Part shown: positions 1-64,000 of the stretch, piece by piece
How positions within the stretch are numbered: the first letter of the stretch is position 1
Layout: each line of letters opens with the position of its first letter
The notes under the pieces: model-generated
The model's database searches: none
Told to the model about the DNA's origin: nothing
What the model saw: only the letters and a program-made list of their open reading frames with translations
Translations under genes and position numbers: made by a program
Source of the DNA: Parahoeflea alexandrii
Lineage (GTDB): Bacteria > Pseudomonadota > Alphaproteobacteria > Rhizobiales > Rhizobiaceae
Reading direction: 5' to 3'
Length of the DNA stretch: 64,000 nt
NCBI RefSeq assembly: GCF_027214025.1
Contig: NZ_JAPWHB010000005.1
Coordinates: 506,575 to 570,574 of the forward strand

Positions 1-585
1 ATCAGCATTCAGGGCGAGACCATCGAGATGAAGCCCGATCGATGGGGGGGGCTGCAGCCCGCAAATGCGGCACAGCTCCGCCGCATCCGCACCAGGCTTG
101 CCATGGTGTTCCAGAGCTTCAATCTCTGGCAGCACATGACGGTGCTCGGCAATGTCATCGAAGCGCCAGTGCAGGTCATGGGCGTGCCGCGCGACGAGGC
201 GATTGCGCGCGCCGAGAAACTGCTCGACCGCGTCGGTCTCTCCGACAAGCGGGATGTCTACCCGGCGTTCCTGTCGGGCGGCCAGCAGCAGCGCGCGGCG
301 ATTGCCCGTGCTCTCGCAGTCGAGCCGGAAGTCATGCTGTTCGACGAGCCGACCTCGGCGCTCGATCCCGAACTGGTAGGCGAGGTGCTCGCCGTGATTG
401 CCGATCTGGCGCGCGAAGGCCGCACCATGCTCTTGGTGACACATGAAATGAAGTTCGCCCGCGAGGTCGCCAATCATGTGGTCTTCCTTGCGGACGGGGT
501 GATTGAGGAGGAAGGTCCGCCGGACGTGATCTACAGCGCGCCAAAGTCGGAGCGTCTCAAGAAATTCCTTGCGACCGTTCAATAG
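1..585 (+). CDS. Polar amino acid type ABC transporter ATP-binding protein (5' end outside window)
   Basis: This is the cytoplasmic ATPase of a HisP/ArtP-type importer. The reading frame is open from the first base of the window, so the true start and the Walker A loop (about 60 residues) lie upstream. Visible here are the Q-loop FQSFNLW, the signature LSGGQQQR near residue 91, the Walker B VMLFDEPTSALD near residue 111, and the H-loop VTHEM, in the normal order of the family. It is followed by the binding protein and two permeases in the same orientation, which completes the importer. The ligand is not shown by the sequence; the carnitine operon beyond suggests a betaine or amino acid, but that is inference. 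Confidence 0.93.
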   Translation: MSIQGETIEMKPDRWGGLQPANAAQLRRIRTRLAMVFQSFNLWQHMTVLGNVIEAPVQVMGVPRDEAIARAEKLLDRVGLSDKRDVYPAFLSGGQQQRAAIARALAVEPEVMLFDEPTSALDPELVGEVLAVIADLAREGRTMLLVTHEMKFAREVANHVVFLADGVIEEEGPPDVIYSAPKSERLKKFLATVQ

Positions 586-632
586 TCCAAGGTTCAATGG
601 GCAAAGCCCGAACTCTTTAACAGGGGAAAATC

Positions 633-1403
633 ATGAAGAACAAAATCATCACCGCATTCGCAGCCCTCGGCATGACGCTGGCGGCCCACGCCGCATCCGC
701 TGAAACCGTGCGCGTCGGCGTCGCCGCCGAACCCTATCCGCCTTTCACCGAACCGGATGCCGCCGGCAACTGGACCGGTTGGGAAATCGACTTCATGAAC
801 GCGGTCTGCACTGAGGCCAAGCTCGATTGCGTGGTCACCCCGGTCGCCTGGGACGGCATCATTCCGGCGCTGACCTCGAACAAGATAGACGCGATCGTCG
901 GTTCGATGTCGATCACCGAAGAGCGGATGAAGACCATCGATTTCTCCGACAAGTACTACAACACCCCGTCCGTCATCGCGACCGCCAAGGGCTCGGGCAT
1001 CACTCCTGATGCCGCCGGCCTGAAGGACAAGATCATCGGCGTCCAGGTCTCGACCATTCACCAGGATTACGTCACCACCCACTTCGGCGACGTGGCTGCC
1101 GAGGTGAAGGAATACCAGACCCAGGACGAGGCCAACCAGGATCTCGCCGCCGGTCGCGTTGACGCCATCATGGCGGATTCGCTGGCGCTTGATGCCTTCG
1201 TCAAATCCGACGCCTGCTGCGAGATCGTCGGTGCAGTCGAAGATGACCCGGCTATTCTGGGTGCCGGTGTGGGCGTCGGCCTGCGCAAGGGCGATGATGC
1301 GCTGCGCGAGAAGTTCAACACGGCGATCGCCACCATCCGCGAGAACGGCACTTACGACGAGTTCTCCAAGAAGTATTTCGACTTCGACATCTACGGTAAG
1401 TAA
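633..1403 (+). CDS. ABC transporter substrate-binding protein, family 3
   Basis: The 256-residue periplasmic binding protein has an N-terminal signal peptide (basic MKNK, hydrophobic core, AxA-type site near residue 23). The mature part starts with VRVGVAAEPYPPF, the usual first strand and ligand loop of family 3 (HisJ/ArtJ-like) proteins, followed by WEIDFMNAVC and the DFSDKYYNTP hinge motif. It delivers ligand to the two permeases that follow. A purine-rich AGGGGA sequence precedes the ATG. A CC pair (DACCEIV) in the second lobe is unusual for a periplasmic protein and could form a disulfide with another cysteine. The ligand cannot be read from the sequence. Confidence 0.93.
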   Translation: MKNKIITAFAALGMTLAAHAASAETVRVGVAAEPYPPFTEPDAAGNWTGWEIDFMNAVCTEAKLDCVVTPVAWDGIIPALTSNKIDAIVGSMSITEERMKTIDFSDKYYNTPSVIATAKGSGITPDAAGLKDKIIGVQVSTIHQDYVTTHFGDVAAEVKEYQTQDEANQDLAAGRVDAIMADSLALDAFVKSDACCEIVGAVEDDPAILGAGVGVGLRKGDDALREKFNTAIATIRENGTYDEFSKKYFDFDIYGK

Positions 1404-1432
1404 CATGCCGGTCACGGCGCATTGCGCTCTAA

Positions 1433-1463
1433 CCGGCCCGGCGGGTAATCTCCGCCGGGCCGG
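1433..1463 (+). promoter_or_regulatory. GC-rich stem-loop between binding-protein and permease genes
   Basis: A perfect 12-bp stem (CCGGCCCGGCGG / CCGCCGGGCCGG) closes a 7-nt loop in the gap between the binding protein and the first permease. There is no T-tract. Such hairpins after binding-protein genes usually stabilise the upstream mRNA or cause partial termination, giving an excess of binding protein over permease. Confidence 0.75.
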
Positions 1464-1477
1464 CAAGGTCGTTTTCC

Positions 1478-2212
1478 ATGCTTGAGTGGATTGCGGGCCT
1501 CGCTTCCTGGGAGCTGCTGGCGCTCGAACCGCCGGGCTGGGGAGGCGTGCTGCTCGGAGGCCTCGCCATCTCGCTCCAGGTCGCTGTCGGCGGCTATCTC
1601 CTGGGCTTTCTGATTGGCGTCGGCGGCGCCACGGGCAAGCTCTATGGAGGCCCGATCCTGCGCGATCTTCTCGACGTCTACACCACGCTTGTTCGGGCCG
1701 TCCCCGAACTGGTTCTCATCCTGCTGCTCTATTACGCAGGTACCGATGCGCTCAACCAGCTGATGCTGCTGATCGGCGCCGAGCGTGTCGATATCAGCGG
1801 TCTTGCCGCCGGCATCTTCGTCATCGGCGTGGTCCAGGGCGCCTACCAGACCGAGGTTCTGCGCGGCGCCTTCAAGGCCGTACCTCATGGCCAGATCGAG
1901 GCGGCGCGCGCCTATGGCATGTCGTCGCTGCAGGTGCTCAGGCGCATCACGCTTCCCGGCATGCTGCCCCATGCCGTTCCCGGTCTCGCCAATCTCTGGC
2001 TGATCGCCACCAAGGATACAGCGCTGCTGGCGGTGGTCGGCGTCGCCGAACTCACGCTGGTGACCCGCCAGGCCGGCGGCACCACCAAGTCCTACTTCCT
2101 GTTCTTCTGCGCTGCTGGCCTGCTCTATCTGCTGGTGACGTTGATCTCCAATGTCGGCATCCGCCGCGTTGAACGCTATGCCCGCCGTGGCATGCCGGCG
2201 GTGCGCTCATGA
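1478..2212 (+). CDS. Amino acid ABC transporter permease (HisQ type)
   Basis: This 244-residue inner-membrane protein has several hydrophobic segments and a cytoplasmic EAA coupling loop, AARAYGMSSLQVLRRITLP, near residues 145-165, which docks on the ATPase. It is one of two permeases that form the channel. The reading frame ends 4 bases into the next permease (ATGA overlap), so the pair is translationally coupled. Length and motif order fit HisQ/OccQ-like permeases. The start follows the intergenic stem-loop. Confidence 0.92.
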   Translation: MLEWIAGLASWELLALEPPGWGGVLLGGLAISLQVAVGGYLLGFLIGVGGATGKLYGGPILRDLLDVYTTLVRAVPELVLILLLYYAGTDALNQLMLLIGAERVDISGLAAGIFVIGVVQGAYQTEVLRGAFKAVPHGQIEAARAYGMSSLQVLRRITLPGMLPHAVPGLANLWLIATKDTALLAVVGVAELTLVTRQAGGTTKSYFLFFCAAGLLYLLVTLISNVGIRRVERYARRGMPAVRS

Positions 2213-2991
2213 GCCCCGAAATCCGAAGCTGGCGTGAGCCACACCGGCTGGTGCTGCTGGCCATCGGCATCGGCATCATCGTCTTTGCCGCAATCAACAT
2301 GCGATGGGATTGGCTGCCGCGCTATTCCGGCCGGCTCGTCGAAGGCGTCGGCACCACGTTGTGGCTGTTGTTTCTGACCAGTGCCCTCGGCTTTCTGCTC
2401 GCCGTGCCGCTTGGACTGGCCCAGGCCGCAGGACCGTTCTGGCTGTCGGGACCGGCGCGCATGTTCTGCACGGTCATCCGGGGCACGCCATTGCTGTTGC
2501 AGCTCTGGCTTCTCTACTACGGCCTCGGCTCCCTGTTCGCCTACTGGCCCGAGATCCGCCAGTCCTGGGCCTGGCCCTACCTTCGCTCCGCCTGGCCCTA
2601 CGGCGTGCTGGCGCTGACGCTCTCCTTTGCAGGCTACGAGGGCGAGGTGATGCGCGGGGCATTTGCCGGCGTGCCCAAGGGAGAACTCGAGGCGGGCCGG
2701 GCTTATGGCATGTCGCCGTTGACAGTATTCCGGCGGATCTGGCTGCCGCGCGCCATCCATCGGGCGCTGCCGACGCTCGCCGGCGAAACCGTGTTGCAGC
2801 TCAAGGCCACTCCGCTGGTCGCCACCATCACGGTGGTCGATGTCTACGCCATCATCTCACGGGTACGCCAGGACACCTACCTGACCTATGAACCGCTGCT
2901 GCTGCTGGCCTTGATCTACATGATCCTGACCGGGATCCTGGTGCTCGCTTTCCGCTGGCTGGAGGCAAAGGTTCCGGTCAAGGGTGGTTGA
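2209..2991 (+). CDS. Amino acid ABC transporter permease (HisM type)
   Basis: The second permease is 260 residues long, with an N-terminal membrane segment, the central RGTPLLLQLWLLYYGLG region typical of HisM/ArtM proteins, and the EAA loop EAGRAYGMSPLTVFRRIWLP. It overlaps the first permease by 4 bases. It is the last gene of the importer, and its stop codon lies in the first copy of a short tandem repeat that also carries the stop codon of the convergent regulator gene. Confidence 0.92.
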   Translation: MSPEIRSWREPHRLVLLAIGIGIIVFAAINMRWDWLPRYSGRLVEGVGTTLWLLFLTSALGFLLAVPLGLAQAAGPFWLSGPARMFCTVIRGTPLLLQLWLLYYGLGSLFAYWPEIRQSWAWPYLRSAWPYGVLALTLSFAGYEGEVMRGAFAGVPKGELEAGRAYGMSPLTVFRRIWLPRAIHRALPTLAGETVLQLKATPLVATITVVDVYAIISRVRQDTYLTYEPLLLLALIYMILTGILVLAFRWLEAKVPVKGG

Positions 2992-3008
2992 TCAGTGGTG
3001 GTTGATCA
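2983..3008. repeat. Two 12-bp direct copies spanning both convergent stop codons
   Basis: GGTGGTTGATCA occurs at 2983-2994 and again at 2997-3008, a period of 14 bases. The first copy contains the permease TGA and the second contains, on the minus strand, the TGA of the regulator. The second copy continues into the palindrome GGTTGATCAACC (3000-3011). This looks like a small slippage duplication. Confidence 0.7.
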
Positions 3009-4022
3009 ACCGCGGTTGACGCCGGCCGCCTTGCGGGCAGTGGAAGGCTGTTTCCGGCTTGCGCTCGGCGACAGGCCGAACTGGCGGCTGAAGGCGCGAG
3101 AGAACGAAGATTCCGAGGAGAAGCCGGTCCGCGACGCGATGTCGGTCATGCTCAGCCGCGTATCGTTGACCAGCCGCCGGGCCGCAGCCAGCCGGAGCGA
3201 CAGGAAGTAGGCGCCGGGGGTCTCACCCAACTGCCGGGAAAACAGCTGTTCCAGGCCACGCGCCGACATCGACACCCGCCGGGCGATCGCCGCGATGCTG
3301 ACGGGCGTGTCGATATGGGCTTCCATCAGCCGGATCGACCGCACCAGCCGCGGATCGTGATTGGCGTCGCCGAGGGTGACGTTCACCTGCGGGTCGCCCG
3401 CAGCCCTCTGGTCGTCGTGAACGAAGCTGCTCGCAACATCCAAAGCTGCTGGGTGGCCGAGCACCTGGCGCACGATGTCGACCATCATGTCGAAGGTAGG
3501 CGAGGCGCCCGATGTGGTGATGAAGCGGCCGTCCGTCACGTAGCGGTCGGGCCTCAGATCGACATTCGGAAAGGCTGCGGCGAAGTCCTCGAAATCCTCC
3601 CAGTGCGTGGCGGCGCGATGCTCGTCGAGCAGTCCTGCGCGCGCCAGCAGCCAGGGACCGGATTCGATCCCCATGACGATCATCGCGTTGCGTGCCGCCC
3701 GGTAGATATGTCCGATGAGCCGCCGGTCGGTCATTTGCGCCGCGCCAAACCCCGCCACAATGCCGAGGACATCGCACCGCGATGAGGGATCATGCCTGCC
3801 GGATACCGGCCAGCCGATACCCGAGGACGTCGCCGGCGCGTCTCCGTCGACCGAGACGAAGCGCCATTCGAACACGAGGCGGCCTGATTGCCGGTTGGCA
3901 GCCCGCAGGGGCTCGACAGCGCTTGCAAGTGTCAGCAACGAGCATCCGGGCAGCACCAGCAGGTCGACCGTGATAGGTCGCCCGCTTTCCGAAATCCCCG
4001 GCAGGATTTTGTTTTGTGTCAT
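3006..4022 (-). CDS. cdhR: GlxA/CdhR-type AraC-family regulator of carnitine catabolism
   Basis: The 338-residue protein has an N-terminal DJ-1/PfpI-like sensor domain (ITVDLLVLPGCSLLTLASAVEP, about residues 15-190) and a C-terminal AraC domain (about 225-330) with two helix-turn-helix units, the second being DIASRTGFSSESSFSRAFSRQFG. This GlxA-like architecture is that of CdhR, the activator of carnitine dehydrogenase genes in Pseudomonas. It is divergent from the carnitine operon, separated by 76 bases, as expected for a local activator. A GAAGGAAA ribosome site precedes the ATG. The fold is certain; the assignment to carnitine rests on the adjacent lcdH and BKACE genes. Confidence 0.85.
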   Translation of the reverse strand: MTQNKILPGISESGRPITVDLLVLPGCSLLTLASAVEPLRAANRQSGRLVFEWRFVSVDGDAPATSSGIGWPVSGRHDPSSRCDVLGIVAGFGAAQMTDRRLIGHIYRAARNAMIVMGIESGPWLLARAGLLDEHRAATHWEDFEDFAAAFPNVDLRPDRYVTDGRFITTSGASPTFDMMVDIVRQVLGHPAALDVASSFVHDDQRAAGDPQVNVTLGDANHDPRLVRSIRLMEAHIDTPVSIAAIARRVSMSARGLEQLFSRQLGETPGAYFLSLRLAAARRLVNDTRLSMTDIASRTGFSSESSFSRAFSRQFGLSPSASRKQPSTARKAAGVNRG

Positions 4023-4058
4023 GTTTCCTTCGTAAATGGAAAGGCATCGAGCCGCAAG

Positions 4059-4075
4059 CCGGTCATCATTACCGG
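4059..4075. promoter_or_regulatory. Inverted repeat CCGGT-N7-ACCGG in the cdhR/carnitine operon divergent region
   Basis: A perfect 5-bp inverted repeat with a 7-bp spacer lies between the divergent genes, 24 bases before the first operon gene. It is a candidate site for the CdhR-like regulator. The short arms and position are suggestive only. Confidence 0.35.
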
Positions 4076-4098
4076 ACCATCAAGAGGAGGATTGCTGA

Positions 4099-5016
4099 AT
4101 GCCATTGACCATGAACCGCGAGGTCTTCATCACCTGCGCCGTCACGGGCTCAGGCTCCACCCAGGACCGCAGCCCGCATGTGCCGCGCTCACCCGAGCAG
4201 ATCGCCAATTCTGCGATCGACGCGGCCAGGGCCGGCGCCGCCATCGTCCATTGCCATGTCCGCGATCCCGAGACAGGTGCGCCCCGCCGCGATGTCGCGC
4301 TCTACCGCGAGGTCACCGAGCGCATCCGCGAAGCCGAAGTCGACGTGGTCTTGAACCTGACTGCCGGCATGGGCGGCGACATGGTGTTCGGCCCCACCGA
4401 AAAACCCTTGCCGCTCAATCCGGTCGGCACCGACATGGCCGGCGCGTCCGAACGCATGAAGCACGTTCTTGAGTGCCTTCCCGAAATCTGCACGCTCGAT
4501 TGCGGCACCATGAACTTCGCCGAGGCCGACTACGTCATGACCAACACGCCGGGTATGCTGCGCGCCATGGGCGGCATGATGACCCAGCTCGGCGTCAAGC
4601 CGGAGATCGAGGCCTTTGATACCGGCCATCTCTGGTTCGCCAAGGAACTGGTCAAGGAAGGCGTGCTTAAGCCTGATGCGCTGGTGCAGCTCTGCATGGG
4701 CGTGCCCTGGGGCGCGCCGGACGACCTCAACACCTTCATGGCAATGGTCAACAACGTGCCTGCCGACTGGAACTGGTCGGCCTTCGCGCTCGGCCGCAAC
4801 CAGATGGCCTATGTCGCGGCCGCCGTGCTGGCTGGCGGCAATGTCCGGGTCGGGCTCGAGGACAATCTCTGGCTCGGCAAGGGCGAACTCGCCACCAATG
4901 CCCAGCTTGTCGAGCGTGCCGTGACCATCGTCGAGAATATGGGCGCACGCGTCATCGGTCCCGCCGAGGTGCGCGAGCGGCTGAACCTGACCAAGCGCGC
5001 GCCTGCATCCGCCTGA
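4099..5016 (+). CDS. Beta-keto acid cleavage enzyme (BKACE, formerly DUF849), probable dehydrocarnitine cleavage
   Basis: The 305-residue TIM-barrel enzyme has the BKACE zinc-binding motif HCHVRD (near residue 51) and the late glutamate motif GLEDNLW. BKACE enzymes condense a beta-keto acid with acetyl-CoA; on 3-dehydrocarnitine the products are betainyl-CoA and acetoacetate. Its position three genes from a fused carnitine dehydrogenase/betainyl-CoA thioesterase makes that substrate by far the most likely. A strong GAGGAGG site lies 9 bases before the ATG. An internal ATG at 4111 is a less likely start. Confidence 0.9.
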   Translation: MPLTMNREVFITCAVTGSGSTQDRSPHVPRSPEQIANSAIDAARAGAAIVHCHVRDPETGAPRRDVALYREVTERIREAEVDVVLNLTAGMGGDMVFGPTEKPLPLNPVGTDMAGASERMKHVLECLPEICTLDCGTMNFAEADYVMTNTPGMLRAMGGMMTQLGVKPEIEAFDTGHLWFAKELVKEGVLKPDALVQLCMGVPWGAPDDLNTFMAMVNNVPADWNWSAFALGRNQMAYVAAAVLAGGNVRVGLEDNLWLGKGELATNAQLVERAVTIVENMGARVIGPAEVRERLNLTKRAPASA

Positions 5017-5038
5017 CAACGTTCCCGGGGAGGGGATC

Positions 5039-5659
5039 ATGGAGAAGGTCAAGTTTACCGCGATGAAGGACGGTGACCGGGAGGACTACGAGTTCCTCAC
5101 CGAGCACGAAATCGAATACGCTTCCAAGACCGCCGAGCGGCTTCTTGGCGCGATGGTCGAACTTGATGAAAGCCTGTCAGGCTATCAGGTCACCCGGCTC
5201 GGCCATTCGCTTCAATCGGCCACCCGCGCCTGGCGCGACGGTGCCGATGTCGACTGGGTGGTCTCGGCGCTGCTGCACGACATCGGCGACATCTACGCGC
5301 CCTACAATCACGATGAATATGCCGCAGCCATTCTCCGTCCCTTCGTGCGCGAACAGTGCTCCTGGGTGGTCGAAAAGCACGGCGATTTCCAGAAGCTCTA
5401 CTATGCCCACCATCTCGGCGGCGACCCGAATGCCAGGGATGCCTACAAGGGCCATGCTTATTACGACGACTGCGCCACGTTCTGCGAGCGCTGGGACCAG
5501 TCGAGCTTCGATCCCGACTACCCGCATGAAAACATCGACTTCTTCCGCTTGATGGTCGAGGAAGTCTTTGCCCGCAAGGCCTATGACCCGGCCGTCATCC
5601 GTGCCGGCGAACGGGTTCCCCTGACAGATTCAACGACAGCCGAAGGGCGAAACGCATGA
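5039..5659 (+). CDS. HD-domain protein, PhnZ/MIOX-like, possible diiron oxygenase
   Basis: The 206-residue protein has an HD fold with LGHSLQSA, the paired metal motif LLHDIGD (about residue 80), further histidines (YNHDEYAA, EKHGDF, YAHHLGG), and a late ERWDQSSFDPDY. The pattern of an early histidine, HD, two mid-chain histidines and a distal Asp after RW resembles the mixed-valent diiron oxygenases PhnZ and MIOX more than nucleotide phosphohydrolases. It sits between BKACE and lcdH and overlaps lcdH by 4 bases, so it is part of the carnitine operon. The reaction is unknown; oxidation of a quaternary ammonium substrate is one possibility, since TmpB, a PhnZ relative, acts on a trimethylammonium phosphonate. 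Confidence 0.8.
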   Translation: MEKVKFTAMKDGDREDYEFLTEHEIEYASKTAERLLGAMVELDESLSGYQVTRLGHSLQSATRAWRDGADVDWVVSALLHDIGDIYAPYNHDEYAAAILRPFVREQCSWVVEKHGDFQKLYYAHHLGGDPNARDAYKGHAYYDDCATFCERWDQSSFDPDYPHENIDFFRLMVEEVFARKAYDPAVIRAGERVPLTDSTTAEGRNA

Positions 5660-7089
5660 GCGAAATCAAGAAGGCCGCCATCATCGGCGGCGGTGTGATC
5701 GGCGGCGGCTGGGCTGCCCGGTTCCTTCTCAATGGCTGGGACGTGATCATCTCCGACCCCGATCCGGAAGCCGAGCGCAAGGTTGGCGAAGTGCTTGCCA
5801 ATGCCCGGCGCTCGCTGCCGGCCCTGTCCGATGTCAGCGTGCCGAAGGAAGGCAGACTGAGCTTCGCCTCTTCAATCGCAGAAGCGGTCAGCGATGCCGA
5901 CTGGATCCAGGAGAGCGTGCCCGAGCGCCTCGACATCAAGCACACGATCCTCGCCGAGATCCAGAAGCACTGCCCCGCCGACGCGTTGATCGGCTCCTCG
6001 ACGTCAGGCTTCAAACCCTCCGAATTGCAGCAGGGTGCGGCCCGTCCCGAGCAGATCTTCGTCGCCCACCCCTTCAACCCGGTCTACCTGCTGCCGGTGA
6101 TTGAACTGGTCGGCGTCCAGGCGACGCTGGAGCGCGCCCGCGACGTGCTCGACGGCATCGGCATGAAGCCGCTGATCGTCCGCAAGGAAATCGACGCCCA
6201 TATCGCCGACCGCTTCCTCGAAGCCGTCTGGCGCGAGGCGCTGTGGCTGGTCAAGGACGGCATCGCCACCACCCAAGAGATCGACGACGTCATCCGCTTC
6301 GGCTTCGGCATGCGCTGGGCGCAGATGGGTCTGTTCGAGACCTACCGCATCGCCGGCGGCGAAGCTGGCATGCGCCATTTCATCGCCCAGTTCGGCCCGT
6401 GCCTTTCCTGGCCCTGGACCAAGCTGATGGACGTGCCGGAACTCACCGATGAGCTGACCGACATGATCGCCGATCAGTCCGACGCGCAGTCGGGCATGCA
6501 TTCGATCCGGGAGCTCGAGCGCATCCGCGACGACAACCTGGTCGCCATCATGCGCGCGCTCAAGGGCCGCAACTGGGGCTCGGGTGAATTGCTCAACACC
6601 CATGACGCGCGCAACAAGCCGGCCTTGCCGACCGCCATCGATGCGCCGTTCACGACGCTCGAGCGCGTTATCCCGGTCGACTGGATGGACTACAACGGCC
6701 ACATGAACGAAAGCCGCTACGGCCAGGTGTTCTCTGATGCCGGCGACGTGGTGATGCAAATGGTCGGCGCCGACCAGGACTATATTGCCAGCGGCCTGTC
6801 CTATTTCACCGTGTCCAACGAGATCGGCTATCTCAACGAAACCCATCTGGGCGACGCGATCCATGTCCGCACCCAGGTGCTCGAGGCACGCGGCAAGAAG
6901 CTGCGCATGTATCACGAGATGATCCGCACCGCGGATGGTGAACTGCTTTCGACCTGCAACCAGCTGCTCATCCACGTCTCGCTTGAAACCCGCCGTGCTT
7001 GCGAGCCCGAAGGCGAGGTTCTGGCAAAGATCACGGCACTTGGCGAGGCGCAGTCGAAACTGCCCAAGCCCGCCAGCATGCGGGATTGA
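5656..7089 (+). CDS. lcdH: Fused L-carnitine dehydrogenase / betainyl-CoA thioesterase
   Basis: Residues 1 to about 320 form a 3-hydroxyacyl-CoA dehydrogenase-like enzyme, with an NAD fold IIGGGVIGGGWAARF, STSGFKPSELQ, and the catalytic HPFNPVYLLPVIELV. Residues from about 330 to 477 form a hot-dog thioesterase (VDWMDYNGHMNESRYGQVFSDAG). The first domain oxidises L-carnitine to 3-dehydrocarnitine; the second hydrolyses betainyl-CoA, made by BKACE, to glycine betaine. In Pseudomonas these are separate genes; the fusion is the rhizobial form. The ATG overlaps the HD gene stop by 4 bases. Both domains look intact. Confidence 0.93.
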   Translation: MSEIKKAAIIGGGVIGGGWAARFLLNGWDVIISDPDPEAERKVGEVLANARRSLPALSDVSVPKEGRLSFASSIAEAVSDADWIQESVPERLDIKHTILAEIQKHCPADALIGSSTSGFKPSELQQGAARPEQIFVAHPFNPVYLLPVIELVGVQATLERARDVLDGIGMKPLIVRKEIDAHIADRFLEAVWREALWLVKDGIATTQEIDDVIRFGFGMRWAQMGLFETYRIAGGEAGMRHFIAQFGPCLSWPWTKLMDVPELTDELTDMIADQSDAQSGMHSIRELERIRDDNLVAIMRALKGRNWGSGELLNTHDARNKPALPTAIDAPFTTLERVIPVDWMDYNGHMNESRYGQVFSDAGDVVMQMVGADQDYIASGLSYFTVSNEIGYLNETHLGDAIHVRTQVLEARGKKLRMYHEMIRTADGELLSTCNQLLIHVSLETRRACEPEGEVLAKITALGEAQSKLPKPASMRD

Positions 7090-7100
7090 GGGGCGTAACC

Positions 7101-7862
7101 ATGAGCCAGCGCGTCCTCATCACCGGTGGCGGATCGGGCATCGGCAAGGCCATGGCCGAGACCTTTGCAGCCCAGGGCGCGCGTGTGCTGGTCACCGACA
7201 TGGACCAAGCGGCGCTCGATCAGTGTCCCGGCGGTTGGCTGAAAGAGCAAGGCGATGCCAGCGATCCCGCTCATATGCGCGCTGTGTTCGACCGCATCGC
7301 GACCGAGTGGGGCGGGATTGACGTCGTCTGCGCCAATGCAGGAATTGCCGGGCCCACGGCCCTTGTCGAAGACGTCGAGCCCGAGGATTTCCGCCGCTGC
7401 ATGGCGGTCAATCTCGAAGGCGCGTTCCTGGCGGCCAAATATGCCGCGCTGATGATGAAGGCGCAGAAATCCGGCGTGATCCTGATCACGTCTTCGAATG
7501 CCGGTCTTTATGGCTTCCCCAACCGGGCACCCTACGCGTCGGCAAAATGGGCGGAGATCGGGCTGATGAAGACCTTGGCCATGGAACTCGGCCCCTACGG
7601 CATCCGCGCCAACGCGATCGCGCCGGGCTGCGTCGAAGGCCCGCGCATCGACGGCGTCATCGAGCGCGAGGCGAAGGCCAAGGGAACCACGCCGGACGTG
7701 ATCCGCGCCGGTTACGAGGCGGGCGTGTCGATGCGCTCCTTCGTGACCGCCCAGGACATCGCCAACATGGCGGTCTTCCTCGCCTCCGACGGGGCAAGGC
7801 TGGTCTCCGGCCAGGTAATCGCCGTTGACGGCCATACAGAAAATCCAGACCCAAAGGTTTAA
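7101..7862 (+). CDS. SDR-family NAD(P)-dependent oxidoreductase
   Basis: This 253-residue classical short-chain dehydrogenase has the cofactor motif TGGGSGIG, the NAG motif (CANAGIAGP), catalytic Ser in ITSSNAG and the YxxxK pair in YASAKW. The C-terminal SGQVIAVDGH is the usual SDR end. I chose the ATG at 7101, just after lcdH, because upstream in-frame starts overlap lcdH and add unrelated sequence. Its place between lcdH and an acyl-CoA dehydrogenase suggests a hydroxy intermediate of carnitine or butyrobetaine breakdown, but the substrate is not evident. Confidence 0.88.
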   Translation: MSQRVLITGGGSGIGKAMAETFAAQGARVLVTDMDQAALDQCPGGWLKEQGDASDPAHMRAVFDRIATEWGGIDVVCANAGIAGPTALVEDVEPEDFRRCMAVNLEGAFLAAKYAALMMKAQKSGVILITSSNAGLYGFPNRAPYASAKWAEIGLMKTLAMELGPYGIRANAIAPGCVEGPRIDGVIEREAKAKGTTPDVIRAGYEAGVSMRSFVTAQDIANMAVFLASDGARLVSGQVIAVDGHTENPDPKV

Positions 7863-7866
7863 GCTC

Positions 7867-9030
7867 ATGGACTTCGGACTGACACAGGAACAGGAGATGA
7901 TCGTCGAGACCACGCGGTCCTTCGTCGAGAACGAACTCTATCCGCACGAAGCCCAGGTCGAGCGCACCGGCCATCTCGATATCGATCTGGTGCGCGAGAT
8001 CCAGCAAAAGGCGATCGCCGCCGGTCTCTATGCAGCCAACATTCCGGAAGAATTCGGCGGCGCCGGTCTCGATACGCCGACATGGCTTCTCTACGAGAAG
8101 GAACTTGGCCGCGCCAATTACGCGCTGCACTGGACCTGCGTCGCGCGTCCCTCCAACATCCTCTGCGCCGGAACGCCCGAGCAGCGCGCCCGCTATCTCG
8201 AGCCTTGCGTGGCGGGCGAGAAATGGGATTGCCTGGCGATGACAGAGCCAGGCGCCGGCTCCGATCTGCGCGGCATGAAGGCCAGCGCCAGGCAGGACGG
8301 AACCGACTGGGTCCTCAACGGCACCAAGCACTTCATCTCTCACGCCGACATCGCCGACTTCACCATTGCCTTCATGGCCACGGGTGAGGAAGACACGCCG
8401 CGAGGCAGGAAGAAGCTGATCACTGCCTTCTTCGTTGACAAGGGAACGCCCGGATACGCGGTCCGCGACGGCTACCGCAATGTCTCGCATCGCGGCTATA
8501 CCAACGCCATTCTCGAATTCGACAATTGCCGCGTTCCGGCTGAAAACGTACTCGGCGAAGTCCACAAGGGCTTTGAGGTCGCCAACACCTGGCTCGGCGC
8601 GACGCGTCTGCAGGTCGGCGCCACCTGCCTTGGCCGCGCCGACCGTGCCTTCAGACATTCCGTCGAATGGGCGGCGACGCGTCAACAGTTCGGCCAGCCG
8701 ATCGGCAAGTTCCAGGGCGTCTCGTTCAAGCTCGCCGACATGGCGATGGAAATGAAGGCTGCCGAACTTATGATCCTCGAAGCCGGCTGGAAATTCGATC
8801 GCGGCGAGGCGTCGGACGCCGACATGGCAATGGCCAAGCTCAAGGCCACCGAAATGCTGGCCATGGTCGCCGACGAGGCGATCCAGATCCATGGCGGCAT
8901 GGGCCTGATGGACGAACTGCCGCTCGAACGCATCTGGCGCGACGCCCGGATCGAGCGCATCTGGGAAGGCACGTCCGAAATCCAGCGCCACATCATTTCC
9001 CGCGCGCTGCTGCGTCCGTTCGGGGCATAA
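7867..9030 (+). CDS. Acyl-CoA dehydrogenase, candidate gamma-butyrobetainyl-CoA dehydrogenase
   Basis: This 387-residue flavoprotein has the family motifs in order: N-terminal helical domain, LAMTEPGAGSD, a central beta domain, the QFGQPIGKFQGVSFKLADM helix, and IHGGMGLMDELPLERIWRDARI followed by IWEGTSEIQR, whose Glu matches the catalytic base of medium-chain dehydrogenases. The ATG at 7867 gives the standard MDFGLTQEQ start. With the CoA ligase and CaiD-like hydratase in the same operon, conversion of gamma-butyrobetainyl-CoA to crotonobetainyl-CoA is the natural prediction; that substrate is inferred from context. Confidence 0.9.
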   Translation: MDFGLTQEQEMIVETTRSFVENELYPHEAQVERTGHLDIDLVREIQQKAIAAGLYAANIPEEFGGAGLDTPTWLLYEKELGRANYALHWTCVARPSNILCAGTPEQRARYLEPCVAGEKWDCLAMTEPGAGSDLRGMKASARQDGTDWVLNGTKHFISHADIADFTIAFMATGEEDTPRGRKKLITAFFVDKGTPGYAVRDGYRNVSHRGYTNAILEFDNCRVPAENVLGEVHKGFEVANTWLGATRLQVGATCLGRADRAFRHSVEWAATRQQFGQPIGKFQGVSFKLADMAMEMKAAELMILEAGWKFDRGEASDADMAMAKLKATEMLAMVADEAIQIHGGMGLMDELPLERIWRDARIERIWEGTSEIQRHIISRALLRPFGA

Positions 9031-9062
9031 GCGATTTCGGCGCAATATTGGAGCCTACAGGC

Positions 9063-9350
9063 ATGAAACCGGCCGTCACAATCACCTATTGTCGCCAGTG
9101 CAACTGGATGCTGCGTGCCGGCTGGATGGCGCAGGAACTGCTATCGACCTTCTCGGAGGAGCTCGGCTCCGTTACGCTGGTGCCGGGCACCGGCGGCATC
9201 TTCACCATCGAGGTTGATGGTGAACTGATCTGGGACCGCAAGGCCGAAGGTGGCTTCCCGGACGTCAAGGCTCTGAAGGGCAGGGTGCGCGACCGCATCG
9301 ATCCGGACCGCGATCTCGGCCATCTCGAGCGTACGAAGGGCGACGAATGA
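9063..9350 (+). CDS. SelT/SelW/SelH (Rdx) family thioredoxin-like protein
   Basis: This small protein of 95 residues begins with TITYCRQCNW, the CxxC redox motif of SelW/Rdx proteins with cysteine in place of selenocysteine, and continues with the family's GGIFTIEVDGELIWDRK and FPDVKALKGRVRD segments. Members have a thioredoxin-like fold; their physiological role is poorly known. It lies between the acyl-CoA dehydrogenase and the acyl-CoA synthetase and overlaps the latter by 4 bases, so it is co-transcribed with carnitine-type genes. A longer in-frame reading into the preceding gene is an artefact. Confidence 0.88.
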   Translation: MKPAVTITYCRQCNWMLRAGWMAQELLSTFSEELGSVTLVPGTGGIFTIEVDGELIWDRKAEGGFPDVKALKGRVRDRIDPDRDLGHLERTKGDE

Positions 9351-11398
9351 CCCGCGATCTCTCCCGCCTGCTGCGGCCCCGCTCCATAGCGCTGTTCGGC
9401 GGCGGCTGGGCCGTCAATGTCGTCGCGCAGCTGAAGAAATCCGGCTTCGACGGCGAGATCTGGCCGGTCAATCCGAAGCGTGCCGACATCTTGGGCGTGC
9501 CTTGCCTCGCCTCCATCGACGATTTGCCGTCAGCGCCCGACGCCAGTTTCATCGGCGTCAACCGCGACGCGACCATCGAGGTGGTGGAACGGCTGAGCGC
9601 CATGAGCGCCGGCGGGGCGACGTGCTTTGCCTCCGGATTTCTCGAAAGCGAGGCCGAAACCGCGGGCGGCGCCGATCTTCAGGCGCGGCTGATCGCGGCT
9701 GCAGGCGACATGCCGATCCTCGGGCCCAACTGTTACGGGCTCCTGAACTATCTCGACAATGTCACTCTGTGGCCCGATCAGCACGGCGGGCTCAAGGTCG
9801 AAAGCGGCGTGGCGATCGTCGCGCAATCCTCCAATATCGCCATCAACATGACCATGCAGGCCCGCGGCCTGCCGATCGCCTATGTGGTGGCCGCCGGAAA
9901 CCAGGCACAGGTCGGTGCGAGCGACATCGCTGCGGCACTGCTTGATGACGACCGGGTCAGCGCCATCGGTCTCTATCTCGAAGGCTTCGGCGACATACGG
10001 GCGCTGGAAGCCTTCGCCGCCAAGGCCCGTGCCAGGGGCAAGCCGGTCGTCGCCATCAAGATCGGCCGCTCCGACAAGGCCCGTGCCGCGACCATGACCC
10101 ACACGGCCTCCCTCGCAGGCAACGCCGCGGCGGGCTCCGCCCTGCTCAAGCGGCTGGGGATCATCGAGGTCGAAACCATTGCGGTGTTCCTGGAAACGCT
10201 CAAGCTGCTGCACAGCCTCGGCCCCTTGCCCGGCGCGTCCGTCTGCTCGGTCAGTTGCTCGGGTGGTGAGGCGAGCCTGATGGCCGATCTGAGCAGCGGC
10301 AGTGCGCTGGATTTCGTCGAATTCGCTCCAGCCCAGCGGGCAGATCTGAAGGCCGAGCTCGGTCCGATCGTCACCATCGCCAATCCGCTCGACTACCACA
10401 CCTTCATCTGGGGCGACACGCCGCGCATGACCCGGGTTTTCTCGACGGTCATGGCCGATACCTTTGATCTGAGCGTTTTTGTCCTCGACATGCCCCGCGC
10501 CGACCGCTGCGATCCCGCAGGCTACCAGTGCGCCGTCGATGCGATCATCGCCGCGAAGGCTCAGACCGGCGCCCGCGTTGCCGTGCTGGCGAGCCTGCCT
10601 GAAAACATGTCGGATCATTTTACCCGTGAGTTCATGCGGGGAGGGGTCGCTGTCCTTCACGGCATGAGTGAGGGCATCGCCGCAATCGGCGCCGCCATTG
10701 CAGCGGGGCGGCTCAGGGAGGCGGCTTCCGAACCACTGGTGCTCGCAGCCAACGGTGCGAATGCTACATCCATCCTCAGCGAGGCCGCCTCGAAAGAGGC
10801 CCTGTCGGGGTTCGGCCTCAGAATCCCGAAATCGATCCAGGCGCAATCCATTGAAGAGTTGATCGAGGAGAGTGCCGCTCTGTCATTCCCGGTCGTGCTT
10901 AAAGGCACCGGCCTGGCGCACAAGAGCGAAGCGGGTCTCGTTGCGCTTGGTATTGCCGACGAGCCGAGCCTCAGCGTCGCCGCCCGGAAGATGCAGGGCG
11001 TCACCTCCGAGTTCCTGGTCGAGGAAATGGCCGTGGGCGGCATTGCGGAAGTGCTTGTCGGCATTACCCGCGACCCGACCGGCACCTTCCTCCTCACTCT
11101 CGGCGCCGGCGGAGTGCTGACGGAGCTGCTGGCTGATACCGCCAGCCTGTTGCTGCCGGCCAGCCCCATCGAGATGGAAACGGCGCTCAACAGCTTGCGG
11201 ATCGGACGCCTGTTGCAGGGCTATCGCGGCAAGCCCGCCGCCGACATGCAGGCCCTGACCGATGCCGTGATGGCCATCTGCCGCTATGCTGTGGCTCATG
11301 CCGATCGGCTGGTCGAACTCGAAGTCAATCCGCTGATCGCCCGGGTGGGTGACGCCATCGCCGTCGATGCGCTGATCCGCCTCCATGACGCTGAATAG
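9347..11398 (+). CDS. NDP-forming acyl-CoA synthetase (acetate-CoA ligase family)
   Basis: The 683-residue enzyme has a CoA-binding domain (about 1-130, SIALFGGGWAVNVVAQLKKSGF), flavodoxin-like succinyl-CoA ligase domains (about 140-450) with the phospho-histidine loop MTHTASLAGNAAAG, and a C-terminal ATP-grasp domain (about 460-683: FPVVLKGTGLAHKSEAGLV and VEEMAVGG). This is the layout of single-chain ADP-forming acyl-CoA synthetases. In this operon it probably activates gamma-butyrobetaine or carnitine with CoA for the adjacent dehydrogenase and hydratase. The substrate is inferred from context only. Confidence 0.88.
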   Translation: MTRDLSRLLRPRSIALFGGGWAVNVVAQLKKSGFDGEIWPVNPKRADILGVPCLASIDDLPSAPDASFIGVNRDATIEVVERLSAMSAGGATCFASGFLESEAETAGGADLQARLIAAAGDMPILGPNCYGLLNYLDNVTLWPDQHGGLKVESGVAIVAQSSNIAINMTMQARGLPIAYVVAAGNQAQVGASDIAAALLDDDRVSAIGLYLEGFGDIRALEAFAAKARARGKPVVAIKIGRSDKARAATMTHTASLAGNAAAGSALLKRLGIIEVETIAVFLETLKLLHSLGPLPGASVCSVSCSGGEASLMADLSSGSALDFVEFAPAQRADLKAELGPIVTIANPLDYHTFIWGDTPRMTRVFSTVMADTFDLSVFVLDMPRADRCDPAGYQCAVDAIIAAKAQTGARVAVLASLPENMSDHFTREFMRGGVAVLHGMSEGIAAIGAAIAAGRLREAASEPLVLAANGANATSILSEAASKEALSGFGLRIPKSIQAQSIEELIEESAALSFPVVLKGTGLAHKSEAGLVALGIADEPSLSVAARKMQGVTSEFLVEEMAVGGIAEVLVGITRDPTGTFLLTLGAGGVLTELLADTASLLLPASPIEMETALNSLRIGRLLQGYRGKPAADMQALTDAVMAICRYAVAHADRLVELEVNPLIARVGDAIAVDALIRLHDAE

Positions 11399-11414
11399 GA
11401 AAAGGAGTCCGCTC

Positions 11415-12197
11415 ATGACCGGACCTGTGAAAACCCGTATCGTCGGCCACGTGCTCGAAGTCACGCTCGACCGGCCCAAGGCAAATGCCGTCGACCTCGC
11501 CACCAGCCGCATCATGGGCGAGGTGTTCCGCGATTTTCGCGACAATCCGGAGCTTCGGGTGGCGATCCTCACCGCCGCTGGCGAGAAATTCTTCTGCCCC
11601 GGCTGGGATCTCAAAGCCGCCAATGATGGCGATGCAGTCGATGGGGACTATGGCGTCGGCGGTTTTGGCGGATTGCAGGAACTGCCGCATCTCAACAAGC
11701 CTGTGATCTGCGCCGTCAACGGCATCTGCTGCGGCGGCGGGCTCGAGATCGCGCTCTCCTGTGACATCATTCTGGCCGCTGAACACGCCACTTTCGCGCT
11801 GCCGGAAATCCGATCAGGCACGGTGGCCGATGCGGCGTCGATCAAGCTGCCCAAGCGGATCCCCTATCATATCGCCATGGAAATGCTGTTCACCGGGCGC
11901 TGGCTTGATGCTGAGGAGGCCCATCGCTGGGGCTTCGTCAACCAGATCCACAAACCCGATGAATTGATGGCCAAGGCCTGGGAGATGGCGGAACTGCTCG
12001 CCTCAGGTCCGCCGCTGGTCTTTGCCGCGATCAAGGAAGTGGTGCGCGAAGCCGAGGGCGAAAAATTCCAGGACACCATGAACAAGGTCACCCGCAGACA
12101 ATTGCGCACGGTCGACACGCTCTATGGGTCCGAAGACAATCTCGAAGGCTTCAGGGCATTCTCTGAAAAGCGCGATCCGGTCTGGAAGGGCAAGTAG
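11415..12197 (+). CDS. caiD: Crotonobetainyl-CoA hydratase-like enoyl-CoA hydratase
   Basis: This 260-residue crotonase-fold protein has the oxyanion segments FFCPGWDLKAAN and CCGGGLEIALSCD, and the following ALPEIRSGTVADA. Similarity to CaiD and the operon context support hydration of crotonobetainyl-CoA to L-carnitinyl-CoA. The ATG at 11415 is preceded by AGGAAAAGGAG; an earlier in-frame ATG at 11385 lies inside the preceding gene and lacks this site. It is the last gene of the operon and converges on hutC with only 20 bases between. Confidence 0.82.
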   Translation: MTGPVKTRIVGHVLEVTLDRPKANAVDLATSRIMGEVFRDFRDNPELRVAILTAAGEKFFCPGWDLKAANDGDAVDGDYGVGGFGGLQELPHLNKPVICAVNGICCGGGLEIALSCDIILAAEHATFALPEIRSGTVADAASIKLPKRIPYHIAMEMLFTGRWLDAEEAHRWGFVNQIHKPDELMAKAWEMAELLASGPPLVFAAIKEVVREAEGEKFQDTMNKVTRRQLRTVDTLYGSEDNLEGFRAFSEKRDPVWKGK

Positions 12198-12217
12198 GCT
12201 CCCTTCGGACCGAGGAC

Positions 12218-12919
12218 TCAGATTTCCGTATGCATCCGGTAGCCTGGCGCAAAAGTCAGCCGCACCGAGGTGATGACATGGGTCTGGTTCCAGGTGCTGC
12301 GGTCGATGACAAACAATCCTTCGCCTTCCTTGCAGGCCAGGATCTCGGCTTCCCGCGGACCAGCCGTCATGGCGGAGAACGAGAAGTCGCCGCCCTCGAA
12401 CGGGACATTCACCACCAGCCATTCATTGGCGCTCTTGGCGGTAAGGTCTGCCGATTCGATGCCGGGCACGGCCTCCGGATTGATCCAGCGGTCCCCGAAC
12501 ACGTAGGGCTTGCCGTCGGCCAGATGCAGTGTGACGAGGTGCACCAGCTTGACGCCGGGCTCGGTTTGCATGCGGGCACGAATGCCGGATGGAGGCACTT
12601 CACGCTGTCGTAACAGGACGATGTGGCGGTAGGTCTGGCCCTTGCCCTCGATCTCATAGCGGATGACGGGAATGTCGAGCGTTGCCTTGCGGACCGGGTG
12701 CAGCGCGACCCGGGTTCCGGCCTTGCGGCGCCTGTCGAGCAGGCCGGATTCGGCGAGGTTGCGCAGTGCCCGGTTGACGGTCGCCCTGGCGCAGCCGAAT
12801 TCGACAGAGAGTTCCGCCTCGTTGGGGATGAAGTCTCCCGGCTTCCATTCACGGGCATTGATCCGGCGCAGAACTTCCGCCTGCACCGTTTGCCAACTGT
12901 TGAATTCGCCGCCGCTCAA
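12218..12919 (-). CDS. hutC: GntR-family histidine utilisation repressor
   Basis: The protein is 233 residues if it starts at the TTG at 12919 (M-SGGEFNSW...). It has an N-terminal winged helix of the GntR type (PNEAELSVEFGCARATVNRALRNLAESGLL, read in parts) and a C-terminal UTRA effector domain ending VRLTFAPGYRMHTEI. HutC represses hut genes and is released by urocanate. A GGAGGGG site lies 6 bases before the TTG, and the TTG overlaps the hutF stop (TTGA), giving translational coupling. Upstream in-frame ATG starts would run over 140 bases into hutF with no homology. The likely operator is at 14306-14319. Confidence 0.9.
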   Translation of the reverse strand: MSGGEFNSWQTVQAEVLRRINAREWKPGDFIPNEAELSVEFGCARATVNRALRNLAESGLLDRRRKAGTRVALHPVRKATLDIPVIRYEIEGKGQTYRHIVLLRQREVPPSGIRARMQTEPGVKLVHLVTLHLADGKPYVFGDRWINPEAVPGIESADLTAKSANEWLVVNVPFEGGDFSFSAMTAGPREAEILACKEGEGLFVIDRSTWNQTHVITSVRLTFAPGYRMHTEI

Positions 12920-14280
12920 ATGGCCCCTCCAAGCTCCCGCATCGTCCTGGCATAGGCCGAGACGATGGCCTCGCGTCTGACATGCCGGCCACCTTGCACC
13001 ATGTGGCGGCCCGCCGACCAGACATGCTCTACCATGCGATCGTCGCCGGCGAACATATAGCAATCCAGAATCGTGTCGCCCTGCCTCCCGATCAGATCCA
13101 CGGCATTGCTGTCGAGCGCCATCATGTCGGCGAGCCTGCCGACCGCCAGGCTTCCGTTGTTGCGCGCCGAAGCTCTTGCACCACCGGCGTTGATCGCATC
13201 GAGCAGGCGTCTTCCGGTGGATTTGTCCGGTGTCGCCAGCGCCGCGCGGGAATGATCGCGCAGCCGTTGCGAGTAATCGAGAGTCCTCAGTTCTTCAGAC
13301 AGCGAGATGCGGATGTTGGAATCCGAGCCGACGGCAATCGCGCCACCATTCTCGAACCAGCGCACGCCGTCGAAGATGCCGTCGCCAAGACTTGATTCGG
13401 TAATCGGGCAAAGCCCGGCGATCGCACCGCTCCGGGCAAGGCCTTCGGTTTCATGCGGCAGCATCTGCGTGCAGTGGATGAAGCAGCGCCGCGCGCTGAG
13501 CTCCATCGTGTCGAGCACGAATTCCACCGGCCGCCTGCCATGGGCGGCTTCGACTTCCTCGACCTCGGCGATCTGCTCGGCCAGATGCATGTGCAGCGGA
13601 TTGGCCCCGGCAATCTCTGCATGGTGGACCAGGTCTTCGGGCGCGATCGCTCGCAGGCTGTGTGGAGCCACGCCGATCCGGCTGTCTGAGGGCAGGTGGG
13701 CAAGCGCCTCCGCTGACTTGGCATGCAGCGCCGCGTAGGCATCAAGCGTGTTGCCGAAGCGGATCTGCCCCGGACCGAGCGGACGCTTGTCGCATCCGCC
13801 ATACTGGTAATGCACCGGCAGCAGCGTCAGACCCATTCCTGTCGTGGCGCTGGCCGCGGCAATCCGCTCCGCCATCTCCGCGATATTGGCGTAGGGAACA
13901 CCGCCCGGCTGGTGATGCAGGTAATGAAACTCGACATTGGCGCCGTATCCGGCTTCTAGCATTTCCATCTGCACGAAGGCGGCAATTGCCTCGACATGAT
14001 CCGGCGTCAGCCGGTCGAGAAACCGGAACATCAGCTGCCGCCAGGTCCAGAACGAATCCGAGGCGTCGGGCCCTCGCTTTTCGGTCAATCCCGCCATCGC
14101 CCGCTGGAAGGCATGACTGTGGCAATTGGCCGGGGCCGGAAGCAGGATGCCGGCGGTTTCACCCGCAGAGGGTTGATTGGTTTCAATGCTTTCAATCAGC
14201 CCGTCCGGACTGATCCCGATGAGCACGTTTTCCGCCCACCCGTTCTCCAGCAACGCTTTTTCAGCCCAGACAGATACCAT
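12916..14280 (-). CDS. hutF: Formimidoylglutamate deiminase
   Basis: The 454-residue amidohydrolase has the metal motif ANCHSHAFQRAM, then APHSLRA, MHLAEQ, IHCTQM and GSDSN, the normal order for HutF. It converts N-formimino-L-glutamate to N-formyl-L-glutamate and ammonia, the four-plus-one step route completed by HutG. Its presence together with hutG rather than a HutG-type formimidoylglutamase defines the five-enzyme pathway used by Pseudomonas and many alphaproteobacteria. It is transcribed divergently from hutI, with hutC downstream and overlapping by 4 bases. Confidence 0.95.
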   Translation of the reverse strand: MVSVWAEKALLENGWAENVLIGISPDGLIESIETNQPSAGETAGILLPAPANCHSHAFQRAMAGLTEKRGPDASDSFWTWRQLMFRFLDRLTPDHVEAIAAFVQMEMLEAGYGANVEFHYLHHQPGGVPYANIAEMAERIAAASATTGMGLTLLPVHYQYGGCDKRPLGPGQIRFGNTLDAYAALHAKSAEALAHLPSDSRIGVAPHSLRAIAPEDLVHHAEIAGANPLHMHLAEQIAEVEEVEAAHGRRPVEFVLDTMELSARRCFIHCTQMLPHETEGLARSGAIAGLCPITESSLGDGIFDGVRWFENGGAIAVGSDSNIRISLSEELRTLDYSQRLRDHSRAALATPDKSTGRRLLDAINAGGARASARNNGSLAVGRLADMMALDSNAVDLIGRQGDTILDCYMFAGDDRMVEHVWSAGRHMVQGGRHVRREAIVSAYARTMRELGGAI

Positions 14281-14293
14281 CGCTCCACGCCTC

Positions 14294-14323
14294 TTGACAG
14301 ATTTTTATGTATATACTTATAAT
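14294..14323 (+). promoter_or_regulatory. Consensus sigma-70-type promoter for hutIHGU
   Basis: TTGACA at 14294-14299 and TATAAT at 14318-14323 are both perfect consensus hexamers, separated by 18 bases and about 30 bases before the hutI ATG. The spacer contains the candidate HutC operator, so a bound repressor would occlude RNA polymerase. Confidence 0.75.
14306..14319. promoter_or_regulatory. Candidate HutC operator
   Basis: TATGTATATACTTA is a 14-bp near-palindrome (perfect core GTATATAC; only one symmetric pair of positions mismatched). It matches the TGTATA/TATACA type of site known for HutC in other bacteria. It lies between the -35 and -10 hexamers of the hutI promoter and only 26 bases from the hutF start, so one site could control both divergent arms. 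Confidence 0.7.
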
Positions 14324-14354
14324 TCAATAATGCGGACATAACAACGGCGAAATC

Positions 14355-15548
14355 ATGCTTCTTCTCAACGCGACAATGGCGACGATGGACGGTTCGCCAG
14401 CCTACGGGCTGGTGGAGCAGGGGGCTATAGTGGTTCACGGCGATCGCATCGTCTGGGCCGGCGCTTTCGGCGACCTGCCTGCGGAAATGAAGGGTCAGGA
14501 AACGATCGATCTGGGCGGACGGCTGGTGACGCCGGCGCTGATCGACTGCCACACCCATGTAGTTCATGGCGGCAACCGGGCCCGGGAATTCGAGATGCGG
14601 CTCGAAGGGGCGACCTACGAGGAAGTCGCCCGCGCCGGCGGCGGCATTGTCTCGACGGTCGCCGCAACCCGCGCAGCCACCCAGGACGAACTGGTCGCAG
14701 GCGCGCTGATCCGCGTCGACGCGATGATTGCCGAGGGTGTCTCGACCATCGAGATCAAGTCCGGCTACGGCCTCGACATCGAAAACGAACTGAAGATGCT
14801 GCGCGCGGCGAAGGTGGTTGCGGAGCGGCGCCCGGTCAGGGTCAGGACCAGCTATCTCGGCGCCCATGCGGTGCCGCCGGAATACAAGGGCCGTGCCGAC
14901 GCCTATATCGACGAAGTCTGCATTCCCGGGCTTGAGGCCGCCCATGCCGAAGGTCTTGTCGACGCGGTGGATGGCTTCTGCGAAGGCATCGCCTTCTCGC
15001 CGGACCAGATTGCCCGCGTCTTCGACAAGGCGAAGGCGCTCGGCATTCCGGTCAAGCTGCATGCCGAACAGCTTTCCAATCTTGGCGGTGCCAGGCTTGC
15101 GGCAGGGTATGGAGCGCTGTCCGCCGATCATCTCGAATATGCCAATGCCGCCGATGCTCAGGCGATGGCCAAAGCCGGCACTGTCGCGGTCATCCTGCCG
15201 GGCGCATTCTACACTCTGCGCGAAACCGCAGCGCCGCCGATCGGTGCGTTCCGCGAGCACGGCGTGCCTATGGCGGTTGCTACCGACTGCAATCCGGGCT
15301 CGTCGCCGATGTCGTCTCTGCTTCTGAGCATGAACATGGCCTGCACCCTGTTCCGGATGACGCCGGAAGAAGCGCTCGCCGGTGTCACCAGCAACGCCGC
15401 GCGCGCGCTCGGACTCGCCGACGCTGGCCAGATCAGGCCGGGCCTGCGTGCCGACCTTGCCATCTGGGACGTCGAACACCCCGCCGAACTGGCCTATCGA
15501 ATTGGATTCAACCCGCTCTGGAAGCGGATTCATGGAGGCGTGTTGTGA
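14355..15548 (+). CDS. hutI: Imidazolonepropionase
   Basis: The 397-residue amidohydrolase has [19 protein letters not shown] (HxH metal ligands), [20 protein letters not shown] and [10 protein letters not shown], the diagnostic HutI motifs. It hydrolyses 4-imidazolone-5-propionate to N-formimino-L-glutamate in the cytoplasm, the third step of histidine degradation. It is the first gene of the rightward arm and overlaps hutH by 4 bases. Confidence 0.96.
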
Positions 15549-17086
15549 CGCTGACGCTATTGCCTGGTCAGGCGACGCTTGGCCAACTCGAAGAAATCTG
15601 GCGCACCGGCGCTGCGGTGGTGCTCGATGAGAGCGCGCTTCCCGCGATCGAGGCAGCCGCGGAACTCGTCCGCAAGGCCGCCGCGGGCGACGAGGCTGTC
15701 TATGGCGTCAACACCGGTTTCGGCAAGTTGGCCAGCGTCCGCATCAAGCCCGGCGATACGGCGCAGCTGCAGCGCAACCTGATCCTGTCCCATTGCTGCG
15801 GTGTCGGCGAGCCGCTCGATGTGGCAACCACCCGGCTGATGATGGCGCTGAAACTGCTGTCCGCCGGGCGCGGCGCATCCGGCATCACCTGGAAGACCCT
15901 GTCGGTGATCCAGGACATGCTGCGCGAAGGCGTGACCCCGGTGATCCCGAGCCAGGGCTCGGTCGGCGCCTCCGGAGATCTCGCGCCGCTTGCTCACATG
16001 GCCGCGGCGATGATCGGCGAGGGCGAGGCGATCTATGGCGGCGAGCGCATGCCCGCATCCCGGGCGCTTGAAAAGGCCGGGCTGAAGCCTGCGGTGCTGG
16101 CCCCGAAGGAAGGCCTTGGCCTGATCAACGGCACCCAGTTCTCCACCGCCTGTGCGCTCACCGGTTATTTCTCCGCGATCCGCAATCTCGAGGCGAGCGT
16201 CGTTTCCTCCTGCCTTTCCACCGATGCGATCATGGGGTCGACCGCACCTTTGGAAGCGGGCATCCACGCGTTTCGTGGTCATCGCGGCCAGATCGATATC
16301 GCCCGGGCCATGCGTTCCGTCATGGCGGGCTCGGTGATCCGCGAAAGTCACCGCGAAGGCGATACAAGGGTGCAGGATCCCTATTGCATCCGCTGTCAGC
16401 CGCAGGTCGCAGGCGCGGCGCTCGACCTCTTGCGTTTTGCCGGCCAAACACTCGAGGTCGAGGCCAACGCCGTCTCCGACAATCCGCTGGTGCTGGTGGC
16501 CGAGGGCAAGATCGTCTCGGGCGGCAATTTCCACGCCGAGCCGGTGGCCTTCGCCGCCGATCAGGTGGCACTTGCCATCGCCGAGATCGGCGCCATCGCC
16601 CAGCGCCGCGTAGCGCTGATGGTCGATCCGACGCTGTCCTTCGACCTGCCGCCGTTCCTGACGCCGGCGCCGGGCCTGAATTCCGGCCTGATGATCGCCG
16701 AAGTCACCACCGCAGCGCTGATGAGCGAGAACAAGCATCTGGCCAATCCCTGCTCGACCGATTCCACCCCGACCTCGGCCAACCAGGAAGACCATGTCTC
16801 AATGGCTGCCCACGGTGCGCGCCGGCTCAAGCGTATGAATGAGAATTTGAACGTCATCATCGGCGTCGAATTGATGTGCGCGGCGCAGGGCGTCGAGTTC
16901 CGCGCACCCTTGACCACAAGCCCTGTTCTGCAATCAGCCCTCAAGCTGATCCGCTCCGAGATCGCCACACTCACCGATGACCGCTTCATGGCAGGCGACA
17001 TCGCACAGGCCGCGGCCCTTGTGGCCGAGGGCAGGGTGCAGGGCGAATGCGATGTTGCTCAACTGCTTGCCGGAGACGCGGCATGA
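15545..17086 (+). CDS. hutH: Histidine ammonia-lyase
   Basis: The 513-residue enzyme contains [15 protein letters not shown] with the Ala142-Ser143-Gly144 triplet that cyclises to the MIO prosthetic group, and the conserved VYGVNTGFG near residue 52. It removes ammonia from L-histidine to give trans-urocanate, the first step of the pathway and the source of the HutC inducer. Length and motifs are fully typical. Overlaps of 4 bases with both hutI and hutG show tight coupling. Confidence 0.97.
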
Positions 17087-17883
17087 CCCCGGTCGAAGTC
17101 AAACGCGGCACAGGTCCGCTGGTTCTCGGCCTGCCGCACACCGGCACATATGTTCCCGACGACATCTTCGCGCGGCTGACGCCGCTCGGCCAGACGCTGT
17201 CCGATACCGACTGGCACATCCACCGGCTCTACGATGGCCTGCTGGATGGCGTCACCACGGTGCGCGCCACCTTCCATCGTTACGTCATCGACGCCAACCG
17301 CGATCCCTCCGGCGCGAGCCTTTATCCCGGCCAGAACACCACCGGCCTGGTGCCGATGACCGATTTCGACGGCAAGCCGCTCTGGCTTGAAGAGCCCCGT
17401 GCGGACGAGATCGAGGAACGCCGGCTGGCCTGGCATGCGCCCTATCATGCGGCGCTGGAAGCCGAGCTTGAAAGGGTACGGGCAGAGCATGGCGTGGCGA
17501 TCCTTTACGATTGCCATTCGATCCGCTCCAACATTCCGTTCCTGTTCGAAGGCACGCTGCCCGATTTCAACATCGGCACCAACAATGGCGAAACCTGCGC
17601 CCCGGTGGTGGAGGCGATCGTCTCAGGCATCTGCGCCGGAGCCGAGGATTACTCCAGCATCGTCAACGGCCGCTTCAAGGGCGGCTGGACCACGCGCCAT
17701 TACGGCCGGCCAGCAGACAACATGCACGCCATCCAGATGGAGCTTGCGCAGAGCACGCATCTTGTCAGCGAGACCCTTCCTTTCGACTACGACCCCGAAA
17801 AGGCCAGCCGGCTGCGGGTTCATCTCTCGACCATTCTGAATTCACTTGCAGACATCGCACCTTCACTGGGAGCCCGATCATGA
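17083..17883 (+). CDS. hutG: N-formylglutamate deformylase
   Basis: The 266-residue protein has the FGase motifs [36 protein letters not shown] and [14 protein letters not shown]. It hydrolyses N-formyl-L-glutamate to glutamate and formate, the last step after HutF. The ATG at 17083 overlaps the hutH stop (ATGA); a longer reading frame into hutH has no family similarity. Confidence 0.94.
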
Positions 17884-19562
17884 CCAATCCGAGACACAAT
17901 CAGCGCGACGTCTACCCGCCGACCGGCACCGAGATCACCGCCAAGAGCTGGCTGACCGAAGCACCGATGCGGATGCTGATGAACAACCTGCACCCTGACG
18001 TGGCGGAAAATCCGCATGAGCTGGTGGTCTATGGCGGCATCGGCCGGGCGGCGCGGACCTGGAAGGATTTCGACCAGATCGTCGCTTCCCTCAAGAGCCT
18101 CAATGATGACGAGACGCTGGTCGTGCAGTCGGGCAAGCCGGTGGCCGTAGTCCGCACCCATGCGGACGCGCCGCGGGTGCTGATCGCCAATTCCAATCTC
18201 GTGCCGCACTGGGCCAACTGGGACCATTTCAACGAGCTCGACAAGCGCGGCCTTGCCATGTACGGCCAGATGACCGCGGGCTCGTGGATCTATATCGGCA
18301 CGCAGGGAATCGTCCAGGGCACGTTCGAGACCTTTGCCGAGGCCGGACGCCAGCATTACGGCGGCGACCTCAAGGGCAAGTGGATCCTGACTGGCGGCCT
18401 TGGCGGCATGGGCGGCGCCCAGCCGCTGGCAGCCGTCATGGCCGGCGCCTGCTGTCTCGCCGTCGAGTGCGACGAGACCCGCATCGATTTCCGCCTGCGC
18501 ACCCGCTATGTCGACGCCAAGGCCAAGTCTCTCGATGAGGCGCTCGCCATGATCGATCAGTGGACCAAGGCCGGCGAAGCAAAGTCTGTGGGTCTTCTCG
18601 GTAATGCGGCCGATGTTTTCATCGAGCTCGCCGCCCGCATGAAGGCCGGCGGTCCGCGTCCCGACATCGTCACCGACCAGACCTCCGCGCACGATCCGCT
18701 GCACGGCTATCTGCCGCAGGGCTGGAGCGTGGCGGAATGGCGCGAGAAGCAGGAGAGCGATCCGAAGGCCGTCGAGAAGGCAGCCCGCGCCTCGATGAAG
18801 GCCCATGTTGCCGCCATGGTGGATTTCTGGAACGCCGGCGTGCCGACACTCGATTACGGCAACAACATCCGCCAGGTGGCGCAGGACGAGGGCCTGGAAA
18901 ACGCCTTCGCCTTCCCCGGCTTCGTGCCGGCCTATATCCGCCCGCTGTTTTGCCGCGGCATCGGCCCGTTCCGCTGGTGCGCATTGTCTGGCGATCCGGA
19001 GGACATCTACAAGACCGACGCCAAGATGAAAGAGCTGTTCCCCGAGAACGCCCATCTGCACGCCTGGCTCGACATGGCGCGTGAGCGCATCGCCTTCCAG
19101 GGCCTGCCGGCGCGCATCTGCTGGATCGGGCTCGGCGACCGCCATCGTGCCGGTCTCGCCTTCAACGAGATGGTGGCCTCGGGCGAACTTAAGGCGCCGA
19201 TCGTCATCGGCCGCGATCACCTCGATTCCGGCTCCGTCGCCTCGCCCAACCGCGAGACCGAAGCGATGAAGGACGGCTCCGACGCGGTCAGCGACTGGCC
19301 GCTCCTGAATGCGCTGGTCAACACCGCCTCCGGCGCCACCTGGGTGTCGATCCATCACGGCGGCGGCGTCGGCATGGGCTTCTCCCAGCATTCGGGCATG
19401 GTCGTCGTTGCCGACGGCACCGAAGCAGCTGCCAAACGCCTGGAGCGCGTTCTCTGGAACGACCCGGCTTCAGGTGTCTGGCGCCACGCCGACGCCGGCT
19501 ACGAGATCGCGCTCGATTGCGCGCGTGAGCACGGGCTCAATCTGCCCGGCATATTGGGGTGA
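17880..19562 (+). CDS. hutU: Urocanate hydratase
   Basis: The 560-residue urocanase has the NAD-binding [14 protein letters not shown] and the C-terminal active-site region [19 protein letters not shown]. It adds water to urocanate to give imidazolonepropionate, the second step. It starts at the ATG overlapping the hutG stop by 4 bases; the open frame continues upstream but only as a shadow of hutG. The TRAP binding-protein gene follows 37 bases later in the same direction. Confidence 0.96.
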
Positions 19563-19599
19563 AGACAACAAGGTTAACTTGCAACAGAGAGGAGTCGAC

Positions 19600-20688
19600 A
19601 TGCAAAGACGAAAATTCCTGAAAGCCGGCGTCGCCGGAGCCGCCGCGGCCGCAACGCTCGCCACGCCTGCCATTGCCCAGGACAAGCGCGAATGGAAGAT
19701 GGTCACCGCCTGGCCGAAGAACCTGCCCGGCCCGGGCGTCGCCGCCCAGCTTCTGGCCGACCGCATCACCACGCTTTCGGGCGGGCGCATCGAGGTCAAG
19801 CTCTATGCCGCCGGCGAAATCGTACCCGGCCCGGGCGTTTTTGACGCGGTCTCCGAAGGCACCGCGGAGCTCTATCATGCGGTTCCCGCCTATTGGGGCT
19901 CAAAGTCCAAGGGTATCCTGCTGTTCGGCTCCCAGCCTTTCGGCCTGCGCGCCGACGAGCAGTTCGGCTGGATGCAGCATGGCGGCGGTCAGGCCCTCTA
20001 CGACGAAATGTATGGCCGCTTTGGCGTAAAGCCGTTCCTGTGCGGCAACTCAGGTCCGCAGTGGGCCGGCTGGTTCCGCAACGAGATCAACTCTGTCGAG
20101 GATCTCAAGGGCTTGAAGTTCCGCACAACCGGCCTCGCCTCGGAAATGGCGACCAAGCTTGGCATGGCCGCCGAAGCCATGAGCGGACCGGCGATGTTCC
20201 AGGCGCTGCAGACCGGCGCGCTGGATGCGGGCGAGTTTATCGGTCCCTGGAGCGATTCCGCGCTCGGCTTCTACCAGGTCGCCAAGAACTACTATTGGCC
20301 CGGCGTCGGCGAGCCGTCCTCGGCCGAAGAGTGCGGCGTCAACGCCACGGCCTATGAGGAACTCCCCGACGACCTCAAGCAGGCGGTCGCGCTTGCCTGC
20401 GAAAGCCTCTACAATCCGGTCTGGACCGAATACACCACCAAGCACGCCCAGTCGCTCAAGACGCTGGTCTCCGAGCATGGCGTCATCGTCCGCAAGCTGC
20501 CCGACGATGTGATCGTGGCCATGGGCAAGGCGGCCGAAGAGGTCGTTGACGAGCTGCGCCAGAATGACGATGAACTGGTCAAGCGCATCACCGAAAGCTA
20601 CGTCGCCTATCGTGATCTGGTGGGCAACTACATGACCTATGCCGACAACGGGCAGATGAACGCCCGCGCCTCGGTCATGGGTTACTGA
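19600..20688 (+). CDS. TRAP transporter substrate-binding protein (DctP, 2-oxo acid TakP-like)
   Basis: The 362-residue periplasmic protein has a twin-arginine type leader, MQRRKFLKAGVAGAA, ending in AIAQ. The mature part has TRAP features: a ligand-binding region with GLKFRTTGLASEMATKLG and GPWSDSALGFYQVAKNYYWPG, which resembles 2-oxo acid binding TakP proteins. The true start is the ATG at 19600, after AGAGAGGAG. It directly follows hutU and probably extends the hut transcript. It may import urocanate, an imidazole acid or a keto acid; the ligand is not established. Confidence 0.9.
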   Translation: MQRRKFLKAGVAGAAAAATLATPAIAQDKREWKMVTAWPKNLPGPGVAAQLLADRITTLSGGRIEVKLYAAGEIVPGPGVFDAVSEGTAELYHAVPAYWGSKSKGILLFGSQPFGLRADEQFGWMQHGGGQALYDEMYGRFGVKPFLCGNSGPQWAGWFRNEINSVEDLKGLKFRTTGLASEMATKLGMAAEAMSGPAMFQALQTGALDAGEFIGPWSDSALGFYQVAKNYYWPGVGEPSSAEECGVNATAYEELPDDLKQAVALACESLYNPVWTEYTTKHAQSLKTLVSEHGVIVRKLPDDVIVAMGKAAEEVVDELRQNDDELVKRITESYVAYRDLVGNYMTYADNGQMNARASVMGY

Positions 20689-20698
20689 TCATCAACCG

Positions 20699-20728
20699 CC
20701 GGCGCGGGCCTTGCCGGGTCCGCGCCGG
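20699..20728 (+). promoter_or_regulatory. GC-rich stem-loop after TRAP binding-protein gene
   Basis: CCGGCGCGG at 20699-20707 pairs with CCGCGCCGG at 20720-20728, with partial pairing inside the loop and no T-tract. It lies between dctP-like and dctQ-like genes and likely protects or attenuates the mRNA. Confidence 0.65.
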
Positions 20729-20755
20729 TGTCTCGTTTCGGGCGGAGGGGAACCC

Positions 20756-21268
20756 ATGCAGCGACTGGCAGATTTTCTCGACGGCATCGCCCGCGTCACC
20801 GCGAGCATCGTGTGCTGGCTTGCGCTGTTGATGGTGCTGGTCCAGTTCGGCATCGTCGTCGGGCGCTACGTCTTCGGCGTCAATTCGATCGCCGCCCAGG
20901 AAAGCGTCCTCTACATGCATGCGACACTGTTCATGCTCGGCGCTGGCTACACTCTGCTGGTAGACAAGCATGTGCGCGTCGACGTCTTTTATGCCAAGGC
21001 CAGCGCCGCCGCCCGCCGCCGGATTGATATCTTCGGCCACCTGCTCTTGCTGATGCCCTCGATGCTGGCGCTCGCCTACTGGTCCTGGCCCTCGGTGCGA
21101 AACTCCTGGAAGATCCTCGAAGGCTCGATTTCCGTCGGCGGCATCGAAGCGGTGTTCCTGCTCAAATCACTGATCCCGGCCTTCTGCGTGCTGGTGATCG
21201 TGCAATCGCTGTCGCTGTTAATCCGGCTGATGCTTCCGGTTTCCTCATCCGGGAAGGCCGGGGCATGA
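20756..21268 (+). CDS. TRAP transporter small permease (DctQ)
   Basis: The 170-residue membrane protein begins MQRLADFLDGIARV and has four hydrophobic segments, as usual for DctQ. VVGRYVFGVNSIAAQE is the characteristic motif after the first segment. The ATG at 20756 is preceded by GGCGGAGGGGA. It overlaps the large permease by 4 bases and works with it and the preceding binding protein. Confidence 0.9.
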   Translation: MQRLADFLDGIARVTASIVCWLALLMVLVQFGIVVGRYVFGVNSIAAQESVLYMHATLFMLGAGYTLLVDKHVRVDVFYAKASAAARRRIDIFGHLLLLMPSMLALAYWSWPSVRNSWKILEGSISVGGIEAVFLLKSLIPAFCVLVIVQSLSLLIRLMLPVSSSGKAGA

Positions 21269-22815
21269 GCGCGTATCTCGATCTGATCATGTTTGCGGCG
21301 CTTGTCGGCGCCATCCTTCTGGGCTTCCCGGTCTCGTTCTCGATTGCCGGCGTGGCGATCCTCTTCGCCTATCTCGGCTGGGCCATGGGCGTCATGGACA
21401 TCTCGCTGCTGGGCGCCACCGGCCAGCGTGTCTTTGGGCTCATCTCCAACCAGGTGCTGATCGCCATCCCGCTGTTCGTGCTGATGGGCGCGGTGCTGGA
21501 GAAAAGCCGCATCGCCGAGGAGCTGCTCGACACCATGGGCAGGCTGTTCGGTCAGTTGCGCGGCGGCCTCGGCATTTCCGTCGTGCTGGTCGGCGCGCTG
21601 CTGGCCGCCTCCACCGGCATCGTCGGCGCGACGGTGGTGGCCATGGGCATGATTGCGCTGCCCACCATGCTGCGCGCCGGTTATGACCCGCGCGTGGCCT
21701 CGGGCATCGTCTGCACCGCGGGTACATTGGGCCAGATCATCCCGCCCTCGACACTTCTGATCATCCTCGCCGACGTGATGTCGAACGCCTATCAGCAGGC
21801 GCAGTACGAGCAGGGCAAGTTTTCGGTGGAAGCGCTCTCCGTCGGCCAGTTCTTCGCCGCCGCCATTCTGCCCGGCTTCATGCTGGTGTTGCTCTACCTG
21901 ATCTACATCCTCGTTCGCGGCGTGATCCGCCCGCAGGACATGCCGCCCGCGGCATTCGATCTGCCCCGGCCCGATCGCAGCGAAGTACTTGCCGCCATCG
22001 TGCCGCCGGTGCTCTTGATCATTGCCGTACTCGGCGCGATCCTGGGCGGCGTCGCCACTCCCACCGAAGCCGCCTCCGTCGGCGCCATCGGCGCGCTGCT
22101 GATGGCTGGCCGGCGCATCGGCCTCAATCCGAAGATCATCGTCACGGGCGCCGCGGCGCTGGTGGCTCTGGGCGTTCTCGCAGGCCTGTTTCCGGTCAGG
22201 CTGCAGCGCAGCGATCTGACGCTGCTCTCGCAGGCTGCCGGCGGCGTCTATGTCGTGCTCACGATCATCGGCGCCGTTGCGATCATCTATGCGCTCAGGG
22301 CCGCATTCCGCGAGAAGGTGATCCATGCGGCGGTCAATTCGACGCTGACCATGACCGCGATGATCTTCGCCACCATCCTGGCCGCCGGCATGTTCTCGCT
22401 GGTCTTCATCGGCCTTGGCGGCGAGGAGCGGGTGGCGGAGATCCTCACTCAAATGCCCGGCGGGCCGATGGGTGCGCTGCTGTTCTGCATGGCGCTGGTC
22501 TTCGTGCTCGGCTTCTTCCTCGATTTCGTCGAGATCTCGGTCATCGTGTTGCCGCTGATCGCCCCGACACTGATCCTGATGGGGCACGACCCGATCTGGC
22601 TTGGCGTGCTGCTGGCAATCAACCTGCAGACCAGCTTTCTGACGCCGCCCTTCGGCTTCTCGCTGTTCTACCTGCGCGGTGCTGCGCCGAAGGAGATCAC
22701 CACCGGCCAGATCTATGCCGGCGTCATTCCTTTCATCGGCCTGCAGATTGCGGGCATAGCCGTGGTCTGGTTCTGGCCGTCAATCGCCACATGGTTGCCG
22801 GCTGCTTTGTTCTAG
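21265..22815 (+). CDS. TRAP transporter large permease (DctM)
   Basis: The 516-residue polytopic protein carries DctM motifs such as ISNQVLIAIPLFVLMGAVLE, TVVAMGMIALPTML and TLGQIIPPSTLLIILAD, and the late SFLTPPFGFSLFYLRG. It is about 90 residues longer than the common 425-residue form because of an extra central hydrophobic region; the second TRAP system here has the same long form, the third does not. It drives sodium- or proton-coupled import. It is the last gene of the hut/TRAP transcript. Confidence 0.92.
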   Translation: MSAYLDLIMFAALVGAILLGFPVSFSIAGVAILFAYLGWAMGVMDISLLGATGQRVFGLISNQVLIAIPLFVLMGAVLEKSRIAEELLDTMGRLFGQLRGGLGISVVLVGALLAASTGIVGATVVAMGMIALPTMLRAGYDPRVASGIVCTAGTLGQIIPPSTLLIILADVMSNAYQQAQYEQGKFSVEALSVGQFFAAAILPGFMLVLLYLIYILVRGVIRPQDMPPAAFDLPRPDRSEVLAAIVPPVLLIIAVLGAILGGVATPTEAASVGAIGALLMAGRRIGLNPKIIVTGAAALVALGVLAGLFPVRLQRSDLTLLSQAAGGVYVVLTIIGAVAIIYALRAAFREKVIHAAVNSTLTMTAMIFATILAAGMFSLVFIGLGGEERVAEILTQMPGGPMGALLFCMALVFVLGFFLDFVEISVIVLPLIAPTLILMGHDPIWLGVLLAINLQTSFLTPPFGFSLFYLRGAAPKEITTGQIYAGVIPFIGLQIAGIAVVWFWPSIATWLPAALF

Positions 22816-22860
22816 GAGGCTTGCCGTGCATCGCGAGCGGACGTAGATGCCTCGGTAAGT

Positions 22861-22882
22861 TCATCCGGCGCTTGCCGGATGA
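22861..22882 (+). terminator. Hairpin downstream of the hut/TRAP operon
   Basis: TCATCCGGC and GCCGGATGA form a perfect 9-bp stem with a GCTT loop, 46 bases after the dctM stop. No T-run follows, so it may be a weak or Rho-assisted terminator or a 3' stabiliser. Confidence 0.5.
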
Positions 22883-22960
22883 GAGGACCTACTTCAACCC
22901 AGAGGTCCGGGATTGCTGAGGGCCGCGTCAGACCCCGCATCTACAGCGTCCTTTGAAATG

Positions 22961-23009
22961 ATGCATGTTCGTTATCGCTCAATTGAATCCAATTGAGCGC
23001 GACATGCAT
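22961..23009. repeat. Rhizobial-type palindromic intergenic repeat
   Basis: An outer inverted repeat ATGCATGT / ACATGCAT encloses a 10-bp inner stem CGCTCAATTG / CAATTGAGCG with the loop AATC. The flank ACAGCGTCCTTTGAAATG just before it and the outer arms resemble a repeat family I remember between genes of Rhizobium and Agrobacterium. The membership is from memory; the palindrome is directly visible. Confidence 0.65.
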
Positions 23010-23046
23010 TAGCGCGTCTGGAAATCCGGGCTCGGTTCCTTCCGGA

Positions 23047-23145
23047 TTACTTCATCCAGAGATTGTCGTCGCAGCCGTATGTCGAGCCTTCGCGGCCCTG
23101 GCCGGATTTCCTGACGCCGCCGGACAGTGCCTCTCGGCGGGGTCG
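23047..23145 (-). pseudogene. Remnant of the 3' end of a gabD-like aldehyde dehydrogenase gene
   Basis: On the minus strand the last codons read [24 protein letters not shown] in total, then stop; the intact GabD at 27441-28919 has [25 protein letters not shown]. DNA similarity runs for roughly 100 bases (for example GTCGTCGCAGCCGTAT is shared). Nothing of the rest of the enzyme is recognisable upstream. This is a degraded partial copy, in the same orientation as the intact gene about 4.4 kb away, with the second TRAP transporter between them. Confidence 0.8.
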
Positions 23146-23404
23146 GCTTGCGCTAGCCGCCGAAGCGCTGGTCCGTCTTCGCTTCCGCTGCGACCGGAGT
23201 GCCGGGCGGCAGGTGCAGCGCGCGCGCACGCCCGGGACTCCCGATCCGGTTGGTTTTCTCAAGCCCGAAATGCCGCCAGTCACGGCTTCCGGTCTTCCGG
23301 CCGGGCCATGACGGCGGCAATCCATCCGGCTTCTTCACATCATTTGTAGGATGATATTGCGGTGCAACTCGCTGTTCGGTTGAAATTTCAGGGCGAATCA
23401 TCAA

Positions 23405-23433
23405 TTGACTCGCATTATTAGCGAGGATATTTA
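23405..23433 (+). promoter_or_regulatory. Probable promoter of the second TRAP operon
   Basis: TTGACT (23405-23410) and TATTTA (23428-23433) are separated by 17 bases in an AT-rich patch of otherwise GC-rich DNA. Transcription from here would give a leader of about 360 bases before the first TRAP gene. Confidence 0.55.
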
Positions 23434-23638
23434 CTGATCTCGACGAGGAGAATTATTAATTGTCCAACAAATAGGAGTGCCGTTGATACGCGCCCGGACC
23501 AGCCCAGCTCGAATGCCTCTCGCCCGAGACGGGATGGGCATTGTGGCGGTTCATCCGCAGGGCTCACGCCCTGGGAAGCTCATACGCACCGGACTGCCGG
23601 CAGGAGAGGGGCGCTGGCGAGGTGTGACGGGACAGCCG

Positions 23639-23687
23639 GACGGGATGAACCCGTCTCGCAGCAGGCTTGAGTCAGTCTGACGACTGA
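23639..23687 (+). promoter_or_regulatory. Two stem-loops in the long leader of the second TRAP operon
   Basis: GACGGG/CCCGTC (23639-23655, 5-nt loop) and TCAGTC/GACTGA (23672-23687, 4-nt loop) lie in the leader. They resemble no riboswitch I recognise. The rest of 23434-23803 has no convincing gene: a 67-codon GTG frame at 23477 lies here but has no recognisable features. Confidence 0.4.
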
Positions 23688-23803
23688 TCGATTGCTGCTC
23701 GAAGCCTTGGGAGACGGCTTGCGAGCAATTCAGGGAAGGATCGCCGCACGACGTGGCGGATCTGGGAGGGTGCCAGCAAGGCGCCGAAGGAGGAGAGAAC
23801 AGA

Positions 23804-24838
23804 ATGAAACTGGGAACCGTAATTTCATCGGCGCTGGTCAGTGCGGCATCCGTCGCGCTGGTTGCTTCGGCATCGACAGCAGCCTATTCGCAGGAATTCA
23901 ATCTGCGCATGCAGACCCACTACGCGGCGGAAACCGTTTCGGGCAAGCTGGCGCAGGGTTTCATCGACAATGTCGAGAAAATGTCCGGCGGCCGCGTCAA
24001 GATCGAGATGTTCTGGTCGTCCGCCGTGGTTGCCACCGTCGAGGGCTTCGACGCCGCCGCCACGGGCATTCTCGATGGCGAGATGCACGGCGGCGCCTAT
24101 CAGACGGGCAAGAACCCGGCATTTCAGTTCGTCGGCGACCCGATGGGCGGCTACGACAATCCGTATCAGCTCTACAGCTTTTTCTACAATGGCGGCGGCC
24201 GCGAGGCAGCCAATGAACTCTACGAGAAGTACAACATGCATCTCGTCGGCTGGTGGGCCGGCGGGCAGGAGGCCATGTCCTCGTCCAAGCCGCTGCGCGG
24301 GCCCGAGGACCTGAAGAACTGGAAGTTTCGTTCGCCTCCGGGCCTCGAGACCGAGATCTTCGCCGAACTGGGCGCGTCCCCCATCGTGATGGATTTCACC
24401 GAGGTCTTCACCGCGCTCGAAACCGGCATCATTGACGGCGCCGACGCATCGAGCCTCGCCAACAATGTCGGCCTCGGCCTGTACGACATCGTCAAGCACG
24501 CAACGTTCCCGGGCTTCCATTCGATGCCGGTCGATCACGTGACCTTCAATCTCGATGTCTGGAACAGCTTTCCCGACGACATCAAGGCGATCTTCGATAC
24601 GGCAACCCAGGCTCTCGCGCTGCAGACCACGATGACGTTTGACATCGCCAATCTCGAAGCAGCGGCGAAACTCCAGTCCCAGGGCGTGACCCTTTACGAC
24701 TGGAGCCCGGAAGACCGGGCCGCCTTCCGCGAAGGCGCCATGCGGGCCTGGAACGGCTGGGCCGACAAGACCCCGGAAGCCAAGGCACTGGTGGAAGCGC
24801 ATCACGCCTTCCTGCGGCGCACCGGCAAGATCAAGTAA
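23804..24838 (+). CDS. TRAP transporter substrate-binding protein (DctP)
   Basis: The 344-residue protein has a Sec signal peptide (MKLGTVISSALVSAAS... ending AAYSQ) and the DctP-type mature region, with NWKFRSPPGLETEIFAELGASP and TALETGIIDGADASSLANN. The ATG at 23804 follows AAGGAGGAGAG. It is related to the hut-linked binding protein but is clearly a different paralogue with a Sec rather than Tat leader. The convergent gabD-gabT pair downstream hints at a carboxylate or amino acid ligand such as GABA or succinate semialdehyde precursors; this is only inferred from proximity. Confidence 0.9.
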   Translation: MKLGTVISSALVSAASVALVASASTAAYSQEFNLRMQTHYAAETVSGKLAQGFIDNVEKMSGGRVKIEMFWSSAVVATVEGFDAAATGILDGEMHGGAYQTGKNPAFQFVGDPMGGYDNPYQLYSFFYNGGGREAANELYEKYNMHLVGWWAGGQEAMSSSKPLRGPEDLKNWKFRSPPGLETEIFAELGASPIVMDFTEVFTALETGIIDGADASSLANNVGLGLYDIVKHATFPGFHSMPVDHVTFNLDVWNSFPDDIKAIFDTATQALALQTTMTFDIANLEAAAKLQSQGVTLYDWSPEDRAAFREGAMRAWNGWADKTPEAKALVEAHHAFLRRTGKIK

Positions 24839-24868
24839 ATCCGCCGGCGTTTGACCGGATGTGATGAA

Positions 24869-24897
24869 GGGCGAGCCCCCTCGGGCGGGGCTCGCCC
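24869..24897 (+). promoter_or_regulatory. Strong stem-loop between dctP-like and dctQ-like genes
   Basis: GGGCGAGCCCC and GGGGCTCGCCC form a perfect 11-bp stem with a 7-nt loop, 30 bases after the binding-protein stop. No T-tract follows. Partial termination or 3' protection of the binding-protein message is likely. Confidence 0.75.
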
Positions 24898-24936
24898 CCC
24901 TTGCGCAATACCAGCAACAATACAGAGGGCGTGAGA

Positions 24937-25749
24937 ATGGCGGATCACGGTGGAAGCGTTTGGTTGGGTCCGTTCAGGCAACCGATGCGCAAACTCATGA
25001 TTTTCAGCACGGTCGTGACCGCGGTCCTGGTGATCGGTCTCATGGTCGCCAACCTGTTCTTCAGTGCCGGTATCGACCTTAAGCAGTTTCTGTCTCCGTC
25101 GGACTCGGCGGTGATCAGCCTGACCATGATTGCGGGGGCGTTAGCCCTGCTCACGGCCAGCATCTACCTCTCCGATTCACGCGGGATGATCGAGCCGGAG
25201 CCGGCCGGTTTCTTCGATGTGGTCAGTCTGGTCTGCTCGCGTCTTTCCATGCTCGCCACGGCCATCATCGTGCTGGTGATGTTCTACGAAGTCGTCGCGC
25301 GCTACGTCTTCATCAGGCCGACGCTGTGGGCCAATGAGCTCTCGCTGTGGATCGCAGGCTTCGTGTTCCTGCTGGCCGGGCTCTATGCGATGCAACAACG
25401 CAGCCACATCCGCATCTACGTGGTCTACGATCTGTTCCCGCGCTGGCTGCAAAAGTTGTCCGATGTCCTGACCGTGGTGCTGGTCTGGGCCTTCGCCTTC
25501 GTGCTGATCTGGGGCGGTTACAACGAATCCCGCGACAAGCTGCTGCGCTGGGAAACCTTCGGCACCGCCTGGGACCCGCCGATCCCGGCCACCATCAAGC
25601 CCGCCATCCTGTTCATCGTGCTCCTGGTCGCCATACAGGCGCTCTCCAACCTGATTGCGGACTGGAACAAGCTGCCGGAACACCATTCCCCCATTGATGA
25701 GATCGACCAAAGGGAAATCGAGATCATCCGCAAGAGCATCAAGGACTAG
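24937..25749 (+). CDS. TRAP transporter small permease (DctQ), long form
   Basis: At 270 residues this DctQ is about 100 longer than usual. The extra N-terminal part (about residues 20-90) has two hydrophobic segments ahead of the DctQ core, whose EVVARYVFIRPTLWANELS motif starts near residue 120. I chose the ATG at 24937 (MADHGGSVW); an upstream TTG at 24901 sits against the stem-loop and is less likely. It precedes the large permease by 4 bases. Confidence 0.87.
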   Translation: MADHGGSVWLGPFRQPMRKLMIFSTVVTAVLVIGLMVANLFFSAGIDLKQFLSPSDSAVISLTMIAGALALLTASIYLSDSRGMIEPEPAGFFDVVSLVCSRLSMLATAIIVLVMFYEVVARYVFIRPTLWANELSLWIAGFVFLLAGLYAMQQRSHIRIYVVYDLFPRWLQKLSDVLTVVLVWAFAFVLIWGGYNESRDKLLRWETFGTAWDPPIPATIKPAILFIVLLVAIQALSNLIADWNKLPEHHSPIDEIDQREIEIIRKSIKD

Positions 25750-25753
25750 ACGG

Positions 25754-27352
25754 ATGGATATTGGTACGCTTTCCCTGCTGCTGCTGATCGGCCTCTTCGT
25801 GCTTCTGGCAATGGGCATGCCGCTCGGGTTTGCCTCCGCCACGCTTGCGGGCGCAGTGCTGATCATGAAATTCGGCCCTGACCTGCTGTTCCGCGATTTC
25901 GGCCGCGGCCCGCTGGCGGTGCTTGGCCAGGCAATCTATCGCCAGATGACCAATTACGTGCTCATCTCGATACCGCTGTTTATCTTCATGGCGGCGTTGC
26001 TGGAGCGGTCCGGTATCGCCAAGGACATGTACACCTCGATCAATGTCTGGCTGTCGCGCACGCGTGGCGGCATCGCTATCGTGACCTCGATCATGGCGGT
26101 CGTCATGGCCGCGATGTCGGGCATTGTCGGCGGCGAGGTGGTGCTGCTCGGTCTGATCGCGCTGCCGCAGATGCTGCGGCTCGGCTACAACCAGAACCTC
26201 GCCATCGGCACGATCTGCGCCAGCGGCTCGCTCGGCACGATGATCCCGCCGTCGATCGTGCTGATTTTTTACGGGCTGATTACCGAGACCTCGATCAAGG
26301 CGCTGTTTACGGCATCCTTCCTGCCGGGCTTCATGCTCGCGTCGTTCTTCATCATCTACATCATCGTGCGCACGCGGCTCAATCCGGACCAGGCGCCATT
26401 GCCGGAGCCCGATCCCGATGACCCGCCGACGGGCGAGAAATCGCTGCTGTTCGGCGCATTCATGACAATTCTTGTGATGGGATTCACCGCCCTGTTGCTG
26501 GTCCGGGCGCTGTTCCAGACGGTGACCGGCGGCAATGCGATCCAGGAAGGCGTCGATCCGATACCGCTCGGCATGGTTTCCGACCTGCCTTACCTGATCG
26601 GCGTCCTCGTCGTAGGGGCGGCGCTGCTGCAGTTCGGCTTCGGGCGCGAGCGCACCATGACGGGATGGAGCATGGGCAAGGGACTTGTCGCGCCGGTCAT
26701 CGTCATCGGTGTCGTCCTGGGTTCGATCTATGGCGGGATCACGGGCATCACCGAGGCCGCTGCGATGGGGGTTGTCGCGGTCTTCCTGATCACGCTGGCG
26801 CGCGGCGAGATGACCTTCGATATCGTCTGGGACTCGCTGATGCGGACCATGAAATCGACCGGCACCATCATCTGGGTCACGATCGGCGCCGCCGCCCTGG
26901 CCGCTGCCTACACGCTTGCCGGAGGGCCGACCTATGTGGCCAACATGATCATCGGTGCCGAGCTGCCGACCATGGGCGTCATCCTGCTGATGATGCTGAT
27001 CTTCCTGATCATGGGCATGTTCATGGACTGGGTCGGCATCGTGCTGCTGATCATGCCTGTGTTCCTGCCCATCGTCATGCGGCTGCCGGTGGAGGAGCTG
27101 GGTTTCCTGGGCTCCATCGAACCGCAATATGTGGCGATCTGGTTTGGCGTGGTGTTCTGCATGAACATGCAGGTCTCGTTCCTGTCGCCGCCGTTCGGGC
27201 CGGCCGCGTTCTACCTGAAATCGGTCGCTCCGCCGCACATCACGCTGATCGACATCTTTCGCGGCTTCCTGCCCTTCATCGGTCTGCAGCTTCTGGCGCT
27301 CGGCGTTCTGCTCGCCTATCCGCAGATCGTGACGGTGTTCCTGGGCGACTGA
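25754..27352 (+). CDS. TRAP transporter large permease (DctM), long form
   Basis: The 532-residue polytopic permease has the motifs NYVLISIPLFIFMAALLERSG (in part), GEVVLLGLIALPQML, SLGTMIPPSIVLIFYG and SFLSPPFGPAAFYLKS. A central insertion (about residues 210-310) makes it longer than standard DctM, like the hut-linked one. The start is the ATG at 25754; the open frame upstream runs out of frame over dctQ. It ends convergently with gabD across a hairpin. Confidence 0.92.
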   Translation: MDIGTLSLLLLIGLFVLLAMGMPLGFASATLAGAVLIMKFGPDLLFRDFGRGPLAVLGQAIYRQMTNYVLISIPLFIFMAALLERSGIAKDMYTSINVWLSRTRGGIAIVTSIMAVVMAAMSGIVGGEVVLLGLIALPQMLRLGYNQNLAIGTICASGSLGTMIPPSIVLIFYGLITETSIKALFTASFLPGFMLASFFIIYIIVRTRLNPDQAPLPEPDPDDPPTGEKSLLFGAFMTILVMGFTALLLVRALFQTVTGGNAIQEGVDPIPLGMVSDLPYLIGVLVVGAALLQFGFGRERTMTGWSMGKGLVAPVIVIGVVLGSIYGGITGITEAAAMGVVAVFLITLARGEMTFDIVWDSLMRTMKSTGTIIWVTIGAAALAAAYTLAGGPTYVANMIIGAELPTMGVILLMMLIFLIMGMFMDWVGIVLLIMPVFLPIVMRLPVEELGFLGSIEPQYVAIWFGVVFCMNMQVSFLSPPFGPAAFYLKSVAPPHITLIDIFRGFLPFIGLQLLALGVLLAYPQIVTVFLGD

Positions 27353-27395
27353 GACCGCGGCAAGCCACCGGTTTCAACCGCGAAGAGTCCAGAAA

Positions 27396-27421
27396 GGGGC
27401 ATGGCCTGAAGACCATGCCCC
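27396..27421. terminator. Hairpin between convergent TRAP and gabD genes
   Basis: GGGGCATGG and CCATGCCCC form a perfect 9-bp stem with an 8-nt loop in the 88-base gap between two convergent stop codons. It could act on both strands; neither side has a long T-run. Confidence 0.65.
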
Positions 27422-27440
27422 CTGGTACTCGTTGCTTCGA

Positions 27441-28919
27441 TCAGATCCCGCCCATGCAGATATACTTGATCTCGAGATAGTCGTCGCAGCCGTATTTCGA
27501 GCCTTCGCGGCCCTGGCCCGACTGCTTGACGCCGCCGAACGGCGCGACCTCGGTGGAGATCAGGCCGGTGTTGACGCCGACCATGCCGTATTCCAGCGCC
27601 TCGGCCACGCGCCAGACCTTGGTCAGGTCGTTGGCGTAGAAATAGGACGCCAGGCCGAAGATCGTGTCATTGGCCTGTTCGATGACGTCTTCCACGGTGT
27701 CGAACTTGAACAGCGGCGCCACCGGGCCGAAGGTCTCGTCGCCGGCCACCTGCATCTCGCGGGTCACCCCGGTCAGGATGGTGGGCTGGAAGAAGGTGCC
27801 GCCGAGATTATGCCTTGTGCCGCCGGTGAGCACCTTGGCGCCCTTCGACTTGGCGTCTTCGATGTGCTCGACAACCTTGGTCACCGCGTCTTCGCTGATC
27901 AGCGGGCCGGTGGTCACGCCTTCCTCGAAGCCGTCGCCGATCTTCATCTTGCTCACGGCCACCGCGAGCTTTTCGGCGAATGCGTCATAGACGCCCGACT
28001 GCACGTAGATACGGTTGGCGCACACGCAGGTCTGGCCGTTGTTGCGGTACTTCGAGATCATCGCGCCTTCGACAGCGGCGTCGAGATCGGCGTCGTCAAA
28101 GACGATGAACGGTGCGTTGCCGCCAAGCTCCATCGAGGTCTTCTTGATCTGGTCGGCTGACTGGCGCATCAGGATCCGGCCCACTTCGGTCGAACCGGTA
28201 AAGGTGATCTTGCGCACCTTGTCGTTGGAGCAGAACTCCTGACCGATCGCCGAACTCGACTTCGAGGTGATCACGCTCAAGAGCCCCTTGGGCAGGCCGG
28301 CATCCTCGGCGAGTTTCGCCATGGCCAGCGCCGACAGCGGGGTCTCCGCCGCGGGCTTGGCGACGAAAGCGCAGCCCACGGCGAGCGCCGGTCCGAGCTT
28401 GCGGGCGATCATCGCATTGGGGAAGTTCCAGGGCGTGATCGAGGCCACGACGCCGACAGGCTGTTTGATCACGACGATGCGCTTGTCCGGCTGATGGCCC
28501 GGAATGACGTCGCCATAAACCCGCTTGGCTTCTTCCGCGAACCATTCGATGAAGCTCGCACCATAGAGGATCTCGCCCTTGGCTTCCGCCAGCGGCTTGC
28601 CCATTTCCGCCGTCAGGATCGCGCCCAGATCGTCGGCATTGGCCACCATCAGGTCGTAGAGCTTGCGCAGCACGGCGGCGCGCTCCTTGCCGGTCTTCTT
28701 GGCCCAGTCCTTCTGCGCCACATAGGCCGCATCGATCGCGGTCTTGGTCTCTTCGACGCCCAGATCCGGCAACGCCGTGATCAGTTCGCCGGTCGACGGA
28801 TTGAGAACGTTGAAGGTCTTGCCGCTCGGTGCCGCCTTCATCCACGAGCCGCCGACATAGGCTGAAGTGACGAGAAGGCTCGGGTCTTTCAGCATCTCTG
28901 CGAGGGGTTTGCTGGTCAT
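27441..28919 (-). CDS. gabD: Succinate semialdehyde dehydrogenase
   Basis: The 492-residue aldehyde dehydrogenase has the NAD-binding TFTGSTEVGRILM, the general-base ELGG segment (MELGGNAPFIVF) and the catalytic cysteine in NGQTCVCANRIYV (about residue 296). It oxidises succinate semialdehyde to succinate with NAD(P)+. The ATG at 28919 shares one base with the gabT stop (TAATG), giving coupling. A reading frame continues upstream but is the shadow of gabT. The C-terminus is partly duplicated at 23047-23145. Confidence 0.94.
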   Translation of the reverse strand: MTSKPLAEMLKDPSLLVTSAYVGGSWMKAAPSGKTFNVLNPSTGELITALPDLGVEETKTAIDAAYVAQKDWAKKTGKERAAVLRKLYDLMVANADDLGAILTAEMGKPLAEAKGEILYGASFIEWFAEEAKRVYGDVIPGHQPDKRIVVIKQPVGVVASITPWNFPNAMIARKLGPALAVGCAFVAKPAAETPLSALAMAKLAEDAGLPKGLLSVITSKSSSAIGQEFCSNDKVRKITFTGSTEVGRILMRQSADQIKKTSMELGGNAPFIVFDDADLDAAVEGAMISKYRNNGQTCVCANRIYVQSGVYDAFAEKLAVAVSKMKIGDGFEEGVTTGPLISEDAVTKVVEHIEDAKSKGAKVLTGGTRHNLGGTFFQPTILTGVTREMQVAGDETFGPVAPLFKFDTVEDVIEQANDTIFGLASYFYANDLTKVWRVAEALEYGMVGVNTGLISTEVAPFGGVKQSGQGREGSKYGCDDYLEIKYICMGGI

Positions 28920-30214
28920 TATGCGGTGGCTCCAATTTCTGAATGAACTTCGCGGATGGACGCTTCGAGAAGGTCCAGCGCTTCCTGGAACACCCCGTCC
29001 TGGATGGTAATGGGCGACAGGAAGCGGATGACATTGGCGTAGACGCCACAGGTAAGAAGGATCAAGCCCTTTTCCAAGGCGCGGGCCTTGACCGCATTGG
29101 TGAAGTCGGGGCTCGGCTTGCCGGTCTTCACATCGTTGAACTCGATGGCGTTCATGAAGCCGGGGCCGCGGATGTCGACGATCTGAGGCACATCCTCGCG
29201 GATCGCCTGCAGGCGCTGCTTCAGCCTGTTGCCAAGCTGCATGGCGCGGTCGCAAAGCTGTTCTTCCTCGATAACGTCAAGCACCGCGTGGGCGGCGGCG
29301 ATGCCGATCGGGTTGCCGCCATAGGTGCCGCCCAGTCCGCCCGGATTGGCCGCGTCCATGACGCTGGCGCGCCCGGTGACCGCTGCCAGCGGGAAACCGC
29401 CGGCCAGGCCCTTTGCCATGGTGGTGAGATCCGGCGCCACGCCATGATGTTCCATCGCGAACATCTTGCCGGTTCTGGCGAAACCGGTCTGGATCTCGTC
29501 GGCGATCAGCAGGATGCCGTGCTTGTCGCAGATCTCGCGGAGGAGCTTGAAGAAGCCGGCCGGCACCTCGTAGAAGCCGCCTTCGCCCTGGACCGGCTCG
29601 AGGATGATCGCCGCCACGCGTGCCGGATCGACATCGGCCTTGAACAGGGTTTCCAGCGCCATCATCGACTGCTCGACAGAGACGCCGTGCAGTGCTGCCG
29701 GGAAGGGGACATGGTAGACATCGCCCGGCATTGCGCCGAACCCTGCCTTGTAGGGGAACACCTTGCCGGTCAGCGCCATGCCCATGAAGGTGCGGCCATG
29801 GAAGGCCCCGGAAAACGACACCACGGCCGTGCGCCCGGTGGCCGCGCGGGCGATCTTGATGGCGTTCTCAACGGCTTCGGCGCCGGTGGTGACAAACACC
29901 GTCTTCTTGTCGAAATCGCCGGGGACGAGCTTGTTCAGACGTTCGGCCAGGTGAACGTAATTCTCGTAGGGAACGACCTGGTGGCAGGTGTGGGTGAAGC
30001 GGTCGAGCTGCGCTTTCACCGCCTCTATCACCTTGGGATGGCGATGGCCGGTGTTGACCACGGCGATCCCGGCGGCGAAATCGATGTAGCGGTTGCCTTC
30101 GACGTCCCACAGCTCGGCGTTCTCGGCGCGGTCGGCAAAGACTTGTGTCATCATGCCGACGCCGCGCGCGATAGCGTCTGTCTTGCGGATCTGAATGGCG
30201 GCGTTGTTACCCAT
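28919..30214 (-). CDS. gabT: 4-aminobutyrate aminotransferase
   Basis: The 431-residue class III PLP aminotransferase has TTGAEAVENAIKIARA, the cofactor aspartate motif IADEIQTGFARTGKMFAMEHH (in part), and the PLP lysine in TMAKGLAGGFPLAAV (about residue 267). It transfers the amino group of GABA to 2-oxoglutarate, producing succinate semialdehyde for GabD. I chose the ATG at 30214 (MGNNAAIQI); a TTG three codons upstream is possible. A 15-bp perfect palindrome lies about 80 bases upstream. Confidence 0.93.
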   Translation of the reverse strand: MGNNAAIQIRKTDAIARGVGMMTQVFADRAENAELWDVEGNRYIDFAAGIAVVNTGHRHPKVIEAVKAQLDRFTHTCHQVVPYENYVHLAERLNKLVPGDFDKKTVFVTTGAEAVENAIKIARAATGRTAVVSFSGAFHGRTFMGMALTGKVFPYKAGFGAMPGDVYHVPFPAALHGVSVEQSMMALETLFKADVDPARVAAIILEPVQGEGGFYEVPAGFFKLLREICDKHGILLIADEIQTGFARTGKMFAMEHHGVAPDLTTMAKGLAGGFPLAAVTGRASVMDAANPGGLGGTYGGNPIGIAAAHAVLDVIEEEQLCDRAMQLGNRLKQRLQAIREDVPQIVDIRGPGFMNAIEFNDVKTGKPSPDFTNAVKARALEKGLILLTCGVYANVIRFLSPITIQDGVFQEALDLLEASIREVHSEIGATA

Positions 30215-30291
30215 TTTTCGCAACTTTCTTCGTTAATTGCATGTGCGGCTCGTCGAAAGAGGCCAGATGCGCACCCGAACTGGCCAGTCTG

Positions 30292-30306
30292 GGCAGATTA
30301 TCTGCC
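30292..30306. promoter_or_regulatory. Perfect 15-bp palindrome upstream of gabT
   Basis: GGCAGATTATCTGCC (7-1-7) lies 78 bases before the gabT ATG, next to a second palindrome ACTGGCCAGT at 30279-30288. The two centres are about 15 bases apart. They are candidate operators for a regulator not encoded next door. The rest of 30215-30485 shows no gene. Confidence 0.6.
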
Positions 30307-30485
30307 TCCAGGGATGATTTCCGGTGCTGGTATATCGACTAAACAGCGCCTGGCAAAGCCACCCCTTGGCACGCATGCTGCCCCATTTCGCCGCATGGGA
30401 AAATACCCCCAAAGGTTCGTGCCGGCCACGGCAGAAATCAGGTTGCGCCAAGGGCTGACCGGGCCGGACATGATCCCGGAACAGG

Positions 30486-32915
30486 TCAACTCTTCAGGTA
30501 CCGGATCTCGCGATCACCGTGAATCCCGCCGCGCGCCCGGGCGCGATGGACCACTTTCGGAATCCCCGGCAGCAGGGTGAAGCCATTGTCCGACCAGATA
30601 TCCGACCCGCCATGATCGAGTGTGACAAAAAGTGCAGGCAGATTGCTGGTCAGCGCGATGCTGTCGCCTTCGTCCTCGACATGGATTTCCGGATCCGGAA
30701 AGCGGTAGTCCTTCGGGCGGCGCGGCAGGTAGTCGTTTTCCCCGACATGGTTGCCGGCAGGGTCCTGCCAACCGAAGTTCAGGAACGCGTCTTCACCGAT
30801 GGTGTCGGGCCTGAACCGCGCCACCTCGACAGGACGATCTGCCGTACAGTGGAGTGCCCAGCTTCCGGCTTCGCTGATCAGGCCCGCCGTCGAAACCCGG
30901 CAGGCGGTGATGTGCAGATGCACTGTCTCGGCCGTGTCGTTGACCGCCCAGAGCACGATGTCGCCGGTCATCTCGTCGGGCTGGGCGGTCACCAGAACCG
31001 GCGCATAGAACTTTCGCGCCAGGTAGTGGGTCAGCTTCCAGCCGCCGCCATACTCCAGCGACGACCAGCTCGCCACCGGCCATGTGTCGTTGAGCTGCCA
31101 GTACAGCGCGCCCATGGTGCGCGGCTTGGATGAGCGCCAGAACTCGATCGCCGTCTTCATCGCCAGCGCCTGGCTCACCTGGCTCAGCCAGGTCATGTCC
31201 TCGAACCGGTCGGGAAAGCGGAAATAGCGCGCCAGCGTCTCGACGATGCGGCTGTTGCCGCCGGGATTGCGCTGGTGGACATCCATCACCCGCGAGGAGA
31301 CGTTGCGGTCCTCTTCCTCGGTGAAGCTGGCGATCACCCGGTTGGACGGGAACGACTGGAAGCCGAATTCCGAGCAGAACCGCGGCTTAACAGTGCGATA
31401 GTGCTCGAAATCCTTCGACGAGTGCCAAACATCCCAGAAATGCATGTCGCCCGAGGTATCGTCGTGCCAGCCATCGCCGAAATCGAGCCGTCCGACCGAG
31501 GGCGAGGATGGCCAGAAGGCGACATCCGGTTCGCTTTCCGCAATCGCCTCTTCCAGCGCCGCGCTGAGCCGTGCGTAGACGGCGACATAGTGGTCCCGGT
31601 TTGCCTTGCTTTCGTCAAACCAGTTGAGCGCGCCGATCACCTCGTTGTCGCCGCACCACAGCGCCATACAGGGCTGCGAAGACAGGCGCCTGATCTGCTG
31701 CCGGGCTTCGAGCCGTACGCTGTCGAGCCAATCCCGGTCATGCGCCGGGTAGAGGTTGCAGGAAAACATGAAATCCTGCCAGACCAGCAGCCCCATTTCC
31801 GAGCACAGGTCGTAGAACCAGTCGGGCTCGTACTGGCCGCCGCCCCACACCCGGATCATGTTCATGTTGGCCTCGACCGCCGAGGTCAGAAGATCGCGCA
31901 CTGCCTCAGGCGTGGCCCGCGCCGGCAGTGCATCAGCTGGGATCCAGTTGGCGCCGCGCATGAAGATCTCGCGTCCGTTGACCCGGAACAGAAACCGATG
32001 ACCGGTCTCATCTGCGTCGGTGACGAGTTCGACCTGCCGCAACCCGATTCGCAGGCTGCGCCGCTCCGCCCCGAACCGCAGCTTGAGCGTATGGAGATGC
32101 TGCCGCCCGTGACCGGCAGGCCACCACAGTTCCGGCTGCTCGAGTGTCAAGGTCAGCCGGGTCTTGCCGGCTCCCGGCCAGACCAGCACCGGTTGCGCCG
32201 CTTTCTTGCCGTCGCAAACGAGTTCGGCTTCGACCGTGGCCGGCGCGAAAGCCGTGTAGTGCAGGTCGACCTCGAGGCTGACCGTGCCGTCCGGCTGATG
32301 CCGCTGCCGCACCATCACGTCGTCAAGCCGCGCCGCCGTGGAGCGTTTCAGGGTGACGGGACCGCAAAGCCCGAGCGGCGACAGGGCGATGTTCCAGTCC
32401 CAGCCAGCGTCGCATTGCGGCTTGCGCAGGAAATTGTAATGCGCAAGCCGGTTGTTCCACCTGATGTAGGGGACCGGGTAGGGCGAGGCGGCGGCCAGAC
32501 GCTGAGCCTCCGCCGAATTGGACCGGAACACCACCTGCAGGCGGTTCTCGCCCGCCACAAGCGCATGACCGGCATCGAAATCATGGCGCAGGAACCGGTT
32601 CCGCACCAGTCCCAGCAGCACATCGTTCAGCCGGACCTCGGCCACGCAGTCAATTCCCTCAAAGCTCAGCGTCCAGGGGCCATCCTCTTTCGTCTCCAGA
32701 TCGAAGACTTTTATCGCCGTCCATTCGCTTTCATGGATCCAGTCGAGCGAGATCTCCCGATCGCGCCAGTAGGGATCCAAGATGATGTCGGCATCGAGAA
32801 GCGCTGAATGAACGTCGCCGGGAACCGGCAAGGGCGCGCTGTGGGTGCCATCGGTGATGGTCCATCCGTCCGACAGGTCGCGGATGTCCTCGTTGGCTTC
32901 CGGAGCATGTGGCAT
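30486..32915 (-). CDS. Beta-mannosidase, glycoside hydrolase family 2
   Basis: The 809-residue enzyme has an N-terminal GH2 sugar-binding domain, a central immunoglobulin-like domain and a TIM barrel with [17 protein letters not shown]. The acid/base glutamate is in [10 protein letters not shown] (about residue 422) and the nucleophile in [11 protein letters not shown] (about 515). It removes beta-mannosyl residues from the non-reducing ends of oligosaccharides. No signal peptide is seen, so it should be cytoplasmic. It has no sugar transporter next to it, unlike most such genes, and is unrelated to its neighbours. Confidence 0.93.
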
Positions 32916-33128
32916 GGCGCGGATCGCCTCCCTGATTGTCGAGCCTGTGTACCGTCGATGTCATGCCGGGCCGCTGTGGGCAAGTCCGCCCGTTACAGAT
33001 CGGGCGCGACAGGCCCTGGAAGGGCCTCGACGATGCTGGCGCACATGGCGGCACGGAAGCGGCATGTCATGCCGTGACCGGCACTGGTGATTGATGTAGG
33101 TTGCCCAGCGGGATCATGGAGACTCACG

Positions 33129-34643
33129 ATGAATCTGGCAGAATGGCTCGTCCGCACCGCCAAGAGACAACCCGGGGCGACGGCACTGATGTCGGGCGAG
33201 GACCCGGTAGCGACCTATGCGGAGTTTGCGGCGCGCGCGGCCCGCATCGGCGCCTGGCTGCAGACGCGGCACAACATTCAGCCGGGAGACCGCGTCGCCA
33301 TCTTCATGAAGAACAGTCCCGCCTATCTCGAGGTGCTCTACGGCATCTGGTTCTGCGGCGCGTGTGCCGTTCCCATCAATGCCAAGCTGCATCCGCGCGA
33401 GGCCGACTTCATCATCGGGGATTCAGGCAGCAAGCTGGTCTTTGTCTCAGGAGCTGACGAGCTGTCGGCCCTGTTGCCGTCCACAATCGCATTTCACGAC
33501 CTGGAAACTGAACCAGTTTCCGGAATGGAGGACGAGGCGCTCCCGGCACCGGTGCCGCGGGCCGGCGATGACCTGGCCTGGCTGTTTTATACCTCGGGCA
33601 CCACCGGCAAACCCAAAGGCGTGATGCTGACCAACGCCAATCTGCACGCCATGGCTTACGCCTATTTCGTCGACGTCGACGATGTCCTGCCGCAGGATGC
33701 GGCGGTCTATGCCGCGCCGCTGTCGCATGGCGCGGGGCTTTACAATTTCATGCACGTGCTGCGCGGCAGCCGCCACGTCATCCCGGCTTCGGGTGGGTTC
33801 GATGCACATGAACTCTCGGACCTGGCGCCAAGGCTCGGCAACGTCACAATGTTCGCAGCGCCAACGATGATCAGCCGCTGGCTGGCGGCGGCCCGGCAGT
33901 CGGGATATGCGGGGGAGGGCATCCGCACCATCGTCTATGGCGGCGGCCCGATGTACCTCGCCGACATCGAGGCGGCGACGGAGCAGTTCGGCGCCCGTTT
34001 CGTCCAGATCTACGGGCAGGGGGAATGTCCGATGACGATCACCTCGCTGTCACGCACAGATGTCATGGACCGGCAGCATCCACACTGGCGCGAACGGCTT
34101 GCGTCGGTCGGAACGGCGCAATCCTGTGTTTCGGTCCGGGTGGTCGGCGCCGACGGCGAGGACATGCCGGTGGGCGAGATCGGCGAGATTGTCGCCGCCG
34201 GCGCGCCGGTGATGAAGGGCTACTGGAAAAACCCCGAAGCCACGGCCCAGAGCATCCGGGATGGCTGGCTTTGGACCGGCGACATGGGCTCGCTCGATGA
34301 GGACGGGTATCTCACCCTCAGGGACCGCTCCAAGGATGTTATCATCTCGGGCGGCACCAACATCTACCCGCGCGAAGTCGAGGAAACCCTGCTCACCCAC
34401 CCTGCGGTGGCGGAGGTATCGGTGATCGGCCGGCCCAGCCCAGAATGGGGCGAAGAAGTCGTGGCCTTCGTGGTCGCCGCTGGCGCGGAACAGCCCTGCG
34501 CCGCCGAACTCGATACTCATTGCCGTTCCCTGATTGCCGGTTTCAAGCGCCCCAAGGCCTATTTCTTCGAAACGGCCTTGCCCAAGAACAATTACGGCAA
34601 GGTGCTCAAGACCGAGTTGCGCGAAAAGCTCTCCCGTCTTTGA
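33129..34643 (+). CDS. AMP-forming acyl-CoA synthetase
   Basis: The 504-residue ANL-family ligase has the P-loop LFYTSGTTGKPKGVML, the A5-type motif YGQGECPM, and the C-terminal DRSKDVIISGGTNIYPREVEE region (in part) with a catalytic lysine segment KNNYGKVLK near the end. It adenylates a carboxylic acid and forms its CoA thioester. The ATG at 33129 (MNLAEWLVR) has TGGAG 8 bases upstream; the longer frame to 33087 lacks support. It stands alone, divergent from the beta-mannosidase. The acid used is not evident. Confidence 0.88.
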   Translation: MNLAEWLVRTAKRQPGATALMSGEDPVATYAEFAARAARIGAWLQTRHNIQPGDRVAIFMKNSPAYLEVLYGIWFCGACAVPINAKLHPREADFIIGDSGSKLVFVSGADELSALLPSTIAFHDLETEPVSGMEDEALPAPVPRAGDDLAWLFYTSGTTGKPKGVMLTNANLHAMAYAYFVDVDDVLPQDAAVYAAPLSHGAGLYNFMHVLRGSRHVIPASGGFDAHELSDLAPRLGNVTMFAAPTMISRWLAAARQSGYAGEGIRTIVYGGGPMYLADIEAATEQFGARFVQIYGQGECPMTITSLSRTDVMDRQHPHWRERLASVGTAQSCVSVRVVGADGEDMPVGEIGEIVAAGAPVMKGYWKNPEATAQSIRDGWLWTGDMGSLDEDGYLTLRDRSKDVIISGGTNIYPREVEETLLTHPAVAEVSVIGRPSPEWGEEVVAFVVAAGAEQPCAAELDTHCRSLIAGFKRPKAYFFETALPKNNYGKVLKTELREKLSRL

Positions 34644-34814
34644 TGGTTTTGACCGTCGCAAGCGCCAAGGCGCGAGCGTGCCTGTGCCGCTCGCGATGTC
34701 TTTCATCCTGAAGCCGGGATAGAAAACCCATCGTTAAAATTGCAAAGTATATAATAATATCAATTGCTTGATCCGATGTCGGCGAGGGCGCCGATTCAGC
34801 TATCCAACAAAAAA

Positions 34815-34879
34815 TTTAGTATTTGTAAAATTCGCTTGACGATTGGCGAGAGATGCCCCTAGATTTTACTAATACTAAA
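34815..34879. promoter_or_regulatory. Long inverted repeat: probable autoregulatory operator of the XRE-cupin operon
   Basis: Arm 1 at 34815-34831 (TTTAGTATTTGTAAAAT) and arm 2 at 34863-34879 are reverse complements at 16 of 17 positions. Each arm is itself nearly palindromic (TTTA-n-TA-n-TA-n-TAAA). Their centres are 48 bp apart. Arm 1 lies just upstream of the -35 hexamer and arm 2 overlaps the -10. The XRE-cupin regulator encoded immediately downstream is the obvious candidate binder. Confidence 0.75.
34836..34865 (+). promoter_or_regulatory. Probable promoter of the XRE-cupin / ABC / hydantoinase operon
   Basis: TTGACG (34836-34841) and TAGATT (34860-34865) are separated by 18 bases and lie about 28 bases before the GTG start. 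The region 34740-34890 is unusually AT-rich for this genome. Confidence 0.6.
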
Positions 34880-34893
34880 AAAGGAGCGTCAAG

Positions 34894-35544
34894 GTGAGCA
34901 GCAAGGCCACAGCGGAAGAGATCATCGAGCCCGGAAAAGCCGGTGATCCGCTTGGCCAGCGGCTGCGGGCCCGCCGCCGCGAGTTGTCGCTGACGCTCAA
35001 GGAAGTCGCCGACGCCGCAGGATTGTCCGTGGGGTTCATTTCGCAGGTCGAGCGCGGCCTGACGGTTCCCTCGCTTTCATCGCTTGCTTCCATCGCTGGC
35101 GTTCTCGGTTCGCATGTTACGACGTTTCTGGCCCAGCCGGAAGGAAAGACACCCCATACGCGGCGCAATGAACGCCCGGTCTATGCGGTCGACAAGGCTG
35201 CGCTGAGCTACGAGCGGCTTTCGACCACGTTTCCCGGCAGCGTTCTCAATTCCGTTATCGTTCACGAGCCGCCGGGCTACCGTTCGGAACCGATCCAGCA
35301 CGTCGGCGAGGAAATGTTCTTCGTTCTCCAGGGCGCCATCACCATCGAGGTCGAACACGAGACAACAGTGCTAGAAGCCGGAGACTCGATCCATTTCGCC
35401 TCCATGCGGCGGCACTCGTCGTGGAACCATACCGCAGAGCCGGCCACCATCCTGCATGTCTGCACGATGGACGTGTTCGGCGACAATCCCCAGCAAAATC
35501 AAGAACCTGGAAATCGGGCAGGACACCGGAATCACCCCAAATGA
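34894..35544 (+). CDS. XRE-family regulator with cupin sensor domain
   Basis: The 216-residue protein has an N-terminal helix-turn-helix (about residues 20-75: LRARRRELSLTLKEVADAAG, then LSVGFISQVERGLTVPSLSSL) and a C-terminal cupin barrel (about 125-195: HVGEEMFFVLQGAITIEVE, ... GDSIHFASMRRHSSWNH). Such proteins sense a small ligand in the cupin and repress nearby catabolic genes. The start is GTG, with AAAAAAGGAG upstream. It is the first gene of the operon that continues into the peptide-type ABC importer, and probably binds the inverted repeat in front of itself. Confidence 0.9.
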   Translation: MSSKATAEEIIEPGKAGDPLGQRLRARRRELSLTLKEVADAAGLSVGFISQVERGLTVPSLSSLASIAGVLGSHVTTFLAQPEGKTPHTRRNERPVYAVDKAALSYERLSTTFPGSVLNSVIVHEPPGYRSEPIQHVGEEMFFVLQGAITIEVEHETTVLEAGDSIHFASMRRHSSWNHTAEPATILHVCTMDVFGDNPQQNQEPGNRAGHRNHPK

Positions 35545-35579
35545 TCCATGAAGGTCTGACCACAGAGAGGACTTTGAAA

Positions 35580-37175
35580 ATGACCACACCACTCAAAATG
35601 CTTTCGATCGCCGCAATGGCGTCAACCATGCTGGCAACCGCGCCATTGAGCGCGCAGGCGGGCGGCGTTCTCCGCCTTGACGAAGTCGCCGTGGGCGAAC
35701 TCGATCCCGCAATCGCTTCGGACTATGCCGACTCGATCCTGATGTTCAATGTCTATGACACGCTGGTGCTCCCGGCCCAGGGTGCTCCGGGCCACGTGCC
35801 GCACCTGGCCGAAAGCTGGGAAGGTGACGGCACGACGTTCACCTTCAAGCTGCGCAGCGATGTGAAATTCGTCTCCGGCAACCCGATGACGGCGGAAGAC
35901 GTGGTGTTCTCGCTCGATCGCATGAAGGCGATGGGCAAGGGCCTGTCCTATCTGTTCGCCAACGTTGCGGACGCCGAAGCCGTCGATGCCTCGACTGTGA
36001 AATTTACGCTCACCAAACCCTATGCGCCGTTTGTCGCTTCGCTGGTGCGCCTGCCGATCGTCGACAAGAAGACGGTGATGGCGAACCTCGGCGAGGGGGA
36101 AGGCGAGATGAAGGATTGGGGTGCTGCCTACCTCACCTCCACCAGCGCCGGAACCGGGGCCTACAAGATTGTCTCGCACAATCCGCAGGAAGAAACGGTG
36201 ATGGAGAAGAACCCCGATTATTTCCTCGGCGTTCCGGCTCCCGCTCCCGATACCGCGCGTCTTCGCTACGGTCTGGAAGCGGCCACCGTCCGCACCCTGA
36301 TCGCACAGGGCGAGCACGACATCGCCTCGCAATGGCTGCCGCCCGAAGTCATCAAGGCTCTGGCCGCAAACGGCGCGCAGGTGCTCACGGAAAGCGGCAC
36401 CGGGGCCTTCTACGTCAAGATGAACACCACCAAGCCGCCGCTCGATGATGTCAACTGCCGGATGGCCTTCGCCAAGGCGTTCGACTACGGCGCGGCGCTC
36501 AAGATGATCGCGGTCACCGACACCGTCTCGCAAGGAGCTGCTTCCACCGGGGCTATCCCGGTCGGCATGTTCGGCGCCAACCCCGCCGATCAGGTGCTTG
36601 CCCGCGACCTCGAGGCTGCGAAACAGCATCTGGCCGCGTGCAAGTACAAGCCCGAGGATTTCACGCTCGAAATCTCCTGGATTGCCGAAGTTCCGGTGGA
36701 AGAACGCTTTGCGCTCTTGATGCAGGCAAACTATGCCGAACTCGGCGTCAAATCGGAAATCAAGAAAATGCCCTGGGCGTTGTTTGCCGAGCAGGTTTCC
36801 AAGCCAGAGAACACGCCGCACATGTCGCAGCTCTTCGTCAACGCGGTGACGGGCGATCCCGACACGCTGCTTTACGGCATGTACCACTCGTCCGCAGCCG
36901 GCACCTGGCAGTCGCCGGAATATCTCAACGATGCCGAGGTGGACAAGCAGCTCGATGCTGGACGCACCGCTGCCACGCCGGAAGGACGCGAGGAAGCATA
37001 CTCCGCGCTGAACGCCCGGCTGATGGAGATCGCACCGACCATCTATGGCTACGACCGCCAGTCGGTCTTCGCTGCAAGCAATCGCGTCAAGGTTCCGGCC
37101 TTGTCCGATCCATCGAAAGCCTTCGGTCTTGACGGAATGGGTTTCACCTTCCGCCTGATGGAAGTCGCTGACTAG
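35580..37175 (+). CDS. Peptide-type ABC transporter substrate-binding protein (family 5)
   Basis: The 531-residue protein has a signal peptide ending near LSAQAGG and the family 5 (DppA/OppA-like) fold, with DPAIASDYADSILMFNVYDTL (in part) near the start of the mature chain and the usual HLAESWEGDGTTFTFKLRSDV region. It binds a peptide or other ligand in the periplasm for the permeases that follow. The ATG at 35580 comes 36 bases after the regulator stop, with AGAGAGGA upstream; the longer upstream frame is a shadow. Confidence 0.9.
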   Translation: MTTPLKMLSIAAMASTMLATAPLSAQAGGVLRLDEVAVGELDPAIASDYADSILMFNVYDTLVLPAQGAPGHVPHLAESWEGDGTTFTFKLRSDVKFVSGNPMTAEDVVFSLDRMKAMGKGLSYLFANVADAEAVDASTVKFTLTKPYAPFVASLVRLPIVDKKTVMANLGEGEGEMKDWGAAYLTSTSAGTGAYKIVSHNPQEETVMEKNPDYFLGVPAPAPDTARLRYGLEAATVRTLIAQGEHDIASQWLPPEVIKALAANGAQVLTESGTGAFYVKMNTTKPPLDDVNCRMAFAKAFDYGAALKMIAVTDTVSQGAASTGAIPVGMFGANPADQVLARDLEAAKQHLAACKYKPEDFTLEISWIAEVPVEERFALLMQANYAELGVKSEIKKMPWALFAEQVSKPENTPHMSQLFVNAVTGDPDTLLYGMYHSSAAGTWQSPEYLNDAEVDKQLDAGRTAATPEGREEAYSALNARLMEIAPTIYGYDRQSVFAASNRVKVPALSDPSKAFGLDGMGFTFRLMEVAD

Positions 37176-37190
37176 GGACACTCCCAGGAC

Positions 37191-37240
37191 GGCCGGGATC
37201 GCTCGCCCCCAGGTGACCTTGGGCGGCAGCCTTCCCGGCC
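37191..37240 (+). promoter_or_regulatory. Nested stem-loop between binding-protein and permease genes
   Basis: GGCCGGGA (37191-37198) pairs with TCCCGGCC (37233-37240); inside, CGCCC (37204-37208) pairs with GGGCG (37221-37225). It occupies most of the gap before the first permease and is of the same kind as the hairpins after three other binding-protein genes in the window. Confidence 0.6.
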
Positions 37241-37257
37241 TGACGGAGCATAAGACC

Positions 37258-38283
37258 ATGATACCTTTGGCCCGCCTTCTCGCGAAGCGGCTGGCAACGT
37301 CGCTGATTGTCCTCATCGGCGTGTCCATGCTGATATTCGCCATAGCCCGGATCATCCCCGGCGATCCCGCGCGCATTGCGCTGGGACCGAACGCAACCGC
37401 CGAACAGATAGCCGATTTGCGGGCCGAGTTGCATCTCGATGATCATATCGTCGTCCAGTACGGACATTTCATCGCCGATGTCGCCCGGGGTGATCTCGGC
37501 ATATCGCTTTACACCAACCGACCGGTGACCGCGGACATCGCGCTCTACCTTCCCGCCACCCTCGAGCTTGTGCTCGTGGCCGGCGTGATGATGGTCGGTA
37601 TCGGTTTGCCGCTCGGCATTTGGTCGGCGCGCTGGCGCGGGCGGGCGGCGGACAACATCATCCGCCTGATCTCGCTGCTCGGAGTGTCGGCGCCGAGCTT
37701 CGTCTGGGCGGTGATCCTGATGCTGCTGTTCGCCTTCTACCTGCCGCTGTTCCCCATTGCGGGGCGCATCTCCGACACTTACGCGATTTCCTCTGTCACC
37801 GGGTTTCTGCTGGTGGATACGCTGCTCCAGGGTGACATTCGCGCCTTCGGCAATGCCGCCTGGCACATTGTGCTGCCGGCCTTCGCGCTGGCCTTGTCGG
37901 GCATCGGCCAGGCGGCACGGCTGACCCGCGCCAACATGGTGGAAACCTATGACAAACCCTATATCGAGATGGCGCGGTCCTACGGCTTTCCGGCACGCCG
38001 CATCGCCAATCACTACGCGTTCCGCCCGTCACTGATTCCGTCGCTGACCATCATCGGCCTCGATTTCGCGGCCATGCTCGGCAACGCGTTTCTGGTCGAG
38101 GCGATTTTCGCCTGGCCAGGTCTGTCGCGCTACGGCGTGGCGGTGATCCTGCGCAAGGATCTCAACGCGATTGTCGGCACGGTACTGATCATCTCCGCCA
38201 CCTTCCTCCTGGTCAACATCATCGTTGACCTGCTGATCGCACTTCTCAATCCCCGCATTCGCTACTCTCAGAGGCCGGCATGA
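37258..38283 (+). CDS. Peptide-type ABC transporter permease (DppB-like)
   Basis: The 341-residue permease begins with RLLAKRLATSLIVLIGVSML (in part), the hallmark first membrane segment, and has IIPGDPARIALG and the late EAA loop YIEMARSYGFPARRIANHYAFR. It forms half of the channel with the next gene, which it overlaps by 4 bases. The ATG at 37258 was chosen over a start at 37213 that would lie in the stem-loop. Confidence 0.92.
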   Translation: MIPLARLLAKRLATSLIVLIGVSMLIFAIARIIPGDPARIALGPNATAEQIADLRAELHLDDHIVVQYGHFIADVARGDLGISLYTNRPVTADIALYLPATLELVLVAGVMMVGIGLPLGIWSARWRGRAADNIIRLISLLGVSAPSFVWAVILMLLFAFYLPLFPIAGRISDTYAISSVTGFLLVDTLLQGDIRAFGNAAWHIVLPAFALALSGIGQAARLTRANMVETYDKPYIEMARSYGFPARRIANHYAFRPSLIPSLTIIGLDFAAMLGNAFLVEAIFAWPGLSRYGVAVILRKDLNAIVGTVLIISATFLLVNIIVDLLIALLNPRIRYSQRPA

Positions 38284-39113
38284 AACGCACCCTTGCCATC
38301 CTTCTGGCCAATCCGCTGTCACTGCTGGGCGTCGTCCTCGTCTCGGTGGTGATCCTGTCGGCGGTGTTCGCCGATTTTATCGCGCCGTTTCCCGAGCACA
38401 GGGGCGCGGTGGTGGATTTCGCCAACTTCAACAAGCCGCCCGAGTGGCCCTATATCTTCGGCACCGACCTGGTGGGGCGCGACATGTTCAGCCGCATCCT
38501 CTACGCCTACCGGATCTCGCTGATCCTCGGCATCGTGGTGCTGGCCATTGCCGTTCCGGTTGGTGTCACCATCGGTCTGGTGGCGGGATATCTCGGTGGC
38601 TGGACCGAGTATCTGCTGATGCGGCTGACGGACGTCTTTTTGTCCGTGCCGCCGCTCGTACTGGCGATGTCGATCATGGGCGTGCTGCAGCCGACGCTGG
38701 CCAACGGAATGCTGGCGGTCACCGCGATGTGGTGGCCCTGGTACACGCGGCTTGTCTACAACATCACCCGCGGCGAGAAGGAAGAGGGCTACGTGCTGGC
38801 CGCCGAAGTGATCGGCGCGTCGAAGGCCCACATCATCTTTCGCGAAATCCTGCCCAATTGCGTGCCCGCGATCATCACCAAGATGACGCTTGACATGGGC
38901 TTCGTCATCCTGATCGCCTCGTCGCTGTCCTTCCTCGGCCTGGGCGTGCAGCCACCGACTCCGGATCTGGGCTCGATGGTGGCCGATGGCGCCAAGTACC
39001 TGCCCGACAGCTGGTGGCTGACGATCTTCCCCGGCCTTGCCATCCTGGTTGCCGTCTTCGGCTTCAACCTGATCGGCGATGCGCTGCGCGACATTTTGGG
39101 AGCCGAGCAATGA
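38280..39113 (+). CDS. Peptide-type ABC transporter permease (DppC-like)
   Basis: The 277-residue permease has the DppC signature FGTDLVGRDMFSRILYAYRISL and an EAA loop EVIGASKAHIIFREILPN, then SLSFLGLGVQPPTPDLGSM, all in the standard order. It overlaps the ATPase gene downstream by 4 bases and pairs with the DppB-like permease. Confidence 0.93.
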   Translation: MKRTLAILLANPLSLLGVVLVSVVILSAVFADFIAPFPEHRGAVVDFANFNKPPEWPYIFGTDLVGRDMFSRILYAYRISLILGIVVLAIAVPVGVTIGLVAGYLGGWTEYLLMRLTDVFLSVPPLVLAMSIMGVLQPTLANGMLAVTAMWWPWYTRLVYNITRGEKEEGYVLAAEVIGASKAHIIFREILPNCVPAIITKMTLDMGFVILIASSLSFLGLGVQPPTPDLGSMVADGAKYLPDSWWLTIFPGLAILVAVFGFNLIGDALRDILGAEQ

Positions 39114-39988
39114 GCACGCCGACTCTCGATATTCAGAACCTGACACTCGGCTTCAAGGGCTATACCGGCTTCACCGAAGTGCTTCACGGCATATCGCTTT
39201 CGGTCAATCCGGGCGAACGCGTAGCGCTGGTCGGCGAATCCGGATCCGGCAAATCCGTTACCGCCCGCATCGTGTTGGGGCTGCTGCAGGAACTGCGTAC
39301 GGCGCGCATCGGCGGCAGCGTCCGCTTCGAGGGGCGGGAGCTTGATCAGTTGAGCAGGCGCGAACGCCACGCCCTGCGCGGCAAGGCCATGTCGATGATC
39401 TTCCAGGACCCGACCTCCTCGCTCAATCCGGTGTTCCGGATCGGCGACCAGTTCCACGACGTGCTGCGCCGCGCCGATCCCGCGATCAGCCGCGATGCCG
39501 CGCTCGAACGTGCCGCGGCCATTCTCGCGGAGGTCTCGGTGCGCGACGCCGAACGGGTGCTCAACGCCTTTCCGTTCCAGCTGTCCGGAGGGCTCAACCA
39601 GCGGGTCATGATCGCCATGGCGCTTGCAAACGAGCCTGCGCTCTTGATTGCCGACGAGCCCGGAACGGCACTTGATGTGACGGTGCAGGCGCAGACGCTG
39701 CACCTGATGCGCAAGCTGGTTGAGGAGCATCACACAGCGGTACTGTTCATCTCGCACAATCTCGGCGTGGTGCGCGAATTCGCCGACCGGGTCTACGTCA
39801 TCTACAAGGGCCGGATCGTCGAGCAGGGGGCGACGCGCGCGGTGTTCGAAGACGCGCGTCATCCCTACACCCGCGCCCTGATGGCTGCGGTGCCGCGGCT
39901 GACCGGCGGCGGCATTCCCGATATCGAGGAGAATTCCCCGGACTTCGGCGCGCCGCTCGAGATCCATGACGCGGAGGCTAGGGCATGA
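39110..39988 (+). CDS. Peptide-type ABC transporter ATP-binding protein (DppD-like)
   Basis: The 292-residue ATPase has Walker A GESGSGKS (about residue 42), signature LSGGLNQRV, and Walker B LLIADEPGTALD. The PGT after the Walker B glutamate replaces the usual PTT/PTS, and the signature reads GLNQR rather than GQRQR; both are mild changes. The oligopeptide-specific C-terminal tail (HPYTRALMAAVPRL) is present. It overlaps its neighbours by 4 bases on each side. Confidence 0.92.
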   Translation: MSTPTLDIQNLTLGFKGYTGFTEVLHGISLSVNPGERVALVGESGSGKSVTARIVLGLLQELRTARIGGSVRFEGRELDQLSRRERHALRGKAMSMIFQDPTSSLNPVFRIGDQFHDVLRRADPAISRDAALERAAAILAEVSVRDAERVLNAFPFQLSGGLNQRVMIAMALANEPALLIADEPGTALDVTVQAQTLHLMRKLVEEHHTAVLFISHNLGVVREFADRVYVIYKGRIVEQGATRAVFEDARHPYTRALMAAVPRLTGGGIPDIEENSPDFGAPLEIHDAEARA

Positions 39989-40803
39989 GCACTCCAATCC
40001 TCGAACTCGACGCGGTGTCCAAGACCTTCGGAACCGGCGCTGACGCGGTCCATGCGGCGCAATCGATCTCATTTGCCGTCAACAGGGGCGAATGCCTGGC
40101 GATTGTCGGGGAATCCGGATCGGGCAAGAGCACGGTCGCCAACATGATCCTTGGCATCTACCCGCCGACATCCGGCGAGATCCGGCTTGATGGTTCGGTT
40201 CTGCCCGCGCGCCGTCAGCTCGAACACCGCCGCGCCATCCAGTTGGTGCAGCAGAACCCGCTGTCATCGCTCAATCCGAAACGGTCTGTCGGCGCCTCGC
40301 TGCGCCTGGCGCTTGATGTGCACGATATCGGCGCAAGCAGCGAACGGGCGAAGCTTGTGGGTGCCCTTCTGGAAGAAGTCGGGCTTCCCGCCGATTTTGC
40401 CAGACGTTCGCCGGCTGCCCTTTCCGGCGGTCAGCGCCAGCGTGTGGCGATCGCCCGGGCGCTGGCATGCCAGTCGCAGATTGTGGTGCTCGACGAGCCG
40501 ACATCGGCGCTCGACGTCCTGGTGCAGGCACGGGTTCTCAAGCTGCTCAACCAGTTGCGCGAAACGCGTAACCTTACCTTTGTCTTCATCACCCATGACC
40601 TGTCGGTTGTGCGCAACATCGCCACGCGGATCGCCGTTTTCGAGAAGGGGCGGATGATCGAACTTGGAGACACCGAAACCCTGTTTGCAAACCCCGCTCA
40701 TCCCTACACGCGCCGGCTGATCAGCGCCGTGCCGGTGGTGACACGTGAAGAAGCCGCGCTGCGCAGTTCGCTGGCAGCGGGCCTGGAGGAAACGACCGAA
40801 TGA
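39985..40803 (+). CDS. Peptide-type ABC transporter ATP-binding protein (DppF-like)
   Basis: The 272-residue second ATPase has Walker A GESGSGKST, the Q-loop QLVQQNPLSSLNPK, signature LSGGQRQRV and Walker B IVVLDEPTSALD, all intact, plus the peptide-transporter tail HPYTRRLISAVP. With the DppD-like protein it energises uptake. It overlaps the GAF gene by 4 bases. Confidence 0.93.
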   Translation: MSTPILELDAVSKTFGTGADAVHAAQSISFAVNRGECLAIVGESGSGKSTVANMILGIYPPTSGEIRLDGSVLPARRQLEHRRAIQLVQQNPLSSLNPKRSVGASLRLALDVHDIGASSERAKLVGALLEEVGLPADFARRSPAALSGGQRQRVAIARALACQSQIVVLDEPTSALDVLVQARVLKLLNQLRETRNLTFVFITHDLSVVRNIATRIAVFEKGRMIELGDTETLFANPAHPYTRRLISAVPVVTREEAALRSSLAAGLEETTE

Positions 40804-41300
40804 ACCAATTGCATAACCTTGCCAGCGCACTAGCGTCTCCCGACAACCAGCCGCGAACCACGTTCGAGGCCTTGTGCGCGTTTGCGCAACAGACGGTCGG
40901 CGCCAAGCTGTTTACCCTGATGACTTTCGAGGCCCGCACGCGTGGGGCGCAGCGGGTCTTTTCCAACATGCCCGACGCCTATCCTGAACTGGGCACAAAG
41001 CCCCTCAACGAGACCTGGTGGTCAGACCACGTTCTCGATGGCCACAAGACCTTCGTCGCCAATGACATCGACGCCATCGCCGAGGTCTTTCCCGACTACG
41101 AACTGATCGCGTCGCTGGGTTGCCAGTCGGTGATCAATGTGCCGATCGTCATCAACGGCATGGTCTCGGGCACCATAAATTGCCTCGACGCTGCAGGGCA
41201 TTACACACCCGACCGGGTGGCGGCTTCCGAAGCTCTCAAGCTGCCCGGTGTGGCGACCTTCCTGCTCAACAAATCCATTTCATCCAGGAGTGACCTATAA
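40800..41300 (+). CDS. GAF-domain protein
   Basis: This 166-residue protein is essentially a single GAF domain (about residues 20-155; LGCQSVINVPIVINGMVSG is the typical central strand pair). It has no output domain and no signal peptide. GAF domains bind small molecules. Placed between the importer and the hydantoinase-like genes, and overlapping both neighbours, it may sense or carry the substrate or act with the enzymes. Three cysteines are present, but I do not see the pattern of free methionine sulfoxide reductase. The function is unknown. Confidence 0.8.
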   Translation: MNQLHNLASALASPDNQPRTTFEALCAFAQQTVGAKLFTLMTFEARTRGAQRVFSNMPDAYPELGTKPLNETWWSDHVLDGHKTFVANDIDAIAEVFPDYELIASLGCQSVINVPIVINGMVSGTINCLDAAGHYTPDRVAASEALKLPGVATFLLNKSISSRSDL

Positions 41301-43375
41301 TGGGGAACAAGACCATCCGCGTTGCAACCGATGTCGGCGGCACCTTCACCGATCTGGTCTGTTTTGAAACCGACCTGACCACTGGCAAGTCGACGATCCG
41401 GACTGCAAAGTCCGACACCACGCCGCCCGATTTCGAGAAGGGGGTACTCAACGTTCTCGAAAAAGGCGGCGTCGATCCGGCGACCGTCGACTTCCTCGCC
41501 CACGGCACGACGGTCGTCATCAATGCGCTGACCGAGCGCAAGGGCGTCAAGGTCGGGCTGATCACCACCGAAGGCTTCCGCGACACGCTGGAGATCGCCC
41601 GCGGCAACCGCCCGGATTTCTTCAACCTGCATTACCGCAAGCCACAGCCGTTCGTACCGCGTTACCTGCGCCGCGAACTGCCTGGACGCATGACCTACAA
41701 GGGGGTCGAGCGCGAAGCGCTTGATATGAGCGGACTTCCGGCGATCCTGAATGATTTCAAGGCCGACGGCGTCGAGGCCGTGGCGATCTGCTTCCTGCAT
41801 TCCTATGCCAATCCGGCGCATGAAAAGGCGGTTCAGGCAGAAGTCGAGAGGCTGTGGCCGGAGGTGGCTACCGTCTCCTCACACCAGATCACGCGCGAAT
41901 GGCGTGAGTATGAACGCACCAACACGGCCGTGCTGTCGGCCTATGTGCAGCCGGTTGCCGCGCGCTATCTCAAGCGGCTCGATGAAGGTCTCACCTCGCG
42001 CGGTTTCAAGGGCAGCCCCTACATCATGCAGTCCAACTGCGGCGTGGATTCGCTGGACGCAGTTGCCCGGGTTCCAATCACCATGGTGGAATCCGGCCCG
42101 GCGTCAGGTTTCTGGGGCGCGGCCGAACTCGGCAAGATGATCGGCGAGGACAATGTGCTGGCGCTCGACATCGGCGGCACCACCGCGAAATGCTCGCTGA
42201 TCGAGAACGGTCAGGTCAAGATCATGACCGATTACTGGATCGAGCGCGACCGCACCTCGGCGGGCTATCCGATCATGGTGCCGGTGGTCGATCTGGTCGA
42301 GATCGGCAATGGCGGAGGCTCCATCGCCTGGGTCGACGACTACGCCAAGCTGCATGTCGGTCCGCAATCGGCGGGCGCAGCCCCCGGACCTGCCGCCTAT
42401 GGCCGTGGCGGCACCGAGGCCACCACCACCGACGCCAATCTCTGGCTCGGACGCATCAACAAAGACTATTTCTGCGGCGGTTCCGTCGAGGCCGACATGG
42501 AAGCTGCCCAGGCATCGATCCGGGCCGTCGGCCAGAAACTGGGCGTCGACACGGACGAGGCGGCGCGCGGTATCGTGCGCATCGCCAACAACAACATGGT
42601 CAATGCGCTCAAGCTGGTTTCCCTCAATCGAGGGTTCGATCCGCGCGATTTCACTCTGGTTGCCTTCGGCGGCGGCGGCGCGATGCATGCCGTGGCGCTG
42701 GCCCAGGAACTGGGCGTCAAGAAGGTCGTCGTGCCGGCCGGCGCCGCAGTGTTCTCGGCCTGGGGCATGATGATGTCGGATCTGCGCCGCGACTTCTTTG
42801 TTACCAGCCTTGCTGACCTCAAGCCTGACAGCGCCTCTTCCATCGAAGCGCTGTTTGTCGAGACGGAAGCACTTGCAAAGAGCCAGTTCGAAGCCGAGGG
42901 GGTTGAACCCGCAAAGGTCAAGTTCCTGCGGTTCGGCAAGTTCCGCTACCAGAACCAGGAACACACGACGGAAGTGCTTCTGGGCGACGGCGAAGTCTCC
43001 GCCGAACGCATCGCCGAGATCGCAGCCTCGTTCCACGAGACCTATGAGCGGGAATACACCTACCGTCTCGACGCGCCCGTCGAACTGGTCGGCATCCACC
43101 TGGTCGCCTCCGCCGAGGTCGGCAAGCTGACCATGGAGAAGAAGCCCCTCGGTTCCACAGAGGCGGATTCCGCAAGAAAGGGCGAACGTGAGGTGGATTA
43201 CGCCACCGAGGGCCGCCATCTGGCGCAGATCTACGACGGCGAGAAGCTTGAGCCCGGGATGGAGTTCGCCGGTCCTGCGATCATCGAGGATCCCGGCACC
43301 ACGATCGTCGTGCATCCGGGCAACCGGGTTGCGATCGACGGCTACGGCAATGTCATCATCACGCTTGCGAACTGA
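41300..43375 (+). CDS. hyuA: Hydantoinase/oxoprolinase A-type subunit
   Basis: The 691-residue protein belongs to the HyuA/oxoprolinase N-terminal family. It has two sugar-kinase-like phosphate loops, ATDVGGTFTDLV (residue 8) and LALDIGGTTAKCSL (about 290), and the HGTTVVINALTERKG motif. Such subunits use ATP to activate a cyclic amide (N-methylhydantoin, 5-oxoproline, caprolactam) or a ketone for carboxylation; the HyuB subunit completes the reaction. The start shares one base with the GAF stop (TAATG). The actual substrate is not evident. Confidence 0.88.
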   Translation: MGNKTIRVATDVGGTFTDLVCFETDLTTGKSTIRTAKSDTTPPDFEKGVLNVLEKGGVDPATVDFLAHGTTVVINALTERKGVKVGLITTEGFRDTLEIARGNRPDFFNLHYRKPQPFVPRYLRRELPGRMTYKGVEREALDMSGLPAILNDFKADGVEAVAICFLHSYANPAHEKAVQAEVERLWPEVATVSSHQITREWREYERTNTAVLSAYVQPVAARYLKRLDEGLTSRGFKGSPYIMQSNCGVDSLDAVARVPITMVESGPASGFWGAAELGKMIGEDNVLALDIGGTTAKCSLIENGQVKIMTDYWIERDRTSAGYPIMVPVVDLVEIGNGGGSIAWVDDYAKLHVGPQSAGAAPGPAAYGRGGTEATTTDANLWLGRINKDYFCGGSVEADMEAAQASIRAVGQKLGVDTDEAARGIVRIANNNMVNALKLVSLNRGFDPRDFTLVAFGGGGAMHAVALAQELGVKKVVVPAGAAVFSAWGMMMSDLRRDFFVTSLADLKPDSASSIEALFVETEALAKSQFEAEGVEPAKVKFLRFGKFRYQNQEHTTEVLLGDGEVSAERIAEIAASFHETYEREYTYRLDAPVELVGIHLVASAEVGKLTMEKKPLGSTEADSARKGEREVDYATEGRHLAQIYDGEKLEPGMEFAGPAIIEDPGTTIVVHPGNRVAIDGYGNVIITLAN

Positions 43376-43389
43376 GAAGGGAAAACGCC

Positions 43390-45048
43390 ATGACGACGAA
43401 TGACCCGATCACCCTGGAGATCATCCAGAACTCGCTGCAATCGGCAGCCGACGAAATGTTCGCGGCGATGAAGAAGACCGCGATGAGTTCGATCATCTAC
43501 GAAGTGCTCGACATGGGCACCGGCATCCTCGACGCCGAGGGCGAGATCGCCTGTTCCGGCGCCGGCATCCCCGCCTTCATCGGCGTGCTCGACAAGGCCG
43601 TCAAGGTGGTGGTGGCCAAGTATGACAAGCCCGGTGACATCGAGCCCGGCGACGTCTTCGCCACCAACGATCCATATTACGGCGGCGTCACCCACCTCAA
43701 CGACATCGTGGTTGCCATGCCCGTCTTCTTCGAGGGCAAGATCATCGCCTGGACGGCCAATATCGCCCACAATTCGGACGTCGGCGGCATGGCGCCCGGA
43801 TCGCTGACCGGCGAGGCCACGGAGATCTTCCAGGAGGGGCTCAGGCTTCCGGCAATCAAGATCATCTCCAAGGGCAAGCCGATCCGGTCGGTGTTCGACA
43901 TCATCAAGGTCAATTCGCGTATGCCGGACGTGCTGGAAGGCGATGTCTGGGCGGCGATCGCCTCCGTGCGCATCGGCACGAAGCGTCTCGCCGAGATCGC
44001 CGAGAAATACAGCAGCGACACCTTCCAGGCCGCCATGACGCATTTCCAGGACTACGGCGAAAAAGTTTCGCGGGCGGAACTCGCGCATCTGCCCAAGGGC
44101 ACGTTCGAACTCTCGGAAGAACAGGATGACGGACGCATCTTCAACGTCAAGATCACCATCTCCGACGACGAGTTCAAGGTCGACCTGCGCGACAATCCCG
44201 ACCAGATGCCCAATCCGGTCAACACCAGCCGCGACGGCGTGATGGTGGCGGCGCAGATGATCTTCAAGTCGCTGACCGATCCCTATTCGCCGGCCAATGG
44301 CGGCTCGTTCCGGCCGATCACCCTGCTCACCCGCGAGGGCTCGGTCTTTCACGCCAAGGAACCGGCTCCGATCGGCTTCTATTACGAGATCGAGCTCAGG
44401 GTTTACGACCTGATGTGGCGCTGCCTTGCGCCGCACATGGACGGCAAGCTGGCGGCGGGGCATTTCGCGTCCGTCTGCGGCACCTTCATCGGCGGCATCC
44501 ATCCCGACACCGGCCGCCAGTACACGATCATCGAACCGCAGATCGGCGGCTGGGGCGCAAGCCAGGGCCACGACGGCAACAGCGCCATCTTCTGCGGTTT
44601 CCACGGCGAGACCTACAATTGCCCGGCGGAAATCAACGAGGCGCGCAACGGGCTTTATGTCGACCGGATGGAGCTCAACATGGAACCCGGCGGGGAGGGC
44701 GAGTTCACCGGCGGCCGTGGCATCGTCATGGACTACCGCGTTCGTGCCGACAACGGCTTCCTGACGGCGGGCTACACCCGCTCCAAGTTTCCCGCCTGGG
44801 CGGTCGATGGCGGTGAGGAAGGCTCCTCCAACTATGTCGAGTACCGGCCCAGCGACGGCGAGCCGCAGCGCTATGCCTTCGTGTCCGGGCTGCAAACCAG
44901 GAAGGATGACGTCATCCGCGTGGTCACCGGAAACGGCGGCGGCTCGGGTGATCCGAAGCGCCGCGATCCCGAAAAGGTCCGCGCCGACATCCGCAACGGC
45001 CTGATAACGCCCGAGCGGGCAAAAGCCGTCTACGGCGTCGAGGCCTGA
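43390..45048 (+). CDS. hyuB: Hydantoinase/oxoprolinase B-type subunit (first)
   Basis: The 552-residue HyuB-family protein has the conserved N-terminal ITLEIIQNSLQSAADEMF and the ATNDPYYGGVTHLNDIVVAMPVF region (in part), then GGWGASQGHDG and the C-terminal TGNGGGSGDPKRRDP. It should complex with HyuA and hydrolyse the activated cyclic amide. A second HyuB paralogue lies two genes downstream. GGGAAAACGCC precedes the ATG. Confidence 0.88.
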   Translation: MTTNDPITLEIIQNSLQSAADEMFAAMKKTAMSSIIYEVLDMGTGILDAEGEIACSGAGIPAFIGVLDKAVKVVVAKYDKPGDIEPGDVFATNDPYYGGVTHLNDIVVAMPVFFEGKIIAWTANIAHNSDVGGMAPGSLTGEATEIFQEGLRLPAIKIISKGKPIRSVFDIIKVNSRMPDVLEGDVWAAIASVRIGTKRLAEIAEKYSSDTFQAAMTHFQDYGEKVSRAELAHLPKGTFELSEEQDDGRIFNVKITISDDEFKVDLRDNPDQMPNPVNTSRDGVMVAAQMIFKSLTDPYSPANGGSFRPITLLTREGSVFHAKEPAPIGFYYEIELRVYDLMWRCLAPHMDGKLAAGHFASVCGTFIGGIHPDTGRQYTIIEPQIGGWGASQGHDGNSAIFCGFHGETYNCPAEINEARNGLYVDRMELNMEPGGEGEFTGGRGIVMDYRVRADNGFLTAGYTRSKFPAWAVDGGEEGSSNYVEYRPSDGEPQRYAFVSGLQTRKDDVIRVVTGNGGGSGDPKRRDPEKVRADIRNGLITPERAKAVYGVEA

Positions 45049-45062
45049 CAGGAGTTCACATC

Positions 45063-46160
45063 ATGACCCAGACTGCAAACCGCTTGAAGAACCTGCGCGC
45101 GGCCATGGCCGAAACCGGCACGGATCTGGTCGTGCTTGGACCGGGCGCCCACATGCACTGGCTCCTCGGCTTCCACCCGCACGGCGATGAACGGCCCTGC
45201 CTGCTGCTGATCGGCCGCGAGCGCGAGGTGTTCCTGATGCCGGCGCTCAATGCCCAGGGAACGCGGGCCGAAACCGATATCGCGTTTTCCGAATGGGCCG
45301 ACGAGAACGGACCCGACGCAGCATTGAAGCAGGCCTTGGAACAGATCGGCGTCACTGGCTCCGTCAAGGTGGTTCTCGATGAAACCATGCGCGCCGACTT
45401 CGCGCTTCTGGTGCTGGGCGCGCTGCCCGGCGCCCGCCATGATTTCACCCTCGATACGGTGGGCGCGCTGCGCATGCGCAAGGATGCCGGTGAATATGCG
45501 AAGCTCAAGGAGAACGCGCTCATCGACGACCGCGCCATGCAGGCGGGCTTTGCCGCGCTCAAGCCGGGCGTCAGCGAGCTGGAAATAGCCGATGTCATTC
45601 GCGCCGAATTCGCCCGCCATGGCGCAAAGCCGGAATTCACCATCGTCGGGTCGGGGCCGAACGGCGCTTTCCCGCACCATGCGACCGGCAATCGCAAGCT
45701 CCAGCCTGGCGATGCGGTGGTCATGGACATCGGCGGCCGCAAGGACGGGTTTCCAAGCGACATGACCCGCATGGCCGTGATCGATCATGCCCCTGAAGGC
45801 TACGAAGAGGTGCATGCCATCGTCGAACGTGCCGTCTGCGCCGCACTGGTCGCGGCGCGTCCAGGCGTCAAGGCGATGGATGTGGATGCGGCGGCGCGCA
45901 ACGTGATCGCAGAAGCCGGCTATGGCGAGTATTTCGTTCACCGGCTTGGCCACGGGCTCGGCATCGAGGTGCACGAGCCACCCTTCCTGACTGCGACCTC
46001 TGAGACCGTGCTCGACGAGGGCATGGTGTTCTCCATCGAACCCGGGATCTATCTTCCCGGCCGCTTCGGCCTGCGGCTCGAGGACATCGTCATCCTGCGC
46101 GCCGACGGTCCCGAGATTCTCTCGTCGCTGCCGCGCGATTTTCACGTGGCCTCGGCATGA
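45063..46160 (+). CDS. M24-family metallopeptidase (Xaa-Pro dipeptidase/creatinase-like)
   Basis: The 365-residue protein has a creatinase N-terminal domain (about 1-140) and a pita-bread M24 domain. The metal ligands are visible: Asp in VVMDIGG, Asp in PSDMTRM, His in HRLGHGLG, Glu in SIEPGIY and Glu in LRLEDIV. It is probably an active di-metal peptidase or amidohydrolase acting on a dipeptide-like or N-alkyl compound in the cytoplasm. It lies between two hyuB genes and overlaps the second by 4 bases, so it likely processes the opened-ring product. Confidence 0.9.
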   Translation: MTQTANRLKNLRAAMAETGTDLVVLGPGAHMHWLLGFHPHGDERPCLLLIGREREVFLMPALNAQGTRAETDIAFSEWADENGPDAALKQALEQIGVTGSVKVVLDETMRADFALLVLGALPGARHDFTLDTVGALRMRKDAGEYAKLKENALIDDRAMQAGFAALKPGVSELEIADVIRAEFARHGAKPEFTIVGSGPNGAFPHHATGNRKLQPGDAVVMDIGGRKDGFPSDMTRMAVIDHAPEGYEEVHAIVERAVCAALVAARPGVKAMDVDAAARNVIAEAGYGEYFVHRLGHGLGIEVHEPPFLTATSETVLDEGMVFSIEPGIYLPGRFGLRLEDIVILRADGPEILSSLPRDFHVASA

Positions 46161-47743
46161 CCGGGCCCGCGCACGATCCGATCACCTTCAGCGTGATCCA
46201 GGCCGGGCTGACGGCGGCGGCCGACGAGATGTTTGCGGTGCTCAAGAAGACGGCAATGAGCCCGATCATCTACGAGGTGCTCGATGTCGGAACCGGCATC
46301 ACCGATGCAAGAGGCGAGCTGGTCTCGTCGGGGGCGGGGATCCCGACCTTTGTCGGGGTGCTCGACAAGGCGGTCAAGCGCATCCTGGAGATCGAAGGAG
46401 CCGACAAGGTGCGCGAAGGCGACCTCTTCGTCACCAACGATCCCTCCTATGGCGGGGTGACGCATCTCAACGATGTGGTGATTGCCATGCCGGTGTTCGC
46501 CAGGGGCGAGCTCGTTGCCTGGACCGCATCGATCGCGCACTGGAACGATATCGGCGGCATGACGCCCGGATCGATGTCGACAAAGGCGAGCGAGATCTTC
46601 CAGGAAGGCCTGCGCCTGCCGGCGGTGCGCCTGTTTGACGCCGGGGAGCTTTTGCAGCCGGTGTTCGACATCATCATGGCCAATTCGCGGCTGCCGGATT
46701 TTGTCCGCGGCGATCTCTGGGCGCAGGTGGCAGCGAGCCGCAGGGCCGCGACGCGGGTCGCGCAACTGGTGGAAACCTACGGCCTCGAGATTTTCAAGGA
46801 AGCGCTCGAAAACCTGTTCGAGGAAGGCGAGCGGCGTGCGCGCGCAGGCCTCGCGCTGTTGCCGAAGGGCACTTTCCGAATCGAGGAGGAACAGGATGAC
46901 GGCGCGCTCTGGCAGGCCGAGATCCGCATCACCGACGATACGTTCACGGTGGACCTGTCGAACAACCCGGCCCAGCGGGCAGCACCCTACAACACCAGCC
47001 GCGACGGAGCGGTAATCTCCTCGCAGATGATCTTCCGGGCCCTGTCGGATCCGACGCTCGCCGCCAATGCGGGATCGTTTAGGCCGCTTCAAGTGATCAC
47101 CCGGGAAGGCACCATCTTCCATGCCACCGGCACCGCGCCGCACGGCTATTACTTCGAAACCCGCATAAGGCTCTACGACATGCTGTGGCAATGCATGGCG
47201 CGGGCGCTGCCGGAGCGGATGCCCGCCGGCCATTTCGCCTCGATCTGCGGCACGGTCCTGGCGGGCGATCATCCCGATACCGGCCGCCGCTTCACCATGG
47301 TCGAGCCGCAGATGGGCGGCTGGGGCGCGACGGCCGAGCGTGACGGGCTGGATGCCATGTATTCCGCCAGCCATGGCGAGACGTTCAACTGTCCGGTCGA
47401 GATCTGCGAAACCCGCTACGGCATCGATGTCGGCTACAAGCGGCTCAATGAAAGCGCCGATGGCCGCGGCGCGCATTCGGGCGGCAAGGGCCTGTCGGTT
47501 TCCTACAAGCCACGCGGACGGACCGTGCTCGCCGGCGGCTACAGCCGCAACCGGATCCCGGTCTGGGGCCTGAACGGCGGCGACAATGGCGGCACCAACG
47601 CGATCGCGGTCAGGCGCGGGGATGGGACGAGCGAAAGCTATGCATTCGTCAGCGGCCTCGAGGTGCAGCCGGGCGACGAGATCGTCATCTCGACCGCCAA
47701 TGGCGGCGGCTGGGGCATGCCGGGCATGAAAACGGATGAATGA
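46157..47743 (+). CDS. Hydantoinase/oxoprolinase B-type subunit (second)
   Basis: The 528-residue protein is a paralogue of the HyuB at 43390-45048: ITFSVIQAGLTAAADEMF at the start, VTNDPSYGGVTHLNDVVIAMP (in part), GGWGATAERDG and a shorter C-terminus ending TANGGGWGMPG. It is the last gene of the operon. Only one HyuA is present, so the two HyuB proteins either share it, form a mixed complex, or have different substrates. It converges on the alpha/beta hydrolase gene with a 56-base gap. Confidence 0.88.
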   Translation: MTGPAHDPITFSVIQAGLTAAADEMFAVLKKTAMSPIIYEVLDVGTGITDARGELVSSGAGIPTFVGVLDKAVKRILEIEGADKVREGDLFVTNDPSYGGVTHLNDVVIAMPVFARGELVAWTASIAHWNDIGGMTPGSMSTKASEIFQEGLRLPAVRLFDAGELLQPVFDIIMANSRLPDFVRGDLWAQVAASRRAATRVAQLVETYGLEIFKEALENLFEEGERRARAGLALLPKGTFRIEEEQDDGALWQAEIRITDDTFTVDLSNNPAQRAAPYNTSRDGAVISSQMIFRALSDPTLAANAGSFRPLQVITREGTIFHATGTAPHGYYFETRIRLYDMLWQCMARALPERMPAGHFASICGTVLAGDHPDTGRRFTMVEPQMGGWGATAERDGLDAMYSASHGETFNCPVEICETRYGIDVGYKRLNESADGRGAHSGGKGLSVSYKPRGRTVLAGGYSRNRIPVWGLNGGDNGGTNAIAVRRGDGTSESYAFVSGLEVQPGDEIVISTANGGGWGMPGMKTDE

Positions 47744-47799
47744 AGGAGTGGCAGTCACGAGCTGCGACCCGCCCAGGGGAAGCTCCCGCTTGTCTGTCG

Positions 47800-48759
47800 C
47801 TATTTCCGCTTGAACAGAAGCTCGCAGTTGCCGATCCGGTCATCCAGGCGCGCAAGCCAGTCTTTCGCTGGTGCGTCTTTCAACAGATAGGCGTCCAGAA
47901 ACGCGAGCGTAAGCTGTTCAACAGCCTGCTTGTGCGCAGGCACGGGCGACTGGTCGGGCCGTGCGATGCCGCCGAGATAGTGATTAGCATCGGTCAGGAG
48001 AGCGAGATACTTGTCGCCCGGCGGCGCAAATTCATAGGGCTCCACCTTCCAGTGCCAGTCCTGGCCCTTGGCTCCACCGTCAAGCGTGCCGGTCACGTTG
48101 AGCAGCGGGCCGCTGATATCGTCCCATGATCCTTCTCGCAGGCCCTGCTGGTCACGGCCCTGCGCGCTGAGCAGGATCGCGGCTGAGAAGCGGTCATCCC
48201 TGAAATTTCGCGGTCCCTCGCCGGGGAGATCGATCCAGGCACCGGCCAAGAGTTGCGAGGTGTAGGCGCCGAAGGAATGGCCGGCGATGGCTCCGGGAAC
48301 CGGATCTGGCAATCGTCCGCACGTCCCGGCCATGATCGCATCGAGTCCGCCCATCACCCGCCGGACAATCCGAATTCGCTCGAACCAGTACCATGGCTCA
48401 TGCAGAATCTCGAACATGCGTGCCCGGACCTGCGGATCGGCCTGCCAGGCCGAGAGGTCGCCGGCCGGATCGAGACCGAGATGCGGTTCGGCTGCGGCAA
48501 CCGCCCCGATCCAGTCGGGGAAGGTCGGGTGGATCACCAGATAGCCACGAGCCGCCCAGTATGCGGAAAGATCTGCATAGTCACGGCCGCTGGCGCTCAA
48601 TCCGTGGCAAAAGACGACGTATCCCCGGGGAAGGCTGTCTTCCGGCCAGCGGCACACAAGCGGCAGCGCCATCCCGTCGGTCACGCCGGTCAGTTCGATG
48701 TCGGTTCGTACCTTGACGTTCCCGTGCCGGGAGGCGGGCGGATACGAGGCTTCGCTCAT
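47800..48759 (-). CDS. Alpha/beta hydrolase (PAF-acetylhydrolase/dienelactone hydrolase-like)
   Basis: The 319-residue enzyme has the oxyanion region VVFCHGLSASGRDY, the nucleophile elbow GHSFGAY (Ser near residue 161), an acidic residue in GTLDGG (about 227) and the histidine in DANHYLGG (about 259), a complete triad. No signal peptide is visible, so it should be cytoplasmic. It is the last gene of the CoA-transferase/ABC operon and overlaps the ATPase gene by 4 bases. The ester or amide it cleaves is unknown and may be the transported compound. Confidence 0.85.
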   Translation of the reverse strand: MSEASYPPASRHGNVKVRTDIELTGVTDGMALPLVCRWPEDSLPRGYVVFCHGLSASGRDYADLSAYWAARGYLVIHPTFPDWIGAVAAAEPHLGLDPAGDLSAWQADPQVRARMFEILHEPWYWFERIRIVRRVMGGLDAIMAGTCGRLPDPVPGAIAGHSFGAYTSQLLAGAWIDLPGEGPRNFRDDRFSAAILLSAQGRDQQGLREGSWDDISGPLLNVTGTLDGGAKGQDWHWKVEPYEFAPPGDKYLALLTDANHYLGGIARPDQSPVPAHKQAVEQLTLAFLDAYLLKDAPAKDWLARLDDRIGNCELLFKRK

Positions 48760-49787
48760 GAAACAACGGACTCCTTGTCCTTGGCGGTTCTCACCGTGTC
48801 GCAGGTTTCGGTGGCATGGAGAAAGCAGCTCGCCGTCCCGCCGCCGTCGATCGCATAGGCCGGCGGCATTTCCGACCGGCAGCGCGACATGACGTGTGGA
48901 CAGCGGTTCTGGTAAGGGCAGCCCGACACCGACAGCCGCGGCGCGTCGGAAGCCGGGGCGGACTTGCGCGCTGTACGCCTCTGCCGCTGCGCCTGCGGAT
49001 CAAGCAGCGGCACGGCATCGAGCAGCGCCCTTGTATAGGGGTGCGCCGGCGCATGATAGACGCGGTCGGACGGACCTTCCTCGACGACATGGCCCAGATA
49101 CATCACCGCAATGCGGTCCGAGATGTGGTGCACCAGCGCCAGATCGTGGGCGATCATCAGATACGCGATGCCAAACTCGGCGCGTCGTTCATAGAGCAGG
49201 TTGATGATCTGGTTCTGGGTCGACACGTCGAGTGCGCTCACCGGCTCGTCGAGCACGATCAGCTTCGGTTGCAGTGCCAGCGCCGAGGCAATGGCGATGC
49301 GCTGCCGCTGGCCGCCGGAAAACTGGTGCGGATGGCGGTCGAGATGTTCCTCGGAAAGCGACACCAGCTTCAAGAGTTCGACGGCGCGGGCCCGCCGCTC
49401 TGCCCGGTCCATGCTGGTGTGCACGCGCAGCGGCTCGGTGACGATCGCCTCGACCGTCATCGACGGATTGAGCGAGGAATAGGGGTCCTGGAACACCGCC
49501 TGGATCTGGCTGCGGATGGCGGGCGGATAGCGCGTCTTCAGCGACGCCAGCTCGACGTCGCCGAAGCGGATCGAGCCGCTGGAGGCCTTGACCAAGCCGA
49601 GCACGGCGTTGGCGATGGAGGATTTGCCGGAGCCCGACTCTCCGACCAGCCCAAGCGTCTCGCCGGCGCGGATCGACAGGGTCGCCCCCTTGACCGCATG
49701 AAACTGTTTTCCGCCGAAGCCAAACAGCGAGCGGCCAGAATAGGTGACCTGGAGGTCGGTGATCTCAAGCAGTGGATTGTCGGTCAC
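48756..49787 (-). CDS. Peptide-type ABC transporter ATP-binding protein (DppF-like)
   Basis: The 343-residue ATPase starts at a GTG (VTDNPLLEITDLQV) overlapping the stop of the preceding fused gene (GTGA). Walker A GESGSGKSS, Q-loop AVFQDPYSSLNPS, signature FSGGQRQRI and Walker B LIVLDEPVSALD are intact. The C-terminal peptide-transporter extension has the cysteine-containing GCPYQNRCPHVMSRC, the putative iron-sulfur or metal motif of this subfamily. The preceding open frame gives an unrelated N-terminus. Confidence 0.92.
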   Translation of the reverse strand: MTDNPLLEITDLQVTYSGRSLFGFGGKQFHAVKGATLSIRAGETLGLVGESGSGKSSIANAVLGLVKASSGSIRFGDVELASLKTRYPPAIRSQIQAVFQDPYSSLNPSMTVEAIVTEPLRVHTSMDRAERRARAVELLKLVSLSEEHLDRHPHQFSGGQRQRIAIASALALQPKLIVLDEPVSALDVSTQNQIINLLYERRAEFGIAYLMIAHDLALVHHISDRIAVMYLGHVVEEGPSDRVYHAPAHPYTRALLDAVPLLDPQAQRQRRTARKSAPASDAPRLSVSGCPYQNRCPHVMSRCRSEMPPAYAIDGGGTASCFLHATETCDTVRTAKDKESVVS

Positions 49788-51709
49788 GACGCCGCCTCCA
49801 TGCCGAATTCGCAGGCACGGATGCAGCGCACCTGTCTCTCGGTGCCGACCAGCGGGATGCGCGCATCGCAAGCAGCGATTTTGTAATCGCAGCGATCGGA
49901 GAAGCGGCAGCCGACCGGCCAGTCGCCGGGTCTTGGAACATTGCCGCGAATGGTCGGCAGCGGCGGCATGCGGTCGGAGGCATGCGGCATGGCGCTGAGC
50001 AGGCCGCTTGTATAGGGGTGCCGCGGTTCGGCAAAAAGCGGATCGACATCGGCCATCTCCACCATCTCGCCCGCATACATGACCGCGATGCGGTCGCAGA
50101 TGTCGGCCGCGACGGCGAGATCGTGGGTGACGAACAGGATCGCCATGCCGAACTCGGCCTGCAGGTCGCGGAACAGATCGAGGATCTCCTGCTGCACGGT
50201 CACGTCGAGGGCGGTGGTCGGCTCGTCGGCGATCAGCAGCGATGGATTGCAGCTCAGCGCCCGGGCAATCGCCACGCGCTGGGCCATGCCGCCGGACAGC
50301 TCGTGTGGATAGGCCCGCGCACGCTCCTCCGGCCGCGGGATACCGACGCGGTCGATGAGTTCCACCGTGCGGTTCCAGGCCTGTTTCCGGGTGAGGCTCT
50401 GCTTCATGCGCAGAACCTCGGAAATCTGGCTGCCAACGGTGAAAGCCGGGTTGAGGCTGGTGGTCGGATCCTGAAAGACCATCGCAGCCTCGTTGCCGCG
50501 CACCTGTTCCATCTGATGGCGTGTGAGCTCCCTGAGATCCCGGCCATTGAGCATGATCGAGCCGTGAGTGGTGCGGACGCCGGTTGCGAGCAGGCCAAGG
50601 ATCGCAAGCCCGGTCAGGGTCTTGCCGCTGCCGGATTCGCCGACCAGACCGAGCGTCTCGCCCCTGGCGATGCTCAGAGACAGGTCGGTGATCACCGGAA
50701 CTTCGCCGCCGCTCCGCGCCGGCACCATCACCTGAAGGTTTTCGACCCGCAGGATCTCGTCCGCACGGCGGGCGAGCGATACGGGTTCTGCAGCCACCGG
50801 TTCTGGCGCAAAACGCTGGGCCGGCTTATCCGGCGTGACGGCGACCGCGATTCCCCGGCCGATCGAATCGCGCAGCACGTCACCCAGGAGATTGACGGAA
50901 AGCACCGTCAGGATGATTGCAACGCCGGGAGGCACCGACAGGAACCAGTTGAAGTCCATGAAGGCCGCGGCAGTGTTGAGCATCGTGCCCCAGCTTGCCT
51001 GCGGTGGCTGGACGCCAAGTCCGATAAAGCTCAGGCCCGCCTCGGCAAGCAGCACCGCGCCGACGGTCAGCGTCACCTGCACGATCAGCGGCGGCGCGAT
51101 GTTGGGAAAGATGTGCCGGATGAGGATGCGATTGTCCGATGCGCCGACGACGCGGGCGGAGCGGACATAGACTTCCTCGCGCTCGGCCAGCACCACGCCA
51201 CGCGCCAGACGCAGGAACGAGGTGGAAAACAGGATGCCGAGTGCGATCATCGCCCGGTGCAGTCCCGCGCCGAGAATGGCGATGATGACGATGGCCACCA
51301 TGATGCCGGGGATCGAGACCACCGCCTCGACGATGCGCATGACGACCCAGTCCCACATTCCGCCGCGGTACCCGATGAACAGTCCGATGGGCACGCCGAG
51401 AAGGACGGCGATCGTGGTTGCTTCCGCCGCCGCGATTGCTGCGATCCGGCAGCCATGGATCAGCCGGCTGAGCACGTCGCGCCCGAGGTCGTCGGTGCCG
51501 AGCCAATGGGCAGCGGACGGTCCCTGCAAGGCTTCCATCAGGTTCTGTCGCAACGGGTCGTAGGGCGACACCCAGTCCGCGAAAACGGCGAGGAAGGCGA
51601 GAAGCACCAGAAATCCCGTCGCCATGCCGGTGATGATCTGCGCACCGTTCGGCCGCCACCGGGCGCGGTGCCGCACCGCTCCAGACAGATTGTCGGACTT
51701 GATGGTCAT
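49784..51709 (-). CDS. Fused peptide ABC permease (DppC-like) and ATPase (DppD-like)
   Basis: A single 641-residue frame joins a DppC-type permease (about residues 1-300: LGTDDLGRDVLSRLIHG, the EAA loop and LSFIGLGVQPPQASWG) to a DppD-type ATPase (about 325-641: Walker A GESGSGKTLT, signature LSGGMAQRV, Walker B LLIADEPTTALD, and the C-terminal GCRFSDRCDYKIAAC). The linker is rich in Ala and Pro. Elsewhere these are two genes. Both halves are complete, with no sign of a frameshift, so this is a true fusion. The start ATG at 51709 overlaps the upstream DppB-like gene. Confidence 0.92.
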   Translation of the reverse strand: MTIKSDNLSGAVRHRARWRPNGAQIITGMATGFLVLLAFLAVFADWVSPYDPLRQNLMEALQGPSAAHWLGTDDLGRDVLSRLIHGCRIAAIAAAEATTIAVLLGVPIGLFIGYRGGMWDWVVMRIVEAVVSIPGIMVAIVIIAILGAGLHRAMIALGILFSTSFLRLARGVVLAEREEVYVRSARVVGASDNRILIRHIFPNIAPPLIVQVTLTVGAVLLAEAGLSFIGLGVQPPQASWGTMLNTAAAFMDFNWFLSVPPGVAIILTVLSVNLLGDVLRDSIGRGIAVAVTPDKPAQRFAPEPVAAEPVSLARRADEILRVENLQVMVPARSGGEVPVITDLSLSIARGETLGLVGESGSGKTLTGLAILGLLATGVRTTHGSIMLNGRDLRELTRHQMEQVRGNEAAMVFQDPTTSLNPAFTVGSQISEVLRMKQSLTRKQAWNRTVELIDRVGIPRPEERARAYPHELSGGMAQRVAIARALSCNPSLLIADEPTTALDVTVQQEILDLFRDLQAEFGMAILFVTHDLAVAADICDRIAVMYAGEMVEMADVDPLFAEPRHPYTSGLLSAMPHASDRMPPLPTIRGNVPRPGDWPVGCRFSDRCDYKIAACDARIPLVGTERQVRCIRACEFGMEAAS

Positions 51710-52650
51710 GAGGGCCGCGCCTTTGGATTGAGCAGGCCGTAGATGATGTCGGTCGCGAGTTGGACCAGCACGACCAGTCCGACCATGACCAGCACCAAGC
51801 CCTGCAGCAAAGGAATGTCCTGCTGCCGGACTGCCGCGATGGCAAGCGTACCGAGCCCGTTGATGGCAAACACCTGCTCGACGATCAGTGCACCGCCCAG
51901 CAGAACGGTGATCTGGAAGGACAGAACGGCGACCACCGGCACAAGGGCGTTGGTCAGCGCGTGCCGGAAGATGATGCGCCGGGTCGACAGGCCCTGGGCC
52001 CGCGCGGCGCGGATGTAGTCCTGCTGGAGAACGCCGACCATCGCCGATCGCACCTGCCGCGCGATTGCTGCGCTCGAGGAGGTCCCGAGCGCGATTGAAG
52101 GCAGGATCACGCTGCGGAGCCACTCCCACGGAGACTCGGTCAGCGGCGTGAAGCCTGTTGCCGGAAACCAGCGCAGATTGACCGCGAAGATGGCGACCAG
52201 GATCAGGCCGAACCAGAAATTCGGGACTGCCTGTCCGAAGGTGGCGCCGATTGTTGCGAAGCGGTCCACCCAGGACCTGGGTCTCAGCGCCGCCGCAACG
52301 CCTGCGGCGACACCGATGACGATCGCTATGAGGGCCGACATCGCCGTCAGGGACAGCGTGACCGGGAGCCGCTGCATCACGGCTCCCATCACACTGACGC
52401 TGTTGAAGAACGAAGACCCCAGATCCCCCTGGACCGCCCGCCCGAGCCATTGAAGGTAGCGCAGGTGGATCGGCTCGTTGAGGCCCAGCCGTTCGCGCAC
52501 GATCTCGTACTGTTCCTCTGTGCCGGTGTCGCCGATGATCAGATCGACCGGATCGCTCGGCAGCAGCGACGTGAACGAGAACGTCAGCACCGAGACGATG
52601 AACAACAGGGGCAGCAGCGCGAGAAGACGCTGAACGATGAGCTTCAACAT
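51706..52650 (-). CDS. Peptide-type ABC transporter permease (DppB-like)
   Basis: The 314-residue permease begins with MLKLIVQRLLALLPLLFIVS and has LLPSDPVDLIIGDTG, the typical N-terminal periplasmic segment, and an EAA loop DYIRAARAQGLSTRRIIFRH. It pairs with the permease half of the fused downstream protein, overlapping it by 4 bases. It follows the binding protein by 14 bases with no hairpin. Confidence 0.93.
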   Translation of the reverse strand: MLKLIVQRLLALLPLLFIVSVLTFSFTSLLPSDPVDLIIGDTGTEEQYEIVRERLGLNEPIHLRYLQWLGRAVQGDLGSSFFNSVSVMGAVMQRLPVTLSLTAMSALIAIVIGVAAGVAAALRPRSWVDRFATIGATFGQAVPNFWFGLILVAIFAVNLRWFPATGFTPLTESPWEWLRSVILPSIALGTSSSAAIARQVRSAMVGVLQQDYIRAARAQGLSTRRIIFRHALTNALVPVVAVLSFQITVLLGGALIVEQVFAINGLGTLAIAAVRQQDIPLLQGLVLVMVGLVVLVQLATDIIYGLLNPKARPS

Positions 52651-52664
52651 GGGGGATCCGCTGT

Positions 52665-54185
52665 TCAGTCGTTCGCCTTGAGGCCACGAAGATTAATCGA
52701 ATCCTCGCCGTAGCGATAGACGACCGTCGGGTTGGCGTCGGTCTTTTCGCTGGCACCGATGAGGATCGGCGAATTGGCCACGAAGATCAGGAATGCTTCC
52801 TCGGCCAGTTTCGCCGCGAGTTTCTGGTAGATCGGTCCGCGCACATCGGTCTCGACCGACTGCAGACCGGCTTCGGCCAGCGACAACAGTTCCTCGCTCG
52901 GCTTGGTCTTGAACGGATTGTAGGCGGCGTCCTCGTAGATGTAGCGAAGCGACAGGAACTTCGGATCGGTGTTGGTGTTCCAGACCAGATTGGTCGCCGG
53001 GAAATCCGTCGTGCGGCTGCGCCGCGCAAGGGTGCCTGGTTCCACCGGCGCGATGTTCATGGTGATGCCGATTTCCTTGAAGAAGCCTGCCAGCGCCTCG
53101 AGCCGCGACTGGTAGATCGGGATCGAGGGCATGTCGAATGTGAATCCGTCCGGGAACGCCGATTTGGCCATGTACTCCTTGGCCTTATCGACGTCGTAGG
53201 CATAGACGCCCTCGAGGTCCGGATTGTAGGCCCAGCTGCCCTTAGCGTAGGGCTGGTAGGAATCCTCAGACAGGCCGAACAGCACCGCCTTGCCGAACGC
53301 CGCGCGGTCGATGGAATGGGCCATCGCCAGCCGCACGTTGCGGTCGGCGAAGGCGGGGACGACGGTGCCCTCGCGGTCGGAGATGATCACGTGGTAATTG
53401 AGGCCGCCGGTGTTGCGGACGAGCTTCAGGCCTGCCGTGCGGTCGATGATCGCGGCCTGCGGGTTGGCGAGCCAGTTGCCGGCGTCGATCTGGCCGGTCT
53501 TCAGCGCGTTCAGACGCGCGGTGTCGTCCGGGATTTCCCACACCTCGTAGCGGGAAAGCCCGATCATTTCCTTGTCCCAATAGGTCGGGTTCGGCGTGTA
53601 AACCTGCACCTCGCCCTCGCGCGATTGGTCCTTGCTGTGAACATAGGGACCGGTGCCGATCGGATTGCGGTCGATCGTCGGATCGGCCATCGCCGCCGGG
53701 GCCAGCATCATGCCGCCGGTGTAGCACAGGCTGTCGATGATCGCCGGGTCCGGCTCCTTGAGCTTGATGACGAAGGTGTAGTCGTCGATCGCCTCAGCGC
53801 TTTCGACGGTCTTGAGACCCTCGATGATGGCAAGCTGGACGCCGCGGTTGATGTTGGCCGCGGCGACTTCGGCGTTGAAAGCCTCGCCGTTGGAGAAGCT
53901 TATGCCCTGGCGCAGCATGATCTTCACGTTCAGGCCGTCGATCTCGTATCCGGTGGCAAGCAACGGCACGGCCTTGCCGTCAGGCGCCTTCTCGAACAGC
54001 GATTCATAGACCGGCCGCAGGTATGGGACGCCGGAGCCGCTCTGCTGCTGCGGATCCATGGTGATGAGTTTCACCTGCTCGGCGTATTTGAACGTGCCCG
54101 AAGGTTCGGCATTTGCGGTCGCGCCAAGCCCCAGCCCGACACACACCACGGCCGACACGATTGAATTCCTTATCAAAGCTTTCAT
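52665..54185 (-). CDS. Peptide-type ABC transporter substrate-binding protein (family 5)
   Basis: The 506-residue protein has a signal peptide ending near GATANAEP and a family 5 fold with ITMDPQQQSGSGVPYLRPVYESLFE (in part) at the start of the mature chain, IGTGPYVHSKDQSREGEV and the late LRYIYEDAAYNPF. A GGGAGGAA site precedes the ATG. It lies between the CoA-transferase gene and the permease genes, all on the minus strand. The ligand is unknown and need not be a peptide, since family 5 proteins also bind other compounds. Confidence 0.92.
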   Translation of the reverse strand: MKALIRNSIVSAVVCVGLGLGATANAEPSGTFKYAEQVKLITMDPQQQSGSGVPYLRPVYESLFEKAPDGKAVPLLATGYEIDGLNVKIMLRQGISFSNGEAFNAEVAAANINRGVQLAIIEGLKTVESAEAIDDYTFVIKLKEPDPAIIDSLCYTGGMMLAPAAMADPTIDRNPIGTGPYVHSKDQSREGEVQVYTPNPTYWDKEMIGLSRYEVWEIPDDTARLNALKTGQIDAGNWLANPQAAIIDRTAGLKLVRNTGGLNYHVIISDREGTVVPAFADRNVRLAMAHSIDRAAFGKAVLFGLSEDSYQPYAKGSWAYNPDLEGVYAYDVDKAKEYMAKSAFPDGFTFDMPSIPIYQSRLEALAGFFKEIGITMNIAPVEPGTLARRSRTTDFPATNLVWNTNTDPKFLSLRYIYEDAAYNPFKTKPSEELLSLAEAGLQSVETDVRGPIYQKLAAKLAEEAFLIFVANSPILIGASEKTDANPTVVYRYGEDSINLRGLKAND

Positions 54186-54244
54186 TTCTATTCCTCCCTA
54201 TTGAATCCCAGTACGAACTCCCGTCGGCATCGGCCTGCAACCCG

Positions 54245-55423
54245 CTATCTTGCACTTTCGGGTCTGACCAATTCCGGCTCTGCAATCGATTTGTAAGTCT
54301 CGGTGTGCTCTCCCAGGTGCGGCGCACGCGGCAGTGCAGTCGCGGGCTGGCCGACCCAGCGAAACGCCGGCCCCAGTGCCACCGGTTCGCCCTCGACGCC
54401 GATGCCCGGCGTCTGTGGATAGAGCTCTGAGAGATACTCGCCGAGATCGCGCACCCGCGCCGCCGGCACGCCCGCCTCGTTCAGAGCCGTTTCCAGAGCA
54501 TCGGCGGAAGCCGTTGCGAATGCCCGCCCCAGTTCGCCGCGCAGTTCTTCGGTCGCCGCGTTCGCAAGGAAAGCGCCGCTCGACAAGCCTGCAGGTAGAA
54601 AGGGTGGCAAGCACAGTTCCGGGCGGCCGAGCAAGCGGCAGAGTATGGTGAACTGCCCCATCGTGTTGGCTGCGACCGAGATATGACCGTCCGCCGTCGC
54701 GAAGGTTTCCGCGCCCGGACTTCCGACGAAACCGCGATTTCCCACACGTTCGGGCGCCAGTCCGCTCGACAGCGTATTGGCGACGGGGCCGGACATCAGC
54801 GCCAGCGCGCAGTCGACCATCGAAACATCCAGCGTGATGGGTGCTGTGTCGCCGCGAAGCCGGCGGATGAGCGCGGCGAGGATCGCTTCGGCCGCGGACA
54901 TCCCCGTGGCGATGTCGATCACCGGAAATCCGACCTTCACCGGCGGCTCGTCGGCGCCGCCTCCCTGCAATGCCATCATGCCGGTCGCCGCCTGGATCAC
55001 GTGATCATAGGCACCCCGAGCGCTGTTGGGTCCGCTCTGGCCCCAGCCCGAGATCGAGCAGTAAATAACGTCGGGGCGCACGGCGCGGATATCTTCGGGA
55101 GCAAGGCCCAGCCGGCGGGCGGCGCCCGGCCGGAAGTTCTCTACGAACACGTCGCAGCCGGCCGCGATCCGCAGAAGCAGCGCACGACCTTCCTCTGTCG
55201 CCAGATCGATCACAACGGACTTCTTGCCGGCGTTGAGCGCGCGAAAGCCGGGTGTCAGCCCGCTGAGTGCCGGCTGCATGTCTAGCGCCCGCATCGGATC
55301 GCCGCCGCCGGGCCGCTCGATCTTTATCACCTCGGCGCCCATACAGCGCAGGTGGTGGGTGGCACAGGGGCCAGCCAGCACATGGGTCAGGTCGAGGACC
55401 CTAAATCCTTCGAGCGGAAGCAT
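54245..55423 (-). CDS. Class III CoA-transferase (CaiB/formyl-CoA transferase family)
   Basis: The 392-residue protein begins LEGFRVLDLTHVLAGPCATHHL (in part) with MGAEVIKIERPGGGDPMR and has VFVENFRPGAARRLGL. The Asp170 in PVIDIATGMSAAEAILAAL is the expected catalytic aspartate of class III transferases. It moves CoA from one acyl-CoA to another carboxylic acid. It is the first gene of the operon, divergent from a LysR regulator, so CoA activation of the imported or hydrolysed compound is probable. The acids are unknown. Confidence 0.9.
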   Translation of the reverse strand: MLPLEGFRVLDLTHVLAGPCATHHLRCMGAEVIKIERPGGGDPMRALDMQPALSGLTPGFRALNAGKKSVVIDLATEEGRALLLRIAAGCDVFVENFRPGAARRLGLAPEDIRAVRPDVIYCSISGWGQSGPNSARGAYDHVIQAATGMMALQGGGADEPPVKVGFPVIDIATGMSAAEAILAALIRRLRGDTAPITLDVSMVDCALALMSGPVANTLSSGLAPERVGNRGFVGSPGAETFATADGHISVAANTMGQFTILCRLLGRPELCLPPFLPAGLSSGAFLANAATEELRGELGRAFATASADALETALNEAGVPAARVRDLGEYLSELYPQTPGIGVEGEPVALGPAFRWVGQPATALPRAPHLGEHTETYKSIAEPELVRPESAR

Positions 55424-55576
55424 GCAGTTCTCCTGTTCTCGGTGCTGGACGGCGCGGAGCGCTTCAAATGCGCTCCGGTCCCTGCCGGCACGAGGCTCCT
55501 CCCAGAGCCGCCTGGTCGAAGCATAGAGTTGAGTGTGCTATTACCGGTAGTTATATTTGCTAAGGTCTGTGTTACA

Positions 55577-55588
55577 GTTTCCTGAAAC
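55577..55588. promoter_or_regulatory. Inverted repeat GTTTC-CT-GAAAC upstream of the LysR gene
   Basis: A perfect 5-bp inverted repeat with a 2-bp spacer lies about 20 bases before the LysR start in the divergent region shared with the CoA-transferase operon. It is a candidate regulatory site; it does not have the spacing of the classic T-N11-A box. Confidence 0.35.
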
Positions 55589-55606
55589 CTGAAGATGGAT
55601 GCCTCG

Positions 55607-56530
55607 ATGGACTTGAGACAAATCCGCTATTTCGTCGCCGCCTGCGAGGAGGGGTCGTTGAGTGCTGCGGCAATGCGACTGAACTGCACGGCGTCGGGGA
55701 TCAGCCAGCAAATGAGCGCGCTCGAGGCGCGGCTCGGGGCCGGATTGCTCGAGCGAACGCGGCGCGGGGTCAAGCCCACGGCCGCCGGCTGGCGGTTCTA
55801 TGCGCGTTGCCTGGCAATACTCAAGGCTGTCTCCGAGGCCGAGACCGAGCTCGAGGATTTCTCGGCCGGATTGAGCGGTACTGTCTCGGCAGGTTTCGCG
55901 CCGGGGCTCGCCAAGGCCGTGCTGCCGCAGACACTGGCCAGGTACACCCGTGAATTCCCGAAGATCGATATCGAGATATCGAGCGGGACCGCGGATGCCC
56001 TGGTCGCCGAGGCGTCCCGCGGCGGCCTCGACTTCTATGTCGGCCAGTTTGCCAAGCCGCAGGTGGGGCTGGCAGCGACCCCTATCGGGCGGTTCCCGGT
56101 TGCGCTCATCTCCGGATCGCGTCGCGGCTTCATGCCGATGCAACCGCTTCGCCTCAATGAAGTCTTGCCGCTGAAGCTCTCCATTCCGTCCGCGACCCAC
56201 AGTCTGCGGCCGCGGATCGAAAGCGCCATGCGCAATGGCGAGATCGCGGTCGAACGCACCATTTCGATCGCTAGTCTCTCCGCAGGACTCGAGTTTGTGG
56301 CGCTTACCGACTGGTCATCGATCCTGCCTTACTGGATCGGCTTGAAGGAACTCGGCAACGACCGTGTCACCGTCAACCCCATCACCGAACCGGTGCTGAG
56401 TGTCGAACTGGCCCTCATTCACCCTGTAAGGCGTCCGTTATCCCGACCGGCGGAGTTGCTCTACAAATATTTTTTCGAGGAATTGAAACGCAGCGAGAGC
56501 GAGTGGGAGCGCATGCTTCGACAGGATTAA
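55607..56530 (+). CDS. LysR-family transcriptional regulator
   Basis: The 307-residue regulator starts MDLRQIRYFVAACEEGSLSAAA (in part), the usual LysR helix-turn-helix (about residues 1-65), followed by a type 2 periplasmic-binding-like effector domain. It is divergent from the CoA-transferase/ABC/hydrolase operon and is its probable regulator. I chose the ATG at 55607, which matches the family start; an ATG at 55595 would add four residues and has no better ribosome site. Confidence 0.9.
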   Translation: MDLRQIRYFVAACEEGSLSAAAMRLNCTASGISQQMSALEARLGAGLLERTRRGVKPTAAGWRFYARCLAILKAVSEAETELEDFSAGLSGTVSAGFAPGLAKAVLPQTLARYTREFPKIDIEISSGTADALVAEASRGGLDFYVGQFAKPQVGLAATPIGRFPVALISGSRRGFMPMQPLRLNEVLPLKLSIPSATHSLRPRIESAMRNGEIAVERTISIASLSAGLEFVALTDWSSILPYWIGLKELGNDRVTVNPITEPVLSVELALIHPVRRPLSRPAELLYKYFFEELKRSESEWERMLRQD

Positions 56531-57016
56531 CCAACGCTTACAGAAGCCTCTCGAAGAGATAAGAATTCTTGATTGTTGTTCAGGTCTTCCTTGTTGTCTG
56601 GAGGAACGTAGTGGTTCAAACCAGTGGTTGCGCCGAGTTGCAGAAATGGCCGGTACCGGCGGGAAACCGGCCGCCGCACGACAAGGCGGGTTATAACCCG
56701 CACCGCGGCCGGGAGGACTCAGGCCTGCAAGCGGTTACAAATGCAGCCTTGGTGTTTGCCCCATTTGCAATCACAAGGACCGCATAGCATCTCGCGATCA
56801 TAGGTCCCAGTCCTCGATCGGGTGTTCGCTGGCCGGACGAGAACTGAAACAAATCAGCGACGGCGAGCTCCCTTGCCATCCTGGATCATGCCAGCCGATC
56901 AATGCACATCAATGGGTTCTGGGCCTAGCTATTTCCGGCCAAGTCCAGACCGTACCATCATCCGCGATCACCTGGTTTGCCACGCGGTGTGCGTTTCAAG
57001 CTGGAAACCCACAAAG
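56531..57016. other. 486-base gene-free region with clustered palindromes
   Basis: Between two convergent genes I see no credible coding sequence. It contains GCCGGTACCGGC (56649-56660), a GGCCGG/CCGGCC pair (56648-56653 and 56667-56672), and the perfect palindrome CGGGTTATAACCCG (56687-56700). The remainder, 56705-57016, lacks the strong codon bias of the window and may be decayed coding sequence that I cannot identify. Confidence 0.5.
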
Positions 57017-57466
57017 TCAAACGCGAGAGTATGTCGCTTCGCACTGCGACTTGATAAGGTACATTTCCGCCTCGTGGGTGACACAAAGACGGTGCCACCG
57101 GGCGTCATCCATATCGGTCGCGCGCCAGGCTGTCAGCGTGACATAGCATTGCTCTTTGCCCAATCCGCAGATGTCGGCGGGCACTATCCTGGCAGACACT
57201 CTGGGAACCATGTGTTCCGGCGACCCCAGGTGATAATCTACAATCAGGCGGTCACGATCTGTCTCGATTTCGAAAAACCCTTGCGCGCCGTCAAACAGCG
57301 AATGACCGGAGTGGGTCCTTGTCTGCTTCACAGATCGGGTATTCATGCAACCAAGCGACCATTGTCCAAGAGCGATCGGATCGGCCATGAAAGTGAATGC
57401 GGCTTCGGCCGGCACATCAAGAAGGCCGGTCACGCTGTGCGCGTAGTTTGAAGACGGATTGATCAT
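57017..57466 (-). CDS. SRPBCC-like small protein
   Basis: The 149-residue protein has the feel of the SRPBCC (START/polyketide-cyclase-like) fold: an opening VTGLLDVPAEAAFTFMADP where a beta strand leads into a helix with DP..L..W, followed by alternating strands (DRLIVDYHLGSPEHM, CYVTLTAWRAT) and a long C-terminal helix. The fold binds hydrophobic or aromatic ligands. Its ATG overlaps the preceding PLP-enzyme stop (ATGA), so it is co-translated and may act on the same compound. Fold assignment is moderate; function unknown. Confidence 0.65.
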   Translation of the reverse strand: MINPSSNYAHSVTGLLDVPAEAAFTFMADPIALGQWSLGCMNTRSVKQTRTHSGHSLFDGAQGFFEIETDRDRLIVDYHLGSPEHMVPRVSARIVPADICGLGKEQCYVTLTAWRATDMDDARWHRLCVTHEAEMYLIKSQCEATYSRV

Positions 57467-58608
57467 GCTGCCTTCGCAACTCCTCTCAGCCCGGCAAAGA
57501 GCCGGTCAACGCCTTCCGCGTTCGTTACCGTTCCCGGCGAAAGCCGCATGGTCCGCCCCCGGCAATCGGTAAAAATGCCCTGATCGCGCAACCGGTCGAC
57601 CGACGACGCGGGGTCGGCCCCCTCCGGCAGTTTCAGCATGATGCTGCCTCCCCGGCGCGCAGCGTCGCGCGGGCTTGCCAGCTCCATGCCGAGCGAAGGC
57701 GCGGCATCGATGATGGCCTGGCCGAGGCTGCGGTTATGCGCAAGCAAGGCGGGCTGATCCTGCCGGGCGTGCCATTGCAGCGCCGGCACGGAACCGGCGC
57801 AAGCCAGCACCGAAGGTGTGCCGTGGTCAAAACGGCGGGCGTCGCCGGCATAGGCGAAGGCGTCGAGATCCCATGAAAAGATGTTGTCCTGGCTGAACCA
57901 GCCGCGCAGTTCGGGCTCGCAGGTCGCAAGCAGCGGCTCCGCCACGTGGATGATCCCGGCGCCGGGCGTTCCGCACAGCCATTTGAGGCTTGTCGATACT
58001 GTGAAGTCCACCTGCGGTTGGTCGACGTGGAACGGCAACAGACCTACGCCCTGGGTGATGTCGACGCCGACCAGGCTGCCCATCTTGCGCCCATGGGCGA
58101 CGAGGATTTCGAGGTCGCAGCGGTGCGAGGCGGTGGACGTGACGAAGGTCAGCAAGGCAAGCCCGACGCTCTCGTCCCAGGCCGCGATCATGTCCTCGTC
58201 GCGGACCCAGCTTTCGCCCGGCCGCAGCGGCACGGTTCTGAGCGTGAAGCCGAACCGTTTTGCCAGGCCCACAAGTAGGAAGTGCAGACTCGGAAAGCAG
58301 TCGCCCGCAACCAGCAGCGTCCGGCCCTTGAGATGATGTTCGGGCAGGGCCCCGATGAGACTGTAAAGCGCGGTCGTTACGTTCTCCGCTGAAGTGAGCG
58401 TGCCTTTCGGGGCTCCAATCAGATCGCTCCACAGGTCGATGAACTGCTGCCGCGCGCCCAGCGCCCGCATCCACTGGCCGTCATCCAGCGCGCCCCAGCT
58501 CTTCGAGAAGCCGGAAAACGCGGCCTCCATGTCCTCGGCCTTGCCGGGATACATGCCGATCGAATGGTAGAGGAAGTAGCCAGAACCGTCTTGTGTCTCT
58601 TGTGTCAT
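57463..58608 (-). CDS. Class V aminotransferase-fold PLP enzyme (kynureninase-like)
   Basis: The 381-residue protein has the fold type I PLP pattern: a cofactor Asp/Gln segment VGVDITQGVGLLPFHV and the Schiff-base lysine in TSLKWLCGTPGAGIIHV (near residue 206). The chain resembles the class V group that includes kynureninase and cysteine desulfurases. The kynurenine pathway genes are absent. It lies after a TRAP transporter and is fused by overlap to an SRPBCC gene, so it probably acts on the imported compound. Substrate unknown. Confidence 0.82.
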   Translation of the reverse strand: MTQETQDGSGYFLYHSIGMYPGKAEDMEAAFSGFSKSWGALDDGQWMRALGARQQFIDLWSDLIGAPKGTLTSAENVTTALYSLIGALPEHHLKGRTLLVAGDCFPSLHFLLVGLAKRFGFTLRTVPLRPGESWVRDEDMIAAWDESVGLALLTFVTSTASHRCDLEILVAHGRKMGSLVGVDITQGVGLLPFHVDQPQVDFTVSTSLKWLCGTPGAGIIHVAEPLLATCEPELRGWFSQDNIFSWDLDAFAYAGDARRFDHGTPSVLACAGSVPALQWHARQDQPALLAHNRSLGQAIIDAAPSLGMELASPRDAARRGGSIMLKLPEGADPASSVDRLRDQGIFTDCRGRTMRLSPGTVTNAEGVDRLFAGLRGVAKAA

Positions 58609-58636
58609 GATCGTTCATGCTGCCTTTGTCATTGTC

Positions 58637-59929
58637 TTAGAAACCGAGAACGCCGGGAAGCCAGAGGCTGATGCCGGGGAAGGCGGCAACCAGCACCAGC
58701 ATGCCCAGCGTCACCAGCAGGAAGGGCGCTGTCGAACGCAATAGCGGCCCCAGTCCGCAGCCGGCGATTTTTTCCGCAGCGAACAGACACACACCAAGCG
58801 GCGGCGTGAGCAGGCCGACATTCAGGTTGAGAATGGCGACAGCTCCGAAATGCAACGGGTCGATCCCGGCCCGCGTTGCGGCGAGCGAGAGCAGCGGGCC
58901 GAACAGGATGATGACGGTGGTCGGATCGATGACCATGCCGAGCACCAGCAAGATCAGGTTGAACACCAGCATCGTGCCCAGATAGCCCAGGCCCCAGTTC
59001 TCGACCGTGGCGCCAACCAGTTGCGGCACGTTCTCCATTCCCATCGCCCAGGAGAATGCCGCGCCGCAGCCGACAATGATCAGCAGTTGCCCGGAAAAAA
59101 GCGCTGAGCGGCTGAACACATCGGCCAGCGCGGACAGGCGGATCGACCGGTAGAGGACGACGGATACGATGAGCGCATAGGCAGCGGCAATGCCACCGGC
59201 CTCCGTGGGCGTCATGATCCCGCCGAGCATCCCTGTGAGGATGATCACCGGGATCATCAGCGGAACAAGGGCATGGCCGGTGGCGCGACCGATGGCGCGC
59301 GGCGAGCGGTCCATCTCGACGCGTGGAAAATCGTAGATCCGCGCCTGCACAGCCACCAGCCCCATCTGGACAACCCCGATCAGCAGGCCCGGGATCAGCG
59401 TCGCCGCCATCAGCGCGCCGATCGAGACATCCGACATGGAGCCGTAGATCACCGCGATCAGCGACGGCGGAACCATCGGCCCGATGATCGACGAGGAGGC
59501 AGTCACCGCCGCTGCATAGGCCGGCGTATAGCCCTGGCGGATCATCGCCGGGATGAAGACGCGGCCCAGCGAGGCGATATCGCCCAGCGCCACGCCGGTG
59601 ATGCCGGAAAACAGGATCGATGCGCCGACATTCACCTGGGCAAGCCCGCCGCGCATCCAGCCGAAGATGGCGTTGGCGAAGTTGACCAGACGGTCGGTGA
59701 TTTTTCCGGCGTTGACCATCTCGCCTGCGAGGATGAACAGCGGCACCGCCATCAGCACGAAACTGTCCATGCCCTGGTAGACCCGCTCGGAGGTGATCGG
59801 AAGGAAAGACCAGTTTCCGGTCATGGACACCCAGACCAGGACAGAAGCCATCATGGCCCAGGCAATCGGAAGGCCGACCAGGATCAGGCCCAGAAAGCTG
59901 ACGAGAAGGGCAAGCAGGGAAAGGGTCAC
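58637..59929 (-). CDS. TRAP transporter large permease (DctM)
   Basis: The 430-residue permease has standard DctM length and motifs: MDSFVLMAVPLFILAGEMVN, SILFSGITGVALGDIASLG, SSIIGPMVPPSLIAVIYG and GLLTPPLGVCLFAAEKIAG. It starts at a GTG overlapping the DctQ stop (GTGA), with the sequence VTLSLLALLVSFLG; the longer upstream frame is the shadow of DctQ. It lacks the central insertion seen in the two other DctM proteins of the window. Confidence 0.93.
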   Translation of the reverse strand: MTLSLLALLVSFLGLILVGLPIAWAMMASVLVWVSMTGNWSFLPITSERVYQGMDSFVLMAVPLFILAGEMVNAGKITDRLVNFANAIFGWMRGGLAQVNVGASILFSGITGVALGDIASLGRVFIPAMIRQGYTPAYAAAVTASSSIIGPMVPPSLIAVIYGSMSDVSIGALMAATLIPGLLIGVVQMGLVAVQARIYDFPRVEMDRSPRAIGRATGHALVPLMIPVIILTGMLGGIMTPTEAGGIAAAYALIVSVVLYRSIRLSALADVFSRSALFSGQLLIIVGCGAAFSWAMGMENVPQLVGATVENWGLGYLGTMLVFNLILLVLGMVIDPTTVIILFGPLLSLAATRAGIDPLHFGAVAILNLNVGLLTPPLGVCLFAAEKIAGCGLGPLLRSTAPFLLVTLGMLVLVAAFPGISLWLPGVLGF

Positions 59930-60411
59930 GAGCGGGCGTCCCCGGCGATGATGCGCAGCATCGCGAACACCGATGCAAAGAAGAACGAGATCGGCAGGAT
60001 GCTGTAGGGGTAGGAAAGCGGGATCTGCATCCCCTCGCTGGTCTGGCCGGCGGCAAACATCATTGTGTCGGCGCCGAACCAGATCAGCGTCAGGAAGACC
60101 ATGAGCGAAATGACATCGAGTAGCACCTCCAGGATCCGCCGCGCCTTGGGCGACACCGCGCCCAGCATGGTCGGCACGAAATCGATCCGGATATGGGCGG
60201 CGTCGCGTACCCCGATCGCGGCGGCGAGCAGCGCCATCCAGATCATGGCATAGCGTGCCGTTTCCTCGGTAAAGAGCGGGACGCTGCCCCAGCCGTAGCG
60301 GCTGATCACCTGGAAGACCACGAGCATGGCGAGGGCAACCAGACACAGCGCCGCGATGGCGCGCAAGCCCTTGTCGACAAGGTCGATGATGATGCGCGCC
60401 ATCGAGGTCAT
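59926..60411 (-). CDS. TRAP transporter small permease (DctQ)
   Basis: The 161-residue four-segment membrane protein has the DctQ motif VISRYGWGSVPLFTEETARYAM (in part) near residue 35 and AHIRIDFVPTM. It sits 3 bases after the binding-protein stop and overlaps the large permease by 4 bases. Confidence 0.92.
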   Translation of the reverse strand: MTSMARIIIDLVDKGLRAIAALCLVALAMLVVFQVISRYGWGSVPLFTEETARYAMIWMALLAAAIGVRDAAHIRIDFVPTMLGAVSPKARRILEVLLDVISLMVFLTLIWFGADTMMFAAGQTSEGMQIPLSYPYSILPISFFFASVFAMLRIIAGDARS

Positions 60412-60414
60412 GGT

Positions 60415-61419
60415 TTATTCCGCCGCTTTTGCCGCACGGATTGCGTCGTCGATCAGGGCAGGTGTATCGACATTGTCCTTGAGCCAGCCAATGGCTGCGG
60501 GCTGCATGACATCGCGGAACGCCGCCTTGGCGTCCTGGTCAAGCTCGATGACGGTGACGCCGTTCTGCTTGGCGAATTCAATGGCGCCGGCTTCCATTTC
60601 GCGGGACTTGGCGCGGTTGAACGCGATGGCCTTGGTTGCCGCATCGGTGATCACCTTCTGCTTGGCCTCGTCGAGGCCGGTGAAGAAACGGTCATTGATG
60701 CCGAGGGGGCCGAACGCATAGGTGTGGCCGGTCAGGGTGAGATGCGACTGCACTTCATAAAGCTTGACCAGGTTGAAAACCGAAACCGAATTGTCCTGCC
60801 CGTCGACGACGCCGGTCTTGAGCGAGGTGTAGAGTTCGCCGAAGGCGACTGGAGCTGCCGACGCGCCGAGCGCCTCGACTGGTATCGTCGCCAGCGGACC
60901 GAGCACGCGCATTTTCAGGCCCTGCATGTCAGCGGTTGCCTGGATCGCCTTGTTCGCGCTGAAATGCTTGAAGCCGCCCGATTCCCACCATCCGAGAACC
61001 CGGATGCCGGTCTTTGCTCGCACGTCTTCCGCCAGTGCCTGTCCAAAGGGACCGTCAAACACCGCCCAGGCGGTTTGTTCCGTGGGAAACAGATAAGGCA
61101 TGTTGAGGATCTGGATGTCGCGGTGGATGGTCGCGTAATTGCCGTCGGCCGCGTCGCTCATCTGGATGACGCCGCGCCGCATCTGGTTGAGGCGTTCATT
61201 GGGTGCGCCCAGCGCTCCGGCATAGACGAGGTTGACCGTCATGTCGGAATTGGCTTCGACTTCCGACTTGAAGGTTTCGTACATTCCGTTGACGAAATCA
61301 AAGCCTGTCGCGTTCTGAGGCAGGGAAAGGCCCACCTTGATCTCCTGGGAGAGCGCCGGCGCCGCGGTCGCCGCCATGACGGCGCTGGCAAGCAGGATTG
61401 ATCGAATAAGAGTTTTCAT
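60415..61419 (-). CDS. TRAP transporter substrate-binding protein (DctP)
   Basis: The 334-residue protein has a signal peptide ending APALSQ and the DctP motifs: GFKHFSANKAI, DMQGLKMRVLG, and the ligand-binding ELYTSLKTGVVDGQDNSVSVF (in part). The conserved arginine in LKMRVLG should bind a carboxylate. The ATG at 61419 is preceded by GGGGAA; a TTG one codon earlier is also possible. It is the first gene of the operon with the PLP enzyme and SRPBCC protein. Confidence 0.92.
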   Translation of the reverse strand: MKTLIRSILLASAVMAATAAPALSQEIKVGLSLPQNATGFDFVNGMYETFKSEVEANSDMTVNLVYAGALGAPNERLNQMRRGVIQMSDAADGNYATIHRDIQILNMPYLFPTEQTAWAVFDGPFGQALAEDVRAKTGIRVLGWWESGGFKHFSANKAIQATADMQGLKMRVLGPLATIPVEALGASAAPVAFGELYTSLKTGVVDGQDNSVSVFNLVKLYEVQSHLTLTGHTYAFGPLGINDRFFTGLDEAKQKVITDAATKAIAFNRAKSREMEAGAIEFAKQNGVTVIELDQDAKAAFRDVMQPAAIGWLKDNVDTPALIDDAIRAAKAAE

Positions 61420-61549
61420 CAAAATTCCCCATTCTGGTTTGGCCTCGGTTGACCCGATGACCGTTCACTCGGTGTCGCGTCACAAGCGCGAAGGGCCGAC
61501 ACGTCAAAAGCTTCAGGTTATCCGGCCCGGCTCCATCTCCCGAAGATCA

Positions 61550-61575
61550 CCGGTCAGCTCTGACCGGGCCTTTTT
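61550..61575 (+). terminator. Rho-independent-type terminator on the plus strand, no gene in front
   Basis: CCGGTCA and TGACCGG form a 7-bp stem with a GCTC loop, followed by GCC and five T on the plus strand. Flanking genes are on the minus strand, so this hairpin has a T-run only in the orientation without a gene. It could end an unrecognised small RNA within 61423-61575, upstream of and antisense to the TRAP leader. The stem-loop could also serve the LysR message on the other strand. Confidence 0.45.
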
Positions 61576-61657
61576 GGGAGAACAGGTCGATGCCGACAAG
61601 CCGACTGTTGCACTGGAACGATACGGGCTTCTCCGGGTGGAGAAAGACGAGGAATAA

Positions 61658-62596
61658 TCATCCCAATAACATTTTGTCATCATGCGGGGGCTGGTTGGCG
61701 CGGGACAGGTTGCGCGCCGCAGATCCGAAGCTGGCAGCAAGCGCCGCGGCCGCCGGCGTGAAAAAGCTCGCCCGCCGGCGGATCAGGCACAGCTCGGCAC
61801 TTTCCAGACGGTCCTCGATCGGCACCTCGACAACGCCTGCAAGCGTTGCGATGCTCTTGACCATTTCGCTCGGAATGAGGCCGATCAGATCGCTTGACGC
61901 AACGGTCATGATCATGGCGGTGAACGTCTCGCAGGTCAGTTGGCAAAGCGGCCGGGGCATGTCGAGTCGCTTCGCCGCGGCGTGCAGGGCCTGAGCCGTG
62001 GCGCTTTCCTGGGTCGGAAGCACCCATTCGGCACCCGCAAGCTCTTTCAGTCTCGATGCCGATGCGAGCGGATGGCCGCGCCGCACCACCGGCGAAAGGG
62101 TCGTTGCCATCAGCGGTTCGCGGACAAGGTCTTCAGGCCAATCGGTTTCGGGCGCAGGCGCGACGGCGAAGTCGAGCGAACCTTCGCGAACCTGCGGCAG
62201 CAGGAACGGATAGGCGCTGGCCGCGATACGCAAGCTGATATCGGGCCATTTCTTGCGAAAATTGGTGAGCACCACAGGCAGGAGCAGCGTACCGGGCAGA
62301 TGCGACAGTGCAACCGAGATCGAGCCCTTCCGGGCCCCCTTGAGCTGGTCGAGCGCTTCGATGGACGTCTTGAGTTCCGAATCGATAAGCCTTGCATGGG
62401 CAAGCAGCACCTGCCCGTATTCCGTCAGAACCGCGCCATGCACGGAGCGGTCGAACAGGCGGACATCAAGTTCCGCCTCCAGCCTCTGCAGGGCTTTCGT
62501 GACAGCTGGCTGGGTGAGCCCGAGGACACGCGATGCGGCGTGCTGGCTGCCGGTGTCAACGATTGCGAGAAATATCCTGAGCGGATTGAGTCTCAT
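61658..62596 (-). CDS. LysR-family transcriptional regulator
   Basis: The 312-residue regulator begins MRLNPLRIFLAIVDTGSQHAAS (in part), has TQPAVTKALQRLEAEL as its recognition helix region, and an effector domain with the pattern of GbpR/AbgR-like LysR proteins. It is upstream of and in the same direction as the TRAP/PLP-enzyme operon, 238 bases away, and is its likely regulator. Confidence 0.9.
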   Translation of the reverse strand: MRLNPLRIFLAIVDTGSQHAASRVLGLTQPAVTKALQRLEAELDVRLFDRSVHGAVLTEYGQVLLAHARLIDSELKTSIEALDQLKGARKGSISVALSHLPGTLLLPVVLTNFRKKWPDISLRIAASAYPFLLPQVREGSLDFAVAPAPETDWPEDLVREPLMATTLSPVVRRGHPLASASRLKELAGAEWVLPTQESATAQALHAAAKRLDMPRPLCQLTCETFTAMIMTVASSDLIGLIPSEMVKSIATLAGVVEVPIEDRLESAELCLIRRRASFFTPAAAALAASFGSAARNLSRANQPPHDDKMLLG

Positions 62597-62761
62597 TGGC
62601 CTAGGCCCTTCTTCGGTCTCAGGTTTCAGCTGCTGTTGTCGTGGGATGTGAACTCACGTGCATGATGACCTCTTGCCCAGTGGTCGACGCCTGTGAGTAA
62701 GTCCGATCCACCTTGTGTTCCATTCGGGACTTGTTTGCAATTTGGCTTGGGCGAAGTGGTC

Positions 62762-63065
62762 GAGTTTACCGTCTTGGGGGAGGAGGATCAGTGGAACGAG
62801 CAAGCGTGCGAACTGCTGGGAAGCGGTATTCAAGGAACATCCAGAGTTCTTCCGCGTCAACTCGGGAGACAACGAGGCGTCCCTGGTGTGGAGGGGGCAG
62901 TTCCCTCGAAATTTCAATGTGGACGACATCAAGGAAACTGTTCCGGACGATGAAATCGATGGCACCGCAGAGGACCGTGTCAGCCGAAAGCGCCTGGATG
63001 CCGAGCAGATTACTGCGCTGATAGATGTGGCCGTCAAGCCTCATTCGTCTCCGGCAATTCGCTAG
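62762..63065 (+). pseudogene. Frameshifted remnant of an unidentified conserved protein gene
   Basis: One frame reads EFTVLGEEDQWNEQACELLG; near 62821 the sense passes to another frame reading FKEHPEFFRVNSGDNEASLV, then WRGQFPRNFNVDDIKETVPD and ending with a TAG at 63063. The second part has balanced composition and looks like genuine protein. I do not recognise the family. A single-base change near 62821 would restore one frame. Its 3' end overlaps the 3' end of the convergent LysR gene by 32 bases. Confidence 0.55.
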
Positions 63066-63948
63066 ATTCCACAAGATCCTTCAAGACAGCAAGAAACGCG
63101 GCGAGTGTCGGGGATATGTCATTACGCCTGTGCACCAGGTTCAGGGCTTGGGATACATTGAGATCCCTGATCGGAGCAAACCGTACGCCGTGGGGTTGGC
63201 GCCACTGCTGAAATGCGTTCGCAAAAGCCAGGCCTGCCCCTGTGCTGACCAAGGCAAGGATTTCCGTTTCGTTGGTCGGCTCCGCCACGTAATTCGGTGA
63301 AAAATCAACGGTGGAAACGGCATTGTCCAGATCATCGAAGAACTTCGGGCTGGCCGCGCGCTGGAAGCCGATCATGGAGTATCCCTTGAGATCGCGCAGA
63401 TAGATGTCTTCCTTCTCGATCAGCGGGCAGCCCAGCGGCATCGCCAGGATGACCGGCGAGTCTGCCAGATGGATCGCAACCAGATCCTCAATGTTGAGCG
63501 GGTTGTAGACCAGGGCGGCTTCGGTATTTCGCTGCCGCAGATGGAAGAGCTGCAGCGCGGTGGGCATGGTTGCCAGCGAAACCTCGACATTGGGATGAAG
63601 TTCCCGGAACATACGAAGCGTGTCGGGGATCAGTCCGTGCCACGCCACGCTCTCGATCAGGCTCAAACGCAGCACACCCTGCTGGCCGGTCGAGACGGAG
63701 CGTGCCGAGGCGATGCTGCGCTGGAGCTGAAGTTCCAGTTCCTTCATCTCCGACAGCATGACACGGCCGGCCGGAGAGAGCCGCACACCGCGCGGCAGCC
63801 TCTCGAACAAGTCAAAGCCGAGCTCCGCCTCAAGCATTTGCATCTGACGGCTCAGAGCCGGCTGCGCGATCCGCAACCTCTTGGCGGCACGGCCGAAATG
63901 CTCTTCTTCTGCGATGGCGATGAAATACCGGATTTGTCTCAATTCCAT
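63034..63948 (-). CDS. LysR-family transcriptional regulator
   Basis: The protein is 304 residues from the ATG at 63948 (MELRQIRYFIAIAEEEHFGR, in part), the standard LysR start; an ATG at 63963 would add MVSIE. The helix-turn-helix has RIAQPALSRQMQMLEAELGF, typical of the CatR/BenM-like subgroup that responds to aromatic or dicarboxylic acids. It has no obvious target in the window to its right side, which ends 52 bases beyond the start. It may regulate genes outside. Confidence 0.88.
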   Translation of the reverse strand: MELRQIRYFIAIAEEEHFGRAAKRLRIAQPALSRQMQMLEAELGFDLFERLPRGVRLSPAGRVMLSEMKELELQLQRSIASARSVSTGQQGVLRLSLIESVAWHGLIPDTLRMFRELHPNVEVSLATMPTALQLFHLRQRNTEAALVYNPLNIEDLVAIHLADSPVILAMPLGCPLIEKEDIYLRDLKGYSMIGFQRAASPKFFDDLDNAVSTVDFSPNYVAEPTNETEILALVSTGAGLAFANAFQQWRQPHGVRFAPIRDLNVSQALNLVHRRNDISPTLAAFLAVLKDLVESSELPETNEA

Positions 63949-64000
63949 TTCTATTGATACCATTTCGGCATCAGACGAAGCAAGGCTTTGAATTGGACGC

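Follow-up and report, generated by a model that had tools for sequence, protein, structure and literature searches.

A PhnZ/TmpB-like HD-domain protein in a carnitine operon of Parahoeflea alexandrii, a candidate oxygenase of hydroxylated quaternary-ammonium compounds

Within a carnitine operon of Parahoeflea alexandrii lies the gene for an HD-domain protein, P0001, which we consider probably (roughly 60%) to be an oxygenase whose substrate is a hydroxylated quaternary-ammonium compound. As the best explanation, we assign it to a new HD-domain oxygenase subfamily that is sister to PhnZ/TmpB, and we infer for it iron, mixed valence and oxygenase chemistry. That its substrate is carnitine is the most speculative part of the proposal, and is put forward tentatively.

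The window—the whole stretch of 64,000 nucleotides that was analysed—contains the following features around this gene:

28..2991, + strand: predicted ABC transporter (ATPase, whose start is possibly upstream of the window, binding protein and two permeases), with annotated counterparts in Sulfitobacter (L319)
3006..4022, − strand: divergent GlxA/AraC-type regulator, GbdR/CdhR-like (202.8 bits with the GbdR model, missing the cut-off of 480)
4099..5016, + strand: gene of the BKACE kind, predicted to cleave 3-dehydrocarnitine (by family and context; under the curated cut-off of its best model)
5039..5659, + strand: HD-domain oxygenase-like protein P0001, 206 aa (ORF listing, family models, alignment and AF2 model)
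5204..5206, 5276..5278, 5279..5281, 5309..5311, 5378..5380 and 5495..5497, + strand: codons of the putative ligands H56, H80, D81, H91, H114 and D153, respectively
5656..5659, + strand: ATGA overlap of the HD stop and the carnitine dehydrogenase start, indicating translational coupling (from the sequence; ATGA in 57 of 80 relatives)
5656..7089, + strand: carnitine 3-dehydrogenase fused to a thioesterase domain (NF005716, 751 bits, passing the cut-off of 592)
7101..7862, + strand: short-chain dehydrogenase, start codon inferred (ORF listing and family models)
7867..9030, + strand: acyl-CoA dehydrogenase, candidate gamma-butyrobetainyl-CoA dehydrogenase, start codon inferred (under curated cut-offs)
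9054..9350, + strand: small protein of the Rdx family, SelT/SelW-like (PF10262, 112 bits)
9347..11398, + strand: member of the ADP-forming acyl-CoA ligase family, candidate gamma-butyrobetaine ligase (under curated cut-offs)
11385..12197, + strand: crotonobetainyl-CoA-hydratase-like enoyl-CoA hydratase (302.7 bits, cut-off 500)

The HD open reading frame starts with ATG and has a purine-rich stretch upstream, GGGGAGGGG. A preliminary description of this DNA had placed a 206-residue HD protein here, translationally coupled to the fused carnitine dehydrogenase and carrying an early histidine, an HD pair, mid-chain histidines and the aspartate of an RWD motif; the reading frame, its + strand, the ATGA overlap and residues H56, H80–D81, H91, H114 and D153 bear out each of these. 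BKACE and carnitine dehydrogenase–thioesterase genes lie together under a GlxA/AraC regulator, the combination by which we recognize the operon. Among its carnitine genes, the dehydrogenase fusion is the only one to pass a curated cut-off; the remaining names reflect family and context, with cut-offs missed. The Rdx-family protein has a CxxC motif and is present also in Hoeflea (L004–L006; 92–94%).

Profile and fold support the grouping of P0001 with PhnZ and TmpB, and not with HD phosphohydrolases that have a known structure or a curated model. Against the sequences of the PDB, a family profile of 26 diverse members matches PhnZ at 3.5e-14 and TmpB at 6.3e-13, followed by Cas10 (0.038), MIOX (0.22) and a dGTPase-like protein (0.25). 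Best matches to nucleotide phosphohydrolases would have told against the original idea; the best matches are PhnZ and TmpB. The TmpB, Phn-HD and PhnZ1 models are matched by all 26 members at E<=1e-3, HDIG by two, and PF05153 (MIOX) by 16 at E<=0.01. P0001 itself passes the cut-off of Pfam HD (24.5 bits; cut-off 22) and misses those of the oxygenase models: 21.9 bits for MIOX PF05153 (gathering score 25), 31.2 for Phn-HD TIGR03276 (214.6), 22.8 for the TmpB equivalog NF049941 (300) and 27.1, far below the cut-off, for PhnZ1. An AF2 model built from 50 close sequences (pLDDT 85.6, pTM 0.84) gives ten Foldseek matches below 1e-3, all of them chains of PhnZ (7) or TmpB (3), in the range 1e-5 to 5e-4 with TM 0.55–0.69, and nothing else below 0.07. 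With TM-scores of ~0.6 and an rmsd of ~4 Å, P0001 therefore has the same fold as PhnZ and TmpB and is not a close copy; its identity to PhnZ in the fold alignment is 23–24%. A quick family tree sets the HD family apart from TmpB and Phn-HD with support 100. Of the likeness to PhnZ, TmpB and MIOX suggested earlier, the part that stands is that PhnZ and TmpB are closest by profile and fold; TmpB itself, given the low score with its model and the absence of YxxE, proves to be only a distant relation.

We aligned 157 family members with 20 TmpB and 12 Phn-HD sequences; the members are P0001, ten from the set of 80 close relatives, and 146 drawn from loci of the class and of plasmids (two of the 144 loci contributed no HD). 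As judged from this alignment, a few rows of which are identical or tandem copies, all 157 members have H56, H80, D81, H91, H114 and D153. These residues share columns with the corresponding ligands of TmpB and Phn-HD (H, HD, H, H and D), where the final position holds D in 18 of 20 TmpB and 12 of 12 Phn-HD. Such invariance means that the pattern is not due to chance. It is no proof of an oxygenase by itself, because dinuclear HD phosphatases exist too (YqeK, in the table of PMC8177086), and the profile and fold matches bear that argument. Around the ligands the family departs from its kin. The YxxE loop, with Y and E in 20 of 20 TmpB, reads L46 and Y49 in P0001, at the places of PhnZ Y24 and E27; the L46 column is variable, and the Y49 column is aromatic in 134 of 157 members (Y 79, F 45, W 10). 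The AKR of 20 of 20 TmpB and 12 of 12 Phn-HD gives way to F117, Q118 and a variable residue, the HDxGH of PhnZ/TmpB to HDxGD, and the K of their D..K to F157 in P0001. Since the YxxE loop is replaced and the curated cut-offs are missed, P0001 is not an orthologue of PhnZ or TmpB. To judge from the sequence, having fewer basic and more aromatic residues would suit a trimethylammonium ligand without a phosphonate.

The strongest argument for an oxygenase of hydroxylated compounds is the recurrent pairing of hydroxylase genes with this one HD family. In PhnY/PhnZ and TmpA/TmpB, the hydroxylase acts first and the HD oxygenase second (PMC8177086, section 1.4). Among 144 loci around HD homologues (134 from class genomes, 10 from plasmids), 22 have a same-strand hydroxylase gene within 125 bp of HD (TauD 9, PhyH 6, DIOX_N/2OG 5 and FA_hydroxylase 2, the names checked on samples), a count biased by profiles seeded from adjacent genes; 122 have none within that distance. 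Because of this seeding, the count was repeated with unselected same-strand neighbours, 147 ORFs in all (156 minus nine of over about 700 aa). TauD (8), PhyH (5) and DIOX_N/2OG (5) reappear there, together with zinc alcohol dehydrogenase (8), short-chain dehydrogenase (6) and class II aldolase (4), so that zinc alcohol dehydrogenases equal TauD in frequency. In a control of 103 ORFs lying 3–5.8 kb away (the longest ORF per side, on either strand, 103 of 234 drawn, with genes of 270–380 aa perhaps under-represented), hydroxylase families are absent from the top 25 families, and so number at most one each. TauD, PhyH and DIOX_N/2OG are branches of one Fe(II)/2-oxoglutarate superfamily, and FA_hydroxylase is of a different kind. 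The DIOX_N/2OG-Fe(II) oxygenases are paired with distant HD homologues, of about 30–43% identity (L174, L180, L214, L238 and L247), and some PhyH genes accompany tandem HD copies (L158, L162 and L186, with two PhyH in L158).

Close relatives tie the HD gene to carnitine genes. The preliminary description had envisaged a neighbourhood survey for lcdH and BKACE; carried out on 80 close-relative loci (genome contigs), it finds BKACE, HD and CdhA in this order in 78. One exception (L003) meets a contig edge after HD, and the other (L065) has HD without carnitine genes. In L060, a GDSL hydrolase, possibly an acylcarnitine esterase, is interposed between BKACE and HD (7348–7998). Eight further relatives came from the phylum sample: L309–L314 retain the order, and L315–L316 have neither BKACE nor CdhA within their 3.6 kb. 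As the order is kept in relatives' loci, the linkage is typical of Hoeflea, Mesorhizobium and their neighbours. The family as a whole is wider, matching 109 of the 385 class genomes (E<=1e-10) and 59 of the 398 phylum genomes (E<=1e-20); the database record of one relative is labelled inositol oxygenase family protein. In the class-sample stretches, CdhA lies near HD in G000 and G161 only, and a weaker CdhA-like gene (258 bits) lies 3.7 kb from HD in G120. The 1.6-Mb genome G161 (L151) holds HD, thioesterase, BKACE and CdhA inside 3 kb.

The clade containing P0001, which we term clade A (49 rows of a quick tree, their node having an SH-aLRT of 93), occurs in 36 of the 385 sampled genomes. CdhA, at a line of 300 bits of our own choice with at most three candidates scored per genome, is present in 28 of these 36 and in 31 of the 349 others, and TauD (TmpA model, E<=1e-40) in 31 of 36 and 33 of 349, both comparisons being uncorrected for relatedness and genome size; one or the other gene is found in 34 of 36. 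When homologue-bearing genomes only are counted, CdhA occurs in 28 of 36 with clade A and 17 of 73 of the rest. Three genomes—G207 and G297 (each 99% complete) and G356 (100%)—have HD and TauD, adjacent in G356 and far apart in the other two, with no BKACE match and CdhA-model matches of at most 90.2 bits, as expected if HD and TauD suffice without BKACE and CdhA. Relatives also occur among other quaternary-ammonium genes, in keeping with the metabolic setting first proposed for P0001. A plasmid of P. aeruginosa has, consecutively, TauD, HD, choline-binding protein, choline dehydrogenase and aldehyde dehydrogenase; in Rhizobium sp. CB3060, the HD gene (72%) has a GbcB-like gene upstream and is followed by BetI-like, choline dehydrogenase, choline-binding protein and aldehyde dehydrogenase genes, the BetI, GbcB and aldehyde-dehydrogenase matches being under cut-off. 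Elsewhere, in two genomes of 1.2–1.3 Mb (L129 and L134, around 7000), HD directly precedes glutamate-cysteine-ligase-family and glutathione-synthase-like genes, named by family models in L129 and by gene clusters in L134. On the P. syringae plasmid pB76-81 (L119, 7001–7428), an unannotated HD homologue in two pieces looks broken.

L-carnitine, Me3N-CH2-CH(OH)-CH2COO, differs from the substrate of TmpB solely in having CH2COO for PO3. Its hydroxyl would arise from the hydration of crotonobetainyl-CoA, and the CoA genes of the operon could make carnitine; because they could, and because a TauD search of the P. alexandrii genome found none, we take L-carnitine to be the likeliest substrate, as the obvious hydroxylated product. 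P0001 probably carries a diiron centre on H56, H80/D81, H91, H114 and D153, and would cut a hydroxylated trimethylammonium acid beside its C–OH carbon in an O2-dependent manner: R-CH(OH)-X + O2 -> R-COOH + HO-X. L-carnitine and O2 would then be converted directly into glycine betaine and glycolate, a shortcut around carnitine dehydrogenase, BKACE and thioesterase that uses neither CoA nor NAD. The best of the GlcD-like proteins in the same genome scores 468 bits, below the cut-off of 568, by which glycolate use is neither backed nor ruled out. HD oxygenases catalyze the four-electron oxidation of a C–C or C–P bond, and those known oxidise a carbon bearing OH (both from section 1.4 of PMC8177086). 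Gamma-butyrobetaine, the direct substrate named in the preliminary description, is therefore rejected: it has no C–OH, and candidates for a CoA route (acyl-CoA dehydrogenase, CoA ligase and hydratase-like) are present in the operon. It is conceivable, though we would not rely on it, that P0001 is a carnitine-cleaving HD diiron oxygenase and that its kin, each paired with a hydroxylase of one of four families, make up a wide-ranging hydroxylate-then-cleave system for compounds other than phosphonates, in clade A mainly quaternary-ammonium ones.

Several observations pull away from carnitine. In Sulfitobacter W027 the same operon lacks the HD, short-chain dehydrogenase and Rdx genes, and LysR and TauD come after it; in A. 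fabrum C58, BKACE and CdhA have no HD gene as a neighbour (each judged at the locus only). The known carnitine pathway thus needs no HD. CdhA (E<=1e-60) is found in 214 plasmid records (60 of the 214 listed) and an HD homologue in 15. Where PMC12482172 deals with the degradation of carnitine through dehydrogenase and BKACE in P. aeruginosa, and with the S. meliloti carnitine dehydrogenase that also converts betainyl-CoA, the relevant parts cite no HD protein. P0001 might instead oxidise some other hydroxylated quaternary-ammonium compound feeding into the same regulon—examples being D-carnitine, homocarnitine and 2-hydroxy-3-(trimethylammonio)propionate, the last of which would yield glycine betaine + bicarbonate—and we treat this as a possibility to be kept in view. 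It would accord with genome G337, where a TauD–HD pair coexists with a separate TauD adjoining CdhA, so that the pair may act on a substrate other than gamma-butyrobetaine; with loci L112 and L317, where a choline-type binding protein and oxidases adjoin HD; and with the TauD tree (three duplicate rows removed beforehand), in which 9 of the 12 TauDs near HD fall in a 14-row clade of their own (100/99) that groups with TmpA (94/86). That clade also has the CdhA/BKACE-adjacent TauD of G159, on a long branch; the other three HD-near TauDs (L128, L189 and L254) group with the remaining CdhA-adjacent TauDs, three of the four CdhA-adjacent ones lying outside the 14-row clade. Against a different compound, the genome of P0001 itself is without TauD, its CoA genes would give a beta-hydroxy acid, and clade A co-occurs strongly with CdhA. 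Some TauD–HD loci have unusual company. An enolase-superfamily gene (sugar-acid dehydratase/cycloisomerase-like; L293, 8341–9510) occupies the place of HD in the TauD-HD operon of G030, possibly as its functional replacement, congeners L130 and L181 having HD there. DMSP-demethylase-family genes (483 and 515 bits, cut-off 410) lie near the TauD-HD cassette of L130 (10543–11655) and the TauD of L293 (4315–5415), and L130 has an MFS transporter and a glutathione-peroxidase-like gene as well.

Other readings appear weaker than an oxygenase of a hydroxylated quaternary-ammonium nutrient. It is unlikely that P0001 is an HD phosphohydrolase, nucleotidase or other hydrolase whose carnitine link is incidental: the Pfam HD score and the dinuclear HD phosphatases noted above would allow it, yet neither the curated hydrolase families nor the hydrolases of the PDB come near the match strength of PhnZ and TmpB, and hydroxylases neighbour its relatives. 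Less likely again is a role in detoxification, in which P0001 would oxygenate trimethylaminoacetone or some other by-product arising from 3-dehydrocarnitine, the unstable product of carnitine dehydrogenase. The ATGA overlap does couple HD to CdhA, and trimethylaminoacetone is seen in metabolomics of carnitine-using Citrobacter, according to PMC12482172; however, G207, G297 and G356 have HD and TauD with no close CdhA homologue, and a ketone would lack the C–H on the oxidised carbon for the known mechanism. Least probable of all is that P0001 shares the function of TmpB, on (R)-1-hydroxy-2-(trimethylammonio)ethylphosphonate, despite their kinship and the grouping of most partner TauDs with TmpA. 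Five clade A genomes (G022, G148, G154, G310 and G335) hold TmpA and TmpB over curated cut-offs besides the clade A HD, which is therefore no substitute for TmpB; in G263 and G340, a TmpA that passes its cut-off adjoins a TmpB-like HD, and a TauD-HD pair is present as well; and the YxxE, A-K-R and D..K motifs of phosphonate oxygenases are replaced. P0001 as a replacement for TmpB is accordingly disfavoured. A further genome, G105, has a TmpB-like HD and no TmpA match over cut-off.

The titles and opening parts of abstracts in the open-licence PMC literature, a scope that leaves subscription papers mostly outside, yielded no publication linking an HD protein to carnitine metabolism. The parts consulted of PMC12421898, on a SAR11 island with BBOX, CDH and BKACE, do not have HD among the genes named, and those of PMC12478193, which concerns Ruegeria grown on carnitine, mention CdhABC and no HD domain. 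The HD-domain oxygenases named by PMC8177086 (2020), in the part consulted, are three (MIOX, PhnZ and TmpB), to which NCBIfam adds PhnZ1, also with a phosphonate substrate. O2-dependent cleavage of carnitine or of a close relative, which P0001 may carry out, is not known for any carnitine gene. If our reading is true, a widespread further subfamily acting on quaternary-ammonium nutrients widens HD-oxygenase chemistry, and an O2-dependent route from carnitine to glycine betaine is added; the hydroxylase pairings of HD relatives offer ready-made tests of substrate.

The window shares the core gene kinds of the carnitine catabolic operon cdhR-BKACE-cdhAB, in an order that matches Sulfitobacter W027, and differs from it in having HD between BKACE and carnitine dehydrogenase and in adding a short-chain dehydrogenase and an Rdx gene. 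A hydroxylase gene adjoining HD, the layout of TmpA/TmpB and PhnY/PhnZ, is seen in 22 of 144 family loci and not in the window, whose genome gave no TauD. With PhnZ, the (R)-2-amino-1-hydroxyethylphosphonate oxygenase (PDB 4MLM/4N6W), P0001 shares fold, size, the H...HD...H...H...D ligands and, through those relatives, a hydroxylase partner gene, whereas no phosphonate gene was noted in the window operon. TmpB, the (R)-1-hydroxy-2-trimethylaminoethylphosphonate oxygenase (PDB 6NPA), likewise shares fold, ligands and size; the TmpA-like TauD adjoining some relatives and the quaternary-ammonium theme are further likenesses, but TmpB forms a separate clade and coexists with the P0001 kind in several genomes. 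MIOX is more remote, P0001 lying below the PF05153 cut-off and MIOX appearing in the PDB search at just E 0.22, yet it has the same diiron HD ligand pattern and, according to PMC8177086, cleaves a C–C bond.
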